This document shows positions 1 to 64,000 of a DNA stretch of 64,000 nucleotides, piece after piece; the first letter of the stretch is position 1, and each line of letters starts with the position of its first letter. The notes under the pieces are model-generated. The model saw only the letters and a list, made by a program, of their open reading frames with translations, was not told the DNA's origin and did no database searches. This DNA comes from Blastococcus sp. LR1 (GTDB lineage Bacteria > Actinomycetota > Actinomycetes > Mycobacteriales > Geodermatophilaceae). The position numbers and the translations under genes were made by a program. Where the stretch lies: the NCBI RefSeq assembly GCF_020166105.1, contig NZ_JAIUJY010000004.1:496001-560000 (forward strand), given 5' to 3'.

Positions 1-661
1 TCATCCAGGCGCCCACGAACTCGTCGAGCTCGGCCATGTGGCCGACCTGGCTGACGTGGGAGCGCAGCGCCGTCATCTTGCGGTCGACGAACTCGGTGAC
101 GTCGACGGCGTGGTCGGCGCGCGGGCTCGCGCCCAGCCACACCTCGGCGACGGTCCAGGCCTCCAGGCCCTCGTCGGCGAGCAGCTCCGGGAAGGCGAAC
201 GGGTTGCGGGCGTCGGGGTAGACCGCGCGCAGCGTGGACTCACCGACGGTCATGTGGTCCGGGTGGCTGGCGCCGATCCGCTCCCAGAAGCGCTCCGGCG
301 AGCTGGTCAGGACCCGCTGCGGCCGCACCTGCCGGATGACCCGGCTGATGTCGCGGCGCAGGTCGAGGGTCAGCTCCAGCCGGCCGTCGGGGTAGCCCAG
401 GAACCGGACGTCGGTGACGCCGACCGCTGCGGCCGCCGCGCGCTGCTCGGCCTGACGCAGTGGCCCCATCTGGTCGCGTGGGGTGTCGTCGAAACCGCCC
501 GCGTCGCCGTCGGTGACGATCAGGTAGGTCACCTCGGTGCCGGCCGACGTCCAGGAGGCGACGGTGCCGGCGCTGCCGAAGTCGACGTCGTCGGGGTGGG
601 CGAGCACGCACAGTGCGCGCTCCACGTGCTCGGCGGGTGCGGAGGGGAGCGGGGAGGTCAC
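1..661 (-). CDS. PIG-L family deacetylase (LmbE-like), C-terminus cut by window edge
   Basis: The first 220 residues of a zinc-dependent N-acetylglucosaminyl-type deacetylase; the C-terminus lies outside the window. The N-terminal AHPDD motif (about residues 27-31) and a later HPDH motif are the usual metal ligands and catalytic Asp of the PIG-L/LmbE fold. Relatives include MshB and Mca of mycothiol metabolism, but nothing here fixes the substrate, so only the family is called. The GTG start is the first in-frame start before the fold begins. The diguanylate cyclase downstream on this map is transcribed towards it on the same strand, so the two could be co-transcribed. Confidence 0.85.
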   Translation of the reverse strand, partial: MTSPLPSAPAEHVERALCVLAHPDDVDFGSAGTVASWTSAGTEVTYLIVTDGDAGGFDDTPRDQMGPLRQAEQRAAAAAVGVTDVRFLGYPDGRLELTLDLRRDISRVIRQVRPQRVLTSSPERFWERIGASHPDHMTVGESTLRAVYPDARNPFAFPELLADEGLEAWTVAEVWLGASPRADHAVDVTEFVDRKMTALRSHVSQVGHMAELDEFVGAWM

Positions 662-684
662 TCGCGCGAGCCTAGGCCCGCGCC

Positions 685-1776
685 TCAGGCGGCCAGGACG
701 ACGCGGTCGCGGCCGTCACGCTTGGCGCGGTACAAGGCACCGTCGGCCTCCCGCAGCAGCTGGCTGAGGCTGGCGGAGTCTCCGACGGCGGTGGCCACCC
801 CGACCGACACGGTCACCGCGAGGCCGGCCAGCGGCGTCGCGGCGACGGCGCGGCGGATCCGCTCGGCGACCCGCTCGGCGGCCCCGGCGTCACGGCCGGG
901 GAGGAGCAGGACGAACTCCTCGCCACCGACCCGGTAGGCGAGATCGGCCTCGCGCAGGATTCCGCGCAGTCGGATGGCCAGCTCGATGAGGACCTGGTCG
1001 CCGCGTTCGTGGCCGTAGGCGTCGTTGACCTGCTTGAAGTGGTCGACGTCGCACATCACCAGGCCGACCGAACCCTCGGTGCCACCGGCGCGCACGGCCT
1101 CGGTGAACCGGGCGGACAGGCTCAGGCGGTTGAGCAGCCCGGTCATCGGATCGGTCACCGCCTCGTCGCGGGAGTCCCGCTCGGCCGACGCGAGGTAGTG
1201 GACGCCGAGGCCCAGGGAGGCCAGCAGTGCGAGGTAGGTGACCAGGTGGACGACCGGCGGGGCCTCGGGGGCCGGCCCGAACGCAGGGGCCAGGAGTACG
1301 GCCAGGGTGGCCAGGCACCCCGATAGCAGACCACCGGCGGCGAGGACCTGCGGGCGGAAGCAGACCGCCTGCGTGGCCACCGGCACGACCAGCAACGGGA
1401 GCAGGGCGCTGGATCCGCCGCCGGTGATCAGCACGCTCACGGCCAGGTTGACCTCGAGTGCGATGAACGCGGCCGCGGTGATCGCCGGGGTGTTGCGCCC
1501 CCGCCGCTGCCAGGCCAGCGCCGCACCCATCGTGCCGAACCCCAGGCCGACGAGGACGAGGAGGGCCGGCCCGTACCAGAACGAGGCGAGGACCTTCGCG
1601 GTGCCGATGGCGGCGCCGAAGTACGGGGCGTGGCGGAATCGCCGGCTCATGTCGGCGTAGCGGCTCCGGTCGGTCAGGTCGCCGCGCAGCCACCGGATCG
1701 CGGCGGACTCGATCGGGGCGGTGGACGCGGGCACACCGGTGGATCGGCACGTCCGGACCGGTACTTGACGCACCAC
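685..1776 (-). CDS. Membrane-bound diguanylate cyclase (GGDEF)
   Basis: The N-terminal half has about five or six hydrophobic segments; the C-terminal half is a GGDEF domain. It has the DPMTGLLNR opening motif and GGEEF at the active site, so it should make cyclic di-GMP from two GTP at the membrane. The sequence READ stands five residues before GGEEF and matches the RxxD inhibitory site for product feedback. No PAS, GAF or HAMP sensor domain is visible, so any signal would be sensed by the membrane part. The start is uncertain: two tandem GTG codons lie at 1771-1776 and an in-frame GTG follows about 14 codons later. It lies 19 bp downstream of the sigJ-like stop. Confidence 0.85.
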   Translation of the reverse strand: MVRQVPVRTCRSTGVPASTAPIESAAIRWLRGDLTDRSRYADMSRRFRHAPYFGAAIGTAKVLASFWYGPALLVLVGLGFGTMGAALAWQRRGRNTPAITAAAFIALEVNLAVSVLITGGGSSALLPLLVVPVATQAVCFRPQVLAAGGLLSGCLATLAVLLAPAFGPAPEAPPVVHLVTYLALLASLGLGVHYLASAERDSRDEAVTDPMTGLLNRLSLSARFTEAVRAGGTEGSVGLVMCDVDHFKQVNDAYGHERGDQVLIELAIRLRGILREADLAYRVGGEEFVLLLPGRDAGAAERVAERIRRAVAATPLAGLAVTVSVGVATAVGDSASLSQLLREADGALYRAKRDGRDRVVLAA

Positions 1777-1795
1777 GCGCCGTGGACGGCCCCGA

Positions 1796-2698
1796 TCACC
1801 CCCTCGGGCGCAGGTTCGCCAGCTTGTCGGGGTTGCGCAGGAGGAACACCTGCTCGATCCGCCCGTCGACCACCACCAGGGACATCGTCATCAGCGGCTC
1901 GTCCCCCGCCCACGCCACCACGGCCGGGGAGCCGTTGAGATCGGCGATCTCGATCCGCAGACCGGGCAGGTCCATGTTCTGCGCGGCGATGCCGATGGCG
2001 AACCTGGCCACTCTGTCCGCTCCGGTGATGGGCCGCAGCGCCGCCTTCGCCTTGCCGCCGCCGTCGCTGACCAGGACGACGTCGGGGGCGAGCGCGGCCA
2101 GCAGCGCCTCGACGTCCCCGCCGGCGCAGGCCGCCAGGAAGCGCTCGGTCACCTCCCGCTGCGCCCGCCGGTCGGTGTCGAACCGGGGACGGCGGGCCTG
2201 CACGTGCTCGCGCGCCCGGTGCGCCAGCTGCCGGACGGCGCCCTCCGTGCGGCCGAGCGCCGTCGCCACCTCGGCCATGGACATGCCGAAGACCTCGCGC
2301 AGGACGAACACCGCGCGCTCGGGAGGCGAGAGGGTCTCCAGGACGACGAGCATCGCCAGGGACACCTGTTCGCCGACCTCCGCGGCCCGATCCGGGTCGG
2401 CCGGAGCCGGCGCCGCGGCGACGGTGCTCCCGCCGGTCAGCAGGGGCTCGGGCAGCCATGGCCCGACGTAGCTCTCCCGCCGGCTCCGGGCCGATCCGAG
2501 CCGGTCGAGGGCCAGGTGGGTGGTGATGCGGACCAGGTAGGCGCGTTGGTCGGCCACCTCGCCCCGGTCGGCGGCAGACCAGCGCAGCCAGGTGTCCTGG
2601 ACGACGTCCTCGGCGTCGGCCACGCTGCCCAGCATCTGGTAGGCGACGGAGAACAGCAGCCCGCGGTGGCGGTCGAACGGAGCGAGCGGCTCGCTCAC
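1796..2698 (-). CDS. sigJ: SigJ-family ECF sigma factor with SnoaL-like C-terminal domain
   Basis: A 300-residue ECF sigma factor. Region 2 lies in the first 70 residues (with DAEDVVQDTWLRW), region 4 at roughly 105-160 (LSPPERAVFVLREVFG, then an EGAVRQLAHRAR helix), and a SnoaL/NTF2-like domain fills the last 120 residues. This is the layout of the SigJ/ECF41-like groups, in which the C-terminal domain tunes activity in place of a separate anti-sigma factor. The GTG start overlaps the stop of the AhpD-like gene upstream (GTGA), so the two are translationally coupled. ECF41 factors typically sit beside a carboxymuconolactone decarboxylase/AhpD-like gene, as here. Confidence 0.9.
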   Translation of the reverse strand: MSEPLAPFDRHRGLLFSVAYQMLGSVADAEDVVQDTWLRWSAADRGEVADQRAYLVRITTHLALDRLGSARSRRESYVGPWLPEPLLTGGSTVAAAPAPADPDRAAEVGEQVSLAMLVVLETLSPPERAVFVLREVFGMSMAEVATALGRTEGAVRQLAHRAREHVQARRPRFDTDRRAQREVTERFLAACAGGDVEALLAALAPDVVLVSDGGGKAKAALRPITGADRVARFAIGIAAQNMDLPGLRIEIADLNGSPAVVAWAGDEPLMTMSLVVVDGRIEQVFLLRNPDKLANLRPRG

Positions 2699-3243
2699 GC
2701 CGGGATCTCGCAGCGGTCCCGGAACCCCTGGCTGGTCAGCCCGAGGGCGCTGTTGGTGCGGGACCGGGAGTTCTCCACGGAGATCATCATCGTCAGCTCC
2801 ACGAGCTGCGCGTCGTCGAGGTGGCGTCGGAGCTCCGCCACCATGTCGTCGGTGACCTGCAGCGGGGTTGTCGTCATGGCCTCGGCGTAGGCCATGACCT
2901 GACGCTCGAGGTCGGAGTAGACGTCGCTGTCCCGCCAGCGCGGGACGTTCCGGAGCTTGGCCGGATCGACGCCGCGCTGGGTGGACTCCCAGTAGCCGAA
3001 GTCCAGGCACCACGAGCAGCCGATCGTCGCCGCCGAGCTCAGCACCGCCAGCGCCTTCAGCGTGGGGTCGAGCCGGTTCCAGCGGGCCAGCGACAGCTCG
3101 TGGCGGAGGTAGGTGCGCAGGACCTGCCGGTGGTGTGCGATGGCCGCGCCGGGATCGAGGACGGCGCCGTAGGTGCGGCGCGAGTACCACTCGGTCAGCC
3201 GGATGGTCAGCGAGCGGGGCGGGTCGAGCGGGATGCGGGCCAT
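2695..3243 (-). CDS. Carboxymuconolactone decarboxylase/AhpD-like protein
   Basis: A 182-residue all-helical AhpD-like protein. The motif CSWC at residues 76-79 matches the redox CxxC of alkylhydroperoxidase D relatives, followed by a conserved-looking aspartate and glycine. Its stop codon overlaps the start of the sigma factor gene. In ECF41-type loci the AhpD/CMD-like partner is thought to be the target or a functional partner of the sigma factor, so a redox or oxidative-stress role is inferred. The ATG start is well supported, with GAGAGAGGAC about 7 nt upstream. Confidence 0.85.
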   Translation of the reverse strand: MARIPLDPPRSLTIRLTEWYSRRTYGAVLDPGAAIAHHRQVLRTYLRHELSLARWNRLDPTLKALAVLSSAATIGCSWCLDFGYWESTQRGVDPAKLRNVPRWRDSDVYSDLERQVMAYAEAMTTTPLQVTDDMVAELRRHLDDAQLVELTMMISVENSRSRTNSALGLTSQGFRDRCEIPA

Positions 3244-3352
3244 GGTGGCGTCCTCTCTCCGGGGCGGGTGCGTCCAGAGAGACGACGCAGCCCTCGCGGA
3301 TGTGACACAGGGCGGTGGCGACGGCGCGGCCGGGATCGCGCAGACTCGCTGC

Positions 3353-3646
3353 GTGCCCTCGTTCACCCTCTCCGTCGCGCTGCGCTCCTCCGCACCGCTG
3401 GACGACGACGCGATCGACCGCATCCGGGCCGCGGTGCGACCCGACGACCCGGAGCTGCGGGTGTGGCGGGAGCCCGACCGCGCGGTGCTCCGCGTGGCGG
3501 CCGAGTGCGAGGCCGCCGATCTCGACGCCGCCCTCGACCTCGGCAAGGACCTGGCCGACGAGGCCAACGCGGTGTGCCCCGGCCGGGTGTTCGAGGTGGC
3601 CGCGATGGGCGACGAGGACTCGCAGGTCTGGCGCAGCGGGCCCTAG
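3353..3646 (+). CDS. Conserved hypothetical small protein
   Basis: A 97-residue acidic soluble protein with no recognised domain, rich in Asp/Glu and Ala, with alternating strand and helix character (SFTLSVALRSS, then a helix, then RAVLRVAAECEAADLDAALDLG). No signal peptide or membrane segment is visible. The GTG start is chosen because a CAGACT -10-like hexamer (3341-3346) ends 6 nt before it, the leaderless spacing seen repeatedly in this window. It is divergent from the AhpD-sigJ pair. Function unknown. Confidence 0.65.
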   Translation: MPSFTLSVALRSSAPLDDDAIDRIRAAVRPDDPELRVWREPDRAVLRVAAECEAADLDAALDLGKDLADEANAVCPGRVFEVAAMGDEDSQVWRSGP

Positions 3647-3676
3647 AGCCCGCGGCGCAGCAAGCTGTCCGGGCGG

Positions 3677-4135
3677 TCACGGTCGCCGGGCGGCCGCGCC
3701 GATCGCCGCGCCCAGGTCGCGCAGCGCCTGCTGCACCTCGCCGGCGGGCCGGGGGAGGGCGGCCTCGACATCTCCCAGAGCGGACCGGAACTGCCGGCCC
3801 GCGGTGGTGTGGGCCTGCAGGCCCGCGTCGGTGAGCGTGATGCGGTACGACCGACGGTCCTCCGGGTGCGGAACCTGCCGGACGTGCCCGCGCGCGACCA
3901 GCCGCTTGACGTGGGCGGACACCGTCGTCGCCGGGGCGGACATCCACCGCGCCAGTTCCCCGGGGGTGATCTCACCGGCCCCGCGGAGCACCGAGTAGAC
4001 GGCGAAGTCCTCGGCGTCCAGACCGGTCCCGGCCAGCGCGCTGTCCAGCAGCGCGATGGCGGCTCGGGCCGTGAGCCACGTGTCGAAGAGGACGTTCGAC
4101 GCCTCGTCGTTGACAGAACTGCTGCGATCTCGCAC
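3677..4135 (-). CDS. MarR-family transcriptional regulator
   Basis: A 152-residue winged-helix regulator. The DNA-binding part runs from about residue 48 to 110: EITPGELARWM, a recognition helix with APATTVSAHVKRLVARGHV, then the wing with PHPEDRRSYRITLTDAG, the DxRS-type signature of MarR proteins. Helices at both ends form the dimer interface. The GTG start lies inside an 18-bp inverted repeat (4120-4171), so autorepression by operator binding is likely. It is divergent from a four-helix membrane protein starting about 46 bp away, the probable co-regulated target. No ligand can be inferred. Confidence 0.9.
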   Translation of the reverse strand: MRDRSSSVNDEASNVLFDTWLTARAAIALLDSALAGTGLDAEDFAVYSVLRGAGEITPGELARWMSAPATTVSAHVKRLVARGHVRQVPHPEDRRSYRITLTDAGLQAHTTAGRQFRSALGDVEAALPRPAGEVQQALRDLGAAIGAAARRP

Positions 4136-4171
4136 TATCTCTCCTCGACGAAGTAGTGCGAAATCGTAGCA
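4120..4171. promoter_or_regulatory. Near-perfect 18-bp inverted repeat, probable MarR operator
   Basis: Arms 4120-4137 and 4154-4171 match at 16 of 18 positions in inverted orientation, separated by 16 nt. The inner seven bases (CGCACTA / TAGTGCG) are perfect. The repeat covers the GTG start of the MarR gene and ends about 10 nt before the divergent membrane-protein start, so one bound dimer could control both. Confidence 0.7.
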
Positions 4172-4180
4172 TCGGAGGAC

Positions 4181-4759
4181 GTGGTGGCGGCGTGGCGTGC
4201 GCGAAACGGGGGCCGCGTGATCGTGGGCGTCTGGGTTCTCTACGGGGTCAGCGCAGTGGCCATGTTCGGCTGGCCCGGCCTGGTCGGTGCGGTCTCCCGG
4301 GCGTGCAGTGGCCGGAGCGCCCTGGACGTCCGCACGGGGTGGACCGCTGGGGACGCGCGTGACCTGGTGGCGGTCTGCGGTTCCGAAGGGCGGGCGGCCC
4401 TCGTTCGACTGCAGCTGCTCGACCTGGTGTACCCGCTGCTCTGCGGCCTGGCCCTGCTGCTCGTGGCGGCCCTGCTGGTCCGGCGGCTGTCCGGCCGGGG
4501 ATGGCGGCTCCTGCTGGTCCCTGCGGTCGCGATGACAGTGCTGGACTACGGCGAGAACGCGGCCGTCTGGACCATCCTGTCGACGTGGCCCGCCGTCGGC
4601 GACATGCCTGCGCTCCTGGGAGGGGTCGCCACCACGGCGAAGCGCGCCGCGGGTCTCGCGGCCTATCTCGCAGTTCCGCTTCTCCTGCTCGCCGTCGGCT
4701 TCGATCGGTTCCGAGCCCGTGGTCCGGCCCAGGTCGGAGCGAGGGCGTCGTCGCGGTGA
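4181..4759 (+). CDS. Four-helix integral membrane protein, divergent from MarR gene
   Basis: A 192-residue protein with four hydrophobic segments: about residues 14-35, 83-103, 112-135 and 153-175. Between the first two is a cytosolic or periplasmic loop with two cysteines (RACSG, AVCGSEG). No family is recognised with confidence. A GGAGG sequence lies just upstream; because it is very close to the first GTG (4181), the next in-frame GTG at 4184 may be the true start. The divergent MarR gene and shared inverted repeat suggest repression by that regulator. Confidence 0.75.
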   Translation: MVAAWRARNGGRVIVGVWVLYGVSAVAMFGWPGLVGAVSRACSGRSALDVRTGWTAGDARDLVAVCGSEGRAALVRLQLLDLVYPLLCGLALLLVAALLVRRLSGRGWRLLLVPAVAMTVLDYGENAAVWTILSTWPAVGDMPALLGGVATTAKRAAGLAAYLAVPLLLLAVGFDRFRARGPAQVGARASSR

Positions 4760-4814
4760 GGGCGGCGCGGCCGATCGGGGGTCGGCCCGCGCCGGCGCGC
4801 ACGGTCCACCGTCG

Positions 4815-5090
4815 TCAGAGCTTCCCGCGTCCCTGGCGGAGCAGCAGCATCCCGAGCGCGGCGCCGTCGGTGCCGAGCGCGTCGCGGAAACGGCCGAGGA
4901 CCTGCTGCTCCCGGGCGAGGTTCAGGCGCGTGCCGCCGCTGGCCTTGCGCAGGACGCCGATCTCCTGGGAGACGGCGAGGCGCCGCTGGACCAGCTCGAT
5001 GATCGCGGCGTCGCAGGCGTCGATCTCGGTGCGCAGCTCACCGATGCGCTCGACGTCGGTGCCGGTGACGGCGACGGGGGGCGTGCTCAT
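4815..5090 (-). CDS. Chorismate mutase, AroQ type, M. tuberculosis Rv0948c-like
   Basis: A 91-residue all-helical AroQ-class chorismate mutase, converting chorismate to prephenate for Phe and Tyr synthesis. Arginines at 20, 37, 48 and 60 fall where the small M. tuberculosis enzyme has its substrate-binding arginines (recalled, not aligned). The C-terminus MLLLRQGRGKL resembles the mycobacterial tail that lets the poorly active enzyme be activated by DAHP synthase, so a similar complex is inferred. The ATG has a good GGAG site 8 nt upstream. A leader peptide with Phe-Phe-Tyr codons and a terminator hairpin precede it. Its position next to pcrA matches mycobacteria. Confidence 0.92.
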   Translation of the reverse strand: MSTPPVAVTGTDVERIGELRTEIDACDAAIIELVQRRLAVSQEIGVLRKASGGTRLNLAREQQVLGRFRDALGTDGAALGMLLLRQGRGKL

Positions 5091-5133
5091 GGGGGTCTCC
5101 TTCGGTCGGATGGCCCGAGACCCCTGAGAACGG

Positions 5134-5165
5134 AAAACGCCCCGGGCTTCTCGGGCCCGGGGCGT
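5134..5165 (-). terminator. Intrinsic terminator in chorismate mutase leader (attenuator)
   Basis: An 11-bp perfect GC stem (5137-5147 with 5155-5165, 7-nt loop) is followed on the minus strand by TTTT and then CCGTT. It points into the chorismate mutase gene, 44 bp before its start and downstream of the short Phe-rich leader frame, the classical arrangement for amino-acid attenuation. The plus strand has no T-run, so it does not belong to pcrA. Confidence 0.8.
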
Positions 5166-5180
5166 CTGTTGCGGCTGTGC

Positions 5181-5243
5181 TCAGCCGGCGGTGACGGACA
5201 CCGGATCCCGGTGGCCGTAAAAAAAGCGAATGGCGGCGAGCAC
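5181..5243 (-). CDS. Putative 20-residue leader peptide with Phe-Phe-Tyr codons
   Basis: A GTG-started frame of 20 codons ending in TGA. Residues 7-9 are Phe-Phe-Tyr (TTT TTT TAC), followed by GHRDP. A perfect 6-bp hairpin (5199-5204 with 5208-5213) begins just after those codons, so a ribosome stalled there would disrupt it. The terminator at 5134-5165 follows the stop codon by about 15 nt. Together these form a leader able to sense charged tRNA-Phe/Tyr and control chorismate mutase. A CAGACT -10-like hexamer ends 7 nt before the GTG, implying a leaderless message. Too small for coding statistics; the call rests on architecture. Confidence 0.7.
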   Translation of the reverse strand: MLAAIRFFYGHRDPVSVTAG

Positions 5244-5250
5244 GGGTCGG

Positions 5251-5256
5251 AGTCTG
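5251..5256 (-). promoter_or_regulatory. -10 hexamer of the chorismate mutase leader transcript
   Basis: CAGACT on the minus strand, seven bases before the leader-peptide GTG, fits the actinobacterial TANNNT-like -10 except at its first base. No clear -35 is visible. Confidence 0.45.
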
Positions 5257-5352
5257 CCACAGCGGGCGCTCCGCGCACCACCTCCGCGGCGCTGTGACGG
5301 ATGGTGCGCGCCCGGCCGGCCTGTCACCCCTCCGGCCTACAGTGGCTCCGTC

Positions 5353-7653
5353 ATGAGCAGCAGCATCCAGCAGTCCCTGCCCGGTACCGCCGCCCTGCAG
5401 CGATCCGCCTCCGGCTCCCTCGGGCGGGAGCTGGACCGGATGCTCGCCGGCCTGAACGGGCCGCAGCGCGACGCCGTCGTCCACGAGGGCGGCCCGCTGC
5501 TCATCGTCGCCGGGGCCGGCTCGGGCAAGACCCGGGTGCTCACCCACCGGGTCGCCTACCTGCTGGGCGCCCGGGGCACGCAGCCGGGCGAGATCCTGGC
5601 GATCACCTTCACCAACAAGGCCGCCGGCGAGATGAAGGACCGGGTCGCCGCGCTCGTCGGGCCGCGGGCCCGGTCGATGTGGGTCTCGACGTTCCACTCG
5701 ATGTGCGTGCGGATCCTGCGCGCCGAGGCCGCGAAGCTGGGCCTGAAGTCCTCGTTCACGATCTACGACCAGGGCGACTCGGTGCGCCTCATGACGATGG
5801 TCGCCCGCGATCTGGACCTCGACGCCAAGCGCTTCCCGGGCCGCAGCCTCGCCAACCAGGTCTCGAACCTGAAGAACGAGCTGGTCGACGAGGAGGACTT
5901 CAGCCCTCAGACGCCGCCGGAGAAGGTGCTCAAGGAGGCGTACACGCTCTACCAGCGGCGCCTGCGCGAGGCGCACGCCATGGACTTCGACGACCTGATC
6001 ATGAACACGGTGCACCTGCTCCAGGCGTTCCCCGACGTTGCCGAGCACTACCGTCGCCGGTTCCGCCACGTGCTGGTCGACGAGTACCAGGACACCAACC
6101 ACGCCCAGTACGTGCTGGTCCGCGAGCTGGTGGGGCCCGAGGGCGGGCCGGTGCCGCCGGCCGAGCTGTGCGTGGTCGGTGACGCCGACCAGTCGATCTA
6201 CGCCTTCCGCGGCGCCACGATCCGCAACATCGACGAGTTCGAGCGCGACTACCCGCACGCGACGACGATCCTGCTGGAGCAGAACTACCGCTCCACCCAG
6301 CGGATCCTCAAGGCCGCGAACACGGTCATCGCGAAGAACACCGGTCGCCGGCCGAAGAGCCTGTGGACCGACTCCGGCGACGGCGACCTCATCGAGGGCT
6401 ACGTCGCGGACAACGAGCACGACGAGGCCGCCTGGGTCGCCGAGCAGATCGATGCCCTGGTCGACGAGGGCAAGGCCCAGCCGAAGGACATCGCGGTCTT
6501 CTACCGCACGAACAACGCCTCGCGAGTGTTCGAAGAGGTCTTCATCCGCGTCGGCATGCCCTACAAGGTCGTCGGCGGCGTCCGGTTCTACGAGCGCAAG
6601 GAGGTCCGCGACGCGCTGGCCTACCTGAAGCTGGTGGCCAACCCGGCCGACGTCGTCAGCCTGCGCCGGATCATCAACGTGCCCAAGCGCGGCATCGGCG
6701 ACAAGGCCGAGTCGTGCATCGAGGCGTTCGCCGACCGCGAGCGGATCGCGTTCGGGACGGCGCTGCGGCGGTGCGGCGAGATCAACACGCTGGCGACCCG
6801 TTCGCTCAAGGCGCTCCAGGAGTTCGTCGCGCTGCTCGAGGAGTTCGAGCAGCTGGTCGAGACCGGCTCGGGCCCTGCGGCGCTGCTGGAGAGCATCCTC
6901 GACCGCACCGGCTATCTCGCCGAGCTGCAGGCGAGCACCGATCCGCAGGACGAGGGCCGTGTAGACAACCTCAACGAGCTGATCTCGGTGGCGGCGGAGT
7001 TCGAGGCGGCCAACCCCGGCGGCACCGTCACCGCCTTCCTCGAGCAGGTCTCGCTGGTGGCCGACGCCGACCAGATCCCGGTGACCGGCGACGACGCCGG
7101 CGTGGTCACGATGATGACGCTGCACACCGCGAAGGGCCTGGAGTTCCCGGTCGTCTTCGTGACCGGCATGGAGGACGGCGTCTTCCCGCACCTGCGTGCG
7201 CTCGGTGACCCCCGCGAGCTGGAGGAGGAGCGCCGGCTGGCCTACGTGGGCATCACCCGCGCCCGGGAGCGGCTCTTCATCTCCCGCGCGACCGTGCGGA
7301 CCAGCTGGGGGCAGCCCGCCTACAACCCGCCGTCGCGGTTCCTCGACGAGATCCCGGCCGAGACGATCCACTGGGAGCGGCTGGACCCGACGCCCGCGCC
7401 GTCCACCGGCTACAAGTCGGCGCAGACGCGGGTCGCGGCCACCGGGCTGTCCACGGGCGGTCTGCGCGGGGGTGCCGGCAACCGTCCGGTGATCTCGGTG
7501 GAGGTCGGCGACCGGGTCAGCCACGACGCCTTCGGCCTCGGCACGGTGGTCGAGGTGACCGGCGTGGCCGACAAGGCCCAGGCCACGGTCGACTTCGGTT
7601 CCGGCGGCACCAAGCGCCTCGTCCTCCGCTACGCCCCCCTCGTCAAGCTCTGA
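5353..7653 (+). CDS. pcrA: ATP-dependent DNA helicase PcrA/UvrD1
   Basis: A 766-residue superfamily 1A 3'-5' helicase for nucleotide excision repair and clearing proteins from DNA. Q motif LNGPQ (34-38), Walker A GAGSGKT (54-60), motif II VDEYQDTN, motif III region GDADQSIYAFRGA, motif IV QNYRST, motif V region TLHTAKGLEF and motif VI YVGITRA are all present. The last 50 residues (GDRVSHDAFGLGTVVEV) form the tudor-like domain that binds RNA polymerase in PcrA proteins. Length is normal. A TACAGT hexamer (5338-5343) ends 9 nt before the ATG with no Shine-Dalgarno, suggesting near-leaderless transcription. Neighbours match M. tuberculosis uvrD1. Confidence 0.97.
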   Translation: MSSSIQQSLPGTAALQRSASGSLGRELDRMLAGLNGPQRDAVVHEGGPLLIVAGAGSGKTRVLTHRVAYLLGARGTQPGEILAITFTNKAAGEMKDRVAALVGPRARSMWVSTFHSMCVRILRAEAAKLGLKSSFTIYDQGDSVRLMTMVARDLDLDAKRFPGRSLANQVSNLKNELVDEEDFSPQTPPEKVLKEAYTLYQRRLREAHAMDFDDLIMNTVHLLQAFPDVAEHYRRRFRHVLVDEYQDTNHAQYVLVRELVGPEGGPVPPAELCVVGDADQSIYAFRGATIRNIDEFERDYPHATTILLEQNYRSTQRILKAANTVIAKNTGRRPKSLWTDSGDGDLIEGYVADNEHDEAAWVAEQIDALVDEGKAQPKDIAVFYRTNNASRVFEEVFIRVGMPYKVVGGVRFYERKEVRDALAYLKLVANPADVVSLRRIINVPKRGIGDKAESCIEAFADRERIAFGTALRRCGEINTLATRSLKALQEFVALLEEFEQLVETGSGPAALLESILDRTGYLAELQASTDPQDEGRVDNLNELISVAAEFEAANPGGTVTAFLEQVSLVADADQIPVTGDDAGVVTMMTLHTAKGLEFPVVFVTGMEDGVFPHLRALGDPRELEEERRLAYVGITRARERLFISRATVRTSWGQPAYNPPSRFLDEIPAETIHWERLDPTPAPSTGYKSAQTRVAATGLSTGGLRGGAGNRPVISVEVGDRVSHDAFGLGTVVEVTGVADKAQATVDFGSGGTKRLVLRYAPLVKL

Positions 7654-7671
7654 CCTGTCGAGCGGGGCCCG

Positions 7672-7701
7672 GCGTGTCCCCGACGAGCGTCAGGGACACG
7701 C
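7672..7701. terminator. Inverted repeat downstream of pcrA
   Basis: Nine-base arms GCGTGTCCC (7672-7680) and GGGACACGC (7693-7701), 12-nt loop, 19 bp after the pcrA stop. There is no T-run, as is common for actinobacterial terminators. Confidence 0.5.
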
Positions 7702-7770
7702 TCGACGCAGTAGGGGAACGGCATGTGGCCGCGGTGTCGGCCGTAGGTCGACGAGAGACCTGGCCGCGGT

Positions 7771-7787
7771 GATCGGCGGAGCCGATC
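7771..7787 (-). terminator. Short hairpin directly after the M23 peptidase stop
   Basis: GATCGGC (7771-7777) and GCCGATC (7781-7787) form a 7-bp stem with a 3-nt loop, 2 nt beyond the M23 gene's stop on its strand. No T-run; a weak terminator or RNA-stabilising hairpin. Confidence 0.4.
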
Positions 7788-7789
7788 GA

Positions 7790-8632
7790 TCAGATACCGA
7801 CGCCCCGGTCGCGCAGGTACTTCGCCGGGTCGATCGGGCGGCCGTCCATGCCACCGCGGTGGATCTCGTAGTGCAGGTGGGGGCCGGTGGACTGGCCCTC
7901 GTTGCCGATCTTCGCGATCTGGTCGCCGGCGGTGACGAGGTCGCCCTCGCTGACGTTGTAGTAGCGCATGTGGCCGTAGATGTGGACGTTGCCGTCCGCG
8001 TCCTGGATGTAGACGGCGTTGCCGTAGCCGGAGGCGCGGCCTGCGCGGATCACGACGCCGTCGGTGGCGGACACGATGGGGGTTCCGAGCGGTCCGGCCA
8101 GGTCCAGGCCGTAGTGCATGGTGCCCCAGCGCATGCAGAAGCAGGTGGTCATCACGCCACGCGTCGGCAGCGCGGTCTTGGGCTGACGGGCGGCGCGGGA
8201 GGCGGCCAGCTCGTTCAGGCGGAGAGCGGCCTCGGCCTCGGAGATCCCTCGGCGCGCGTCGGCGCCCTCGAGACCGCCGGCGAAGCTGACCTCGGTGCTC
8301 TCGCCCAGCCCGTAGTCCGACGCGGTGGCGTCGACCGCCGGCGGCTCACCCAGCGTCGCGGGGACGTAGGCGACGAGGGCGCCGGCGACGAGGGCGGCGA
8401 ACCAGATCGGTGCCCGGCGGCCCGGAGGGTGGGGGAGACGGCGCCCGGCGAACAGCCGCCCCAGCGGGGAGGTCTTCTCGGTGGCGGGCGCCTCGTCGGG
8501 CGCGGCGTCCGTCTCGGCGCGCGAGGCGCGTGCGGCGCGTCGGCCGGCGAGCGCGCGGGCCACGGCGGACGACTGCTTCTCGACGGCGTCGGTCGCCGGT
8601 CGCTCCAGCACCTGTGCACTGCTGAGAGACAC
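7790..8632 (-). CDS. Membrane-anchored M23 peptidoglycan endopeptidase
   Basis: A 280-residue LytM-type metallopeptidase. Residues 1-70 are charged and cytosolic, 76-93 form one membrane span, and the external peptidase domain covers about 155-275. Zinc ligands are visible: H173 and D177 in HYGLD and the HLH motif with H254; H221 is the likely catalytic base. All essential residues are present, so it should cleave peptide bridges in the wall. GGAAGG six bases before the GTG decides the start over an upstream alternative. Its position after pcrA matches Rv0950c of M. tuberculosis. A region of 215 bp separates its start from the lipase stop; no riboswitch could be recognised there. Confidence 0.92.
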   Translation of the reverse strand: MSLSSAQVLERPATDAVEKQSSAVARALAGRRAARASRAETDAAPDEAPATEKTSPLGRLFAGRRLPHPPGRRAPIWFAALVAGALVAYVPATLGEPPAVDATASDYGLGESTEVSFAGGLEGADARRGISEAEAALRLNELAASRAARQPKTALPTRGVMTTCFCMRWGTMHYGLDLAGPLGTPIVSATDGVVIRAGRASGYGNAVYIQDADGNVHIYGHMRYYNVSEGDLVTAGDQIAKIGNEGQSTGPHLHYEIHRGGMDGRPIDPAKYLRDRGVGI

Positions 8633-8847
8633 GGCGAACCTTCCCGGACTGTGTATCCGGCGAGCGCTCGGGGGCGTTCGTCGGGGGAGCGACGACGGCG
8701 GGGACACCGGGCTGGCGTCCGCCGGTTCTCACCGGCGCCGTGATCGAACCGTAACGATCCGTGAGGGGGCGTCCAAGCACCGGACGCTGCGTGTCGTGAT
8801 GTGTGCGAGTCGTGATGTCGATGAGTCGACGGCGACCTGTGTGCCGC

Positions 8848-9741
8848 TCAGGCGACGGCGGCGATGTGCCGGCCCGTGCGCGGCGTCTCCCGGTGGCCGG
8901 CCAGTGTCGCGGCGACCTCGTCGAGGACCCCCCGGTGCATGGGGAGCGACATGTGCCCCACGCCGCGGAACAGGAGATTGCGCGCGCCGAGGTCGGGGTG
9001 GTCGCAGCGTCCGGACTGGGTCGGCAGCACCATCTGGTCCAGGTCGCTGTAGACGGCGGTGACGCGCGTGCGGCAGCGGGGTGCGGGCTGCTCCAGCTCG
9101 CGGAGCACAGGGGAGCCCGGGCGGAGCTGCCGGACCAGCGGGGTGGGCAGTGCGTGTGCCAGGACCGAGCCCTGGTGCGGCGTGCCCAGGGTGATCAGCG
9201 AGTCGACGTGCCGGTCGCCGCCCTGGCGCTGCACGTGGTACCGGGCGATCAGGCCGCCGAGGCTGTGGCCGACGACGTGCAGCCGGTCGTGCCCGGTCTG
9301 CGCGCAGATCTGCTCGATCTGGCGGCCGAGGTCGGCGGCGGCCTGGGCGATGTCGGTGAGGAACGGGCTGTAGTTCCAGGAGCAGACGTGGGCGAACCCG
9401 CGGCGACGCAGGTTCCGGCGCATCACGGCGAAGATCGACCGATTGTCGACCAGGCCGTGCACGAGCAGGACCGGGACGCGGGCGGCCAGGGGATCGGCGG
9501 AGAAGAGGGCGCGGACGGCGGGCGGCTGTTCGCCGGTGCGCCGGCGCGGGTCCGGCCGCAGGGCCTCCATCCGGGTGCCCAGCGGGTACATGAGCACGTG
9601 CGCACCGACCCAGGCGAGCTCGGTCAGCCCACCGGTCACGGTGGTCCGTGAACACAGTCCGCGAAGCCCTCGCGCCGTGCCTTCGCTGTGTGAGCCGGTG
9701 TGCGACGCTGGAGCGGAGACCGGATCGATCGATGGCCGCAT
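8848..9741 (-). CDS. Alpha/beta-hydrolase lipase (triacylglycerol lipase/esterase-like)
   Basis: A 297-residue hydrolase with the nucleophile elbow GHSLGG (S160), the oxyanion HG (95-96), and a likely acid Asp in YSDLDQ and base His in GVGHMSL near the end. The family resembles EstA/LipA-type extracellular lipases, but no clear signal peptide is seen; a weak hydrophobic stretch near residues 39-53 might contact the membrane. The ATG is supported by GGGGAGAAG five bases upstream. It is divergent from a membrane protein, and a CRP-type palindrome (9845-9860) lies between the two starts. Confidence 0.85.
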   Translation of the reverse strand: MRPSIDPVSAPASHTGSHSEGTARGLRGLCSRTTVTGGLTELAWVGAHVLMYPLGTRMEALRPDPRRRTGEQPPAVRALFSADPLAARVPVLLVHGLVDNRSIFAVMRRNLRRRGFAHVCSWNYSPFLTDIAQAAADLGRQIEQICAQTGHDRLHVVGHSLGGLIARYHVQRQGGDRHVDSLITLGTPHQGSVLAHALPTPLVRQLRPGSPVLRELEQPAPRCRTRVTAVYSDLDQMVLPTQSGRCDHPDLGARNLLFRGVGHMSLPMHRGVLDEVAATLAGHRETPRTGRHIAAVA

Positions 9742-9844
9742 CACTACTTCTCCCCGTTCGTTCTGCGGCGGATCGTGGGCTCGAGCCGTCCCGCTGGTGG
9801 CGGTGCACATGCTGTGCTCCGTTCACGCGACGGTAATGCCTAGG

Positions 9845-9860
9845 TGTGACAGACGTCACA
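9845..9860. promoter_or_regulatory. CRP/GlxR-type palindrome TGTGA-N6-TCACA
   Basis: TGTGACAGACGTCACA fits the cAMP-receptor-protein consensus exactly on both halves, and its outer flanks extend the symmetry by one more base on each side. It lies 104 bp upstream of the lipase start and 64 bp upstream of the divergent membrane-protein start. Confidence 0.65.
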
Positions 9861-9923
9861 CGGATGCCTTCGACGGTCCGCCGATCGTGGCCTGTTCGTG
9901 ACCAGCCAGCTGAGGGGGAGACC

Positions 9924-10940
9924 GTGCCCGCCCGCGACGCCCGCACCGGGACCGACCGCACCCGAGCCACCGCCCGCCGAGTTGGGGGAGGAACCAAGCC
10001 CGAGGCTCCGCGGCTCACCGGCGACCGGCTGGTCGTCGGCACCGTTGCGCCGCTGGTCCGGGTGTCAGGTGTCCTCCTGGTGCTCGCCGGACTGGTCGGG
10101 CTGGCCGCCGCGTTCCCGACCTACCTGACCGTCGACGGCGAGCAGCTCCGCCAGGTGCGCGGACTCGGGAGTGTGCTGGTCGCCCTGCTCGTGCCTGCGG
10201 TGCAGCTCGCCGTGGGGACGACGCTGGTGCGGCGCACGCTGCCCAAGTTCGGGCTCGCCTACGCCGGGGTCGCGGCGGCGCTCGCCGTCGGGCAGCTGCT
10301 CATCGAGGTCTACCGCGGCCAGAGCTCCACCTCCCGGCCCGGCGTCGAGGTGCTGGCCGGCGAGGTGGTCCTCACCAGCGGCGTCCAGGTGGGCCCCGGC
10401 TGGGTCCTCGGGATCGTCGCGCTCGTGCTCACGGTGCTCGCCGGCGCCACCGGCATGGCGGCCTGGGGCCGGACCGTGATGGACGACCGCGGTCCGATCG
10501 ACGGCGTCCGGTCGCTGCTGGCGGGACCGGCGGTGCTGCTCGGGGTGGCCACGGTCATCTGCCTGACCGTCCCCGCCGCCGACGTCCCGGACGAGCTCAG
10601 CACCGATCCGGCCACCGGCATGCAGACGGTGGTGACGCAGGAGGGGCCGCAGGCGCTGCTCGAGCGCCCCGGCCTCGCCCTGCTCGGCGGCCTGCTGCTG
10701 GCCGGTGCGCTGCTCCTGTGCTCGGTGGTCGCTCCCTCGTTGCGGCCGCGTCTGGCCGTCGTGGGCGGGCTGCTCGGCGTCGCCGTCGCAGTCCTCGCTG
10801 CCGGGCTCGGCGGCCTGCGGGACGCCGCGTCCTCCGACGAGCTGGAGTGGACGGTGCCCGGCGTCGGGCTCGTCGTCCTCGGCCTGGCGTTCACGGCCCT
10901 GACGGCCGTGGCGTGGCGGATCCGCCGCTCCGCCGGCTGA
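9924..10940 (+). CDS. Conserved polytopic membrane protein
   Basis: A 338-residue protein with a charged 45-residue N-terminus followed by about eight hydrophobic segments, arranged as two sets of four separated by a loop around residue 200. No catalytic motif or named family is recognised; it resembles uncharacterised actinobacterial membrane proteins. The GTG start is chosen because GAGGGGGAG lies 3-5 nt upstream; the reading frame stays open further upstream without a site. The shared upstream region carries the CRP-type palindrome. Confidence 0.7.
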   Translation: MPARDARTGTDRTRATARRVGGGTKPEAPRLTGDRLVVGTVAPLVRVSGVLLVLAGLVGLAAAFPTYLTVDGEQLRQVRGLGSVLVALLVPAVQLAVGTTLVRRTLPKFGLAYAGVAAALAVGQLLIEVYRGQSSTSRPGVEVLAGEVVLTSGVQVGPGWVLGIVALVLTVLAGATGMAAWGRTVMDDRGPIDGVRSLLAGPAVLLGVATVICLTVPAADVPDELSTDPATGMQTVVTQEGPQALLERPGLALLGGLLLAGALLLCSVVAPSLRPRLAVVGGLLGVAVAVLAAGLGGLRDAASSDELEWTVPGVGLVVLGLAFTALTAVAWRIRRSAG

Positions 10941-10995
10941 GCGGTTCGGGGCTCGGTAGTTCCCGAGCCGGGCCGCCGGCCATAAGCTCCGGTGC

Positions 10996-11397
10996 GTGGA
11001 CGAACGCATCCGGGTGGTCATCGCCAAGCCGGGTCTCGACGGGCACGACCGCGGCGCCAAGGTGGTCGCGCGGGCACTGCGCGACGCCGGCATGGAGGTC
11101 GTCTACACCGGCCTCCACCAGACGCCCGAGCAGATCATCGAGACCGTGGTCCAGGAGGACGCCGACGCCGTGGGGCTCTCGGTCCTCTCCGGCGCCCACA
11201 TGACGCTGTTCGCCCGGCTCGCCGAGCTGATGCGCGAGCGGGGCATCGACGACGTCGTCGTCTTCGGCGGCGGCATCATCCCGGCCGACGACGTGCCGGA
11301 GCTCGAGCAGCTCGGCGTCGCCGGGGTCTTCACCCCCGGTGCCACCACCACCGAGATCGTCGACTGGGTGCGCGCCCACGTGGGCGCCCCCGCCTAG
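10996..11397 (+). CDS. Stand-alone cobalamin-binding domain (acyl-CoA mutase small subunit-like)
   Basis: A 133-residue Rossmann-like B12-binding domain. The DGHDRG sequence (residues 15-20) is the DxHxxG motif whose His replaces dimethylbenzimidazole as the lower cobalt ligand; later SGAHM and GGGIIP contact the corrin tail. Alone it corresponds to the small subunit of split mutases such as isobutyryl-CoA or hydroxyisobutyryl-CoA mutase, but no large catalytic subunit lies beside it. TAAGCT (10983-10988) ends 7 nt before the GTG. Its TAG stop overlaps the stop of the convergent hydrolase gene in a CTAG tetramer. Confidence 0.88.
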
Positions 11398-13274
11398 CGC
11401 TGGGGGACGACCGGCACGGTCAGCTTCTGCCCCGCGCCCGGGCCGGTGGCCAGGGTGGTCACCAGCGGGAGCGTGGAGCCGCGGTAGGCGAGGTCGCCGC
11501 CGGCGAGGACGACCGCGAGCCGGTGGCCCTTGTCGAACCGGTGCACGATCCCCGGCAGCTCGATGGTCACCGGCTTGCTCACGTCGGTGACGCGCACCGG
11601 CGAGATCAGCCGGTTCGGGAGCTCGATCGCCTTTCCGTCCGGGCCGATGTCGTAGACCTTCGCGTAGGCCACCAGCTGCCCGATCGGCCCACCGTCCTGC
11701 GTCGCCTGGGCGGTCGACGAGAGCCGGACGGTCAGCCGGGGCGAGCCGACGACGTCCAGCGGGGCGGTCAGGCGCGGGGTGGCGAACCGGATCGCCGTAC
11801 CCGCGGGATCGACGACCGGGAACGACTGGTCGATCGCCGAGGTCTCGGTGTAGTTGGGCCCGATCGGCGCGAGGGTGCCGAACGTGCTCAGGCCCGGCAC
11901 CACCGGCGCCCCGCCGGTCACCAGAGCGCCGTCGGCCCCCGGCGTGCTCGTCCCGGACAGGTGGAAGGTCTTCTCGGTGCCCACCGGGTAGGACGACGCG
12001 ACGCCGTAGGACTTGGCGATGTTGCCGGTCGCCTCGTAGACCCAGTCGCGGTAGTAGGCGAAGCCCTGCGGCGGCTTGGGCCCGCGGTCGCGCACGTAGT
12101 GGTCGAACCACACCAGCGCCGCCTTGCCCTGCAGCGACCGGGCCGGGTGGCGCTCGTCCAGCTCGCCGGGCTGCGGGGAGGAGTCGCTGTGACCCCACGA
12201 CTGCCACATCAGCGAGACCGGCGTCCCCTGCCGCTTCAGCGCTGTGTAGGTGGCCACCGACTCCTGCAGGTTGAACAGGGTGTCGGCCTGGCCCTGACCC
12301 AGCAGCGTGGGCACCCGGACCTTCGACATGTAGCTGGCCACCGAGTTCGAACGCAGGTAGTCGATGGACGCCTGGCTCGGGAAGCCGACGGTGGCGACCT
12401 CGGACAGAGCGATGCAGACCTGCGGCTCGAAGTTGGCGCAGTTCTCCGCCCGTGACGCCTGATCGAAGAACTGCTGGAACTTCACGGGGTCGGCGAGGGC
12501 CCGCAGGTCCTGGGCGCCGTTCGCGGCGCCGAGCGCGGTGAAGAGCGCCGCCCACTGGTACTTGAAGACGCCGGTGCCCGAGGCGCTCACCGACCCGCTG
12601 CGCGCGGTGCCCTGCGGCAAGCTGCTGTTCTCCGGCGCCAGGGAGTAGGAGAGGTCGTTCCAGGTGATCTGCGGGACGATCGCGTCCAGCCGGTTGGTGC
12701 CGGCGGCCTTCTCGAACCCCGCTGCGGCGAACTGGATCTGGCCGCCGTAGGAGCCGCCGATCATCCCGACCTGCGGGTCGTGCCGCACGCGAGTCCGGGC
12801 GTCCTCCCGGACGACCTCGCTGACGACGACGCGCTTGCCGGTCGCGTCGTCGACGGCCTTGATCGCCGGGTCGCCACCGAAGAAGCGCAGCAGCTGGCTG
12901 GCGGCCGCTCCGTCGTGCTCGACGTCGTCGAGGGTGATGGGGCAGAGGTCGTCGTCGACGAACCCGAGGCCGGTGTAGGCGAGCGTCACGTAGCCGTGGT
13001 CGCCGAAACCGAGGGCGAAGTCGGCCTGGTCGTCCTTGGTGCCGCCGAAGCCGTTGGTGGTGAGCAGCGCCGGCCCCGGCTTCTTCTTGCTGACGCCGGC
13101 CGGGACGTACAGGTCGGCGTCGATCCGGCACGTGCGCTTCTCGGGCCCGATGCCGGTCACCGTGATCGTCAGGTCGCGCACGGTGGGCTGGGTCGCGGCG
13201 GCCATCGGCGCGAGCGTCACCAGGCCCCCGGCCGCGAGCGCGGAGGACAGCAGGACGGTCGCGGTGCGGCGCAC
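11394..13274 (-). CDS. Secreted S15/CocE-type acyl hydrolase
   Basis: A 626-residue exported hydrolase of the X-Pro dipeptidyl-peptidase/CocE group. A signal peptide (about 1-27, AAA before the cut) precedes an alpha/beta-hydrolase core with nucleophile GGSYGG (S175), a probable acid Asp in GQGQADTLF and a His in WGHSD. The last 200 residues form the jelly-roll C-terminal domain of the family. Substrate is unknown; peptidase and esterase activities both occur in this group. GAGGAG lies just before the GTG. It converges on the B12-binding gene, the two stops sharing four bases. Confidence 0.88.
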
Positions 13275-13422
13275 GGGGGCTCCTCGGGTCGGGGACACGC
13301 GGCGGGCCTGCACCGTTCCTGCTGCGAACGGGTGAGGAGTCGTGTGATGCACCCCACGCGGGACCCGTCTCTGTAACGCCCGGGGCAGCGCGGAGGTTAC
13401 GGGCGGTCTACGGTGCCTGTTC

Positions 13423-14586
13423 GTGGATCTCTTCGAGTACCAGGCCCGTGACCTGTTGGCCTCGCACGGCGTCCCCGTGCTCCCCGGCGGCGTCGCCGAC
13501 ACCCCTGACCAGGCGGAGGCGATCGCCCGCGAGATCGGGCAGACCGTCGTCGTCAAGGCGCAGGTGAAGGTGGGCGGACGCGGAAAGGCCGGCGGCGTCA
13601 AGCTCGCCGACAACCCCGAGGACGCCAAGGCGCGCGCCCAGGACATCCTGGGGCTGGACATCAAGGGGCACATCACGCACCGCGTGATGGTGGCCCAGGC
13701 CAGCGACATCGCCGAGGAGTACTACTTCTCCTACCTGCTCGACCGCTCCAACCGCACCTTCCTGGCCATGGCCTCGAAGGAGGGCGGCATGGAGATCGAG
13801 CAGCTCGCCGTCGAGCGGCCCGAGGCCCTCGCCCGCATCGCGATCGACGCCAGCGTCGGCGTGGACGCGGCCAAGGCCGCCGAGATCGTCGACGCCGCGA
13901 ACTTCCCCGCCGAGGTGCGTGACCAGGTCATCGCCATCGCCGTCCAGCTGTGGGACGTCTTCTCCAAGGAGGACGCCACGCTGGTCGAGGTGAACCCGCT
14001 GGCCAAGGCGCCGGACGGCACGGTCCTGGCCCTCGACGCCAAGGTGACCCTCGACGAGAACGCCGGCTTCCGGCACACCGAGCACGCCGCGCTCGAGGAC
14101 GCCGCCGCCGCCGACCCGCTCGAGGCGCGCGCCAAGGAGAAGGACCTCAACTACGTCAAGCTCGAGGGCTCGGTCGGCATCATCGGCAACGGTGCCGGGC
14201 TGGTCATGAGCACCCTGGACGTCGTCGCCTACGCCGGCGAGGAGTTCGGCGGCGTCAAGCCGGCCAACTTCCTCGACATCGGTGGTGGCGCCTCGGCCGA
14301 GGTCATGGCCAACGGCCTGGAGATCATCCTCTCCGACCCCGCCGTGAAGAGCGTGTTCGTCAACGTCTTCGGTGGCATCACCGCCTGCGACGCCGTCGCG
14401 AACGGCATCGTCTCCGCGCTGAGCATCCTCGGCGACGAGGCCACCAAGCCCCTGGTCGTCCGTCTCGACGGCAACAACGTCGAGGAGGGCCGGCGGATCC
14501 TCGCCGAGGCCAACCACCCCCTGGTGACCGTGGTCGACACGATGGACGGCGCCGCGCGCCGGGCCGCCGAACTCGCCGCCGCCTGA
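13423..14586 (+). CDS. sucC: Succinyl-CoA synthetase beta subunit
   Basis: A 387-residue ADP-forming succinate-CoA ligase beta chain: ATP-grasp domain first ([16 protein letters not shown] near residues 45-60), then the CoA-ligase domain with FLDIGGGAS and NVFGGI. It runs the substrate-level phosphorylation step of the TCA cycle with SucD, encoded 30 bp downstream. The start MDLFEYQAR is the standard family N-terminus. TACGGT (13409-13414) ends 8 nt before the GTG with no Shine-Dalgarno, consistent with leaderless transcription. Confidence 0.98.
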
Positions 14587-14616
14587 TCGCCCCGACTCCG
14601 GACTAGGACACAGCAG

Positions 14617-15495
14617 ATGTCGATCTTCCTCAACGAGAACAGCAAGGTCATCGTCCAGGGCATGACCGGCTCCGAGGGCAGCAAGCACACGTCGCGCATG
14701 CTCGCCTCCGGCACCGCGATCGTCGGCGGCGTGAACCCCCGCAAGGCGGGCACCAGCGTCGACTTCGACGGCACCAGCGTGCCGGTGTTCGGCTCCGTCG
14801 CCGACGCCATGAAGGAGACCGGCGCCGACGTCAGCGTCATCTTCGTGCCGCCGCCGTTCGCCAAGGCCGCCGCGATCGAGGCCGTCGACGCCCAGATCGG
14901 GCTCGCCGTCGTCATCACCGAGGGCATCCCGGTGCACGACTCGACCTACGTCTGGGCGCACGCCCAGGGTGGCTCGACCCGCATCATCGGCCCGAACTGC
15001 CCCGGCCTCATCAGCCCCGGGCGCTCGAACGCCGGCATCATCCCGGCCAACATCACCAAGCAGGGCAAGATCGGCCTGGTGTCGAAGTCGGGCACGCTGA
15101 CCTACCAGATGATGTACGAGCTCCGGGACATCGGTTTCTCGACGGCCGTCGGCATCGGTGGCGACCCGGTCATCGGCACCACGCACATCGACTGCCTCCA
15201 GGCCTTCCAGGACGACCCGGAGACCGAGGCCATCGTGATGATCGGTGAGATCGGTGGCGACGCCGAGGAGCGGGCCGCCGACTTCATCAAGGCCAACGTC
15301 ACCAAGCCGGTCGTCGGCTACGTCGCGGGCTTCACCGCCCCCGAGGGCAAGACGATGGGCCACGCCGGCGCGATCGTGTCCGGCTCGGCAGGCACCGCCG
15401 CCGCCAAGCAGGAGGCCCTCGAGGCCGCCGGCGTCCGCGTCGGCAAGACCCCGTCCGAGGCCGCGCGCCTCATGCGGGAGATCGTCGGCGCCTGA
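14617..15495 (+). CDS. sucD: Succinyl-CoA synthetase alpha subunit
   Basis: A 292-residue alpha chain with the CoA-binding Rossmann domain ([19 protein letters not shown]) and the ligase domain. H249 in GHAGAIVSG is the phosphohistidine that carries phosphate between the nucleotide and succinyl-phosphate. It forms an operon with sucC. It is followed by a dispersed palindromic repeat and then a strong hairpin terminator. Confidence 0.98.
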
Positions 15496-15496
15496 C

Positions 15497-15555
15497 GAAG
15501 GACCGCACTTCCCCCCACGCCTCGCGAGCTCGGCGCGGGACCCTGAAGGGCGGCC
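15497..15555. repeat. Dispersed palindromic repeat, copy 1 (after sucD)
   Basis: Starts 2 nt after the sucD stop. Shares with the other copies a GAAGGACC opening, a C-run, a CTCGC-AGCTCG centre and a GGG-CCCTG-AGGG-GGCC closing; the ends are partly complementary. Confidence 0.6.
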
Positions 15556-15573
15556 GTTCCAGTCCGTCACCAG

Positions 15574-15606
15574 CTGCCCGGTACCCCGTCGAGGGGTGCC
15601 GGGCAG
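15574..15606 (+). terminator. Strong hairpin terminator of sucCD
   Basis: A 14-bp stem with one G-T pair (15574-15587 with 15593-15606) around a 5-nt loop, 79 bp after the sucD stop, without a long T-run. Confidence 0.7.
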
Positions 15607-15707
15607 CGTCGTTCCCGGCTCCGGGGACGGCGCGCCGCGCCCCGGCGTTGCGCCCTTGTGAGCGCCGCCGTCAGATCATGGAGTCCCACCGTTCCGGAGG
15701 AGAGCCT

Positions 15708-16757
15708 GTGACCGCCAACCAGCCCCCGCACCAGCCCGAGGGCGGGCCCCCGCCGGACGGTGGGCGGCCGGAGGCGCACGGGTCCCCGGCGGCGGGTGCC
15801 CCGATGCAGCCGCAGGCCCCGCAGCCGCAGGGGCCGCCCCAGTACTACGGCGGGCCTCAGGGTCAGCCGCCCCACGGCCAGCAGCAGTACGGGCAGCCGC
15901 GGCAGTGGCAGCCTCAGCACCCCGGCCAGCCGCCCGCCTACGGGCAGCCCCCGTACGGCCAGCCCCAGTACGGCCAGCCGCCCGCCTACGGGCAGCCCCC
16001 GTACGGCCAGCCCCAGTACGGACAGCCGCAGTACGGGCAGCAGTCGCAGTGGCAGCCCCAGTACTACGGGCAGCCGCCGGCCTACGGGCAGCCCCCGCTC
16101 TACGGACAGCCAGGGGCGCAGCACCAGCAGCCTCCCTACGGAGCGCCCAACCCCTACCTGCGGAAGCCGGGGCCGAGCGCGGAGTTCTCTGTCGACCTCA
16201 AGCGGGTGCGGGTGCTCGACTGGATCGTCGCCGGTGGGGCCCTCGTGTTCCTGGGGGTGGCGCTCCTGCCCTGGTGGCGGCTCGGCAACGAGACGTTCGG
16301 CGTGAGCCTCAGCGGCTTCAGCAGCAGTTCGGTCGCCACGGCGTTCGTGCTGTTCCTGCTCGCCGCCCTCTGGGCGCTGCTGCCCGGCATCGTGAAGGCG
16401 ACGGTGACGTTCCCGCGGGCCGCGGTGACGGTCGGACTGGCCTCGTTGGGCCTGGTGCTCACGTTCTTCGCCTGGCTCGACACGCTGCAGCTCGCCTTCT
16501 CGTTCTGGGCGCTGCTCGGGTTCCTCACGGCGGTGGGAATCACCGTGGCCGCTGGGCTCGCCCTGCGCCGTGACCTGGCGGAACGGCCCCCGAAGCCGAG
16601 CCCTCCGGCCGGCGGCGGGTACTGGCCGGGCGGGTACCCGCAGCAGCCCTACCTCCAGCCGTACCCGCCGCAGTCGGCGCCGTGGCCCGCGGCGCCGGGT
16701 CCCGCGCAGGGCCCTGCTCCGCATGCGGAGGGTGAGCGTCCCCGCACGGACACCTGA
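15708..16757 (+). CDS. Pro/Gln/Tyr-rich membrane protein (Rv0954-position)
   Basis: A 349-residue protein. Residues 1-150 are a disordered tail rich in Pro, Gln, Tyr and Gly with about ten YGQP-type repeats; two exact 48-bp tandem units (15924-16019) encode part of it. Four hydrophobic spans follow (about 175-290), then a second Pro/Tyr-rich tail. No enzyme motif is visible. The position between sucD and the PerM-like gene matches Rv0954 of M. tuberculosis, a proline-rich membrane protein. A wall- or division-associated scaffold role is only an inference. GGAGGAGAG seven bases before the GTG sets the start. Confidence 0.8.
15924..16019 (+). repeat. Two perfect 48-bp tandem repeats inside the Pro/Gln/Tyr-rich gene
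   Basis: 15924-15971 and 15972-16019 are identical at every base, each coding 16 residues ([16 protein letters not shown]). Perfect identity at third codon positions implies a recent in-frame duplication or ongoing slippage. Confidence 0.9.
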
Positions 16758-16831
16758 TCCCGGCCGGTCCGCGGGTGTCGGCCCGGCGCGTGCGCCCGGC
16801 ATCTGCTCCGCCCGCTTGGGAGAGTGGACCC

Positions 16832-18028
16832 GTGGTCGCCCTGCTCGCACGCCTGCCCTTCCGGCGCGGCGACGGCGAGGCCGCACGGCCGGCGCCCCCG
16901 GCCCTCCTGGCACTGGCCGCCGCCGTTGCCGTCACCGTCGTCGGGTTGATCGGCCTGGGGCTCGCGGTCGTCGTCGTCAACACCCTGGATCCGGCCGGCG
17001 GCATGTCCACCGGCGCCTCGGCGGTGCTGTCCGCGCGGCTGTGGCTGCTGGCCCAGGGGGCCGAGCTCACCCTCGCGTCGGGGCCGCTCGTGCTCGCCCC
17101 GCTGCTGCTCAGCGTCCTGCTGGCCTGGGCGCTCTCCTGGGCCGGGCGGGTCGCGGTGCGTGTTCTGGACGACGACGCCTCACGGGGTCAGGTGCTGCGG
17201 GCCGCCGCAACCGTGGTCGCGCTCCACGTCGGCCTGACCCTGCTGGTCGCCCTGCTCGCGCAGGGGGACGGCGTGGGCATCGGCTGGCCGCGCACCGTCC
17301 TCGGTCCGCTCCTGGTCGCCCTGGTCGCCGTCGGCTGGGGCGCCGGCCGGGAGTCCGGTCTCCTCGACGTGGCCCTCGACCGGCTGCCCGGCGTGCTCCG
17401 GCCGGTCCTGCGGGGCGTGCTCGCCGGGCTGTTCACGGCGTTGGCGCTGGCGACCTGCGTCGTCGCGATCGCGCTGGCCAGCGACACGTCCGGTTACGCG
17501 GCGGTCTCCGGCTCGCTCGGCGGAGCGGCGGCGGGCGCGGCGGGCCTCGTCGCCCTCGGCGCCCTGCTGCTCCCGAACGCCTCGCTCGCGGTCCTCGGCC
17601 TGGCCGCCGGCCCCGGCTTCGCCGTCGGCACGGGCACGCTGGTGTCGGTGCACGGCGTCACGCTGGGGGCCGTCCCCGCGCTGCCGCTGCTCGCGGCGCT
17701 CCCGGACACCCAGGCGGTGCCGCTGGTCGCCTTCGTCTCCCAGGTGATCCCGGTCGTGGCCGGGCTGGTCGCGGGGACGACGGTCGGCCGCTGGTGGGGT
17801 GACGCCGACGGCGGCTCGGTCACGGCGGGTCTGACCGGGGTGCTCACCGGTGTCCTGCTCGGCGTCGTCGTGGGCCTCCTGGCCTGGATCGGCGGCGGCA
17901 CGCTCGGCGACGGCGCGCTCGCGGTGGTCGGCGCCCCGGCGGTTGCCACCGGCATCGCCGTCGCCGCGCAGAGCGGGATCGCCGCGGCAGTGGCCGCGGC
18001 GGTGACCCGCTGGCGGGCCCTCGGCTGA
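16832..18028 (+). CDS. PerM-like (DUF6350) polytopic membrane protein
   Basis: A 398-residue protein with about ten hydrophobic segments made largely of Ala, Val, Leu and Gly. Its place directly before purN and after a Pro-rich membrane gene corresponds to Rv0955 (PerM) of M. tuberculosis, which helps septum formation by stabilising the divisome protein FtsB at low magnesium. The DUF6350/PerM assignment is from position and overall look rather than a motif. The GTG at 16832 is preceded by GGGAGAG at about 9 nt; an earlier in-frame GTG exists. Confidence 0.8.
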   Translation: MVALLARLPFRRGDGEAARPAPPALLALAAAVAVTVVGLIGLGLAVVVVNTLDPAGGMSTGASAVLSARLWLLAQGAELTLASGPLVLAPLLLSVLLAWALSWAGRVAVRVLDDDASRGQVLRAAATVVALHVGLTLLVALLAQGDGVGIGWPRTVLGPLLVALVAVGWGAGRESGLLDVALDRLPGVLRPVLRGVLAGLFTALALATCVVAIALASDTSGYAAVSGSLGGAAAGAAGLVALGALLLPNASLAVLGLAAGPGFAVGTGTLVSVHGVTLGAVPALPLLAALPDTQAVPLVAFVSQVIPVVAGLVAGTTVGRWWGDADGGSVTAGLTGVLTGVLLGVVVGLLAWIGGGTLGDGALAVVGAPAVATGIAVAAQSGIAAAVAAAVTRWRALG

Positions 18029-18076
18029 GCGGGTAGGCCCTCGGGCGCTTCCGGAGCCCCGGCTACTGTCGGCACC

Positions 18077-18688
18077 GTGCCCGCCGACGAGCCTGCCCAC
18101 CGGGCACGCGTGGTCGTGCTGATCTCCGGCACCGGCTCGCTGTGCGCCGCCCTGCTGGCCGCCACCGACGACCCCGCCTATCCGGCCGAGGTCGTCGCCG
18201 TGGGGGCCGATCGGGACGCGCCGGGGCTCGAGCACGCCCGGAACCGGGGCCTGCCCACGTTCGTCTGCGCGCTCGGGGAGCTGACCGACCGCGCCGCCTG
18301 GGACCGAGCGCTGGCCGAGCGGATCGCCGCCTTCGAGCCCGACCTCGTGGTCTCGGCGGGGTTCATGAAGATCGTCGGGCCGGCGGTGCTCGACCGCTTC
18401 GAGGGCCGTCTGATCAACACCCACCCGGCGCTGCTGCCGCTGTTCCCCGGCGCGCACGCCGTGCGGGACGCGCTGGCCGCCGGTGCCGGCGTGACCGGAT
18501 CGACCGTGCACGTGGTCGACGCCGGCGTGGACACCGGGCCGGTGCTGGCACAGCGCGAGGTGCCGGTCCTGCCGGGCGACGACGAGGCGAGCCTGCACGA
18601 GCGGATCAAGGACGTGGAGCGCGAGCTCCTGGTGGAGACGGTGGCGGCCTTCGTCACCTCCAGAACGACGAGGAAGAGCCCCGAATGA
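18077..18688 (+). CDS. purN: Phosphoribosylglycinamide formyltransferase
   Basis: A 203-residue GAR transformylase for the third step of purine synthesis, using 10-formyl-THF. The catalytic triad is present: N114 and H116 in INTHPALLP and D152 in VDTGP; the phosphate-binding SGTGS sits at the N-terminus. The ATGA overlap with purH makes a two-gene operon. TACTGT (18064-18069) ends 7 nt before the GTG, and no ribosome site is visible, so the message is probably leaderless. Confidence 0.97.
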
Positions 18689-20238
18689 GCGAGCGCAGCC
18701 CCATCCGTCGTGCCCTGCTGGGCGTGTACGACAAGACCGGGATCGAGGAACTGGCCCGTGGGCTGGCCGCCGCGGGCGTCGAGCTGGTCAGCACCGGCGC
18801 GACCGCCCGCCGGATCGCCGAGGCAGGGGTGCCGGTCACGCCGGTGGAGCAGGTGACCGGGTTCCCCGAGTGCCTCGACGGCCGCGTGAAGACGCTGCAT
18901 CCCGCCGTGCACGCGGGCATCCTGGCCGACCGCCGCAAGCCCGACCACGTGGCGCAGCTCGAGGACCTCGGCATCGCCGCCTTCGACCTCGTCGTCGTCA
19001 ACCTCTACCCGTTCACCGAGACCGTCGCCTCGGGCGCGACGTCGGACGAGTGCGTCGAGCAGATCGACATCGGCGGGCCCGCGATGGTGCGCGCCGCGGC
19101 GAAGAACCACCCCTCGGTCGCGGTCGTCGTCGACCCGGCGAACTACGACGACGTCCTGGCCGCGGTCTCCGCCGGCGGCTTCACCCTCGCCGGGCGGCAG
19201 AAGCTGGCCGCCGCCGCGTTCCGGCACACCGCGAGCTACGACACCGCCGTCGCCTCCTGGATGGGCAGCGTGCTCGCGCCCGACGAGGAGACCGCCTTCC
19301 CGGAGTGGGTCGGCGCGACCTGGGAGCGGGCCGACGTCCTGCGCTACGGCGAGAACCCGCACCAGCAGGCCGCCCTCTACCGGGGTGGAGCGGCGCTCGG
19401 CCTCGCGCACGCCGAGCAGCTGCACGGCAAGGCCATGTCCTACAACAACTACGTCGACACCGACGCCGCCTGGCGGGCCGCGCACGACCACGACGAGGCC
19501 TGCGTCGCGATCATCAAGCACGCGAACCCGTGCGGGATCGCCGTCGGCGCCGACATCGCCGCCGCGCACCGCAAGGCGCACGCCTGCGACCCGCTGTCGG
19601 CCTTCGGCGGTGTCATCGCGGCCAACCGCGAGGTGGACCTGACCATGGCCGAGCAGGTCTCGGAGGTGTTCACCGAGGTCGTCGTGGCGCCGTCGTTCAC
19701 CGAGGACGCGCTGCGCGTGCTGACCGGCAAGAAGAACGTCCGGCTGCTCCGCCTGCCGCACGCACCCGCCGGCGGGGCGGAGATCCGCCCGATCGGCGGG
19801 GGACTGCTGATGCAGACCGTCGACCGGATCGACGCCGAAGGTGACGACCCCACGACCTGGACCCTCGCCACCGGCGAGCCCCTGGACGCCGCGGGCCTGG
19901 ACGACCTGGTCTTCGCCTGGCGGGCGGTGCGCGCGGTCAAGAGCAACGCGATCCTGCTGGCCCACGACCGCGCGACGGTCGGCGTCGGCATGGGCCAGGT
20001 CAACCGGGTCGACTCGGCGCGGCTCGCCGTCTCCCGGGCGGGGGAGCGGGCCGCGGGTTCGGTCGCCGCGTCCGATGCGTTCTTCCCGTTCGCCGACGGC
20101 CTGCAGGTGCTGCTCGACGCCGGCGTGCGAGCGGTCGTGCAGCCCGGCGGCTCGGTGCGGGACGAGGAGGTCGTCGCCGCCGCGGCGGCCGCCGGCGCGT
20201 CGCTGTACCTGACCGGCACACGCCACTTCGCGCACTGA
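18685..20238 (+). CDS. purH: Bifunctional AICAR transformylase/IMP cyclohydrolase
   Basis: A 517-residue enzyme for the last two steps of IMP synthesis. The N-terminal 200 residues are the MGS-like IMP cyclohydrolase ([27 protein letters not shown]), the rest the transformylase with KHANPCG and a C-terminal LYLTGTRHF end. Length and ends match the family. Its ATG overlaps the purN stop. The stop codon is followed at once by a palindromic repeat copy. Confidence 0.98.
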
Positions 20239-20239
20239 T

Positions 20240-20298
20240 GAAGGACCCCCTCGCCCCCCGTCCCTCGCAGGCCCGGGCCGGGTCCCTGCGAGGGGGCC
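20240..20298. repeat. Dispersed palindromic repeat, copy 2 (after purH)
   Basis: Begins 2 nt after the purH stop with AAGGACCCCC and ends AGGGGGCC. CCCTCGC and GCGAGGG stretches pair across the centre. Same layout as the copies at 15497, 24458 and 49314. Confidence 0.6.
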
Positions 20299-20306
20299 GG
20301 CCTCAT

Positions 20307-20918
20307 GTGGGGCCACCCGAGAGCGGAGCAGTCCTCGAGGGGGAGGACTTCGCCCGCGTCGACTGGTTGGGCGCCGAGCTCGACGGCGTCACCTTCACCC
20401 GCTGCCGGTTCGACGACGCCGAGCTGGAGGACCTGGTCACCCGGCGCTGCGTGTTCGACAACTGCGTGCTCACCGGCGTCCGCATGGCCGGTGCGCGGCA
20501 CCTCGGCTCGGCGTTCCTGTCCTGCCGGTTCGATCGCGCGAAGCTCATCGACGTCACCTGGGACGGCTGCAAGCTCACCGGCTCGCAGTTCCCCGGGGCG
20601 CAGCTGCGGCCGATGACGGCAACGGAGTGCGACTGGAGCTTCACCTCGCTGCGCGGCGCCGACCTGTCGGGGCTGGACCTGTCCCGTCAGCGGTTCCGGG
20701 ACGCCGATCTGACCGACGCCGACCTGCGCGAGTGCGACCTGACCGGCGCCCTGCTGGACCGCAGCCGACTGCAGGGCACGAAGCTGCGCGGCGCGGACCT
20801 GCGCGGCGCGTCGACCGACGAGATCAACTGGCGGGCCTTCGACCTCACGGGCGTGCGGCTGGACCTCGCGCAGGCGGTGCAGTTCACCAGCTCGCACGGC
20901 GCGCTCATCGGCGACTGA
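20307..20918 (+). CDS. Pentapeptide-repeat protein
   Basis: About 203 residues of A(D/N)LxX-type pentapeptide repeats forming a right-handed quadrilateral helix: an early block (GAELDGVTFTRCRFDDAEL) and a clear later one (LRGADLSGLDLS, DADLTDADLREC). Function is unknown; some members mimic DNA and protect gyrase, but nothing here shows that. Start choice: an ATG at 20238 overlaps the purH stop, but that start would translate the palindromic repeat as an N-terminal extension, so the in-frame GTG after the repeat is preferred. Confidence 0.75.
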   Translation: MGPPESGAVLEGEDFARVDWLGAELDGVTFTRCRFDDAELEDLVTRRCVFDNCVLTGVRMAGARHLGSAFLSCRFDRAKLIDVTWDGCKLTGSQFPGAQLRPMTATECDWSFTSLRGADLSGLDLSRQRFRDADLTDADLRECDLTGALLDRSRLQGTKLRGADLRGASTDEINWRAFDLTGVRLDLAQAVQFTSSHGALIGD

Positions 20919-21168
20919 GCGCGACCGGATCCGCCGCTGAAGCCCTGCTCGTGGACCGGTACGACGACGAGCCGTGGACCGTCGTCGTGGAGAGGCGCCG
21001 GATGCCGGGCTGAGTCCCAGCCCTTCCGCGATCCGGTGACCAGGGTCGCGACCGAGCCGACCGCGGCTCCGACGCCGAGGCGACGGCGCTGGCGTGGTGG
21101 CGGCTGCTGACCCTCGCTCGGGCGCGGCGGGGGCATCTTCCACTGCGTCGGCATCGAGGAGCGGCACG
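20919..21168. other. Intergenic remnant region
   Basis: 250 bp without a convincing gene. 21018-21053 matches 31 of 36 bases at the 3' end of the membrane gene at 21710 (same orientation) but has lost the stop codon, so it looks like a decayed partial duplicate. A plus-strand frame ending at 21013 (DRYDDEPWTVVVERRRMPG) looks like the tail of a lost gene, without a plausible start. Confidence 0.45.
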
Positions 21169-21642
21169 ATGTCCGATGTGACGGCACCGACCGCTTCTCC
21201 CTCTCGCGTGTGGCGCGTCAGCCGATCCGGCCGGATCTGGGTGGCGGTCATCGCCGGCCTGCCGACGTTGGCGGCACTGACGATGTCGATCCAGGCGCTC
21301 GTCCACCTGTCCAGCGACTACGCGATCGACGGTCTGGCCGCCGGCGGGACCGCTGCGGTGCTCTGGCTAGGGGCCTGGTGGGTGGCCCTGCGTCCACGGC
21401 TGGTCCTGACCGCAGACGAGGTGACCGTGGTGAACCCGTGGAGCACCCGGCATGTGCCTCTCGCCGATGTGGTCACCGTGGCGCCGGGCTTCGCCGCGGC
21501 CCGAGTGCAGCTGCGCAGCGGGTCCTCCGTGGCGGTGTGGGCGTTGGCCGATGTGGCCGGGGCACTGTCGACCCGAGGCCGCCGGGCACGCGAGGCGGCC
21601 TCGGCCATCGCCGAGGCGCAGCATCGGGCCGGTCTGCGGTAG
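21169..21642 (+). CDS. Small membrane protein with bacterial PH-like domain
   Basis: A 157-residue protein with two membrane spans (about 22-45 and 52-72) followed by a PH-like segment typical of DUF-type bacterial PH proteins: RPRLVLTADEVTVVNPW then LADVVTVAPG and a C-terminal helix. Such domains are common in actinobacterial membrane proteins of unknown role. GAGGAG about 10 nt upstream supports the ATG. Confidence 0.75.
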   Translation: MSDVTAPTASPSRVWRVSRSGRIWVAVIAGLPTLAALTMSIQALVHLSSDYAIDGLAAGGTAAVLWLGAWWVALRPRLVLTADEVTVVNPWSTRHVPLADVVTVAPGFAAARVQLRSGSSVAVWALADVAGALSTRGRRAREAASAIAEAQHRAGLR

Positions 21643-21708
21643 CAGGCGGCGGGTGCATCCGGCGCAAGTGCGGGGCAGTGCCGTAGAGGTGGCTCAGCAC
21701 ACGGAGCG

Positions 21709-22236
21709 TCAGCCCTTCCGCGGCCCGGTGACCAGGGCTGCGCCCGCGCCGAGCAGGCCGAGGACGGCGACGGCGATCGCCCACCAGAAGCCGGTGCCGA
21801 AGAAGCCGAGGTCGAAGTCGGCGGCGATCAGCGGCACGAGCACGGCCCAGACGACGAGCGCGCTCACCACACCGGCGAGCAGGCCGAGCGGCCGGTGGTT
21901 GCGCGCGGGCCTGAACATCAGCAGGCCGAGCACGAGCAGCACCCCGCCGCCCAGCACGATCACCACCGGCTGCCACAGCCCGGTGTCCACGACGTCGCCG
22001 AGGTCGGTCAGGCCGCGCCGCACGAAGTCCAGGCCGGTGGCGTCGTCGTCGGCCAGCCACCGCAGCACCAGGCTCACCCCCGCGGCGAGGCCGGCGAGCA
22101 GGAGAAGCACCCCGGCCCACGGGTCGGGGCGCCGGAAGACCGTCCGGTCGGTGGACCAGGACGGTGCCGTGGCGCCGCCGGGCATCGAGGCGGCGGACAT
22201 CTCGGTCGTGGCGGGTTCCTGCTCGCGCTCGGTCAT
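21709..22236 (-). CDS. Four-span membrane protein of unknown function
   Basis: A 175-residue protein with a charged 40-residue N-terminus and four hydrophobic helices (about 42-60, 88-108, 117-137, 145-168). A [13 protein letters not shown] tail follows. No family was recognised. It is divergent from folD. A degraded copy of its last codons lies at 21018-21053. Confidence 0.7.
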
Positions 22237-22305
22237 CGCGCACCTCCTGCCGGGAGCCTAGGGCCGCGGGCGCCGTCCCGGGGGTGGCTCGGGCAGACTG
22301 TCTCC

Positions 22306-23160
22306 GTGACCGCGACGACTCTGGACGGCAAGGCCACGGCGGCAGCGATCCGCACCGAGCTCACCGAGCGGGTGGCCGCCCTCACCGCGGCCGGTCACCG
22401 GCCCGGCCTCGGCACCCTGCTGGTCGGCGACGACCCGGGCAGCCGCTGGTACGTCAACGCCAAGCACTCCGACTGCGCCCAGGTCGGCATCGCCAGCATC
22501 CAGCGCGAGCTGCCGGCCGACGCGACCGAGCAGGACGTGCTCGACGTCGTCGCCGAGCTCAACGCCGACGAGTCGTGCACCGGCTACATCGTCCAGCTGC
22601 CGCTTCCGAAGCACATCGACGAGGCGAAGGTCCTGGAGGCCATGGACCCGGCCAAGGACGCCGACGGCCTGCACCCGGTGAACCTGGGCCGGCTCGTGCT
22701 CGGCGTACCCGGGCCGCTGCCGTGCACGCCGGTGGGCATCGTCGAGCTGCTCCGCCGCTACGACGTCCCGCTGAACGGCGCGGAGGTCGTCGTCGTCGGC
22801 CGTGGCATCACCGTCGGCCGGCCGCTGGGCCTGCTGCTCACCCGCCGCAGCGAGAACGCGACGGTCACGCTCTGCCACACCGGCACCCGCGACCTGGCCG
22901 CCCACCTGCGGAACGCCGACGTCGTCGTCGCCGCGGCCGGCGTCCCCGACCTGATCACCGCCGAGCTGGTCAAGCCCGGTGCCGCCGTGCTCGACGTGGG
23001 TGTCAGCCGGGTCGACGGGAAGATCGCCGGCGACGTCGCGAAGGACGTCGTCAAGGTCGCCGGGCACGTGGCGCCGAACCCCGGGGGAGTCGGGCCCATG
23101 ACCCGCGCGATGCTGCTGCAGAACGTCGTCCTCGCCGCCGAGCAGGCCGCCGCCCGGTGA
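22306..23160 (+). CDS. folD: Bifunctional methylenetetrahydrofolate dehydrogenase/cyclohydrolase
   Basis: A 284-residue FolD, interconverting methylene-, methenyl- and 10-formyl-THF and so supplying PurN and PurH. The catalytic YVxxK motif is YVNAK (Y49, K53); [18 protein letters not shown], the PCTP motif and [11 protein letters not shown] (NADP loop) follow, ending with [19 protein letters not shown] (22294-22299) ends 6 nt before the GTG. The stop overlaps the downstream DUF3017 gene by GTGA. Confidence 0.97.
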
Positions 23161-23456
23161 CCCGCCCGCCGCTCTACGTGCGCCGGCCGTTCCTGGCCGG
23201 GCTGGTCCGCCAGCTGCCGCTGCTGGCGGTGCTCGTGGCCGTCGCGGTCGGCCTGCTGTTGGTCACCTTCGAGCACTGGCGCATCGGCCTGGTGGTCGTC
23301 GGCCTCTCGCTCGTGGGCGCCGCGCTGCTTCGGCTGCTGCTCCCGGTTCGGCGGGTCGGCTTCCTCGCCGTGCGCAGCCGCGCGGTCGACGTCGTCCTGC
23401 TCGCGACGGCCGGACTGGTGCTGACCGCCTTCGCACTGGCGATCCCCGGCGCGTGA
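23157..23456 (+). CDS. DUF3017 small membrane protein
   Basis: A 99-residue protein with three membrane helices (about 15-34, 39-58, 75-95) and Arg-rich loops. DUF3017 genes commonly follow folD in actinobacteria; the GTG start overlaps the folD stop, so expression is coupled. Function unknown. Confidence 0.85.
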
Positions 23457-23486
23457 CCCGCAGCAGCGCAGGGAGCCGGTGAGGGC

Positions 23487-23492
23487 TAGGTT
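23487..23492 (+). promoter_or_regulatory. -10 hexamer of leaderless mdh
   Basis: TAGGTT, seven bases before the mdh ATG, fits TANNNT. No Shine-Dalgarno lies between it and the start. Confidence 0.5.
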
Positions 23493-23499
23493 GGCGGCC

Positions 23500-24453
23500 A
23501 TGGCAGCGCAGCCCAGGAACGGCAAGGTCACCGTCGTCGGTGCCGGCTTCTACGGCTCCACCACCGCACTCCGCCTCGCGGAGTACGACATCTTCGAGAC
23601 CGTTGTCCTCACCGACATCGTCGAGGGCAAGCCCGAGGGCCTCGCCCTCGACATGAACCAGTCCCGGCCCATCGAGGGCTTCGAGACGAAGGTCGTCGGC
23701 GTCGGCGGTGGCTCCTACGAGGGCACCGAGGGTTCCGACGTCGTCGTCGTGACCGCCGGGCTGCCCCGCAAGCCGGGCATGAGCCGCATGGATCTCATCG
23801 AGACCAACGCCGGGATCGTCCGGCAGGTGTCGGAGAACATCGCGAAGACCTCGCCCGACGCGGTGGTCATCGTCGTCTCCAACCCGCTGGACGAGATGAC
23901 CGCGCTGGCGCAGATGGCCACCGGCTTCGAGCACCAGAAGGTCATGGGCCAGGCCGGGATGCTCGACACGGCCCGCTTCACCAACTTCGTGGCCGAGGAG
24001 CTCGGCGTCCCCGTGCACTCGGTGCGGACGCTGACCCTGGGCTCGCACGGCGAGACGATGGTGCCGGTGCCCTCGCGCTGCACCGTCGACGGCAAGCCGC
24101 TGGCCGACGTGCTGGCCGCCGACCGGATCGAGCACCTCGTGCAGCGCACCCGCAACGGTGGCGCCGAGGTCGTCGCGCTCCTGAAGACCGGGTCGGCCTA
24201 CTACGCTCCGTCCGCCGCTGCGGCCCGCATGGCCCGCGCGGTCATGGAGGACTCCGGCGCCGTGATGCCGGTGTGCACCTGGGTGGACGGCGAGTACGGC
24301 ATCTCCGGGGTGTACCTGGGGGTGGAGGCCGAGATCGGCCGGGGCGGCGTGACGCGCGTCGTCGAGAGCGACCTGTCCGACGACGAGCTGGCTGGTCTGC
24401 GCGAAGCGGCCGAAGCGGTGCGCGCGAAGCAGGCCGACGTAGCCGACCTCTGA
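23500..24453 (+). CDS. mdh: Malate dehydrogenase, lactate-dehydrogenase-like type
   Basis: A 317-residue NAD-dependent enzyme oxidising malate to oxaloacetate. GAGFYGS (14-20) binds NAD; R90 and R96 in LPRKPGMSR, R159, and the catalytic H183 in GSHGETM are in place, with Arg at 90 favouring dicarboxylates. A GTG 21 bp upstream is rejected because the -10-like TAGGTT would lie inside that extension. It stands 81 bp before icd, with a palindromic repeat in the gap. Confidence 0.95.
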   Translation: MAAQPRNGKVTVVGAGFYGSTTALRLAEYDIFETVVLTDIVEGKPEGLALDMNQSRPIEGFETKVVGVGGGSYEGTEGSDVVVVTAGLPRKPGMSRMDLIETNAGIVRQVSENIAKTSPDAVVIVVSNPLDEMTALAQMATGFEHQKVMGQAGMLDTARFTNFVAEELGVPVHSVRTLTLGSHGETMVPVPSRCTVDGKPLADVLAADRIEHLVQRTRNGGAEVVALLKTGSAYYAPSAAAARMARAVMEDSGAVMPVCTWVDGEYGISGVYLGVEAEIGRGGVTRVVESDLSDDELAGLREAAEAVRAKQADVADL

Positions 24454-24457
24454 AAAC

Positions 24458-24512
24458 GGACCCCACTGCCCCCCACCGCTCGAAGCTCGCGGCGGGGCCC
24501 TGCAGCGGGGCC
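24458..24512. repeat. Dispersed palindromic repeat, copy 3 (between mdh and icd)
   Basis: GGACCCCACTGCCCCCC opens and GCAGCGGGGCC closes; the ends pair over roughly ten bases. It ends 22 bp before the icd start. Confidence 0.6.
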
Positions 24513-24534
24513 ACGAGAGCAACAAGGAGAACGC

Positions 24535-25749
24535 GTGAGCAAGATCAAGGTCGAGGGCACCGTCGTCGAGCTCGACGGCGACGAGATGACCCGGATCATC
24601 TGGCAGTTCATCAAGGACCAGCTGATCCTCCCGTACCTCGACGTCAACCTCGAGTACTACGACCTGGGCATGGAGTCGCGTGACGCGACCGACGACCAGA
24701 TCACCATCGACTCCGCCAACGCCATCAAGAAGCACGGCGTCGGCGTCAAGTGCGCGACCATCACGCCGGACGAGGCGCGGGTCGAGGAGTTCGGCCTGAA
24801 GAAGATGTGGCGGTCCCCGAACGGGACGATCCGCAACATCCTCGGCGGCGTGATCTTCCGCGAGCCGATCATCATGCAGAACGTGCCGCGCCTGGTGCCG
24901 GGCTGGACCAAGCCGATCATCGTCGGCCGTCACGCCTACGGCGACCAGTACCGCGCCACCGACTTCAAGTTCCCGTCGGCCGGCAAGCTCACCGTCACCT
25001 TCACCCCGGACGACGGCTCGCAGCCCATCGAGCACGAGGTCTTCCAGGCGCCCGGCGCCGGCGTCTCGCTGTCGATGTACAACCTCGACGACTCGATCCG
25101 CGACTTCGCGCGCGCCTCGCTGAACTACGGCCTGGACCGCAAGTTCCCGGTCTACCTGTCCACGAAGAACACGATCCTCAAGGCCTACGACGGCCGGTTC
25201 AAGGACATCTTCGAGGAGACCTTCCAGGCGGAGTTCAAGGACAAGTTCGCCGAGGCCGGCATCACCTACGAGCACCGGCTCATCGACGACATGGTCGCCG
25301 CCTCGCTCAAGTGGGAGGGCGGCTACGTCTGGGCCTGCAAGAACTACGACGGTGACGTGCAGTCCGACACCGTCGCGCAGGGCTTCGGCTCGCTCGGCCT
25401 CATGACCTCGGTGCTCGCGACCCCGGACGGCCGCACGGTCGAGGCCGAGGCCGCCCACGGCACGGTGACCCGTCACTACCGCCAGCACCAGCAGGGCAAG
25501 GAGACGTCGACCAACCCGATCGCGTCGATCTTCGCCTGGACCCGGGGCCTCGCGCACCGCGGCAAGCTGGACAACACCCCCGAGGTCACCCGCTTCGCCG
25601 AGACCCTCGAGCGCGTCTGCATCGAGACCGTCGAGAGCGGCAAGATGACCAAGGACCTGGCGCTGCTGATCTCCAAGGACAGCCCCTGGCTGACCACCCA
25701 GGACTTCCTGGCGGCGATCGACACCAACCTGCAGAAGGCCATGGCCTGA
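24535..25749 (+). CDS. icd: NADP-dependent isocitrate dehydrogenase, homodimeric type
   Basis: A 404-residue enzyme of the eukaryotic-like dimeric class. [10 protein letters not shown] at the N-terminus, [12 protein letters not shown] for isocitrate binding, [14 protein letters not shown] middle and [24 protein letters not shown] for metal binding are present, ending with the NADP-binding [16 protein letters not shown]. It makes 2-oxoglutarate and NADPH. AAGGAGAAC just upstream supports the start. Confidence 0.97.
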
Positions 25750-25761
25750 TCCAGGCGCTGA

Positions 25762-25799
25762 CAGAGCGGCCCTTCGCCTCCGGGCGGGGGGCCGCTCTG
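25762..25799 (+). terminator. Hairpin terminator of icd
   Basis: An 11-bp stem (25762-25772 with 25789-25799) around a 16-nt loop, 12 bp after the icd stop. Confidence 0.7.
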
Positions 25800-25879
25800 C
25801 GTTCAGGCGGGCGCCTAGACGCGCCGAATGGGGGCTGCGGCGTCCCTCCGAAGCCCTATCTGACGACTCTCGGTGGCCT

Positions 25880-26545
25880 GTGGACGGCGGCAGCACCCTG
25901 GCTCGCGGTTCGGCAGGCGTGCGCGGTGCCCACACCCCGCCGACCGGAGGTCCTGCGGGAGCGGTGTTCCGGAGTCGGGGCGTCGTGGCGGACGGCGTCC
26001 TGACCAGGGACGAGCTTCGCAGTGCGGCGTGGAAGCGGCTGTTCCACGGGATCTACGCCGACGCCGAGCTGCCGGAGTCGTTCGCGGTCGACACACCCGG
26101 CCCGATCGAGATGGTCGTACCGCCGGGATCGCGATTCGGGGCCGCGGCCGGTCTGCGCGTTCGGCGAGCTCCGCTACCGATCACCGACGTCGTGGTCCGC
26201 GGTCGGTTCCGGTGCACCTCCGGGTTGCGCACCGCCCTCGACATCGGACGCCTGGAGCCGCTCATGGAAGCGGTTCCTGCACTGGACCAGCTCCTCGCCG
26301 CGGGGGTGGTGTCGCGGACGACCCAGGAGGCAGCTGCGGGAGAGCTGATCGGTGGGCGGGGCGTGCGCCGATGCCGTCAGGCGGTGTCGCTGCTCGACGA
26401 GCGGGCCGAGTCGCCGCCGGAGTCGAGGCTTCGGGTGCTCCTGGCGCTGGCGGGGATGCCGGCCAGGGGCCGCCGGCGGATGAAACGGCTCACCGCCCCG
26501 GGGTGGCGCGTCGTCCTCGTGACCGCGGCCGCGCTCGCGGAGTGA
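25880..26545 (+). pseudogene. Internally deleted AbiEi/DUF559-type gene
   Basis: The 221-residue frame has the shape of actinobacterial proteins with an AbiEi-like winged-helix N-terminus and a DUF559 endonuclease-like C-terminus, but with pieces missing. The helix-turn segment (RLFHGIYADAELPESF) is followed directly by a later strand; the usual 20-30 residues between are absent. After PPESRLRVLLALAGMPA the text jumps to RGRRRMKRLTAPGW, skipping the catalytic core. Both jumps are in frame. A translated product would lack the nuclease centre. Deletion sizes are estimated from memory of the family. Confidence 0.6.
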
Positions 26546-26565
26546 TCAGCCGGGCGAGGGCTGGA

Positions 26566-27354
26566 TCAGCCGAAGAGCTGGGTCCAGAAGGGGCCCTTGC
26601 CGCTGTCGGCGATGCCCACGCCGAGTCGCGACAGGTCGCAGTTCAGGATGTTCTTCCGGTGCCCGGAGCTGTTCATCCACGCGGTCATCACCGACCCCGG
26701 GTCCTGCTGACCCCAGGCGATGTTCTCCGCCCGCGCGTCCTGACCGGCGGCGTCGGCGCGGTCGAAGGGGTCGAGGCCGTCGAGGTTCACGTGGTCGAAG
26801 TAGTCGCGGTCCCGCATGTCCGCGCTGTGCGCCGCGGCGACCGAGGCGAGTCCGGCATCGGCCACGACCGGACCGCAGCCGGCGGAGGCGCGCTCCTGGT
26901 TGACCAGCGCGATCACGGCGGCCTCGCGGGAGCTGTCGACAGGGGCGGGGGCCGGGGCCGGCGCGGCCTCCAGCGGCTCCTCCGCGGGAGGCTCCTCGAC
27001 GACCGGGACCTCGACGGGGGCGGGCTCGGGCGGCGGCGCGGGCGCGACGGGGGCCGGGGCCGGCGGTGGCGGCGGCGGCGCTGCCGGTGCCGGCGCAGGA
27101 GCGTCCACGACCACCGGCTCCGGGGTCAGGGCGAACACCGACGTCGACGACTCGGGCGCGACGCCGGCCTCGTTCGGGGCCGGGGTCATGACGTCCGGCG
27201 CGAGGAGCGCGAATCCGGCAGCCCCGATCGACAGAGCCAGGCCGAGGCCGAAGCGTCGCACGTAGGAGGAGTGGCGTCGGACGACCACGCGGCGGGAGCC
27301 GGAGACGGCGGCCCGGTGGCGCGAGGGCGGACCAGCGGCGGGGGTGTGCTGCAC
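26566..27354 (-). CDS. Secreted CAP/SCP-domain protein with Pro/Ala-rich linker
   Basis: A 262-residue exported protein: signal or anchor segment near residues 35-52, an 80-residue Pro/Ala/Glu linker, and a C-terminal CAP domain (about 145-262). The CAP signature residues are visible: H in AAHSADM, E in AENIAWG, and H in SSGHRKNIL. Bacterial CAP proteins are mostly wall-associated with unclear activity. GGAG 8 nt upstream supports the GTG start. Two 9-bp direct repeats lie upstream. Confidence 0.88.
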   Translation of the reverse strand: MQHTPAAGPPSRHRAAVSGSRRVVVRRHSSYVRRFGLGLALSIGAAGFALLAPDVMTPAPNEAGVAPESSTSVFALTPEPVVVDAPAPAPAAPPPPPPAPAPVAPAPPPEPAPVEVPVVEEPPAEEPLEAAPAPAPAPVDSSREAAVIALVNQERASAGCGPVVADAGLASVAAAHSADMRDRDYFDHVNLDGLDPFDRADAAGQDARAENIAWGQQDPGSVMTAWMNSSGHRKNILNCDLSRLGVGIADSGKGPFWTQLFG

Positions 27355-27365
27355 AGGGTCACTCC

Positions 27366-27416
27366 GAGATCACGTTTCGTTATCAAGGTGAGACTAACCG
27401 TGAGCGGGAGATCACG
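27366..27416. promoter_or_regulatory. Direct repeats upstream of the CAP-domain gene
   Basis: GAGATCACG occurs at 27366-27374 and 27408-27416, 42 bp apart (four helical turns). Between them, 27385-27400 reads on the minus strand CGGTTAGTCTCACCTT, loosely like a DtxR/IdeR iron box. Confidence 0.4.
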
Positions 27417-27420
27417 CTAG

Positions 27421-27669
27421 GTGCAGCGGTCGATCTGGTTTCGGGACTGGTGGGCACCAGTACCGACCGGACCGGCCACCCTGGTTCCGACCGGGCCGCG
27501 CGGCCCGGCTGGTGGCACAGTCGAACTGGTCGCGGCTCCCGGTGGTCGGCCGCAGGAACAGGACGCGGACGTGCACGAAGCCGACGCGACGGGCGGCGGC
27601 TCGCCCGGCTGCGGGTCAGCCCGCCGCCGGCGACGACGCTCGGCGAGAGGGCGACCGCACCGAGGTGGG
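27421..27669. other. Gene-free stretch between CAP-domain gene and galE
   Basis: About 250 bp. Frames on both strands here are Arg/Pro-rich and lack codon structure; no RNA gene, repeat or convincing terminator was seen. Confidence 0.5.
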
Positions 27670-28626
27670 CTAGCCGCGGGCCTGCGCGACGTCCCAGGCG
27701 TCGCGCACGATGCCGACCAGGTCGGTGTGCTTCGGGGTCCACCCGAGGTCGGCGCGGATCCGGTCGCTGGAGGCCACCAGCTGGGCCGGGTCGCCGGCCC
27801 GCCGCTCGCCGACGGTCACCGGGATCGGGTGGCCGGTGACCTCGCGGGCGGCCTCGACGACCTCCTGCACGGAGAATCCGGTGCCGTTGCCGAGGTTGTA
27901 GATCCGGTGCTCGCCGGCCGCCGGGGCCGGCAGCGCCAGCAGGTGGGCGTCGGAGAGGTCCTCGACGTGCACGTAGTCGCGGATGCAGGTGCCGTCCGGG
28001 GTCGGGTAGTCCTGGCCGTAGACGGTCAGGGACTCCCGCGTGCCGGCGGCGACCTGCAGCGCGATCGGGATGAGGTGGGTCTCGGTGGCGTGCCGCTCGC
28101 CGAGGCCGTAGGCGGCGCCGGCCACGTTGAAGTAGCGCAGGCTCACCGCCGCGAAGCCGTGGGCCACCGCGTAGGAGGTCAGCATGTGGTCGACGGCGAG
28201 CTTCGAGGCGCCGTAGGTGTTCGTCGGGCGGGTGGGTGCGTCCTCGCGGATCGGCACCTGGTCGGGCTCGCCGTAGGTGGCGGCGGTCGAGGAGAAGACG
28301 ATCCGCCGGCAGCCGGCCGCCCGCATGGCCTCGAGCAGCGCGAAGGACCCTCCGACGTTGGTGTGCCAGTAGTCCTCCGGCTGCTGTTGCGAGACGCCGA
28401 CCAGCGACTTGGCCGCGAAGTGCAGCACCGCCTCGGGGCGGAAGTGGGCCAGCACGGGAGCCGAGTCGTGCAGCGACACCTGGGCCAGCGTGGCGCCCTC
28501 GGGAACGGCGTCGGCGTGACCGGTCGAGAGGTCGTCGAGGACCGTCACCTCGTGCCCGTCGGACAGCAGGGCCGCCGTCACTACGCTGCCGATGTAGCCG
28601 GCTCCACCGGCGACGAGTACGCGCAT
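27670..28626 (-). CDS. galE: UDP-glucose 4-epimerase
   Basis: A 318-residue extended short-chain dehydrogenase. GGAGYIGS (7-14) binds NAD; the catalytic Ser/Thr lies in FSSTAATYG and the YxxxK pair in YGASKLAVD. RYFNVAGA and RDYVHVEDL are GalE signatures. It interconverts UDP-glucose and UDP-galactose. TAGGGT on its strand (28633-28638) ends 6 nt before the ATG with no Shine-Dalgarno. It is divergent from the aminotransferase gene. Confidence 0.95.
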   Translation of the reverse strand: MRVLVAGGAGYIGSVVTAALLSDGHEVTVLDDLSTGHADAVPEGATLAQVSLHDSAPVLAHFRPEAVLHFAAKSLVGVSQQQPEDYWHTNVGGSFALLEAMRAAGCRRIVFSSTAATYGEPDQVPIREDAPTRPTNTYGASKLAVDHMLTSYAVAHGFAAVSLRYFNVAGAAYGLGERHATETHLIPIALQVAAGTRESLTVYGQDYPTPDGTCIRDYVHVEDLSDAHLLALPAPAAGEHRIYNLGNGTGFSVQEVVEAAREVTGHPIPVTVGERRAGDPAQLVASSDRIRADLGWTPKHTDLVGIVRDAWDVAQARG

Positions 28627-28639
28627 GGCCCCACCCTAG

Positions 28640-31440
<2,801 letters not shown>

Positions 31441-31476
31441 CCTGCGACTGAGCCGCGCAGCCAGCAGACTCGGGCG

Positions 31477-32475
31477 GTGAGCACCGCCAGCTCCGGGGAC
31501 GCGCCGGCCCGGAAGGCGTGGCCCGCCCGCCTCTGGGACCGCGTCGAGTCGACGATCGACGCCGGACGCGCCCGCTACGGCTGGTTCGACCACCTGGCCC
31601 GCGCCGGCGGCCGCTACCAGCGCACCCAGGGCGACCTCATGGCCGCAGGGGTCACCTACTTCGCCTTCCTGGCCCTCTTCCCGGTCCTGCTGCTCGTCGC
31701 CTCGGTCATCGGACTCGTCATCGCCGGCGACGAACTGCTCCAGCGCGAGCTGTTCACCACCATCCGCGAGACCTTCCCGGGCGGCCTCGGGCGGCGGCTG
31801 GTCGAGCAGCTGTCCGGCGCCATCGACTCGGCCGGGTTCGTCGGGCTGATCGCGCTCGGGGGTTTCCTCTACGCCGGGCTGCGGACGATGGACAAGCTCC
31901 GCGTGGGCATGGAACGCATCTGGAAGGGCCGGGTCGACGAACCCGAGTTCCTCCGCGACAACCTGCAGGACGTCGTGGCGCTCGTCGCGCTCGGCGGCCT
32001 CGGCGTGGCCAGCCTCGGGGTCACCGGGCTGGTGAGCCAGGGGACGTCGCGGGTGCTGGACTTCCTCGACCTCGCCGACGAGCCGGGATACGGGGTGCTC
32101 ACCTGGCTGCTCGGGATCACGCTGGCGATGGCGGGCAACATCGTCGTCTTCCTGTGGATGCTGCGGGTGGTGCCGGCCGTCTCGACGCCGGTGCGACGGC
32201 TCCTGCCCGGAGCCCTGTTCGGCGCCGTGGGCTTCGAGGTGCTCAAGCTGGTCGGTGGCTACTACCTGTCGCTGATCTCCGACAGCGTGACGGCGTCGGC
32301 CTTCGGTGGCGCCGTCGGCGTGCTCGTGTGGATCAACCTGGTGGCGCGGTTCTCCTTCTTCACCGCCGCCTGGACGGCCACCGGCCTCGCGGGGGAGCCG
32401 TCGGTCCCGGCTCCGGTGGACCCGCCGGTCGACGTCGACGACGGGCCAGTTCCGCACCCAGCAGCGTCACGCTGA
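31477..32475 (+). CDS. YihY/BrkB (YhjD-type) membrane protein
   Basis: A 332-residue integral membrane protein of the YihY/virulence-factor BrkB family. About six helices: 55-85, 120-140, 165-190, 205-230, 240-260, 270-300, with GVTYFAFLALFP near residue 57 as the family opening. It was once called RNase BN by mistake. CAGACT (31465-31470) ends 6 nt before the GTG. The last 116 bp overlap the convergent carboxypeptidase gene. Confidence 0.9.
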   Translation: MSTASSGDAPARKAWPARLWDRVESTIDAGRARYGWFDHLARAGGRYQRTQGDLMAAGVTYFAFLALFPVLLLVASVIGLVIAGDELLQRELFTTIRETFPGGLGRRLVEQLSGAIDSAGFVGLIALGGFLYAGLRTMDKLRVGMERIWKGRVDEPEFLRDNLQDVVALVALGGLGVASLGVTGLVSQGTSRVLDFLDLADEPGYGVLTWLLGITLAMAGNIVVFLWMLRVVPAVSTPVRRLLPGALFGAVGFEVLKLVGGYYLSLISDSVTASAFGGAVGVLVWINLVARFSFFTAAWTATGLAGEPSVPAPVDPPVDVDDGPVPHPAASR

Positions 32476-33637
32476 GCAGCGCGGCGGCGCCCAGCGCCGG
32501 AACCGGCCAGTGGGCGGCTTCCGGTCGCGGCTGCGCCTGCTCGCGGGTGGGGGAGTCGGTGGGCGCCGGTGTGGGCGCGGCGGTGGACAGGAGGTCGGCC
32601 GGGCGGACCAGCCGGCCGATCCCGGGGGTGCCGGCCGGGACGGCGAAGCCCCAGTCGAGCAGGAGCGCGGCCTGGTCGGCGGCCCGTAGCGGCAGGCGCT
32701 CGGTGTCGAGCACGCTGACCACGAGACGGCGGCCGTCCCGTTCGGCCGCCGTGACGAACGTGTGCCGCGCGGCGTCGGTGAACCCCGTCTTGCCGCCCAG
32801 TCCACCCGGGTAGTCGGCCAGCGGGTTCTCGTTCTGGATCTGGTAGCCGGGGGAACGGCCCTCGACCGGGGGCATCACGGCGCTGGGCACCCGCAGCACC
32901 GCGGCGGCCGCCGGGTTCTCGAGCAGGGCACGGAAGATCAGCGCCAGGTCGTAGGCCGAGCTGGTCTGACCGGCCACGTCCAGCCCGGACGGGGACCCGA
33001 CGACGGTGTCGTACGCACCGAGCGCGGCGGCGGTCCGGTTCATCAACTCCACGGTCGTCCCGACGCCGCCGGCCGTGCGCGCCAGGGCGGACGCCGCGTC
33101 GTTGCCGGACTGGAGGACCAGCGCCTCGAACAGCAGCGAGACCGGATAGCGGCCACCGGTGACGAGCCCGACCCGGCTGCCCTCGATCCGCTCGTCCTCC
33201 TCCGTCGCCGTCACCACCTCGGCCGGATCCAGGCGGGGGAGCAGGGTCAGCAGGGTGAGGGTCTTGAGCGTGCTCGCCGGATAGCGGCGGCCGTGTGCGT
33301 CCCGCGCGGCCAGGACCTGCCCCGACGTGGCGTCGGCGACCAGCCAGGAGCCGGCCACGATGCCCGGTGGCAGGGGCGGGGCCTCCTCGGCGACCACGAC
33401 GCCGCGCGCACCGAGCCGCTCGCCGCCCACCGTGCTGCCGTCGGGGGCGGTGCCGCGCCGGGGCAGGCCCGTCAGGGGTGCCGACGGCGTCGGTGCGGCA
33501 GGGTCCGCGGTCGGCCGGGGGGAGGACGGCGTCGTCGCCGCGGGGGTGGCGGACGCAGGTGCGGCGGAGGCCGCAGGAGCGGGCAGCAGCAGGACGGCGA
33601 GGCCGATCAGGAACCCTGTCGTACCGCGTGGTCGCAT
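32360..33637 (-). CDS. D-alanyl-D-alanine carboxypeptidase (penicillin-binding protein)
   Basis: A 425-residue S11-type DD-carboxypeptidase trimming peptidoglycan side chains. Signal peptide 1-25, a Pro/Thr-rich linker, then the serine peptidase with SxxK (ASTLK), SGN (QSGND) and KTG (GGKTGFT) motifs all intact, and a C-terminal membrane anchor followed by a run of five arginines. The 3' end reads antisense into the YihY gene for 116 bp; both frames stay open. Confidence 0.92.
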   Translation of the reverse strand: MRPRGTTGFLIGLAVLLLPAPAASAAPASATPAATTPSSPRPTADPAAPTPSAPLTGLPRRGTAPDGSTVGGERLGARGVVVAEEAPPLPPGIVAGSWLVADATSGQVLAARDAHGRRYPASTLKTLTLLTLLPRLDPAEVVTATEEDERIEGSRVGLVTGGRYPVSLLFEALVLQSGNDAASALARTAGGVGTTVELMNRTAAALGAYDTVVGSPSGLDVAGQTSSAYDLALIFRALLENPAAAAVLRVPSAVMPPVEGRSPGYQIQNENPLADYPGGLGGKTGFTDAARHTFVTAAERDGRRLVVSVLDTERLPLRAADQAALLLDWGFAVPAGTPGIGRLVRPADLLSTAAPTPAPTDSPTREQAQPRPEAAHWPVPALGAAALLSVTLLGAELARRRRRPAGPPEPGPTAPPRGRWPSRRR

Positions 33638-33878
33638 GTCGGCACGGTAGGCGGCGTGACCTGCTTCACCGCAATCGGAGTCTGCGTCCCCGAAGGGATG
33701 AGCCTTCGCAACGATCGTGTCTCAGTCCGGGCAGAGGTTGGAGCCCCCTCGGGTGCCGCGATTAGCGTCCCTGGCGGTGCCCCGCACGGTCCGCTTCCCC
33801 GCGGATCGTGGGCGCCGGTATCCGAACCCGGAACGCGCCGCCGACCGGCGCGCGTCCCCCCAATCAGAGGAGATCGTC

Positions 33879-34946
33879 TTGCGCCGAGCGCGGATGACGA
33901 AGGCCGCGGCGCTGCTGCTGGCCGGCGGCCTGGCCCTGTCGGCCTGTGCCAGCGACGAAGAGGGCAGCAGCGGCTCCGGCAGCAACGGTGGCGGCGAGGG
34001 CGACCTCAAGGTCGGCGTCGCCTACGACACCGGTGGTCGCGGCGACAAGTCCTTCAACGACTCGGCGATCGCCGGTGTCGAGGCGGCCGTCGAGGCCCTC
34101 GGCGGCGACGTCAAGGAGGACATCCAGGAGCTCTCCCCGAACGATGACGGGTCCGACCGCGGCGAGCTGCTGACCCAGTTGGCCGAGAACGGCTTCAACC
34201 CGGTCATCGCGGTCGGGTTCGCCTACGGGGACATCATCGGCGACATCGCCGCCGACTACCCCGAGACCCAGTTCGCCATCGTCGACACGTCGGTCGAGGA
34301 GATGGGCGTCGACAACCTGACCGGGCTGATCTTCGCCGAGGAGGAGGGCTCCTTCCTCGCCGGCGTCGCCGCCGCCTCCAAGAGCGCGACGGGCCACATC
34401 GGCTTCGTGGGTGGGCAGGAGAGCCCCCTCATCGGCAAGTTCGAGGCCGGCTACAAGGCCGGTGCCGAGGCCGTGAAGCCCGGCATCATCGTCGACGTCA
34501 AGTACCTCTCGCCCGCCGGTGACCCCTCCGGCTTCGGTGACTCCGAGGGTGGCAAGGTCGCGGCGCAGGGCATGTACCAGGCCGGCGCGGACATCGTGTT
34601 CCACGCCGCCGGTGGTTCGGGCGAGGGCGTCTTCGAGGCCGCCGTCGAGGCCGGTCAGCGCGCCATCGGCGTCGACTCCGACCAGTACCTGAGCGCCACC
34701 TCCCCGGAGCAGCAGGCCGTCATCATGACGTCGATGCTCAAGCGGGTCGACAACGCGGTGGAGTCCTACATCACCGACTTCTCCGAGGGTGACCTCCAGG
34801 GTGGCACCGACATCCTGAGCGACCTGGAGACCGGCGGCATCGACCTGTCGACCTCCGGCGGTTTCATCGACGACATCCAGTCCGTCATCGACGACTGGCG
34901 TCAGCAGATCGTCGACGGCGAGGTCGAGGTCCCGACCACCCCGTGA
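33879..34946 (+). CDS. BMP-family nucleoside-binding lipoprotein
   Basis: A 355-residue substrate-binding lipoprotein of the PnrA/BmpA family. The lipobox LSAC (about residue 24) marks lipid anchoring. DTGGRGDKSFN is the family's nucleoside-contact signature, followed by GFVGGQESPL and the HAAGGSGEG loop. It probably feeds nucleosides to the ABC transporter encoded 267 bp on. A TTG start is chosen because AGAGGAG lies 6 nt before it; the next ATG, 15 bp downstream, lacks a site. A TAGCGT -10-like hexamer lies about 110 bp upstream. Confidence 0.92.
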   Translation: MRRARMTKAAALLLAGGLALSACASDEEGSSGSGSNGGGEGDLKVGVAYDTGGRGDKSFNDSAIAGVEAAVEALGGDVKEDIQELSPNDDGSDRGELLTQLAENGFNPVIAVGFAYGDIIGDIAADYPETQFAIVDTSVEEMGVDNLTGLIFAEEEGSFLAGVAAASKSATGHIGFVGGQESPLIGKFEAGYKAGAEAVKPGIIVDVKYLSPAGDPSGFGDSEGGKVAAQGMYQAGADIVFHAAGGSGEGVFEAAVEAGQRAIGVDSDQYLSATSPEQQAVIMTSMLKRVDNAVESYITDFSEGDLQGGTDILSDLETGGIDLSTSGGFIDDIQSVIDDWRQQIVDGEVEVPTTP

Positions 34947-34952
34947 TCCTGG

Positions 34953-34980
34953 CGCGGGCCCTCCTCCGGGTGGGCCCGCG
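34953..34980 (+). terminator. Hairpin 1 after the BMP lipoprotein gene
   Basis: A 9-bp stem (34953-34961 with 34972-34980, 10-nt loop), 6 bp past the stop. Confidence 0.55.
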
Positions 34981-34995
34981 TCCATCGGGCGCTCC

Positions 34996-35031
34996 ACGAC
35001 GGGCCCGGGCGCACGCGCCCGGGCCCGTCGT
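34996..35031 (+). terminator. Hairpin 2: 36-bp palindrome after the BMP gene
   Basis: 34996-35012 and 35015-35031 are perfect inverted arms of 17 bases. With hairpin 1 it probably lowers transcription of the ABC genes relative to the binding protein. Confidence 0.65.
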
Positions 35032-35213
35032 CGTGGGATCGGCGTCCCTCCGGGGCCCGGCTCCGGCGGGAGCGCGGGCTGCGGGATCATTCCCGTACCG
35101 GTCGCCGGCCGGGCCAGCACGACATCGGTGAGGACGCACGAACTGCGTCCCCGCCGACGCACACGAGTGGACGTGCGCCGCCACCGCGGCCGCACCGCGA
35201 GAGAGAGGCCCCC

Positions 35214-36785
35214 ATGGCCGCAGCAGGAGCGACCGGCGGCACCCCGCCCGCCGACGGCGTCCCGTACGCCGTAGAGCTGCGTGGCATCACCAAGCGTTTC
35301 CCCGGCGTCGTCGCCAACCGTGACATCGAGCTGCGTGTCCGGCGCGGTGAGGTGCACGCGATCGTGGGCGAGAACGGCGCGGGCAAGTCCACGTTGATGA
35401 AGACGCTCTACGGCATGCACCGGCCCGACGAGGGAACGATCCTCCTCGACGGCCGCGAGACCACGCTGCGGAGCCCCGCCGACGCGATCGCCGCGGGCAT
35501 CGGCATGGTCCACCAGCACTTCATGCTGGCCGACAACTTCACCGTCCTGGAGAACATCGTCCTGGGCAGCGAGCCGACGCGCGGTGGCCGGCTGGACCGC
35601 GCCGAGGCGCGACGCCGGATCCGCGACATCTCCGAGCGCTACGCCCTGAACCTCGACCCCGACGTCCTCGTCGAGGACCTCGGCGTCGGTGACCGCCAGC
35701 GGGTGGAGATCGCCAAGGTGCTCTACCGCGGCGCCACCACGCTGATCCTGGACGAGCCGACGGCTGTGCTCGTGCCGCAGGAGGTCGACGAGCTGTTCGG
35801 CAACCTCGGCGAGCTCAAGCGCGAGGGCCTCACCGTCATCTTCATCTCGCACAAGCTCGACGAGGTGCGCAAGGTCGCCGACTCGATCACCGTGATCCGC
35901 CGCGGCACGACCGTCGGCACGGCCGACCCGAAGACCACCACCGCTCGGCAGCTCGCCGAGCTCATGGTCGGCTCGGAGCTGCCCTCGCCGGAGACCCGGA
36001 CGTCGACGGTCCGCGAGGCGGCGGTGGTGCAGCTGACCGGTCTCACGGTCCCGTCGGCCGTCGGCCGGCCCGCGGTGGACGACGTCGCGCTGACCGTGCG
36101 CGAGGGCGAGGTGGTGGGCATCGCCGGCGTCGAGGGCAACGGCCAGGCCGAGCTGGTCGAGGCGATCATGGGCCTGCGCCCGCTCGCCTCGGGCACCGTC
36201 ACGTTCGCCGGGCAGGACATCACCGGCTGGAGCACCCGCGCCCGCCGCGAGGCCGGGCTCGGCTTCATCCCCGAGGACCGCCACCGCCAGGGGATGCTGC
36301 TGGAGGCTCCTCTCTGGGAGAACCGGATCCTCGGCCACCAGACGCGCCCGCCGGCGGTCAAGGGTCCGTTCATCGACCGCCGCTCGGCCCGCAAGGACAC
36401 CGAGCGGATCATGCGTGAGTACGACGTCCGGGCACCCGGCCCGGACACGCTGGCGCACGCGCTCTCCGGTGGCAACCAGCAGAAGCTGATCATCGGCCGC
36501 GAGATGAGCGCGGCGCCGAAGCTGCTGATCGCCGCGCACCCCACCCGTGGGGTCGACGTCGGCGCGCAGTCCTCCATCTGGGAGCTGCTCAAGGACGCCC
36601 GCGCCGAAGGGATGGGGATCCTGTTGATCTCGGCCGACCTGGACGAGCTGATCGGCCTGTCCGACACCCTGCACGTGATGCTGCGCGGCCGGCTGGTGGC
36701 CACGCTCGACCCGTCGTCGCTGACGCCGGACGAGCTGGGCGGTCACATGACCGGCGCCCACGACGGCTCGGTGGGTGCCGCGTGA
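35214..36785 (+). CDS. ABC transporter ATP-binding protein, nucleoside/BMP type (two NBDs)
   Basis: A 523-residue protein with two fused nucleotide-binding domains. The first has Walker A GENGAGKST (52-60) and Walker B LILDEPTAV; the second has a degenerate Walker A (GVEGNGQAE), as usual in sugar and nucleoside importers, and a good signature LSGGNQQK. The first signature reads LGVGDRQ. With the two permeases downstream it forms a complete importer. GAGAGAG lies 6-12 nt before the ATG; a 7-bp hairpin (35132-35150) lies in the upstream region. Confidence 0.95.
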   Translation: MAAAGATGGTPPADGVPYAVELRGITKRFPGVVANRDIELRVRRGEVHAIVGENGAGKSTLMKTLYGMHRPDEGTILLDGRETTLRSPADAIAAGIGMVHQHFMLADNFTVLENIVLGSEPTRGGRLDRAEARRRIRDISERYALNLDPDVLVEDLGVGDRQRVEIAKVLYRGATTLILDEPTAVLVPQEVDELFGNLGELKREGLTVIFISHKLDEVRKVADSITVIRRGTTVGTADPKTTTARQLAELMVGSELPSPETRTSTVREAAVVQLTGLTVPSAVGRPAVDDVALTVREGEVVGIAGVEGNGQAELVEAIMGLRPLASGTVTFAGQDITGWSTRARREAGLGFIPEDRHRQGMLLEAPLWENRILGHQTRPPAVKGPFIDRRSARKDTERIMREYDVRAPGPDTLAHALSGGNQQKLIIGREMSAAPKLLIAAHPTRGVDVGAQSSIWELLKDARAEGMGILLISADLDELIGLSDTLHVMLRGRLVATLDPSSLTPDELGGHMTGAHDGSVGAA

Positions 36786-37960
36786 CCGCCCTCCGCCGCA
36801 TCGGCACCTCGCTGGCGGCCCCCGCGCTCGCCGTCGTCGTCGCGCTGGTCATCACGACCCTGGTGATCCTGGCCATCGGGCAGAACCCGATGACCGCCCT
36901 GCAGGTGCTGCTCGACTTCGGCGACACCCCCGCGCAGCAGACGCAGGCGATCGTGGTGATCCTCAACCGCGCGGTGCCGCTGTTCCTCGCCGGTCTGGCG
37001 GTCTCGGTCGCCTTCCGCATGGGCCTGTTCAACATCGGCGTCGAGGGCCAGTACCGCATGGCCACCGTCGTCGCAGCCGGCGTCGGCGCGGCCGTCGTGC
37101 TGCCGGCCCCGCTGCACATCCTGCTGATCATGGTGGTGGCCATGGCCGTGGGCGCGATCTGGGCGGGCATCGTCGCCGTCCTGAAGGTCACCCGCGGCGT
37201 CAGCGAGGTGATCAGCTCGATCATGCTGAACTTCATCGCGCTCGGCACCGCCTCCTGGCTGCTCACCGGACCGCTCCGGGGCAGCGAGGAGGGCGCGGCG
37301 ATCATCACGACCACCGACATCCCCGAGTCCGGCCGCTTCCCGGCGCTCAACGGCCTCTTCGACGCCATCGGGCTGGCCCAGCCGCGCGGGCAGCTCTTCG
37401 GCTTCCTGATCGTGGCGGTCGTCGTCGGCATCGTGATCTCGGTGCTGCTCAAGCGCACCCGGTTCGGCTTCGACCTGCGCGCGACGGGCCTGTCGCCCTC
37501 GGCCGCGACGGCCAGCGGCATCGACGCCCGCGCCATGGTCGTCAAGACGATGCTCATCTCCGGCGCGGTCGCGGGGCTGATCGGCCTGCCCGACCTGCTG
37601 GGCCGGACCTACCACTTCGGCACCGAGTTCACCGCCGGCCTGGGCTTCCTCGGCATCGCCGTGGCGCTGCTGGGGCGCAACAGCCCCCTCGGCATCGCGT
37701 TCGCCGCGCTGCTGTTCGCCTTCCTCGACCGGGCCGCGGTGCCGCTGCAGTTCGCCGACATCCCGGCCTCGGTGGTCACGATCATCCAGGGCACGATCGT
37801 GCTCTCGGTGGTCATCGCCAACGAGATCGCCCGCCAGGTCTCCCGGCGCCGGGCCGAGCACGGCACCGGGCAGGCATCGGCCCCGGCTCCCGACGACGGC
37901 GCGACCGGCACCGGTCCCGCCGGCACCCGTATCGACGCGCGACAGGAGGCGGGCGCGTGA
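36782..37960 (+). CDS. ABC permease, nucleoside/BMP type, first subunit
   Basis: A 392-residue inner-membrane permease of the BPD_transp_2 class, with about nine to ten helices and the NIGVEGQY motif near residue 80 typical of YufP-like subunits. GTGA overlap with the ATPase gene. The C-terminal 40 residues are hydrophilic. Confidence 0.93.
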   Translation: MTALRRIGTSLAAPALAVVVALVITTLVILAIGQNPMTALQVLLDFGDTPAQQTQAIVVILNRAVPLFLAGLAVSVAFRMGLFNIGVEGQYRMATVVAAGVGAAVVLPAPLHILLIMVVAMAVGAIWAGIVAVLKVTRGVSEVISSIMLNFIALGTASWLLTGPLRGSEEGAAIITTTDIPESGRFPALNGLFDAIGLAQPRGQLFGFLIVAVVVGIVISVLLKRTRFGFDLRATGLSPSAATASGIDARAMVVKTMLISGAVAGLIGLPDLLGRTYHFGTEFTAGLGFLGIAVALLGRNSPLGIAFAALLFAFLDRAAVPLQFADIPASVVTIIQGTIVLSVVIANEIARQVSRRRAEHGTGQASAPAPDDGATGTGPAGTRIDARQEAGA

Positions 37961-39231
37961 CCGCGACTTCCGCACCGGCCAAGACCGCGGACCGCGGGCC
38001 CCTGACCGAGCTGTTCCTGGGCGGCGGGCGCAGCCGGCGGATCGCCTGGACCGTCGTCGGCCTGATGCTCCTGATGTCCGTCGTCCGGATCGTCTCCGGC
38101 GAGCAGGCCCTGACTTCGTCCTCGACCTTCGCCGCGGCGCTGCTGCTGGCGGTGCCCATCGGCCTGGCCGCGCTCGGCGGACTGTTCGCCGAGCGCGCGG
38201 GCGTGGTCAACATCGGCCTCGAGGGCATGATGATCCTGGGCGCCTGGGGCGCCGGCTGGGCCGGCTACCAGTGGGGCTGGGCCGCGGCGATCATCGGCGG
38301 CGCCGTCTTCGGTGCCCTGGGTGGCCTGCTGCACGCGATCGCCACGGTGAGCTTCGGCGTCGACCACGTCGTCTCCGGCGTCGCGATCAACATCCTCGCC
38401 GAAGGCGTGGTCCGCTTCCTCTCCGAGCTGCTGTACGGCGGCGCGACCGGTGGTGGCGTCACGCAGTCACCCGGGCTGGCGGGCCGCCCCCCGAGCTTCT
38501 CGCTGCCGTTGCTCTCCTCGGGCCCGGACCTGCTGGGCGACGTCGAACGCGCGGAGCTGTTCCTGGTCTCCGACGTCGCCGGGCTGCTGCGCGGCCTCAC
38601 CAGCGGCGTCGGCGTGCTGACCCTGCTGGCGGTGCTGCTCGTGCCGGCGACCTACCTGCTGCTGTGGCGCACCGCCTTCGGGCTGCGGCTGCGCTCCTGC
38701 GGTGAGAACCCGGCGGCCGCGGACTCCCTGGGCGTGCCGGTCTACCGCCTGAAGTACCTCGCGGTGATCATCTCCGGGTCGCTGGCCGGTCTCGGCGGTG
38801 CCGCGCTGGTCTTCGTGGCCAACAGCTACCGCGAGGGGCAGACGGGTGGCCGCGGCTTCATCGGCCTCGCGGCGCTGATCTTCGGCAACTGGCGTCCCGG
38901 CGGCCTGGCCGCGGGCGCGGGGCTCTTCGGCTTCGCCGACGGCCTGCAGCTGCGCAGCCAGGGTGCGGTCGTGGCCCTGCTGCTGCTCATCGCGATCCTG
39001 CTGGTGGGCGTGGCGGTCCTCCAGTTCGTCCGCCGCCGGCTGGTCCAGGCGGGTCTGGCGCTGGTCTTCGCCGGCGCGACCCTGGTCGCGTTCCTGACCA
39101 TCGAGGAGCTGCCCGAGGGCATCGTCTCCTTCACTCCGCACCTGATCACGCTGCTCGTGCTCTCGTTGGCCGCGCAACGGCTGCGGATGCCGAAGGCCGA
39201 CGGTCTGGTCTACCGACGAGGAGAGCACTAG
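37957..39231 (+). CDS. ABC permease, nucleoside/BMP type, second subunit
   Basis: A 424-residue permease, the YufQ-like partner. NIGLEGMMILGAW near residue 85 is the family signature, with about ten helices. GTGA overlap with the first permease; the TAG stop overlaps the cdd GTG start by one base, so transport and deamination genes are one operon. Confidence 0.93.
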   Translation: MTATSAPAKTADRGPLTELFLGGGRSRRIAWTVVGLMLLMSVVRIVSGEQALTSSSTFAAALLLAVPIGLAALGGLFAERAGVVNIGLEGMMILGAWGAGWAGYQWGWAAAIIGGAVFGALGGLLHAIATVSFGVDHVVSGVAINILAEGVVRFLSELLYGGATGGGVTQSPGLAGRPPSFSLPLLSSGPDLLGDVERAELFLVSDVAGLLRGLTSGVGVLTLLAVLLVPATYLLLWRTAFGLRLRSCGENPAAADSLGVPVYRLKYLAVIISGSLAGLGGAALVFVANSYREGQTGGRGFIGLAALIFGNWRPGGLAAGAGLFGFADGLQLRSQGAVVALLLLIAILLVGVAVLQFVRRRLVQAGLALVFAGATLVAFLTIEELPEGIVSFTPHLITLLVLSLAAQRLRMPKADGLVYRRGEH

Positions 39232-39653
39232 TGAGCACCCCGCAGCCGGACTGGGACGCCCTGCGCGCGGCCGCCCGCGAGGCGATGACGCATGCGTACG
39301 CCCCGTACTCGAAGTTCCCCGTCGGCGTCGCCGGCCTGGTCGACGACGGTCGCGTCGTCACCGGGTGCAACGTGGAGAACGCCTCCTACGGCCTCGCGCT
39401 GTGCGCCGAGTGCGGCATGGTCAGCGACCTCGCCCGCACCGGCGGCGGCCGGCTGGTCGCGGTGGCCTGCGTGGGCGGCGACGGCCAGCCGCTGATGCCG
39501 TGCGGCCGCTGCCGCCAGCTGCTGTGGGAGCACGGAGGCGCCGAGATGCTCATCGAGACGGTGTCGCTCGGGATCGTGCCGATGCGCGAGGTGCTGCCGG
39601 ACGCCTTCGGGCCCGACGACCTGGTCGCCGCGGCGGAGCGGGGGCAGGGCTGA
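39231..39653 (+). CDS. cdd: Cytidine deaminase
   Basis: A 140-residue tetramer-type enzyme converting (deoxy)cytidine to (deoxy)uridine. CNVENASYG binds substrate; the zinc site is CAE (with catalytic Glu) plus PCGRC. The AYAPYSKFPVG opening is standard. One-base overlaps on both sides place it inside the transporter-deoA operon. Confidence 0.96.
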   Translation: MSTPQPDWDALRAAAREAMTHAYAPYSKFPVGVAGLVDDGRVVTGCNVENASYGLALCAECGMVSDLARTGGGRLVAVACVGGDGQPLMPCGRCRQLLWEHGGAEMLIETVSLGIVPMREVLPDAFGPDDLVAAAERGQG

Positions 39654-40939
39654 TGGCCGCCTTCGACGCCATCGACGTCATCCGCACCAAGCGCGACGGC
39701 GGCCGGCTATCCGGCGACGAGATCCGTTGGATCATCGATGCCTACACGCAGGGCGTCGTCCCGGACGAGCAGGTCAGCGCACTGCTCATGGCGGTGTTCT
39801 TCAACGGCATGGCGCCCGAGGAGCTCGCCGCCTGGACCCAGGCGATGATCGACTCCGGCGAGCGCAAGGACCTCTCGTCGCTGGGCCTGCCCACCGCCGA
39901 CAAGCACTCCACCGGCGGTGTGGGCGACAAGATCACCCTGCCGCTGGCGCCGCTCGTGGCCGCCTGCGGTGTGGCCGTGCCGCAGCTCTCCGGCCGCGGC
40001 CTGGGCCACACCGGCGGGACGCTGGACAAGCTCGAGGCGATCCCCGGCTGGCGTGCCGACGTGCACGAGGAGGCCTACCTCCAGCAGCTCCGGGATGTCG
40101 GCGCCGTCATCTGCGCGGCCGGCCACGACCTGGCGCCCGCGGACAAGAAGCTCTACGCGCTGCGCGACGTCACCGGCACCGTCGAGTCGATCCCGCTGAT
40201 CGCCAGCTCGATCATGAGCAAGAAGATCGCCGAGGGCGCCGACGCGCTGGTCCTGGACGTCAAGACCGGGTCGGGTGCCTTCATGAAGAACGCTGACGAC
40301 GCCCGCACCCTGGCCCGCACGATGGTCGGCCTCGGCGAGGCCGCCGGCGTGCGCACCGTGGCACTCGTGACGGCGATGGACCGTCCGCTGGGCCGCAGCG
40401 CCGGGAACGCCGTCGAGGTGGCGGAGTCCGTCGAGGTGCTGGCCGGAGGTGGGCCGGCCGACGTCGTCGAGCTGACCCTGGCCCTGGCCCGCGAGATGCT
40501 GGCCGGCGTCGGGCGGGACGACGTCGACCCGGCCGAGGCGCTGCGCGACGGGCGGGCCATGGACGTGTGGCGGCGGATGATCGCCGCGCAGGGCGGCGAC
40601 CCCGACGCCCCGCTGCCGAAGCCCGCCGAGACGCACGTGGTGACCGCCCCTGCCAGCGGCACGCTGACCGAGCTGGACGCCTATGCGCTCGGCGTGGCCG
40701 CGTGGCGGCTCGGCGCCGGCCGGGCGCGCAAGGAGGACCCGGTGCAGGCGGCGGCCGGGATCACCTGGACCGCCGGCGTGGGGGAGCAGGTGACCGCCGG
40801 GCAGCCCCTGCTGGAGCTGCAGACCGACGACGCCGACCGCATCCCGCGCGCGCTGGAGGCGCTCGAGGGCGCGATCGGCGTCGACACCGCCGACCGGCCG
40901 CTGCCGCTGATCCTGGAGCGGATCACCGCCCAGGCGTGA
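39653..40939 (+). CDS. deoA: Thymidine phosphorylase
   Basis: A 428-residue pyrimidine nucleoside phosphorylase releasing thymine or uracil and (deoxy)ribose-1-phosphate. DKHSTGGVGDK binds phosphate and SGRGLGHTGGTLDKLE is the family signature; DVKTGSGAFM follows. The ATG overlaps the cdd stop. A 16-bp hairpin begins at its stop codon and closes the operon. Confidence 0.97.
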   Translation: MAAFDAIDVIRTKRDGGRLSGDEIRWIIDAYTQGVVPDEQVSALLMAVFFNGMAPEELAAWTQAMIDSGERKDLSSLGLPTADKHSTGGVGDKITLPLAPLVAACGVAVPQLSGRGLGHTGGTLDKLEAIPGWRADVHEEAYLQQLRDVGAVICAAGHDLAPADKKLYALRDVTGTVESIPLIASSIMSKKIAEGADALVLDVKTGSGAFMKNADDARTLARTMVGLGEAAGVRTVALVTAMDRPLGRSAGNAVEVAESVEVLAGGGPADVVELTLALAREMLAGVGRDDVDPAEALRDGRAMDVWRRMIAAQGGDPDAPLPKPAETHVVTAPASGTLTELDAYALGVAAWRLGAGRARKEDPVQAAAGITWTAGVGEQVTAGQPLLELQTDDADRIPRALEALEGAIGVDTADRPLPLILERITAQA

Positions 40940-40972
40940 TCCCCTCCCGGACGGGGTCCGGGAGGGGATCAC
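40936..40972 (+). terminator. Perfect 16-bp hairpin terminator of the transporter-cdd-deoA operon
   Basis: Arms 40936-40951 and 40957-40972 are perfectly complementary around a 5-nt loop; the left arm includes the deoA stop codon. No T-run. Confidence 0.8.
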
Positions 40973-40998
40973 AGGTTCATGGAGGACACTGTCACCTC

Positions 40999-41907
40999 GT
41001 GACGAGTTCCCCCGTGGCCGCGCCGGCCGGTATCCGGCCCCGGGCCGGCGACCCGCTCGACCCGGACGCCGCCATCTCCATCCGTGGTCTGGTCAAGCGG
41101 TACGGCGACTTCTCCGCCGTGGACGGGCTGGACCTCGACATCCGGCGCGGCGAGATCTTCGCGCTGCTCGGGCCGAACGGTGCCGGCAAGACCACGACGG
41201 TCGAGATCTGCGAGGGGTACCGCCGGCAGGACGCCGGCGAGGTGCGCGTGCTGGGGGAGGACCCGGCCAACGGTGACCGTCGGTGGAAGTCCCGACTCGG
41301 CATCGTGCTGCAGTCCGGCGGCGGCGACAGCCAGCTGACCGTCGGCGAGCTGGTGCGGGCGCAGGCGTCGTACTACCCGGATCCCCGGGACCCGGACGAG
41401 GTGGTGGCGCTGGTCGGCCTCACCGAGAAGGCGGGCATCCGCGCCCGGGCGCTCTCCGGTGGGCAGCGGCGCCGCCTCGACGTGGCGCTGGGCATCGTCG
41501 GCCGGCCGGAGCTGCTCTTCCTCGACGAGCCCACGACCGGGTTCGACCCGGAGGCCCGCCGTCAGTTCTGGTCGCTGATCCGGTCGCTGCGCGACCTCGG
41601 CACGACCATGCTGCTCACCACGCACTACCTGGACGAGGCCGAGGCGCTGGCCGACCGGGTCGGCGTCATCGCCCGCGGGCGGCTGGCCGAGGTCGCGGTG
41701 CCCAGCACGCTGGGCGGCCGGGAGACCGCGCCCGCCGTCGTCAGCTGGACCGAGGACGGTGCCCGCCGCACCGAGCCCACCGCGACGCCGACCGCCTTCG
41801 TCCGCGAGCTGGCCGCCCGGTTCGACGGCGAGGTCCCCGACCTCGCGGTCGCCCGGCCCACGCTCGAGGACGTCTACCTGAAGATGATCGGGGAGGCCGG
41901 CCGATGA
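40999..41907 (+). CDS. ABC-2 type exporter ATPase
   Basis: A 302-residue DrrA-like ATPase: Walker A GPNGAGKT (58-65), signature LSGGQRRRLD, Walker B LLFLDEPTTG, and TTHYLDEAEALADRV. It pairs with the permease that overlaps it. CACTGT (40987-40992) ends 6 nt before the GTG. Substrate unknown; drugs, lipids or peptides are all possible. Confidence 0.93.
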   Translation: MTSSPVAAPAGIRPRAGDPLDPDAAISIRGLVKRYGDFSAVDGLDLDIRRGEIFALLGPNGAGKTTTVEICEGYRRQDAGEVRVLGEDPANGDRRWKSRLGIVLQSGGGDSQLTVGELVRAQASYYPDPRDPDEVVALVGLTEKAGIRARALSGGQRRRLDVALGIVGRPELLFLDEPTTGFDPEARRQFWSLIRSLRDLGTTMLLTTHYLDEAEALADRVGVIARGRLAEVAVPSTLGGRETAPAVVSWTEDGARRTEPTATPTAFVRELAARFDGEVPDLAVARPTLEDVYLKMIGEAGR

Positions 41908-42734
41908 CCGCCGCACGCCAGTCGACCGGGGCGCGGACGGCCCTGCCGTCGCTGCCCTCCGTCTACCGGGCGCGAGCCTCGGTCGAGCTCAAGGAGTTCT
42001 TCCGGCAGCGCGAGTCCGTCGTCTTCACCATCCTGCTTCCGGTGCTCCTGCTGGTGGTCTTCGGCGCGGTGCTGGACTACGAGCTCCGCGGCGGCGTCGC
42101 CTTCACCCAGTACTTCATCGCGGGCATCATCGCGGCCGGCATCCTGGGCGCCAGCCTGCAGAACATGGCGATCAGCATCGCCACGGAGCGCTCCGACGGA
42201 ACGCTGAAGAGCCTGGCGGGCACGCCGATGCCGCGCAGCGCCTTCTTCGTCGGCAAGGTCGTGCAGGTCCTCGCCGTCACCGCGCTGATCATCGTCGTGC
42301 TGCTGCTGGTCGCCGTCGTGTTCTACGGCGTCGACCTGCCCTCGGGCAGCGACTGGCTGACCTTCCTCTGGGTGACCGTGCTGGGTTCGGCGTCGTGCAC
42401 GCTGCTGGGCATCGCGCTCTCCAGCCTCGCGAAGAACGGCCGGTCGGCGTCGGCCACGGTCACCCCGTTCGCGCTGGTGCTGCAGTTCATCTCCGGGGTG
42501 TTCTTCCAGTTCAGCCAGATCCCGGAGTGGATGCAGACCTTCGCCGCGATCTTCCCGCTGAAGTGGATGGCGCAGGGGCTGCGCTCGGTGTTCCTGCCCG
42601 ACGCCCTCGCCGCCGAGGAGCCGGCGGGCAGCTGGGAGCTGGGCCGGGTGGCCCTGGTGCTGGGGATCTGGTGCGTCGTGGGGCTGGTGCTGTGCGTGCG
42701 GACGTTCAGCTGGCAGGACCGCGGGAGTCGGTGA
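41904..42734 (+). CDS. ABC-2 type exporter permease
   Basis: A 276-residue ABC-2 permease with six helices and the characteristic SGVFFQFSQIPEWMQ loop before the last pair. ATGA overlap with its ATPase. It has no sequence link to nucleoside metabolism, though it sits between deoA and add. Confidence 0.92.
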   Translation: MTAARQSTGARTALPSLPSVYRARASVELKEFFRQRESVVFTILLPVLLLVVFGAVLDYELRGGVAFTQYFIAGIIAAGILGASLQNMAISIATERSDGTLKSLAGTPMPRSAFFVGKVVQVLAVTALIIVVLLLVAVVFYGVDLPSGSDWLTFLWVTVLGSASCTLLGIALSSLAKNGRSASATVTPFALVLQFISGVFFQFSQIPEWMQTFAAIFPLKWMAQGLRSVFLPDALAAEEPAGSWELGRVALVLGIWCVVGLVLCVRTFSWQDRGSR

Positions 42735-42768
42735 CGGCCGGGTCGACCGGTAGGTCGACAATGTCGCA

Positions 42769-43830
42769 GTGCCTGCACCGCTGAACGCCGAGAACGTCCG
42801 CCGCGCCCCGAAGGTGCTCCTGCACGACCACCTGGACGGCGGTCTGCGGCCGCGGACGGTGCTGGAGCTGGCCGACGAGCTGGGCTACCGCGACCTGCCG
42901 GCCGGCGACGTCGAGAGCCTGGGCCGCTGGTTCCGCGAGGCCGCGGACTCCGGCTCGCTGGAGAGCTACCTGGAGACGTTCGCGCACACCGTCGCCGTGA
43001 TGCAGACGCCCGAGGCGGTGCAGCGGGTCGCGCGTGAGTGCGCGCTGGACCTCGCCGCCGACGGCGTCGTCCATGCCGAGGTGCGCATGGCTCCGGAGCT
43101 GCTGACCGCGATGCCCATGGAGGCGGCGGTCGAGGCGATGCTGGACGGCTACGCCCAGGGTGCCCGCGAGGCGGGATCGCCGATCCGGGTAGGCACGCTG
43201 CTGTGCGCCATGCGGCAGGCCGACCGGTGGGAGGAGGTCGCCGGGCTCGTCGTCCGCTACCGGGACGCCGGCGTCGTCGGCTTCGACCTCGCCGGTCCGG
43301 AGGACGGCTTCCCGCCGGACCGCATCCCCGCCGCCCTCGCGCTGCTGGACCGGGAGGGCGCGCACCGCACGGTGCACGCCGGTGAGGCGGCCGGCATCGA
43401 GAGCATCCGCGCCGCGCTCGACGGCGCCCGCGCCGAGCGGCTGGGACACGGCGTGCGGATCGCCGACGAGCTCGCCGCGGACGGCTCCCTCGGCCCGGTG
43501 GCGCAGCGGGTGCTCGACGAGCAGGTGACCCTCGAGGTCGCGCCGTCGTCCAACGTGCAGACCGGCGCCTATCGCTCGCTCGCCGACCACCCGGTGGACC
43601 GGCTGCACCGCGCCGGCTTCGCCGTCACGATCAACACCGACAACCGGCTGATGAGCGGGGTCTCGGTGACCAGCGAGGTCACCGACGTGGCGACGACGTT
43701 CGGCTGGACGTGGGACGACGTGCGGACGGTGACGGAGCGGGCCCTCGCCGCTGCCTTCCTGCCCGACGACGAACGCCGCCGGCTGCTCGACGACGTCGTC
43801 CGCCCCGGCTACGCGGCACTGGCGGACTGA
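42769..43830 (+). CDS. add: Adenosine deaminase
   Basis: A 353-residue TIM-barrel enzyme deaminating (deoxy)adenosine to (deoxy)inosine. Zinc ligands: LHDHLDG at the N-terminus, HAGEAAG, and INTDNRLMS at the C-terminal side, the form seen in actinobacterial Add. GACAAT (42757-42762) ends 6 nt before the GTG. Its product feeds the purine nucleoside phosphorylase further right. Confidence 0.95.
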   Translation: MPAPLNAENVRRAPKVLLHDHLDGGLRPRTVLELADELGYRDLPAGDVESLGRWFREAADSGSLESYLETFAHTVAVMQTPEAVQRVARECALDLAADGVVHAEVRMAPELLTAMPMEAAVEAMLDGYAQGAREAGSPIRVGTLLCAMRQADRWEEVAGLVVRYRDAGVVGFDLAGPEDGFPPDRIPAALALLDREGAHRTVHAGEAAGIESIRAALDGARAERLGHGVRIADELAADGSLGPVAQRVLDEQVTLEVAPSSNVQTGAYRSLADHPVDRLHRAGFAVTINTDNRLMSGVSVTSEVTDVATTFGWTWDDVRTVTERALAAAFLPDDERRRLLDDVVRPGYAALAD

Positions 43831-43834
43831 CCTC

Positions 43835-44536
43835 GTGGACCTCCAGCTCCCCGACCTGACGGGGCAGTCGCTCGAGCAGGTCCGCGACCTCGGGATCGCC
43901 TTCTTCCTCTCCGCCCTCATGGGGCTGGAGCGGGAGCTCCGGCAGAAGGCCGCCGGCCTGCGCACCCTGACGACGGTGGGCTTCGCCTCCGCGCTGTTCG
44001 TGGCGATCAGCGAGTCGGCGTTCGGGGACTCCCGGATCGCCGCCCAGGTGGTGTCCGGCCTCGGGTTCATCGGCGGCGGGCTGATCTTCGTGCGGCGTGA
44101 CGCCGTCCGGGGGCTGACCACGGCGGCGGTCGTCTGGCTCACCGCGGCGATCGGCATGGCCGCGGGCGCGGGCCTGTGGCTCTTCGCGGTGGTGGCGGTG
44201 GTCGCGCACTTCCTGGTGTCCTACGGCTTCACCCCGCTGGCCCGCCGGCTCTCCGGGCGGATCGAGCGGGCGCACTCGCTGGTGTTCACCTACCGCGACG
44301 GCGAAGGCGTGTTGCGCCGGGCACTGGCGGAGTGCACGCAGCGGGGGTTCACGGTGCGCGAGCTGGCCACGGCGGCCGAGGACCTGGGCGGGGTCAGCCC
44401 GCCCGGGGGACGGCAGGCGACCGTGCGGCTCACCGTCGAGGGCACCGGGTCGGCGACGGAGCTGGCCGCCGGGCTGTCCGACCTCGAGGGCGTCGTCGCC
44501 ATCGCGGTCGGGGCGACGGACGAACAGGCCGACTGA
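43835..44536 (+). CDS. MgtC/SapB-family membrane protein
   Basis: A 233-residue protein. Four or five helices span residues 18-140 with the MgtC-type LMGLERELRQKAAGLRT and GLGFIGGGLIF motifs; the C-terminal 85 residues form a soluble ACT-like domain. MgtC proteins affect magnesium homeostasis and F-type ATPase in pathogens; here the role is unknown. It starts 4 bp after the add stop. Confidence 0.88.
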   Translation: MDLQLPDLTGQSLEQVRDLGIAFFLSALMGLERELRQKAAGLRTLTTVGFASALFVAISESAFGDSRIAAQVVSGLGFIGGGLIFVRRDAVRGLTTAAVVWLTAAIGMAAGAGLWLFAVVAVVAHFLVSYGFTPLARRLSGRIERAHSLVFTYRDGEGVLRRALAECTQRGFTVRELATAAEDLGGVSPPGGRQATVRLTVEGTGSATELAAGLSDLEGVVAIAVGATDEQAD

Positions 44537-44779
44537 CCAGGGTGGGGGCCGTCACCCCCGTACGCGGGAACAGCGTGGCGATCTTCGCTGCTACCCTCGG
44601 TGTACCGGCACAAGGCCGGTCATCCTCTCGGACGGTTTGTCCGGGCATGAGCGCATCCGTGCAGATCCCGCGTTCCACACCTGGGCGCAAGAGATCGCCA
44701 AGTGAGGACCGCCGGTAGTCGACGGCGCTCCTTCTTTTCCACGGGACGCGCTCCGAGCAGTATCGGAGCCCCACCCCGC
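44537..44779 (+). promoter_or_regulatory. Long structured leader of the DEAD-box helicase gene
   Basis: 243 bp. TACCCT (44592-44597) is a probable -10, which would give a 5' UTR near 175 nt. Hairpins at 44604-44620, 44629-44643 and 44750-44769 (7-bp GCTCCGA/TCGGAGC) follow; the last ends 10 nt before the ATG, in the place of a ribosome site. An in-frame GTG at 44702 could extend the protein by 26 residues. Confidence 0.55.
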
Positions 44780-46267
44780 ATGACTTTGGTTCACCCTGTC
44801 GCCTTCGAGTCCACGTCGGACGAGACCGCTGTCGAGAACACCATCGAGAACGTCGAGAACGCCCCCGAGGCCGCTGAGGCCGTCGAGGCGGCTGCAGCCC
44901 CCGAGGGCCCCACGTTCGGCCAGCTGGGCCTGCCCCAGCTGCTCGTGACGGCCCTCGAGCGTCGCGGCATCCACCGGCCGTTCGCCATCCAGACCTCCGC
45001 CCTGCCGGACGCCCTCGCCGGGCGTGACGTGCTGGGCAAGGCGGCCACCGGCTCGGGCAAGACCCTCGCCTTCGGCCTGCCGCTGCTCGCCCGCATCGGC
45101 GCCGAGGTCAAGCAGGGCCGCCGCGCCCCGCGTGGCCTGGTCCTGGTGCCGACCCGCGAGCTGGCCCAGCAGGTGCACGACAACCTGGCGCCCCTCGGCC
45201 AGGCCACCGGCGTGCAGCTCGCCACCGTCTACGGCGGCGCGCCCATGTACCGCCAGATCCAGCAGCTGCGTCGTGGCGTCGACGTCATCATCGCCACGCC
45301 CGGCCGCCTGCAGGACCTGATCAACCAGGGCGAGGCCACCCTCGCCGAGGTCGTCATCACCGTGCTGGACGAGGCCGACTTCATGGCCGACCTGGGCTTC
45401 CTCCCGGTCGTCAAGGAGCTGCTCGACCAGACCGCCCGCGACGCCCAGCGCCTGCTGTTCTCGGCGACGCTGGACGGCGAGGTCGACAGCCTGGTCCGCC
45501 GCTACCTCAAGGACCCGGCCCGGCACGAGGTCAAGCGCGCCGGCGACGACGCGCCGCCCGCCGAGCACCTGGCCTTCAGCCTCGCGTTCCGCGACAAGCT
45601 GCAGGTGGCGACGGAGCTCGCCGGCCGCGCCGGCCGGACGATCATCTTCGCCCGCACCCAGCTCGGCGTCGACCGCCTGGCGGAGAACCTGAAGGCTGCC
45701 GGCATCAAGGCCGAGGCGATCCACGGTGGTCTTCCGCAGGCCGCGCGCAAGCGCGCCCTGGAGGAGTTCACCGACGCCCGCTCGCCGGTGCTCGTGGCCA
45801 CGGACGTCGCCGCCCGCGGCATCCACGTGGACGACGTCTCGCTGGTCCTGCACTACGACCCGCCGACGGACGCCAAGACCTACCTGCACCGTTCGGGCCG
45901 CACCGCCCGCGCGGGTGCCGCCGGCGTCGTCGTCTCGCTGCTCCTGCCCGACCAGGTGGGCCAGTCCAAGCGCCGTTTCCGCACGGCCAAGGTGGACCCG
46001 CAGATCGACCGCATCCGGCCCAGCGACAAGGTCATCCTCGACCTGGTCGCCTCCGGTGTGCCGGTCGAGCCCAAGGAGCGCACGCAGCGCGACATGCGCC
46101 GCGGCGGCGGTGGCCCCGGTGGCCGTCCGCGTCGTGACGGCGACCGCCCCGGCGGCCCCCGTCGCTCCTACGGCGACCGCAACCGCTCCGGCGGTGGCGA
46201 GCGCCCGGGTCGCCCGGGTGGTGGCGAGCGCCGCTACGGCGGGGAGCGCCCGGCCCGTCAGGGCTGA
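44780..46267 (+). CDS. DEAD-box RNA helicase with RG-rich tail
   Basis: A 495-residue helicase: Walker A AATGSGKT (88-95), PTRELAQQ, TPGR, DEAD, SAT, ARGIHVDDV and HRSGRTARAG are intact. The C-terminal 60 residues are Gly/Arg/Pro-rich, a common RNA-binding tail. It should unwind or remodel RNA in ribosome assembly, decay or cold adaptation. The leader is long and structured. A bidirectional hairpin ends the gene. Confidence 0.95.
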   Translation: MTLVHPVAFESTSDETAVENTIENVENAPEAAEAVEAAAAPEGPTFGQLGLPQLLVTALERRGIHRPFAIQTSALPDALAGRDVLGKAATGSGKTLAFGLPLLARIGAEVKQGRRAPRGLVLVPTRELAQQVHDNLAPLGQATGVQLATVYGGAPMYRQIQQLRRGVDVIIATPGRLQDLINQGEATLAEVVITVLDEADFMADLGFLPVVKELLDQTARDAQRLLFSATLDGEVDSLVRRYLKDPARHEVKRAGDDAPPAEHLAFSLAFRDKLQVATELAGRAGRTIIFARTQLGVDRLAENLKAAGIKAEAIHGGLPQAARKRALEEFTDARSPVLVATDVAARGIHVDDVSLVLHYDPPTDAKTYLHRSGRTARAGAAGVVVSLLLPDQVGQSKRRFRTAKVDPQIDRIRPSDKVILDLVASGVPVEPKERTQRDMRRGGGGPGGRPRRDGDRPGGPRRSYGDRNRSGGGERPGRPGGGERRYGGERPARQG

Positions 46268-46281
46268 CATCTGGAACCGCA

Positions 46282-46319
46282 ACGGCGGCCCGTCCCGGAT
46301 TTCCGGGGCGGGCCGCCGT
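46282..46319. terminator. Bidirectional hairpin between helicase and convergent gene
   Basis: Arms 46282-46292 and 46309-46319 pair over 11 bp with further inner pairing (CCGG/CCGG). It lies 15 bp after the helicase stop and 17 bp from the convergent gene's stop. Confidence 0.75.
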
Positions 46320-46335
46320 CGTTCGTCCTCGTGCG

Positions 46336-47727
46336 TCAGCTGCGGAAGACCAGGGCTCCGCTGACGGCGGTGACGACCTCGTCCCACGCCGGGCGCAGGG
46401 TGGCGGCGTCGGCGGCGGACAGCGCGGCGTCGGGCTCCCGGTCGGCGCGGGCCACGGCCCGGCCCAGGGGAGCGGTCGGCGCCAGCAGCTCGCCGACGCG
46501 GGTGAGGCCCGCGTACTCGGCCAGGTCGCGCACACCCTCCACCGGCTGCGCCAGCGCCTGGTGGGTGACCAGCCCGGAGGCGCCGTCGGCGACCTCGGCG
46601 AGCAGCTCGGCCAGTTCGGTGAGGTCGTAGCGGTCCAGGTCGGCCGGCAGCGGCGGCGTGTCGGTGTCGGCCACCTCGGGCCAGGAGGCGATCTCGCTCA
46701 GGTCGTGCGCCTCGTTGCCGGCGCAGAAGCGGCTCAGGTCGGCCGGGGTGTCGAAGACGAAGACCTCGCCGTCGCGACCCAGGAAGCGGGCGACGTCCTC
46801 CACGTAGCAGCGCAGGGTCACCCCGGCGCCGTCGGGGACGACGATCTCCACGGGCAGGATGCCGACGGCCTCCCAGAACTCCGCGGCCGCGGCGACGGCG
46901 GCGGGGGAGGCGGTCACCTTGCTGCCACGCGCGATCGTGCTCACGCCGACGGAGGCGGCGGTCGCACCGGCCGGAGCTGCGTCAGCGTCATCCGTGTCGT
47001 CGGCCGGCTCGTCGACGTCCGGCTCCTCGGCCGCCTCGGACGCCGAGGGGTAGGTCTCGACGGACACGGTGCCGCCGCCGGTCCAGTCGAAGTGCTCGGA
47101 GAGCTCCTCGACGACGTCCTCCCAGAGGTCGTCCAGGATGCTGCCGACGCCGATCCAGGCGTCCTCGCCGGAACGCCCGGCGAACGCCTCCACGCCGAGG
47201 CCCAGGGAACCGATCTCGGGCTTGGCGACGAGCTCGGCGACGGCCTCGAACTCGGTCTCGTCCTCGCCCAGGTCGTCGTCGTCCTCGTCGTCGGTGGCGT
47301 CGAGGCACTCGGCCAGGCGACCCACGATGTCGACGGTGGCGGCCAGCTCGTCGACGGCCCAGCGGTCGGGGTCCTCCGCGGCGATGTCGTACACGCCGTC
47401 GAGGTCGAACCGGTGGTCCTCGTCGGGCGTCAGGTCAGCGGCACCGAGGCCCGCGACGACCGGCCACACCGGGTGGTCGGAGAGGTCGTGGTCGTTCCGG
47501 CTGCGGCAGTACGCGGCGAGCGCGGCCGGCGAGGGGAAGAGGTGGACGACGGCCCGCGCGGTCGGGCTGTCGGGGTCGTCGTCGTTGATGTCGGCGCGCA
47601 CCTCGACGGTCGTGCCGAGGAACGCCTGCCACTCCTCGCCGTCCTCCTCCCACGGCGGAGCCCACAGGGTGTACCCCGTGCGGTCGTCGAGAGTGAGGGC
47701 GATCGGGACGATGCTCGGCCTGGCCAC
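46336..47727 (-). CDS. Acidic protein of unknown function with an internal duplication
   Basis: A 463-residue soluble, very acidic protein. Two segments look alike: residues 18-115 (TLWAPPWEEDG, VVHLFPSPAALAAYCRSRNDHDLSDHPVWPVV) and about 305-385 (VFVFDTPADLSRFCAGNEAHDLSEIASWPEV), each followed by RFDLDG or RYDLTE. Between them is a middle domain and an Asp/Glu/Ala linker. No enzyme motif is recognised. The GTG start is preceded by CAGGAT at 6 nt on its strand. It converges on the helicase gene. Confidence 0.8.
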   Translation of the reverse strand: MARPSIVPIALTLDDRTGYTLWAPPWEEDGEEWQAFLGTTVEVRADINDDDPDSPTARAVVHLFPSPAALAAYCRSRNDHDLSDHPVWPVVAGLGAADLTPDEDHRFDLDGVYDIAAEDPDRWAVDELAATVDIVGRLAECLDATDDEDDDDLGEDETEFEAVAELVAKPEIGSLGLGVEAFAGRSGEDAWIGVGSILDDLWEDVVEELSEHFDWTGGGTVSVETYPSASEAAEEPDVDEPADDTDDADAAPAGATAASVGVSTIARGSKVTASPAAVAAAAEFWEAVGILPVEIVVPDGAGVTLRCYVEDVARFLGRDGEVFVFDTPADLSRFCAGNEAHDLSEIASWPEVADTDTPPLPADLDRYDLTELAELLAEVADGASGLVTHQALAQPVEGVRDLAEYAGLTRVGELLAPTAPLGRAVARADREPDAALSAADAATLRPAWDEVVTAVSGALVFRS

Positions 47728-47778
47728 CCGACCATCCTGCCCTGTCGCCCCGGCGGCGCATCCCCGGGGCGGAAACTG

Positions 47779-47814
47779 CCACCGGCCCCTTCCGGTGTCG
47801 GAAGGGGCCGGTGG
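47779..47814 (-). terminator. Perfect 15-bp terminator hairpin after lpd
   Basis: Arms 47779-47793 and 47800-47814 around a 6-nt loop, 7 bp beyond the lpd stop. No T-run. Confidence 0.75.
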
Positions 47815-47821
47815 TCGGACG

Positions 47822-49225
<1,404 letters not shown>

Positions 49226-49313
49226 GTATCGAGGGTAGTGCGACGACGGCCGGTACCCCCGCTGAGGCACCGGCCGTCGTTCGTTCCGTTGTTCACACAC
49301 CCATCGGGTGCCA

Positions 49314-49373
49314 CGAGAAGGACCCCGTCCCTCTCGCCGCTCGCAGGCCCACGTCGAGCCTCCGGACGGGGCC
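49314..49373. repeat. Dispersed palindromic repeat, copy 4, flanked by 21-bp duplication
   Basis: The 60-bp element (GAAGGACCCC to GACGGGGCC) lies between two 21-bp direct repeats, 49293-49313 and 49374-49394, identical at 19 positions. The right copy is the last six codons and stop of the short ALDH gene; the left copy keeps the same coding sense (WHPMGV, stop). Confidence 0.75.
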
Positions 49374-50246
49374 TCACACGCCCATCGGATGCCAGACCGT
49401 CTTGGTCTCCAGGAACGGCGTCATCCGGGTGAGCCCGGGGTCGGCGGTCCAGTCCGGCTCGGTGGCCGGCGGGCGGATCACGCGCTTGATGGTGCCGGCG
49501 GCCTCCCGCTCGAACTCCATCGCGCGACTCACCGGCGCACCGGTCAGGTCGATGCCGTCGACGTCGGCGTGCTCGGCCAGCCAGGGCCCGAGCTCCTCGG
49601 CGTCACCGGTGAGCAGGTTGACCACGCCGCCGGGGACGTCGCTGGTCGCGAGCACCTCGCCGAGCGTGACGGCCGGGATCGGCCGCTCCTTGGAGGTGAC
49701 GACGACGGCGGTGTTGCCCGTCGCCAGGACCGGGGCGAGCACGCTGACCAGGCCGAGCAGCGACGACTGCTGCGGCGCGAGGACGGCGACGACGCCGCTG
49801 GGCTCCGGCGTGGAGAAGTCGAAGTACGGCCCGGCGACCGGGTTCGACCCACCGAGGACGGCGGCCAGCTTGTCGGTCCAGCCGGCGTACCAGACCCAGC
49901 GGTCGATGGCGGCGTCCACGGCGGCCCGCGCCTTCGACGTCGACAGGCCCTCGGCGTGGGCGACCTCGTCGCAGAACTGGACGTGCCGGCCCTCCATCAC
50001 CTCGGCCACGCGGTAGAGCACCTGGCCGCGGTTGTAGGCGGTGGCGCCCGACCACTTCGCGAAGGCGCCGCGGGCGGCGACGACGGCGTCCCGGGCGTCC
50101 TTGCGGCTGGCCCAGGCGACGTTGCCCTGGAAGTGGCCCTTGGCGTCGGTGACCTCGTAGGTGCGGCCGCTCTCGGAGCGCGGGAAGGCGCCGTTCACGT
50201 AGAGCTTGTAGGTCTTGCGGACGGCGAGACGGTCGTTGCCGATCAC
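49374..50246 (-). CDS. Half-length aldehyde dehydrogenase-like protein (ALDH16-type pseudo-domain)
   Basis: A 290-residue protein matching only the first half of an aldehyde dehydrogenase: oligomerisation and NAD-binding parts ([45 protein letters not shown]). It stops where LELGGK would begin, so the catalytic Cys and Glu are absent. It overlaps the full ALDH gene by GTGA. Vertebrate ALDH16A1 fuses an ALDH with a second, defective ALDH domain; this pair looks like the split form. A structural or regulatory partner role is inferred. Confidence 0.85.
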
Positions 50247-51685
50247 TGGTCAGCACCCTTCAGGTACGCAGCGAGCCCGTGCCGGCCGCCTTCGCGGCCG
50301 TAGCCGGACTGCTTGTAGCCGCCGAAGGGCGACGTCGGGTCGAACTTGTTGAACGTGTTTGCCCACACCACGCCGGCGCGGAGCTGGTTCGCGATCTTCA
50401 GGATCCGCGAGCCCTTCTCGCTCCAGATGCCGGCCGAGAGCCCGTAGGTGGAGTTGTTCGCCTTCGCCACGGCCTCGTCGGGGGTGCGGAAGGTGAGCAC
50501 CGAGAGGACCGGGCCGAAGACCTCGTCGCGGGCGATGCGGTGCGCGGGGGAGACGTCGGTGAAGATCGTCGGCGGGAACCAGAAGCCGCGGTCGGGCAGC
50601 TCGCAGGCCGGCTGCCAGCGGTTCGCGCCCTCGGCCTCGCCGATGTCGGAGAGCTCCCGGATGCGGGCGAGCTGCTCCGCGGAGTTGATCGCGCCGATGT
50701 CGGTGTTCTTGTCCAGCGGATCGCCGACGCGCAGCGTGCCGATGCGGCGCTGGAGGCTTGCGATGACCTCGTCGTGGATCGACTCCTGGACCAGCAGCCG
50801 GGAGCCGGCGCAGCAGACGTGCCCCTGGTTGAAGAAGATCCCCTGGACGATGCCCTCGACGGCCTGGTCGATCGGGGCGTCGTCGAAGACGATGTTCGCC
50901 GCCTTGCCGCCGAGCTCCAGCGTCAGCTTCTTGTTCGTGCCCGCCACCGCGCGGGCGATGGACCTGCCCACCTCGGTCGAGCCGGTGAAGGCGACCTTGT
51001 CGACGTCGCCGTGCTCGACGACCGCGCGACCGGTGTTCCCGGCGCCGGTCACGATGTTGACGACGCCCGCCGGCAGATCGGCCTGCTGGCAGATCTCGGC
51101 GAACAGCAACGCGCTCAGCGGGGTGGTCTCGGCCGGCTTGAGGACGACGGTGTTGCCCGCGGCCAGCGCCGGCGCGACCTTCCACGCCAGCATCAGCAGC
51201 GGGAAGTTCCAGGGGATGACCTGGCCGGCGACGCCCAGGGGGCGGGGTGCGGTGCCGAGGCCGACGTGGTCGAGCTTGTCGGCCCAGCCGGCGTAGTAGA
51301 AGAAGTGCGCGGCGGCCAGCGGGACGTCGACGTCGCGGGACTCGCGGATCGGCTTGCCGTTGTCCAGCGACTCCAGGACGGCGAACTCGCGGGCGCGCTC
51401 CTGCAGCAGGCGCGCGATGCGGAACAGGTACTTGCCGCGGTCGGCGGGGCGCATCGGGCCCCAGGTCTTCTCGAAGGCGCGCCGGGCGGCGCGGACGGCG
51501 CGGTCGACGTCGGCGTCGCTGGCCGAGGAGACCTCGGTGAGGACCTCCTCGGTGGCCGGGTTGACGGTCTTGAAGGACTCGCCGGTGCCGTCGACGAACT
51601 CGCCGTCGATGAACAGGCCGTAGGACGGCGCGATGTTCACGATCGACCGCGACTCGGGGGCGGGGGCGTACTCGAATACGGACAT
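50243..51685 (-). CDS. Aldehyde dehydrogenase (full length)
   Basis: A 480-residue NAD(P)-dependent aldehyde dehydrogenase. E257 in LTLELGGK and C291 in GHVCCAGSR are the catalytic pair; IPWNFPLLMLAWK and FTGSTEVG bind cofactor. It starts 5 bp after the deoC stop, so its likely substrate is the acetaldehyde made by DeoC; this is inferred from position. Confidence 0.93.
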   Translation of the reverse strand: MSVFEYAPAPESRSIVNIAPSYGLFIDGEFVDGTGESFKTVNPATEEVLTEVSSASDADVDRAVRAARRAFEKTWGPMRPADRGKYLFRIARLLQERAREFAVLESLDNGKPIRESRDVDVPLAAAHFFYYAGWADKLDHVGLGTAPRPLGVAGQVIPWNFPLLMLAWKVAPALAAGNTVVLKPAETTPLSALLFAEICQQADLPAGVVNIVTGAGNTGRAVVEHGDVDKVAFTGSTEVGRSIARAVAGTNKKLTLELGGKAANIVFDDAPIDQAVEGIVQGIFFNQGHVCCAGSRLLVQESIHDEVIASLQRRIGTLRVGDPLDKNTDIGAINSAEQLARIRELSDIGEAEGANRWQPACELPDRGFWFPPTIFTDVSPAHRIARDEVFGPVLSVLTFRTPDEAVAKANNSTYGLSAGIWSEKGSRILKIANQLRAGVVWANTFNKFDPTSPFGGYKQSGYGREGGRHGLAAYLKGADQ

Positions 51686-51690
51686 CTCGT

Positions 51691-52704
51691 TCAGTCCACC
51701 GTCACGTAGTCGGGGCCGGAGTAGTGGCCGGTGCGCAGCTTCTGCCGCTGCAGGAGGAGGTCGTTGAGCAGGCTCGAGGCGCCGAAGCGGAACCAGTCGG
51801 CATGCAGCCAGTCCGGGCCCACGGTCTCGTTGATGAGCACGAGGTGCTTGACGGCGTCCTTGGTGGTCTTGATGCCGCCGGCGGGCTTGAAGCCGATCTG
51901 GCGGCCGGTGGCGATGCGGAAGTCGCGGACCGCCTCGAGCATCACCAGGCTCACCGGGAGGGTGGCCGCGGGGGTCACCTTGCCGGTGGAGGTCTTGATG
52001 AAGTCACCGCCGGCGAGCATGGCGATCCAGCTGGCGCGGCGGACGTTGTCCAGGGTCTTGAGCTCGCCGGTCTCGAGGATGACCTTGAGGTGGGCGGGGG
52101 CGCCTCCGTCAGGCCGGGAACAGGCCTCCTTGACGGCGACGATCTCCTCGTAGACGTCGAGGTAGCGGCCGGTCAGGAAGGCGCCGCGGTCGATGACCAT
52201 GTCGATCTCGTCGGCGCCGTTCTCCACGGCGTCGCGGACGTCGGCGATCTTCACCGCGCGGCTCGCGCGGCCGCTCGGGAACGCGGTGGCGACGGCGGCG
52301 ACGTGGATGCCGGTGCCGACCAGGGCGTCGCGGGCCACGCCGGCCAGGTCGCCGTAGACGCAGACGGCGGCGACGCGGGGCGTGGTCGGGTCGGACGGGT
52401 CGGGCTGCTTGGCCTTGGCGGCGAGGCTGCGGACCTTTCCGGGGGTGTCGGCACCCTCGAGCGTGGTCAGGTCGACCATCGAGATCGCGGTGTCGATCGC
52501 CCACGCCTTCGAGGTCGTCTTGATCGAGCGGGTGCCCAGCTGTGCGACACGGGCCTCGGCGCCGACCTGGTCCACGCCCGGAAGGCCGTGCAGGAAGGCT
52601 CGGAAGGCCGAGTCGGAGCGGATCACGTCGTCGTACGGCGGCAGCGGCGCGTGCACCGCGGGGGTCGCCCCGGGCAGCGCGTCGGGGTCGAGCACGTGGG
52701 TCAT
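51691..52704 (-). CDS. deoC: Deoxyribose-phosphate aldolase
   Basis: A 337-residue class I aldolase splitting deoxyribose-5-P into glyceraldehyde-3-P and acetaldehyde. The Schiff-base lysine is K237 in GDFIKTSTGK; D168 (EIDMVI) and K273 (GFKPAGGIK) complete the site. It has an N-terminal extension of about 60 residues relative to E. coli DeoC. First gene of an operon with two ALDH-type genes. GAGAAT on its strand ends 7 nt before the ATG. Confidence 0.95.
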   Translation of the reverse strand: MTHVLDPDALPGATPAVHAPLPPYDDVIRSDSAFRAFLHGLPGVDQVGAEARVAQLGTRSIKTTSKAWAIDTAISMVDLTTLEGADTPGKVRSLAAKAKQPDPSDPTTPRVAAVCVYGDLAGVARDALVGTGIHVAAVATAFPSGRASRAVKIADVRDAVENGADEIDMVIDRGAFLTGRYLDVYEEIVAVKEACSRPDGGAPAHLKVILETGELKTLDNVRRASWIAMLAGGDFIKTSTGKVTPAATLPVSLVMLEAVRDFRIATGRQIGFKPAGGIKTTKDAVKHLVLINETVGPDWLHADWFRFGASSLLNDLLLQRQKLRTGHYSGPDYVTVD

Positions 52705-52903
52705 GCCGCCCATTCTCCACTGGCGGGAGCTGCTTCCCGACCGCCGCTCACCCGCCCGGAGCATGCGGCGCCGCCCCGATGGTCGGCGGGCGGGGCCAGC
52801 AGGTGGTTCGGCTCGTCCGACCTGTCGCTGTCCAGGCTCGGCTGACATCTGTGAACAGGCCCCTGACCTGGGGATTCATGCTGCACGCTCGGGCCATCTC
52901 AGC

Positions 52904-52909
52904 TAGAAT
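52904..52909 (+). promoter_or_regulatory. -10 hexamer of the DUF222/HNH gene
   Basis: TAGAAT, a consensus TANNNT, directly abuts the LexA-like box. Any -35 (CTGCAC at 52881, 17-bp spacing) is weak. Confidence 0.6.
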
Positions 52910-52925
52910 TCGTACATACGTTCGA
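52910..52925. promoter_or_regulatory. LexA/SOS box
   Basis: TCGTACATACGTTCGA matches 11 of 12 fixed positions of the mycobacterial TCGAAC-N4-GTTCGA box. It overlaps the expected transcription start, where LexA would block RNA polymerase. Confidence 0.75.
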
Positions 52926-52942
52926 GTCGTCCGGGAGGTGTC

Positions 52943-54181
52943 GTGCAGCAGCTGGAGTCGTTGGGGTCGCTGCTCGACGAGCTCTCCGGTGAGCGGCTGG
53001 AGGGGATGTTCGGCCCGCAGTTGCTGGAGCGGCTGAGCCCGCTGCTGACGTTGCAAAACCGGATCGCCGCCGAGGTGGCGCGCACGGTGCGGCAGTGCGA
53101 ACTCGCGGATGCGGCGGAGTTCGACGGGAAGGCGTCGATGGCGTCCTGGCTGCGCGGGCACGCGCGGATGTCGCAGTCCGCGGCGATCAGGTTGGTGCGT
53201 AACGGCCGAGCGCTGGAGCAGTTGCCAGCCGTCGCAGCGGCAGCCGCTCGGGGCGCGGTGAGCGCCGAGGCGGTCTCGGTCATCGCACCGGCCGCCGCCC
53301 CGAAGAACGTGGCCGCCGCGCAAGCGCAGGGCGTGGACCTCGCCGAGGTCGACGCCGCCCTGGCCGATGCCGCAGCGGCAGTCTTCGACCCCGAGCTGCG
53401 CAAGGCGGTCGCCCACTACCTCGACCGGCTGGATCCCGACGGCCCAGAACCCGACCCCACCGAGCAGCGGTCGCTGACCTGGGCCAAGCACTCCGACGGC
53501 TCCGTGACCGGCCGCTTGGAACTGGACGCGGTCGGCGGGGAGAAGGCGATGGCCGCGGTCGAGTCGATCGTGCAGGCCAACCGGCCCGCCGGAGATCTGA
53601 GAACCCGCGCCCAGCAGCAGGCCGACGCCTTCGTCCAGCTGTGTGACAACCAGCTCGCCGCCGGCACCCTGCCGACGCTGCGCACCTTCAAGCCGCACGT
53701 CGTGGTCACCATCCCGTTGGAGGACCTGGTCGGCTCCGACACCGGCTCCGCGACCGCCGACCTCGGGTTCGGCGCCACCATCTCCGCCGCACGCGCCCGG
53801 TGGCTGGCCTGCGACGGCAACGTCACCCGCATCGTGATCGGCCCCCAAGGCCAACCCCTCGAACAGGGCCGCAGCCACCGGGTCGTACCGCCCCACCTGT
53901 GGCGAGCACTCACCGCCCGCGACCAGCACTGCGTGTTCAGCGGCTGCGACGCCCCCGCCCACTGGTGCGAGGCCCACCACCTCATCCATTGGGCCCACGG
54001 CGGCGACACCGACCTGCACAACCTCGCCCTGCTGTGCGAACGCCACCACACCAAGGTCCACCACGGATTCCGGATCGAACGCGACGAATCCGGCCGATGG
54101 CACACCTACCGACCCGACGGCACCGAGATCCTCGTCCTGCCCCGCATCACCACCGAACCGGTCACCACCCGCGCGGGCTGA
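52943..54181 (+). CDS. DUF222/13E12-family HNH endonuclease
   Basis: A 412-residue protein: a helical DUF222 domain (about 1-290) and a C-terminal HNH domain with [25 protein letters not shown] and [15 protein letters not shown], holding both cysteine pairs and the catalytic His. These form a large actinobacterial paralogous family (13E12 repeat family in mycobacteria), often repeated and possibly mobile. GGGAGG sits 6 nt before the GTG. The LexA box and -10 upstream suggest induction by DNA damage. Confidence 0.92.
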
Positions 54182-54272
54182 CGGTGCGGCTGAGGCTTCG
54201 GTCTCAGGCGTACGGGTGGACGGTGGGAGCGGACGCCCCGCGGCCCGGAGGGTGGCCGATACCGTGTCGCCC

Positions 54273-54896
54273 GTGCAGCTCACCGTCGTCGACCATCCGT
54301 TGGCCCGTGCCCGCCTCTCCCGCATGCGGGACGAGCGCACCGACAACGCCATGTTCCGGGCCGCCCTGCGCGAGCTCACGCAGATGCTGGTCTACGAGGC
54401 CACCCGCGACCTGCAGATCGCCGAGGAGCCGATCACCACGCCGGTGACGACGACGACCGGCTACAAGCTGGCTGCCCCGCCGCTGATCGTCCCGGTGCTG
54501 CGCGCCGGCCTCGGCATGGCCGACACCGCGCACGGGATGCTGCCCGAGTCCCAGATGGGCTTCGTCGGCCTGGCCCGCAACGAGGAGACCTTCGAGCCCG
54601 AGGCCTACATGGCCTCGTTGCCCGAGACGCTGGTCGACCGCGACGTCTTCGTGCTCGACCCCATGCTGGCCACCGGCGGCTCGCTGGTGCACTGCTGCGA
54701 GCTGCTCGTCGCCCGCGGCACGACGTCGATCACCGTGCTCTGCGCTCTCGCCGCCCCGGAGGGCATCCAGCGGCTCGAGGAGAGCGGACTGCCCCTGCGG
54801 GTGTTCACCGCGAGCCTCGAGGAGGGCCTGAACGACAAGGCCTACATCGTCCCGGGGCTCGGCGACGCCGGCGACCGCCAGTTCGGCGCGGTCTGA
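54273..54896 (+). CDS. upp: Uracil phosphoribosyltransferase
   Basis: A 207-residue UPRT making UMP from uracil and PRPP, recycling uracil released by Deo[19 protein letters not shown] opens the family; [11 protein letters not shown] is the PRPP loop and the C-terminus [15 protein letters not shown] is standard. Two GTG codons compete; TACCGT (54260-54265) overlaps the first and ends 7 nt before the second, which is chosen. Confidence 0.95.
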
Positions 54897-54898
54897 CC

Positions 54899-55789
54899 GT
54901 GCGCTTCGGAGTGCTGGGCACCGGTCACTGGGCGCGTGCGGTGCACGCGACGGCACTCGCCGAGCACCCGTCGGCCGACCTGGTGGGCGTCTGGGGCCGC
55001 GATCTGGCGAAGGCCAAAGCCCTCGGCGCGGAGTTCGAGGTGCCCGGCTACGGCGACGTCGACGCGCTCCTGGCCGACGTCGACGCCGTCGCGATCGCGC
55101 TGCCGCCGGACGTGCAGGCGCCGCTCGCGGTGCGCGCCGCCGAGGCCGGCAAGCACCTGCTGCTGGAGAAGCCGATCGCCCTCGACGCCGCCGGTGCCGA
55201 CCGCGTGGTCGACGCCGTGCGGGCGGCAGGCGTCGCCTCCGTCGTCTTCTTCACCTTCCGGTTCCAGGAGGCGACGTCCACCTGGCTGACCCAGGCAGGG
55301 CGCACCCGGCTGGCCGGTGGCTCGGGCTCGTGGCTGTCGTCGCTGGCCGGCACCCCCTTCGCCGCCTCGCCGTGGCGGCAGGAGCACGGCGCGCTCTGGG
55401 ACATCGGCCCGCACGCGCTGTCGGTGCTCGTGCCGGCGCTCGGTCCCGTCGTCGCCGTGCAGGCCGGTGCCGGCCGCGGTGACACGGTGCACCTCGTCCT
55501 CACCCACGAGTCCGGCGCCGCCTCCACGGTCACGCTCTCGCACACGGTGGCCCCCATGTCGGCGGGCATCGAGTTCTACGTGCACGGCGACGCCGGCCGG
55601 CTGGTCCTGCTGCCCGAGGTCGACGAGCCGGTGGCCGCCTTCCAGGTGGCCGTCGACGAGCTGACCGCGGCGGCTCTCACCGGTGGGACGCACCCCTGCG
55701 ACGTCGGCTTCGGTCGCGACGTCGTCGCTGTCCTTGCCGCCGCGGTCCGCGCGCTGGACTCCGGCTGTCGGGAGTCCGTGCCGGGATGA
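54899..55789 (+). CDS. Gfo/Idh/MocA-family oxidoreductase
   Basis: A 296-residue NAD(P)-dependent oxidoreductase: GTGHWA (7-12) in the Rossmann fold, and the family motif EKPIAL with catalytic Lys. The C-terminal domain has DIGPHAL near residue 165. Substrate unknown, commonly a sugar or inositol derivative. It begins 2 bp after upp and overlaps the next gene by ATGA. Confidence 0.88.
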   Translation: MRFGVLGTGHWARAVHATALAEHPSADLVGVWGRDLAKAKALGAEFEVPGYGDVDALLADVDAVAIALPPDVQAPLAVRAAEAGKHLLLEKPIALDAAGADRVVDAVRAAGVASVVFFTFRFQEATSTWLTQAGRTRLAGGSGSWLSSLAGTPFAASPWRQEHGALWDIGPHALSVLVPALGPVVAVQAGAGRGDTVHLVLTHESGAASTVTLSHTVAPMSAGIEFYVHGDAGRLVLLPEVDEPVAAFQVAVDELTAAALTGGTHPCDVGFGRDVVAVLAAAVRALDSGCRESVPG

Positions 55790-56199
55790 CGACAGCGCTC
55801 CGGGGGAGGGCGGGGAACTGGCTCGTCCCCACGGGCCGCATGCGCCGGCGGGACTGGTGGCTGCGCTATGTGCTGGTCATCGTCATCCTGGGTGCCGTCA
55901 CCACGTCGATCGACGCGGAGTGGTTCCCGGATGCCTACCCCCGGCTGATCGGCGGAGACGGATTTAACGTGCTCTGGCCCTTCCCCGACTCGGGCGGTCC
56001 GGTCACGGCGATCACGGCTCTCGTCCTCTTCGTGCCGAACGTCGCGGCGACGGTGACCCGGCTGCATGATCGAGGCCACTCCGCCTGGTGGTTGCTGTGG
56101 AACCTCCTTCCGGGCATCGGCTGGCTGGTGCTGATCGTGACCGTCGGGCTGCTGGGTACCGAGCCGCGCGCCAATGACTACGGCCCGCCACCAGCCTGA
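55786..56199 (+). CDS. DUF805 membrane protein
   Basis: A 137-residue protein with three membrane helices. RRDWWLRYV near residue 24 and VTRLHDRGHSAWW in the middle are DUF805 hallmarks, as is the NDYGPPP end. Function unknown. Coupled to the oxidoreductase gene. Confidence 0.85.
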   Translation: MTTALRGRAGNWLVPTGRMRRRDWWLRYVLVIVILGAVTTSIDAEWFPDAYPRLIGGDGFNVLWPFPDSGGPVTAITALVLFVPNVAATVTRLHDRGHSAWWLLWNLLPGIGWLVLIVTVGLLGTEPRANDYGPPPA

Positions 56200-56222
56200 G
56201 CGGCGTGACCTGATGCAGAGGC

Positions 56223-57131
56223 TCAGTCGAAGGGGTTCGTGAGCACTGACCTGGCCTGCAGGACGTCGAAGGTGACCGGCGGGCCCTCGGTGGTCGTGGT
56301 GCCCGGGACCTCGACCGAGGCGCCGCCGTCGACGCTGAAGGTCGCGCCCCAGGTGGTGGTCAGCGAGGCGGTGTAGGTGCCGCTGCGGTAGTCGTGCGTG
56401 ACGGTGTGGTCCGGATAGGGCGCGCCCGGGTCGGTGGTGGTGAGGTCGGTGCCGTCGCCGGTGTGCCAGGTGAAGGCCGTGGCTCCGGCGGTGATGGTGA
56501 CCGTGAAGCCGCGGATGTCCACGGTGAACGTCTGGGTGGTGGGCGAGTCGGTGAAGAAGATGACCGGCAGGCCGACCAGGGCGTCGCCCGGGGGCTGCTG
56601 CCGTGTGGCCAGCTGGGGGAGCGGCAGGGTCTGGAAGAACCGGAACACCTCGTCCGGCGACGGCGGCGGGTTCAGTGCCGTGACGTCGATGCAGGCGCGG
56701 TTGCCGGTGATCCACGGCCCGACGGGCGTTCCGACGGGCGCTCCTCCAGTGGGGAAGCCGTCCTGGGTGACCGTCGTGCCGTCCGGGCCGGAGAGGGCCA
56801 GTCGCCGCTGCTCGGGCACCAGGTCTTGGACCACACGGCCGGGCGGCGCAGGGCAGGTGCGGAAGTCGCTCGGCTGGCACGCGCCAGTCTCGCGATCGTT
56901 GATGACGCAGGGCCTGGAGAGCCGATACGTGTAGGGGTGTTCGAGCGGGGCTGAAGTGGAAGCGAACCAGGCGCCACCGGGCGCTTGCCCCAGGTAGCTC
57001 GCAGTGAGGGAGCCGGGCCCAGTGGTGACCGCCGGTTCGTCGCAGTCGAGGCCGACGCAAGCCTGGGCCGGCGCTGCGCTCAGCGCGACGCAGGCGGCCA
57101 CGAGGCCGAGCGCGAGTAGGAGCCGGCGCAT
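56223..57131 (-). CDS. Secreted PKD-domain protein
   Basis: A 302-residue exported protein. Signal peptide 1-24 ends AQA before C25, so it could be a lipoprotein, but the sequence before the Cys is not a good lipobox. The C-terminal part (about 210-285) contains a PKD-like fold: FTWHTGDGT, then HDYRSGTYTASLTTTW. Probably a surface binding protein. The lipoprotein gene upstream on the same strand ends 4 bp before its start. Confidence 0.8.
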   Translation of the reverse strand: MRRLLLALGLVAACVALSAAPAQACVGLDCDEPAVTTGPGSLTASYLGQAPGGAWFASTSAPLEHPYTYRLSRPCVINDRETGACQPSDFRTCPAPPGRVVQDLVPEQRRLALSGPDGTTVTQDGFPTGGAPVGTPVGPWITGNRACIDVTALNPPPSPDEVFRFFQTLPLPQLATRQQPPGDALVGLPVIFFTDSPTTQTFTVDIRGFTVTITAGATAFTWHTGDGTDLTTTDPGAPYPDHTVTHDYRSGTYTASLTTTWGATFSVDGGASVEVPGTTTTEGPPVTFDVLQARSVLTNPFD

Positions 57132-57135
57132 CCCC

Positions 57136-57717
57136 TCAGCCCACCGTGAGGCCAGTGATGACCCAGCTCTGGAGAGTTTGGTCCCAGACGAGAGAGGCCC
57201 CCGACTGCAGCTCCTGTGGAGTCGGGGCAGAGCGAGTCGGAACTACCTGGCCGGAGCGGTCTACCGCGGTGATGGGCCCCTGGACGTAGCTGAATCCCAT
57301 CTCGGCCTTGTCGCCGTCAACCAGGGCGGGCCCGTACTCGTCGAACTCGTAGACGTAGTCCCGGTAGCTGTAGCCGGCGCCGAGGTCCGCCTCGAATGCG
57401 TCGGCGATCTGGCCGCAGGTCCGGCAGTCCCGGCTGAGTTCGAGCAGTGGGGTCGGGTCTTCCGACTGGAGGGCGAGATGGCCGGTGAGAGCGACGTAGT
57501 AGCGGACGAACTCGACGGCGCCGTCGGCTGTCTGCTCGCGGGCCTGCTTCGGCACGGGGAACGATTCCGGGCCGAGCGGCGGGAGCGCATCTTCGCTCGC
57601 CTCGGCGGTGGCCGTCGGCAGCGAGGTGCTGGCCTCCTGCTTCTCCGAGCAGCCGGTGAGCGCCGCGGCACCCACGAGCAGTACCGCCCCGAGCCGCGTG
57701 CTCCAGCGCCGAGTCAC
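57136..57717 (-). CDS. DUF6318-like lipoprotein
   Basis: A 193-residue lipoprotein with lipobox LTGC (Cys about 23), a Thr/Ala/Glu linker, and an NTF2-like domain with VEFVRYYVALTGH and the conserved CRTC pair. DUF6318 lipoproteins are common in actinobacteria and uncharacterised. Upstream of the PKD gene on the same strand; probably co-transcribed. Confidence 0.8.
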   Translation of the reverse strand: MTRRWSTRLGAVLLVGAAALTGCSEKQEASTSLPTATAEASEDALPPLGPESFPVPKQAREQTADGAVEFVRYYVALTGHLALQSEDPTPLLELSRDCRTCGQIADAFEADLGAGYSYRDYVYEFDEYGPALVDGDKAEMGFSYVQGPITAVDRSGQVVPTRSAPTPQELQSGASLVWDQTLQSWVITGLTVG

Positions 57718-57811
57718 GATCGCACCTCCGAGTTGATCACCGACCGCCGGAGACTACGCAGAGCAGGAACCAGCGCGCAGCCGTGCCTGTGGAGAACCAC
57801 CCGGCTGTGCG

Positions 57812-59443
57812 TCAGAGCCCCAGCGCCGCCGACATCTCCGCGCGCAGCTGGTCCAGCTCGTCGGCCCCGCGACCGCGGGCGGCGATCAGCCCCGCGTCGT
57901 CGTACACGGGCACCACCGTCTCGAGGTAGGCCTTGAGCTTGGGCTCGGTCCCGGACGGCCGCACGATCACCCGCACGCCCTCGCCCAGCAACCGCACCGC
58001 GTCGATCGACGGCGTCTCCAGAGCAAGGTCGGCGTAATCGACCGCCCGCCCCAGCAGCGTCGCCGGCGGGGCCGAGCGCAGCCGCGCCATCGCGTCGGAG
58101 ATCAGCGTGAGGTCCTCCACCCGCACCGACAGCTGGCCGGTGACGAAGAGGCCGTGCTCGTTCGCCAGCTCGTCGAGCCGGTCGAGCAGCGTGCGCCCGC
58201 CGGCCTTGAGCTCTGCCGCCAGAAGCGCGACGGCGAGTGCCGCGGAGATGCCGTCCTTGTCGCGCACGACCGACGGCGCCACGGAGTAGCCCAGCGCCTC
58301 CTCGTAGCCGTACACCAGCGGCGCCTGATCCGAGCCGGCCCGCATGATCCACTTGAAGCCCGTCGGCGTCTCCTCCGACGGCACGCCGTGGGTCTCCGCG
58401 ATCGCGTGCATCAGCGAGCCACTCACCAGCGACGACGCGTAGGTGCCGCGCACTCCGCGCCGGAGCAGCCAGTCGGCCAGCAGGGCGCCGACCTCGTCGC
58501 CGGTCAGCTGGCGCCCTCCGACGACCACCGAGCAGCGGTCGGCGTCCGGGTCCTGCGCGATCGCGACGTCGGCACCGACCCGCGCGGCGAGCGCGGTCAG
58601 CAGGTCGACGGCGCCCGGCTCCTCCGGATTCGGGAAGGAGACGGTCGGGAACGCCGGGTCCGGCACGTCCTGCTCGGGGACGCCGGCCGGCTCGGCGAAC
58701 CCGGCGGCGGCGAACACCAGCCGGGTCGTCGAGGCGCCCACGCCGTGCATGGCGGTATAGGCGACCCGCAGCGCGGCGCGGTCGTCTGCCGGCACCTGCC
58801 CGGGGTCGAGCTCGCGCACCACGGCGGCGACGTACTCGGTGAGGACGTCGTCCCCGAGGATCCCGTGCCCGCCGGTCAGGGGGATCTCGCGCGCCGGCCC
58901 GACGGCGGCGATCGCGGCCTCGATCGCCGCGTCGGCCGGGGGCACCAGCTGGGCGCCCTGCTCCAGGTACAGCTTGTAGCCGTTGTCGTCGGGCGGGTTG
59001 TGGCTGGCGGTCACCATCACGCCGGCCACCGCCCCGAGGTGCCGGACGGCGAAGGCCAGCACCGGCGTCGGCAGCGGTCGCGGCATCAGCTGCACGGTGA
59101 AGCCGAGCCCGGAGAACACCTGCGCCGAGAGCTGCGCGAACTCGTCGGACCGTCGCCGGGCGTCGAAGCCGATGACGACGGTCCCGCCGGCGAGCCCGGT
59201 GTCCTGCAGGTACCGGCCGACCCCGGCGGCGGCGCGCAGCACCACCGCGGCGTTCATCCCGGCAGGCCCGGCGCGCAGCGGCCCGCGCAGCCCCGCCGTC
59301 CCGAAGGTCAGGGGGCCGGCGAACCGGCGGCCGAGCTCCTCGGTGTTCCCGGCGTCCACCAGGGCGAGGATCTCGGCCCGGTCGCCGTCGTTCGGGTCGG
59401 CCTCGGCCCAGGCGCGGGCCGTGTCGAGCAGGTCGTGCGTCAT
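57812..59443 (-). CDS. Phosphohexomutase/phosphopentomutase-like enzyme (PmmB type)
   Basis: A 543-residue alpha-D-phosphohexomutase. Phosphoserine S147 in TASHNPPDDNGYK, magnesium loop DPDADR, sugar loop GYEEALGY and phosphate loop RPSGTEPK are intact. Usually named phosphomannomutase (pmmB). Here it is the third gene of an operon headed by purine nucleoside phosphorylase, as in M. tuberculosis (deoD-pmmB), and no deoB was seen, so conversion of (deoxy)ribose-1-P to 5-P is an attractive inference. Confidence 0.92.
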   Translation of the reverse strand: MTHDLLDTARAWAEADPNDGDRAEILALVDAGNTEELGRRFAGPLTFGTAGLRGPLRAGPAGMNAAVVLRAAAGVGRYLQDTGLAGGTVVIGFDARRRSDEFAQLSAQVFSGLGFTVQLMPRPLPTPVLAFAVRHLGAVAGVMVTASHNPPDDNGYKLYLEQGAQLVPPADAAIEAAIAAVGPAREIPLTGGHGILGDDVLTEYVAAVVRELDPGQVPADDRAALRVAYTAMHGVGASTTRLVFAAAGFAEPAGVPEQDVPDPAFPTVSFPNPEEPGAVDLLTALAARVGADVAIAQDPDADRCSVVVGGRQLTGDEVGALLADWLLRRGVRGTYASSLVSGSLMHAIAETHGVPSEETPTGFKWIMRAGSDQAPLVYGYEEALGYSVAPSVVRDKDGISAALAVALLAAELKAGGRTLLDRLDELANEHGLFVTGQLSVRVEDLTLISDAMARLRSAPPATLLGRAVDYADLALETPSIDAVRLLGEGVRVIVRPSGTEPKLKAYLETVVPVYDDAGLIAARGRGADELDQLRAEMSAALGL

Positions 59444-60261
59444 GCCGGGAAGTTCTCCGCGTCGAAGTCGGCGGTCGTGTACTCGCCACCGACCCGGCCG
59501 TGCACCGGATCGGAGAGGTCGGGCTCGCCGTGCTCGGCGACGAGCGCCTCGGCATATGCCTCGGCGTCGTCGACCGACTCGTAGCCCAGCTCCTGCGCGG
59601 CGGTGAGGTCCCACCAGCGCCGGGTGTTGTCCGAGACGCCCCAGACGACGCGGAAACCTGGCGCCGGCGCGCTGAGCGCGGCGTCCACGAGCGAGATCTG
59701 GTCGGCGGGGGAGAGCCAGGTGGACAGCTGCCGGGTCGTGGTCGGCTCGGGGAACGCGCTGCCGATGCGCAGGCAGACGACGTCGAGGCCGTACCGCTCG
59801 ACGTAGAGCGAGCCCAGCGCCTCCATCGTGACCTTGGAGACGCCGTAGTAGGTGTCCGGCCGCGGCGGGGCGTCGGCCTCGCGCAGCAGGCTCCCGTCGG
59901 CGGGACGCTCGGTGTAGCCGCTGGCGTGGTTGCTGCTGGCCAGCACCACGCGCGGGACGCCGGCCAGCCGGGCTGCCTCCAGCGCGGCGAACGTGGACTG
60001 GATGTTCGTGTCCCGGATCGCCGGCCAAGTGGACTCACCCGAGATGCCGGCCATGTGCACGATCGCGGACGCGCCCTGCGCGGCATCGGTCATCGCGGCG
60101 AGATCGGCGGCGTCGGCGACGAGCTGCTCCTCGCCGGGCCGGACGTCGGGAATCGGGACGACGTCCAGGGAGCGCAGCGCCCAGCCGCGCTCGGGCAGTC
60201 CGCCGCGCAGGACCGTGCCGATCCGCCCGGCCGCGCCGGTCAGGAGGACCAGGCCGCTCAC
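59440..60261 (-). CDS. NAD-dependent epimerase/dehydratase, uronate-dehydrogenase-like
   Basis: A 273-residue short-chain dehydrogenase. GAAGRIGT (9-16) binds [15 protein letters not shown] and [16 protein letters not shown] carry the catalytic Ser and YxxxK. The pattern of SNH-xxxG-Y and [10 protein letters not shown] resembles uronate dehydrogenases, which oxidise hexuronic acids. Its role between the phosphorylase and the mutase is unclear. GTGA overlap upstream and ATGA downstream. Confidence 0.82.
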
Positions 60262-61067
60262 GGGAGCCGACCGATCATCTCGACCAGGAACTCGCCCAGC
60301 CGCCCGGCAGCGGCCTTGCCGGCCGCCAGCACCTCCGCGTGGTTCAGCACCTCGCCGGTGATGCCGGCCGCGGCGTTGGTGACCATCGACAGGCCGAACA
60401 CCTCGAGCCCGGCGGCACGGGCGGCGATCGCCTCGAGCCCGGTGGACATGCCCACCAGGTCGGCGCCCATCGTGCGCAGCATCCGGATCTCGGCAGGCGT
60501 CTCGTAGTGCGGCCCGGGCAGCTGGGCGTAGACGCCCTCGGCCAGTGACGGGTCGAGCTCGCGGGCCAGCGTGCGGAGTCGCGAGGAGTACAGGTCGGTC
60601 AGGTCCACGAATTCCGCGCCGACCAGCGGGGAGCGGGCGGTCAGGTTGAGGTGATCGCTGATGATGACCGGCTGCCCGACGCGGTGATCGGGAGCGAGTC
60701 CGCCGGCGGCGTTGGTGAGCAGCACCGTCCGCACGCCCGCGGCGGCGGCGGTGCGCACCCCGTGCACGACCGGCTCGACGCCGCGGCCCTCGTAGAGGTG
60801 CGTGCGCCCGAGGAAGAGCAGCACCTTCCGGTCGCCGACGCGGACCGACCGCACCTCGCCGCCGTGCCCGACGGCGGTCGGGGCGGCGAAACCGGGGAGG
60901 TCGCCGACGAACACCGACGACCGCGCGGCGCCGAAGGCGTCCGCGGCCGGGGCCCAGCCGGAGCCCATGACCACCGCGACGTCGTGCGGCCCGTCGAGAG
61001 CGGTGGTGAGGTCCCCTGCGGCCCGGGCGGCGAGGTCGTGCGGATCGTTCGAGTATCGCTGGCTCAC
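60258..61067 (-). CDS. Purine nucleoside phosphorylase, trimeric type
   Basis: A 269-residue PNP cleaving inosine and guanosine (and deoxy forms). GSGWAPAAD binds phosphate, GRTHLYEG and TNAAGGL follow, and [13 protein letters not shown] and MVTNAAAGI are type II PNP signatures. First gene of a three-gene operon. TAGCGT on its strand (61074-61079) ends 6 nt before the GTG. Confidence 0.95.
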
Positions 61068-61180
61068 GCACGGACGCTAGCGCAGCGACCGCATCACGCA
61101 TCGCGGAAGGGCCCGTCCATCGGCCGGGTGATCATGCTCGCCGACCCCGCTCTCAGGCGGTGGGGGCGGGCTTTCGAACC

Positions 61181-61186
61181 TAGACT
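61181..61186 (+). promoter_or_regulatory. -10 hexamer of the GCS2-type ligase gene
   Basis: TAGACT ends 7 nt before the GTG; the typical leaderless layout of this window. Confidence 0.5.
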
Positions 61187-61193
61187 CCGCGGC

Positions 61194-62360
61194 GTGGAAA
61201 TCCCCTTCCGTAGCTCGGAGCGTGCCAGCCTCGGCGTGGAGTGGGAGCTGCAGCTCATCGACCCGGAGACCCGCGAGCTGGCGTCCGGTGCGGTGGAGAT
61301 CCTCGAGGAGCTCCGCCCCGAGGGCGCCGAGGAGCACCCCAAGGCCAAGCACGAGCTGCTGCAGTCGACCATCGAGATCATCACCGGGATCTGCGGCACC
61401 GTCGCGGAGGCCAAGGCCGACCTCGCCGGCACGCTGGCCGAGGTGGTCGCCTCCGCGGAGCGCCACGGGCGCGGCGTGATGTGCGCCGGCAGCCACCCGT
61501 TCACCCGGTGGGACTCCCAGGAGATCTCCCCGAAGGAGCGCTACCACCAGCTCGTCGAGCGGATGCAGTGGCCGGCTCGCCGACTGCAGATCTTCGGGGT
61601 GCACGTGCACGTCGGCGTCCGGTCGCCGGAGAAGGCGATCCCGATCGTCAACGCGCTCACCCAGTACCTGCCGTACTTCCTGGCGCTGTCGGCGTCCTCA
61701 CCGTTCTGGTCCGGCTGCGACACCGGGCTCGCGTCCGCGCGCACCAAGGTGTTCGAGGCCATGCCGACCGGCGGGCTGCCGCACCAGCTCGCCGACTGGG
61801 CGGCGTTCGAGGACTACATGGAGACCCTCATCCGGGCCGGGGCGATCGAGAGCGTCCGCGAGGTGTGGTGGGACGTCCGTCCGCACCCGGACTTCGGCAC
61901 CGTGGAGCTCCGGGTGTGCGACGGGCTGCCGACTCTCGACGAGATCGGCGCGGTCGCCGCGCTGACCCAGTGCCTGGTCGATCAGTTCGACACCCAGCTC
62001 GACCGCGGCTACACGCTGCCCACGCCGACGGAGTGGGTGGTGCGGGAGAACAAGTGGCGTGCGGTCCGCTACGGCCTCGACGCCCGGATCGTCGTCGACG
62101 ACAACGGCACGCTGCAGCCCGTGCGGGAGGCGCTCACCGACCTGGTCGAGGAGCTCATGCCCACCGCAAAGCGACTGGAGTGCGAGACCGAGCTGCGCGA
62201 CGTGCTGCGCATCCTCGAGGTCGGCGCCTCCTACCAGCGCCAGCGCGCCGTCGCGCAGCAGCACGGCGGCGAGCTCGCGCCCGTCGTCGACAGCCTGCTC
62301 GCCGAGCTGCGGGACGGCCTGCCCGCCTCGAGCCCGGCCGCGGGTGGGCATGCCGCATGA
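61194..62360 (+). CDS. Carboxylate-amine ligase, GCS2/YbdK family
   Basis: A 388-residue glutamate-cysteine ligase 2-type enzyme. LGVEWELQLID near residue 12 holds catalytic Glu residues, GSHPF and HVHVGV the metal and substrate sites, and RPHPDFGTVELRVCD the ATP-grasp-like core. YbdK has weak glutamate-cysteine ligase activity; actinobacteria use mycothiol, so the real amine is unknown. Longer upstream frames are rejected because TAGACT lies 7 nt before this GTG. Confidence 0.9.
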   Translation: MEIPFRSSERASLGVEWELQLIDPETRELASGAVEILEELRPEGAEEHPKAKHELLQSTIEIITGICGTVAEAKADLAGTLAEVVASAERHGRGVMCAGSHPFTRWDSQEISPKERYHQLVERMQWPARRLQIFGVHVHVGVRSPEKAIPIVNALTQYLPYFLALSASSPFWSGCDTGLASARTKVFEAMPTGGLPHQLADWAAFEDYMETLIRAGAIESVREVWWDVRPHPDFGTVELRVCDGLPTLDEIGAVAALTQCLVDQFDTQLDRGYTLPTPTEWVVRENKWRAVRYGLDARIVVDDNGTLQPVREALTDLVEELMPTAKRLECETELRDVLRILEVGASYQRQRAVAQQHGGELAPVVDSLLAELRDGLPASSPAAGGHAA

Positions 62361-63643
62361 CCCCCGTCGTGGAGAAGCTGTCGGCACAGGTCGACGAGTG
62401 GGCCACTGCCCACCGCCAGGAACTGGTGTCGGTCCGCCGGCACCTGCACGCCCACCCCGAGCTGGCTTTCGCCGAGTTCGAGACGACGGCCTTCCTGGAG
62501 CAGCGGCTGCGCGGCGCGGGGCTCAAGCCCCGCCGGCTGCCCACCGGCACGGGCCTGGTCTGCGAGGTGGGCAGTGGGGAGCCGGTCGTGGTGCTCCGCG
62601 CCGACATCGACGCGCTGCCCCTGGCCGATCTCAAGGACGTGCCGTACGCCTCCACCCGCGAGGGCATGTGCCACGCCTGCGGCCACGACGTCCACACCAC
62701 CGTCGCGCTGGGGGTCGCCCTCGCGCTGGCCGGCCTGGACGGGCTGCCCGGCCGGGTGCGGTTCGTCTTCCAGCCGGCGGAGGAGACGGTTCCCGGCGGC
62801 GCCACCGAGGTGGTCGCCTCCGGCGTCCTCGACGGCGCCTCCCGCGCGTTCGCGGTGCACTGCGACCCGGCCGTGCCGGTCGGAAAGGTCGGGCTGCGCA
62901 CCGGCCCGATCACCGCGGCCTGCGACCGGATCGACGTCACGCTCACCGGCCCGGGCGGGCACACGGCCCGCCCGCAGATGACCGTGGACCTGGTCGACGC
63001 GCTCGGCCGGCTGATCACCGACCTGCCGGGCCTGCTGTCGCGGCAGGTCGACCCGCGTTCGGGGATGAGCCTGGTCTGGGGCGCGGTCAACGCCGGTGTC
63101 GCCGCCAACGCGATCCCGCAGCGCGGCACCCTGCGCGGCACCGTCCGGGTGCTCGACCGGGACGCCTGGAAGGGCGCCGAGGAGCTGCTGACCTCGCTGG
63201 TGGAGCGGGTCGCCGGCACCACCGGCGCCGAGGTGGGCGTCGACTACATCCGCGGCGTGCCGCCGGTGGTGAACGACCCGCGGTCGGTGGCCCTGCTCCG
63301 CTCGGCGGTGCTCTCCTCCGTCGGCGCCGACAACCTCGTGCTCTCCCAGCAGAGCATGGGCGGCGAGGACTTCGGCTGGTTCGCCGACCTCATGCCCATC
63401 GCCCTGGCCCGGCTGGGCACGCACGGCGGCGGTGCTCCGCTGGACCTGCACCGCGGCACCTTCGACGTCGACGAGCGCGCGATCGGCGTCGGCGTCCGGT
63501 TGCTCGCGCGCACCGCGCTGCTGGCCCTGGAGGCGGACGCCGAGTCGGCGACCGCGGGCTCCCCGGCACCCCCTCGCACGCGCCGACCCGCGCCTGGGGA
63601 CACTTCTGCCCGACCGACCGGCGAGGAGACGCACCGAGGATGA
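62357..63643 (+). CDS. M20-family amidohydrolase
   Basis: A 428-residue metallo-amidohydrolase of the hippurate/IAA-amino acid type. Metal ligands: HACGHDVH, the EE in QPAEET and His in AVHCD, and a late His region before MGGEDFGWF. The C-terminal 30 residues are extra and disordered. The ATGA overlap with the ligase gene suggests that the two act on related amide compounds, one making and one breaking. Confidence 0.9.
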   Translation: MTPVVEKLSAQVDEWATAHRQELVSVRRHLHAHPELAFAEFETTAFLEQRLRGAGLKPRRLPTGTGLVCEVGSGEPVVVLRADIDALPLADLKDVPYASTREGMCHACGHDVHTTVALGVALALAGLDGLPGRVRFVFQPAEETVPGGATEVVASGVLDGASRAFAVHCDPAVPVGKVGLRTGPITAACDRIDVTLTGPGGHTARPQMTVDLVDALGRLITDLPGLLSRQVDPRSGMSLVWGAVNAGVAANAIPQRGTLRGTVRVLDRDAWKGAEELLTSLVERVAGTTGAEVGVDYIRGVPPVVNDPRSVALLRSAVLSSVGADNLVLSQQSMGGEDFGWFADLMPIALARLGTHGGGAPLDLHRGTFDVDERAIGVGVRLLARTALLALEADAESATAGSPAPPRTRRPAPGDTSARPTGEETHRG

Positions 63644-64000
63644 GCACGACCGACCAGACGAGCGGCCAGGGCCCAGCGGCGGCGGACGCCGAGGTGCCGG
63701 CCGAGCACGCGGTCCCCGAGGACCTCGCGCTCGCCGGTGAGTTCGACGCGGTCACCCGCGACCAGTGGCGTGACCTGGTCGCCGTCGTGCTGCGCAAGGC
63801 CGGCCGCGAGGACCTGCCCGACGCCGTCGAGGAGGCGCTGCGCCGCCCGGTCGCCCCGGGCGTGACGGTGGCCCCGCTCTACACCGCCGAGGACGCCGCA
63901 GGCCTGCCGACCGGCGTCGGCGTCCCCGGGCTGCCGCCCTTCGTGCGCGGCGCCCGTCCCGGCGGCGGCCCGGCCGGTTCGGCCGAGGTGGCTGCGGCCG
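63640..64000 (+). CDS. mutA: Methylmalonyl-CoA mutase small subunit, N-terminus only
   Basis: The first 120 residues, cut by the window edge. The text WRDLVAVVLRKAGR and PVAPGVTVAPLYTAEDA, followed by PGLPPFVRG, is typical of MutA/MutB N-termini, where the substrate barrel begins. ATGA overlap with the amidohydrolase gene. mutB would be expected just outside. Only the family call is safe. Confidence 0.85.
   Translation, partial: MSTTDQTSGQGPAAADAEVPAEHAVPEDLALAGEFDAVTRDQWRDLVAVVLRKAGREDLPDAVEEALRRPVAPGVTVAPLYTAEDAAGLPTGVGVPGLPPFVRGARPGGGPAGSAEVAAA

What the first reader, a model, noticed from the sequence alone, without database searches (positions are those of the whole stretch)
5134..5256. 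Phe/Tyr attenuation leader in front of chorismate mutase
Read on the minus strand, a -10-like hexamer is followed after 7 nt by a 20-codon frame with consecutive Phe-Phe-Tyr codons, a small hairpin starting just after them, a stop, and then an 11-bp GC hairpin with TTTT pointing into chorismate mutase, whose product leads to Phe and Tyr. The parts and order fit ribosome-mediated attenuation. I could not derive the antiterminator pairing by hand. The first coding base would be the transcript's 5' end, an unusual leaderless sensor.
Basis: partly seen in the sequence, partly recalled or inferred. Interest (0 to 1): 0.7.

Follow-up and report, generated by a model that had tools for sequence, protein, structure and literature searches.

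The report
Phe/Tyr attenuator before chorismate mutase
A 20-codon leader with phenylalanine and tyrosine codons, probably starting at the very first base of the RNA, sits in front of the chorismate mutase gene with a terminator between them; the same arrangement is kept in many actinobacteria, so it is very probably a real starvation sensor that switches this gene on when phenylalanine or tyrosine runs short.

Summary
On the minus strand a CAGACT -10 lies 7 nt before GTG 5243; the 20-codon frame VLAAIRFFYGHRDPVSVTAG ends at 5181; a 12-bp terminator hairpin (5136-5166) stands before chorismate mutase (5090-4815). It is far beyond chance: the arrangement recurs in 22 of 22 examinable genomes of the genus; a covariance model finds it in 109 of 112 genomes of the family; 119 of 121 leaders read individually precede chorismate mutase, as do 115 of 117 hits of an exact pattern scan (the other stretches end too soon). 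Mycobacteria and another genus of the class have it too. What is conserved is Phe-x-Tyr, not FFY. The missing antiterminator was found: loop and right arm of the first hairpin pair with the terminator's left arm, and the two halves co-evolve. The leader frame also folds into one hairpin that pairs the start region with the stop region and leaves the Phe codons unpaired. Best explanation: classical ribosome-mediated transcription attenuation with a probably leaderless leader peptide. A new member of a known kind; no report of it was found in the papers that could be searched. Nothing has been tested at the bench.

The parts
5251..5256 (-). -10 hexamer CAGACT (context TGTGGCAGACT), 7 nt before the start codon
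   Evidence: Sequence. CA[GC]A[CA]T with 6-7 nt spacing in the 22 leaders of the genus; mostly similar in the other loci read.
5181..5243 (-). leader ORF, GTG start, 20 codons VLAAIRFFYGHRDPVSVTAG, TGA stop; start codon probably at the first base of the transcript
   Evidence: frame kept in 22 of 22 examinable genomes of the genus, length differences inside the frame in multiples of 3.
5217..5225 (-). control codons TTT TTT TAC (Phe-Phe-Tyr); F-x-Y is what is conserved
   Evidence: TTT 109 of 116 at the F position and TAC 110 of 116 at the Y position; TTT is 3 of 366 Phe codons in 40 long ORFs of the window, chosen with a GC3 filter that itself disfavours TTT.
5194..5218 (-). hairpin 1:2 (tip), starts inside the Tyr codon
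   Evidence: Fold -14.8 kcal/mol; compensatory changes over 49 divergent sequences.
5177..5243 (-). extended leader hairpin: 5243-5234 (start codon included) with 5187-5177 (around the stop codon), both Phe codons in the internal loop
   Evidence: MFE; start region and stop region co-evolve over 15 groups; start codon paired with p>0.5 in 114 of 151 leaders, 82 of the 151 being of the window's family.
5156..5205 (-). antiterminator: 5205-5201 and 5196-5193 with 5166-5163 and 5160-5156, stop-codon hairpin 5187-5172 at its apex
   Evidence: co-evolution of the two halves. In the window alone it is no more stable than shuffles (z -0.77).
5134..5167 (-). terminator: stem 5166-5155 / 5147-5136, TTTT 5137-5134
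   Evidence: -26.8 kcal/mol, z -5.95; compensatory changes.
5090..5103 (-). Shine-Dalgarno GAAGGAG and first base of the ATG of chorismate mutase
   Evidence: Sequence.
4815..5090 (-). chorismate mutase, AroQ type (91 aa), the gene controlled
   Evidence: TIGR01808 72.8 bits (cut-off 52.15), NF005894 97.9 bits (cut-off 73); the only CM_2 match in the genome.

Best explanation
It is a ribosome-mediated transcription attenuator, of the trp/pheA type, controlling chorismate mutase by the supply of charged tRNA-Phe and tRNA-Tyr. Transcription starts at the G of GTG 5243 (inferred from the -10 spacing). A ribosome initiates directly on this 5' end. If Phe and Tyr are plentiful it runs to the stop codon and covers the right arm of hairpin 1:2 and the stop region, so the terminator 5135-5167 forms and RNA polymerase stops before the gene. 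If it stalls at the Phe or Tyr codon it keeps the left side of the leader hairpin open; the freed loop and right arm (5205-5193) pair with the left arm of the terminator (5166-5156), the terminator cannot form, and chorismate mutase is made. If no ribosome initiates, the complete leader hairpin forms and the terminator forms by default. Shown here: the parts, their order, their conservation, and the co-evolution of leader hairpin, antiterminator and terminator. Inferred: transcription start, stalling, termination, response to starvation.
For: Parts at exact coordinates. Genus: 22 of 22 examinable genomes; in the 23rd, G018, the contig with chorismate mutase begins inside the gene and a leader lies on another contig. 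Family: 109 of 112 genomes by model R1, 12 of 12 genera, 95 of 96 among nearly complete genomes. 119 of 121 individually read leaders have chorismate mutase downstream on the same strand; the other two stretches end before or inside the gene. Class: of 30 fetched hits of model R2, two are of the own genus; 27 of the other 28 precede chorismate mutase. Covariation of tip and terminator: 55 cells with changes on both sides against 22.0 in shuffles, score 0.152 against 0.080, 0 of 500 for both. Antiterminator: native halves gain -12.4 kcal/mol, swapped halves -8.6, 0 of 20,000 permutations (52 loci); with one leader per family, 11 families, advantage 3.5 kcal/mol, permutation fraction at most 0.003 in 40 draws. 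TTT is the Phe codon in 109 of 116 leaders. The leader is found with chorismate mutase also where my test found no divergent UvrD/PcrA next door.
Against: No experiment. The U run after the terminator is short (four T here; 2-4 T in the 8 nt after the called stem in 86 of 121, 0-1 in 20), and one search found no terminator by its stricter rule. Two of the sterner covariation measures are weak: 9 pairs with a change on both sides (17 of 500 shuffles reach it) and 27 further pair types (86 of 500). The window's antiterminator alone is not better than shuffles (z -0.77, 43 of 200 as stable); in the native-versus-swapped test 24 of 52 leaders rank in the best tenth, so the signal is an average. 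With the ribosome placed at Phe instead of Tyr, 3 of 25 leaders (L127, L128, L129) keep the tip hairpin. In the 25 full sequences folded the terminator wins on energy, so control must be kinetic. The start codon is itself predicted to be paired, which should hinder initiation on a finished leader. Ribosome footprints were assumed from other bacteria. The script that located leaders required an aromatic motif and the pattern scan required F-x-Y, so those FxY counts are partly circular. 139 of 298 genomes of the order had no R1 match. No -35 element is obvious in the window.
Confidence: 0.9

Rival explanations
1. The leader peptide regulates chorismate mutase by ribosome stalling, but the switch is Rho-dependent termination or translational coupling rather than the intrinsic hairpin.
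For: The U run is short and variable, and the S. lividans paper describes leader peptides without a typical intrinsic terminator (PMC8079986, passages).
Against: The terminator stem is conserved with compensatory changes, its left arm co-evolves with the leader, and chorismate mutase has its own Shine-Dalgarno about 78 nt beyond the leader stop.
Confidence: 0.07
2. The short transcript is an independent small RNA or small-protein gene with its own terminator, and its place before chorismate mutase is incidental.
For: It has its own -10, start, stop and terminator; the peptide end GHRxPVSV is nearly constant within much of the family.
Against: 119 of 121 and 115 of 117 copies precede chorismate mutase, also where UvrD/PcrA was not found next door. 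Outside the family the residues after FxYG change (GTGSPAAV, GNRTPAPV, GYRSAVPV) while the hairpin is kept, so the RNA rather than the peptide seems to be under selection.
Confidence: 0.02
3. The conserved hairpins are only the tail of the divergent UvrD/PcrA promoter region or an ordinary terminator, and the frame is fortuitous.
For: UvrD/PcrA is divergent and adjacent in 71 of 98 loci with at least 900 nt upstream.
Against: The frame, the FxY codons and the -10 spacing are kept over families, with length differences in multiples of 3 within the genus. Of the 27 loci where the test did not find UvrD/PcrA adjacent, 26 still have the leader before chorismate mutase (not L187); a few of the 27, such as L249 and L258, may be misses of the test.
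Confidence: 0.01

Closest known systems
pheL-pheA attenuator of Escherichia coli (chorismate mutase/prephenate dehydratase)
   Same: Leader peptide upstream and control of the chorismate mutase step by charged tRNA-Phe (PMC11802643, passages).
   Different: Ribosome binding site and a leader rich in Phe only (recalled); bifunctional enzyme. No Rfam family matched here. Here the peptide is probably leaderless, has Phe and Tyr codons, and precedes a stand-alone AroQ enzyme.
aroR-aroF attenuator of Corynebacterium glutamicum
   Same: Actinobacterial attenuator of the aromatic pathway with Phe-Tyr-Phe in the leader (PMC4046766 and PMC11802643, passages).
   Different: It precedes DAHP synthase and is reported to respond to Phe but not Tyr; sequence relation to the present leader was not tested.
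leaderless leader peptides of actinobacteria (S. lividans leuL, trpL, ilvL; mycobacterial poly-Cys short ORFs; C. glutamicum ilvBNC)
   Same: Start codon at or near the 5' end of the RNA or no ribosome binding site, short ORF with control codons before the regulated gene (PMC8079986 passages; PMC4046766 passages and its reference to Morbach 2000; Canestrari 2020 seen only as cited, paper not held).
   Different: None of the eight S. lividans leaders described in that paper's passage is for Phe or Tyr.
ilvB1NC attenuator of Mycobacterium tuberculosis
   Same: Leader ORF, terminator/antiterminator switch with experimental support (PMC13236596, passages).
   Different: Branched-chain codons and a 166-nt leader; another operon.

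Membership tests
ribosome-mediated transcription attenuator | short ORF with codons for the end product of the pathway | tested here: met
   FxYG in 116 of 121 leaders, FY-type in the other 5.
ribosome-mediated transcription attenuator | lies between promoter and a gene of that pathway | tested here: met
   Chorismate mutase downstream in 119 of 121 and 115 of 117.
ribosome-mediated transcription attenuator | intrinsic terminator before the gene | tested here: met
   Stem -26.8 kcal/mol, covariation; U run short.
ribosome-mediated transcription attenuator | antiterminator that excludes both the first hairpin and the terminator | tested here: met
   Predicted in 25 of 25 leaders folded with the ribosome at Tyr, 22 of 25 at Phe; co-evolving halves. 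Computation only.
ribosome-mediated transcription attenuator | expression rises when the cognate tRNA is uncharged | not testable with these tools
   Needs starvation experiments.
leaderless leader peptide | start codon at the 5' end of the RNA | tested here: inconclusive
   -10 to RTG spacing mostly 6-7 nt over families and no Shine-Dalgarno seen by eye; no 5'-end data.
Rfam families (T-box, proteobacterial amino-acid leaders and others) | match to a curated covariance model | tested here: not met
   Nine matches up to E 5 in window 4600-5700, none near its gathering score and none an amino-acid leader.
AroR-type leader of C. glutamicum | precedes DAHP synthase | tested here: not met
   The present leader precedes chorismate mutase; the genome's DAHP synthase II and prephenate dehydratase have no F/Y leader in the 420 nt upstream that were read.

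The most novel reading that the evidence does not exclude
The attenuator is a double sensor of a kind not described: because the start codon at the very 5' end is built into the base of the leader hairpin, a ribosome has only the time RNA polymerase needs to make some 60-70 nt to initiate; after that the start is locked by the stop region and termination is the default. The element would then measure leaderless initiation capacity as well as Phe and Tyr charging, with rare UUU as a deliberately slow codon, and would be the main Phe/Tyr switch of chorismate mutase over much of the class. The lock is predicted strongly in the window's family and weakly in mycobacteria.
Probability: 0.25. Interest if true: 0.75.

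Novelty: new member of a known kind. Interest (0 to 1): 0.52.

Why it matters
[quoted passage not shown] lividans in 2021 include none for Phe or Tyr (PMC8079986, passage). Here such an element is found before chorismate mutase, the branch point to both amino acids, in Geodermatophilaceae, Pseudonocardia, Nakamurella, Rhodococcus, mycobacteria and another large genus of the class. It gives a ready set of natural variants for testing how ribosomes initiate on and stall in leaderless messages, and whether both Phe and Tyr are read.

Tried and rejected
Rejected or led nowhere: Rfam at E<=5 gave only unrelated matches. The general promoter/terminator scan was uninformative. NCBIfam has no family for the 20-aa leader. 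DAHP synthase II and prephenate dehydratase of the same genome have no F/Y leader in the stretch read. Of the 10 R2 matches in the own genome one is the leader, two lie on the opposite strand of the same place, four weak ones that I read look by eye like other genes' terminators or a stretch with a tRNA, and three were not read. A first chorismate mutase finder by regular expression found 27 of 121 and was replaced by an HMM. A first UvrD search used a wrong frame and was repeated. The first count for the g19 and g97 sets (23 of 25, 23 of 26) missed two loci by a wrong offset, corrected to 24 of 25 and 24 of 26. The first named count used the 80 listed loci (78 of 80); all 117 were counted. 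R2 tallies of 272 of 298 and 248 of 394 include unverified weak hits and are not used as prevalence.

Dropped rows: L164 was left out of the co-evolution tests (its terminator call was wrong); the chimera test used 52 of 121 loci chosen for diversity; alignment A2 used 49 of 121; the start/stop-stem tests used 120 of 121 plus 17 mycobacterial and 14 g97 leaders, picked by hand from the 24 and 24 verified ones. Some terminator calls are plainly off, so its T counts are rough.

Full report
Observation. On the minus strand, CAGACT (5256-5251), 7 nt, GTG 5243, a 20-codon frame VLAAIRFFYGHRDPVSVTAG with TTT TTT TAC at 5225-5217, TGA 5183-5181, a terminator hairpin 5166-5136 with TTTT 5137-5134, then GAAGGAG and the ATG of a 91-aa protein at 5090. 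The protein is an AroQ chorismate mutase (TIGR01808 and NF005894 above their cut-offs) and is the only CM_2 match of the genome. In the window one of 157 RTG triplets with such a -10 has a short frame with three aromatic residues in a row, and it has a hairpin with T's behind it: this one. Divergent from it runs UvrD/PcrA, whose start is at 5353.

Conservation in the genus. A search with the protein found chorismate mutase in 23 of 23 genomes of the genus. In one genome the contig begins inside the gene; in the other 22 the leader lies upstream with the same frame, CA[GC]A[CA]T 6-7 nt before GTG, the hairpin and the terminator, and a leader of the 23rd lies on another contig. Middle residue and length vary (FFY, FYY, and FAY in the three leaders that are 5 or 6 codons longer); length differences inside the frame are multiples of 3.

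Conservation beyond. A covariance model of the 22 leaders (R1) matched 109 of 112 genomes of the family, 12 of 12 genera; the three without a match include one nearly complete genome, G072. In the order it matched 159 of 298 sampled genomes at E<=0.05, 51 of the 159 being of the family, so 108 of 247 outside it. I fetched 60 family and 39 order places and read them with the 22 of the genus: 121 leaders, four of their starts set by hand; 119 have chorismate mutase downstream on the same strand. A second model from 49 divergent leaders (R2) reached the class. Of 30 fetched class-level hits two are of the own genus; 27 of the other 28 precede chorismate mutase, and 15 of the 16 that lie outside the order do, the exception being L187. 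In two further genera, 27 sampled genomes each, the best hit precedes chorismate mutase in 24 of the 25 genomes with a hit (g19) and in 24 of 26 (g97). Genera among the 80 titles shown: Blastococcus, Geodermatophilus, Modestobacter, Trujillonella, Actinomycetospora, Pseudonocardia, Nakamurella, Rhodococcus, Mycobacterium, Mycolicibacterium, Mycolicibacter, and one record labelled unverified Bacillus.

What is conserved. The control motif is Phe-x-Tyr-Gly: 116 of 121 leaders, with x being Y 47, F 40, S 17, A 6, P 4, L 2; the other five have FYG (three), FYFG or FYVG. The finder required an aromatic motif. Of the 23 g19 leaders printed, 21 have FFYG, one FFHG (L333) and one FFDG (L345); the 23 g97 leaders printed have FTYG, which is again F-x-Y. 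The Phe codon is TTT in 109 of 116, although TTT is 3 of 366 Phe codons in 40 long ORFs of the window; those ORFs were chosen with GC3 above 0.85, which disfavours TTT somewhat. Beyond the motif the peptide changes outside the family while the hairpin is kept.

RNA structure. Three elements exclude one another. Leader hairpin: the tip 5218-5194 and, below it, the first ten bases of the RNA paired with 5187-5177 around the stop codon, leaving both Phe codons in an internal loop. Antiterminator: loop and right arm of the tip with the left arm of the terminator, a stop-codon hairpin at its apex; predicted in 25 of 25 leaders folded with a ribosome at Tyr, and in 22 of 25 with it at Phe, where L127, L128 and L129 keep the tip. 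Terminator. On 49 divergent sequences tip and terminator show 87.7% of cells paired, 55 cells with changes on both sides against 22.0 expected by shuffling and a covariation score of 0.152 against 0.080, none of 500 shuffles reaching these; but 9 pairs with changes on both sides are reached by 17 of 500 and 27 further pair types by 86 of 500, and related sequences can exceed shuffles without structure. Slid versions score 0.031-0.082. Swapping 5' and 3' halves between species lowers the folding gain from -12.4 to -8.6 kcal/mol (52 loci, 0 of 20,000 permutations; the native partner is in the best tenth for 24 of 52). With one leader per family the advantage is 3.5 kcal/mol (11 families; range 2.4-4.5 over 300 draws; permutation fraction median 0.0000, maximum 0.0030 over 40 draws). 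A like test on start region and stop region as duplexes gives 4.0 kcal/mol over 15 groups from 13 families, 0 of 1,000 permutations in each of 40 draws. The start codon is paired with the stop region with p>0.5 in 114 of 151 leaders; 82 of the 151 are of the window's family (group mean 0.91), nine of 15 groups have a mean above 0.5, and mycobacteria have 0.11. Against: in the window the antiterminator alone is not better than shuffled sequence (z -0.77), and the complete RNAs folded prefer the terminator, so the switch must work during transcription.

Mechanism. A ribosome stalled with the Tyr codon in its A site would cover the left arm of the tip (footprint assumed from other bacteria), freeing the right arm for the antiterminator; one that reaches the stop codon would cover the right arm and let the terminator form; without translation the leader hairpin forms and the terminator follows. 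This is the logic of trp and pheA. I see no Shine-Dalgarno before the leader, and the -10 spacing fits a transcript that starts at the start codon; S. lividans data place the -10 on average 6.3 nt before the start of transcription (PMC8079986, passage).

Known or new. Leader-peptide attenuation is textbook; pheL-pheA controls chorismate mutase/prephenate dehydratase in E. coli, and aroR with Phe-Tyr-Phe controls aroF in C. glutamicum, responding to Phe but not Tyr (PMC11802643, passages; PMC4046766, passages). Leaderless leader peptides are known in actinobacteria. I found no report of an attenuator before chorismate mutase in actinobacteria: searches, of which I saw listings, and passages of six papers. 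Limits: most subscription papers are not held; Neshat 2014 and Canestrari 2020 were not read; the list of leaderless ORFs of M. tuberculosis in the supplement of PMC9094748 was not open to me and may contain such a frame without the interpretation. The 2005 survey states that none was seen for phenylalanine or tyrosine operons (PMC1262725). It is therefore a new member of a known kind, as far as could be searched, with wide distribution and a start-in-the-stem design that deserves a test.

Noticed in passing
window 5331-5355, + strand: UvrD/PcrA (start 5353) has TACAGT 9 nt before its ATG, and a like stretch (CACTGTAAGCC on the other strand) is seen in many of the upstream regions printed for the genus: probably a second, nearly leaderless promoter back to back with the leader's.
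   Followed up: partly
L187, around 1501-1601 (minus strand of the locus): Model R2 matches (E 6.9e-12) a short frame ending NCVLSYGLKP followed by a strong terminator with no chorismate mutase behind it; possibly another attenuator or just a terminator.
   Followed up: no
L333, L345, L199, L205, L343: Some mycobacterial leaders have lost Tyr (FFH, FFD), have FPY or FCY, or look longer (starts uncertain), which may mean that Phe is the older or stronger input.
   Followed up: no
L201: A record labelled unverified Bacillus sp. AZ43 carries the leader VLATVSFFYGHRDPVSVTAG before chorismate mutase, letter for letter that of several Geodermatophilaceae: the label is probably wrong.
   Followed up: no
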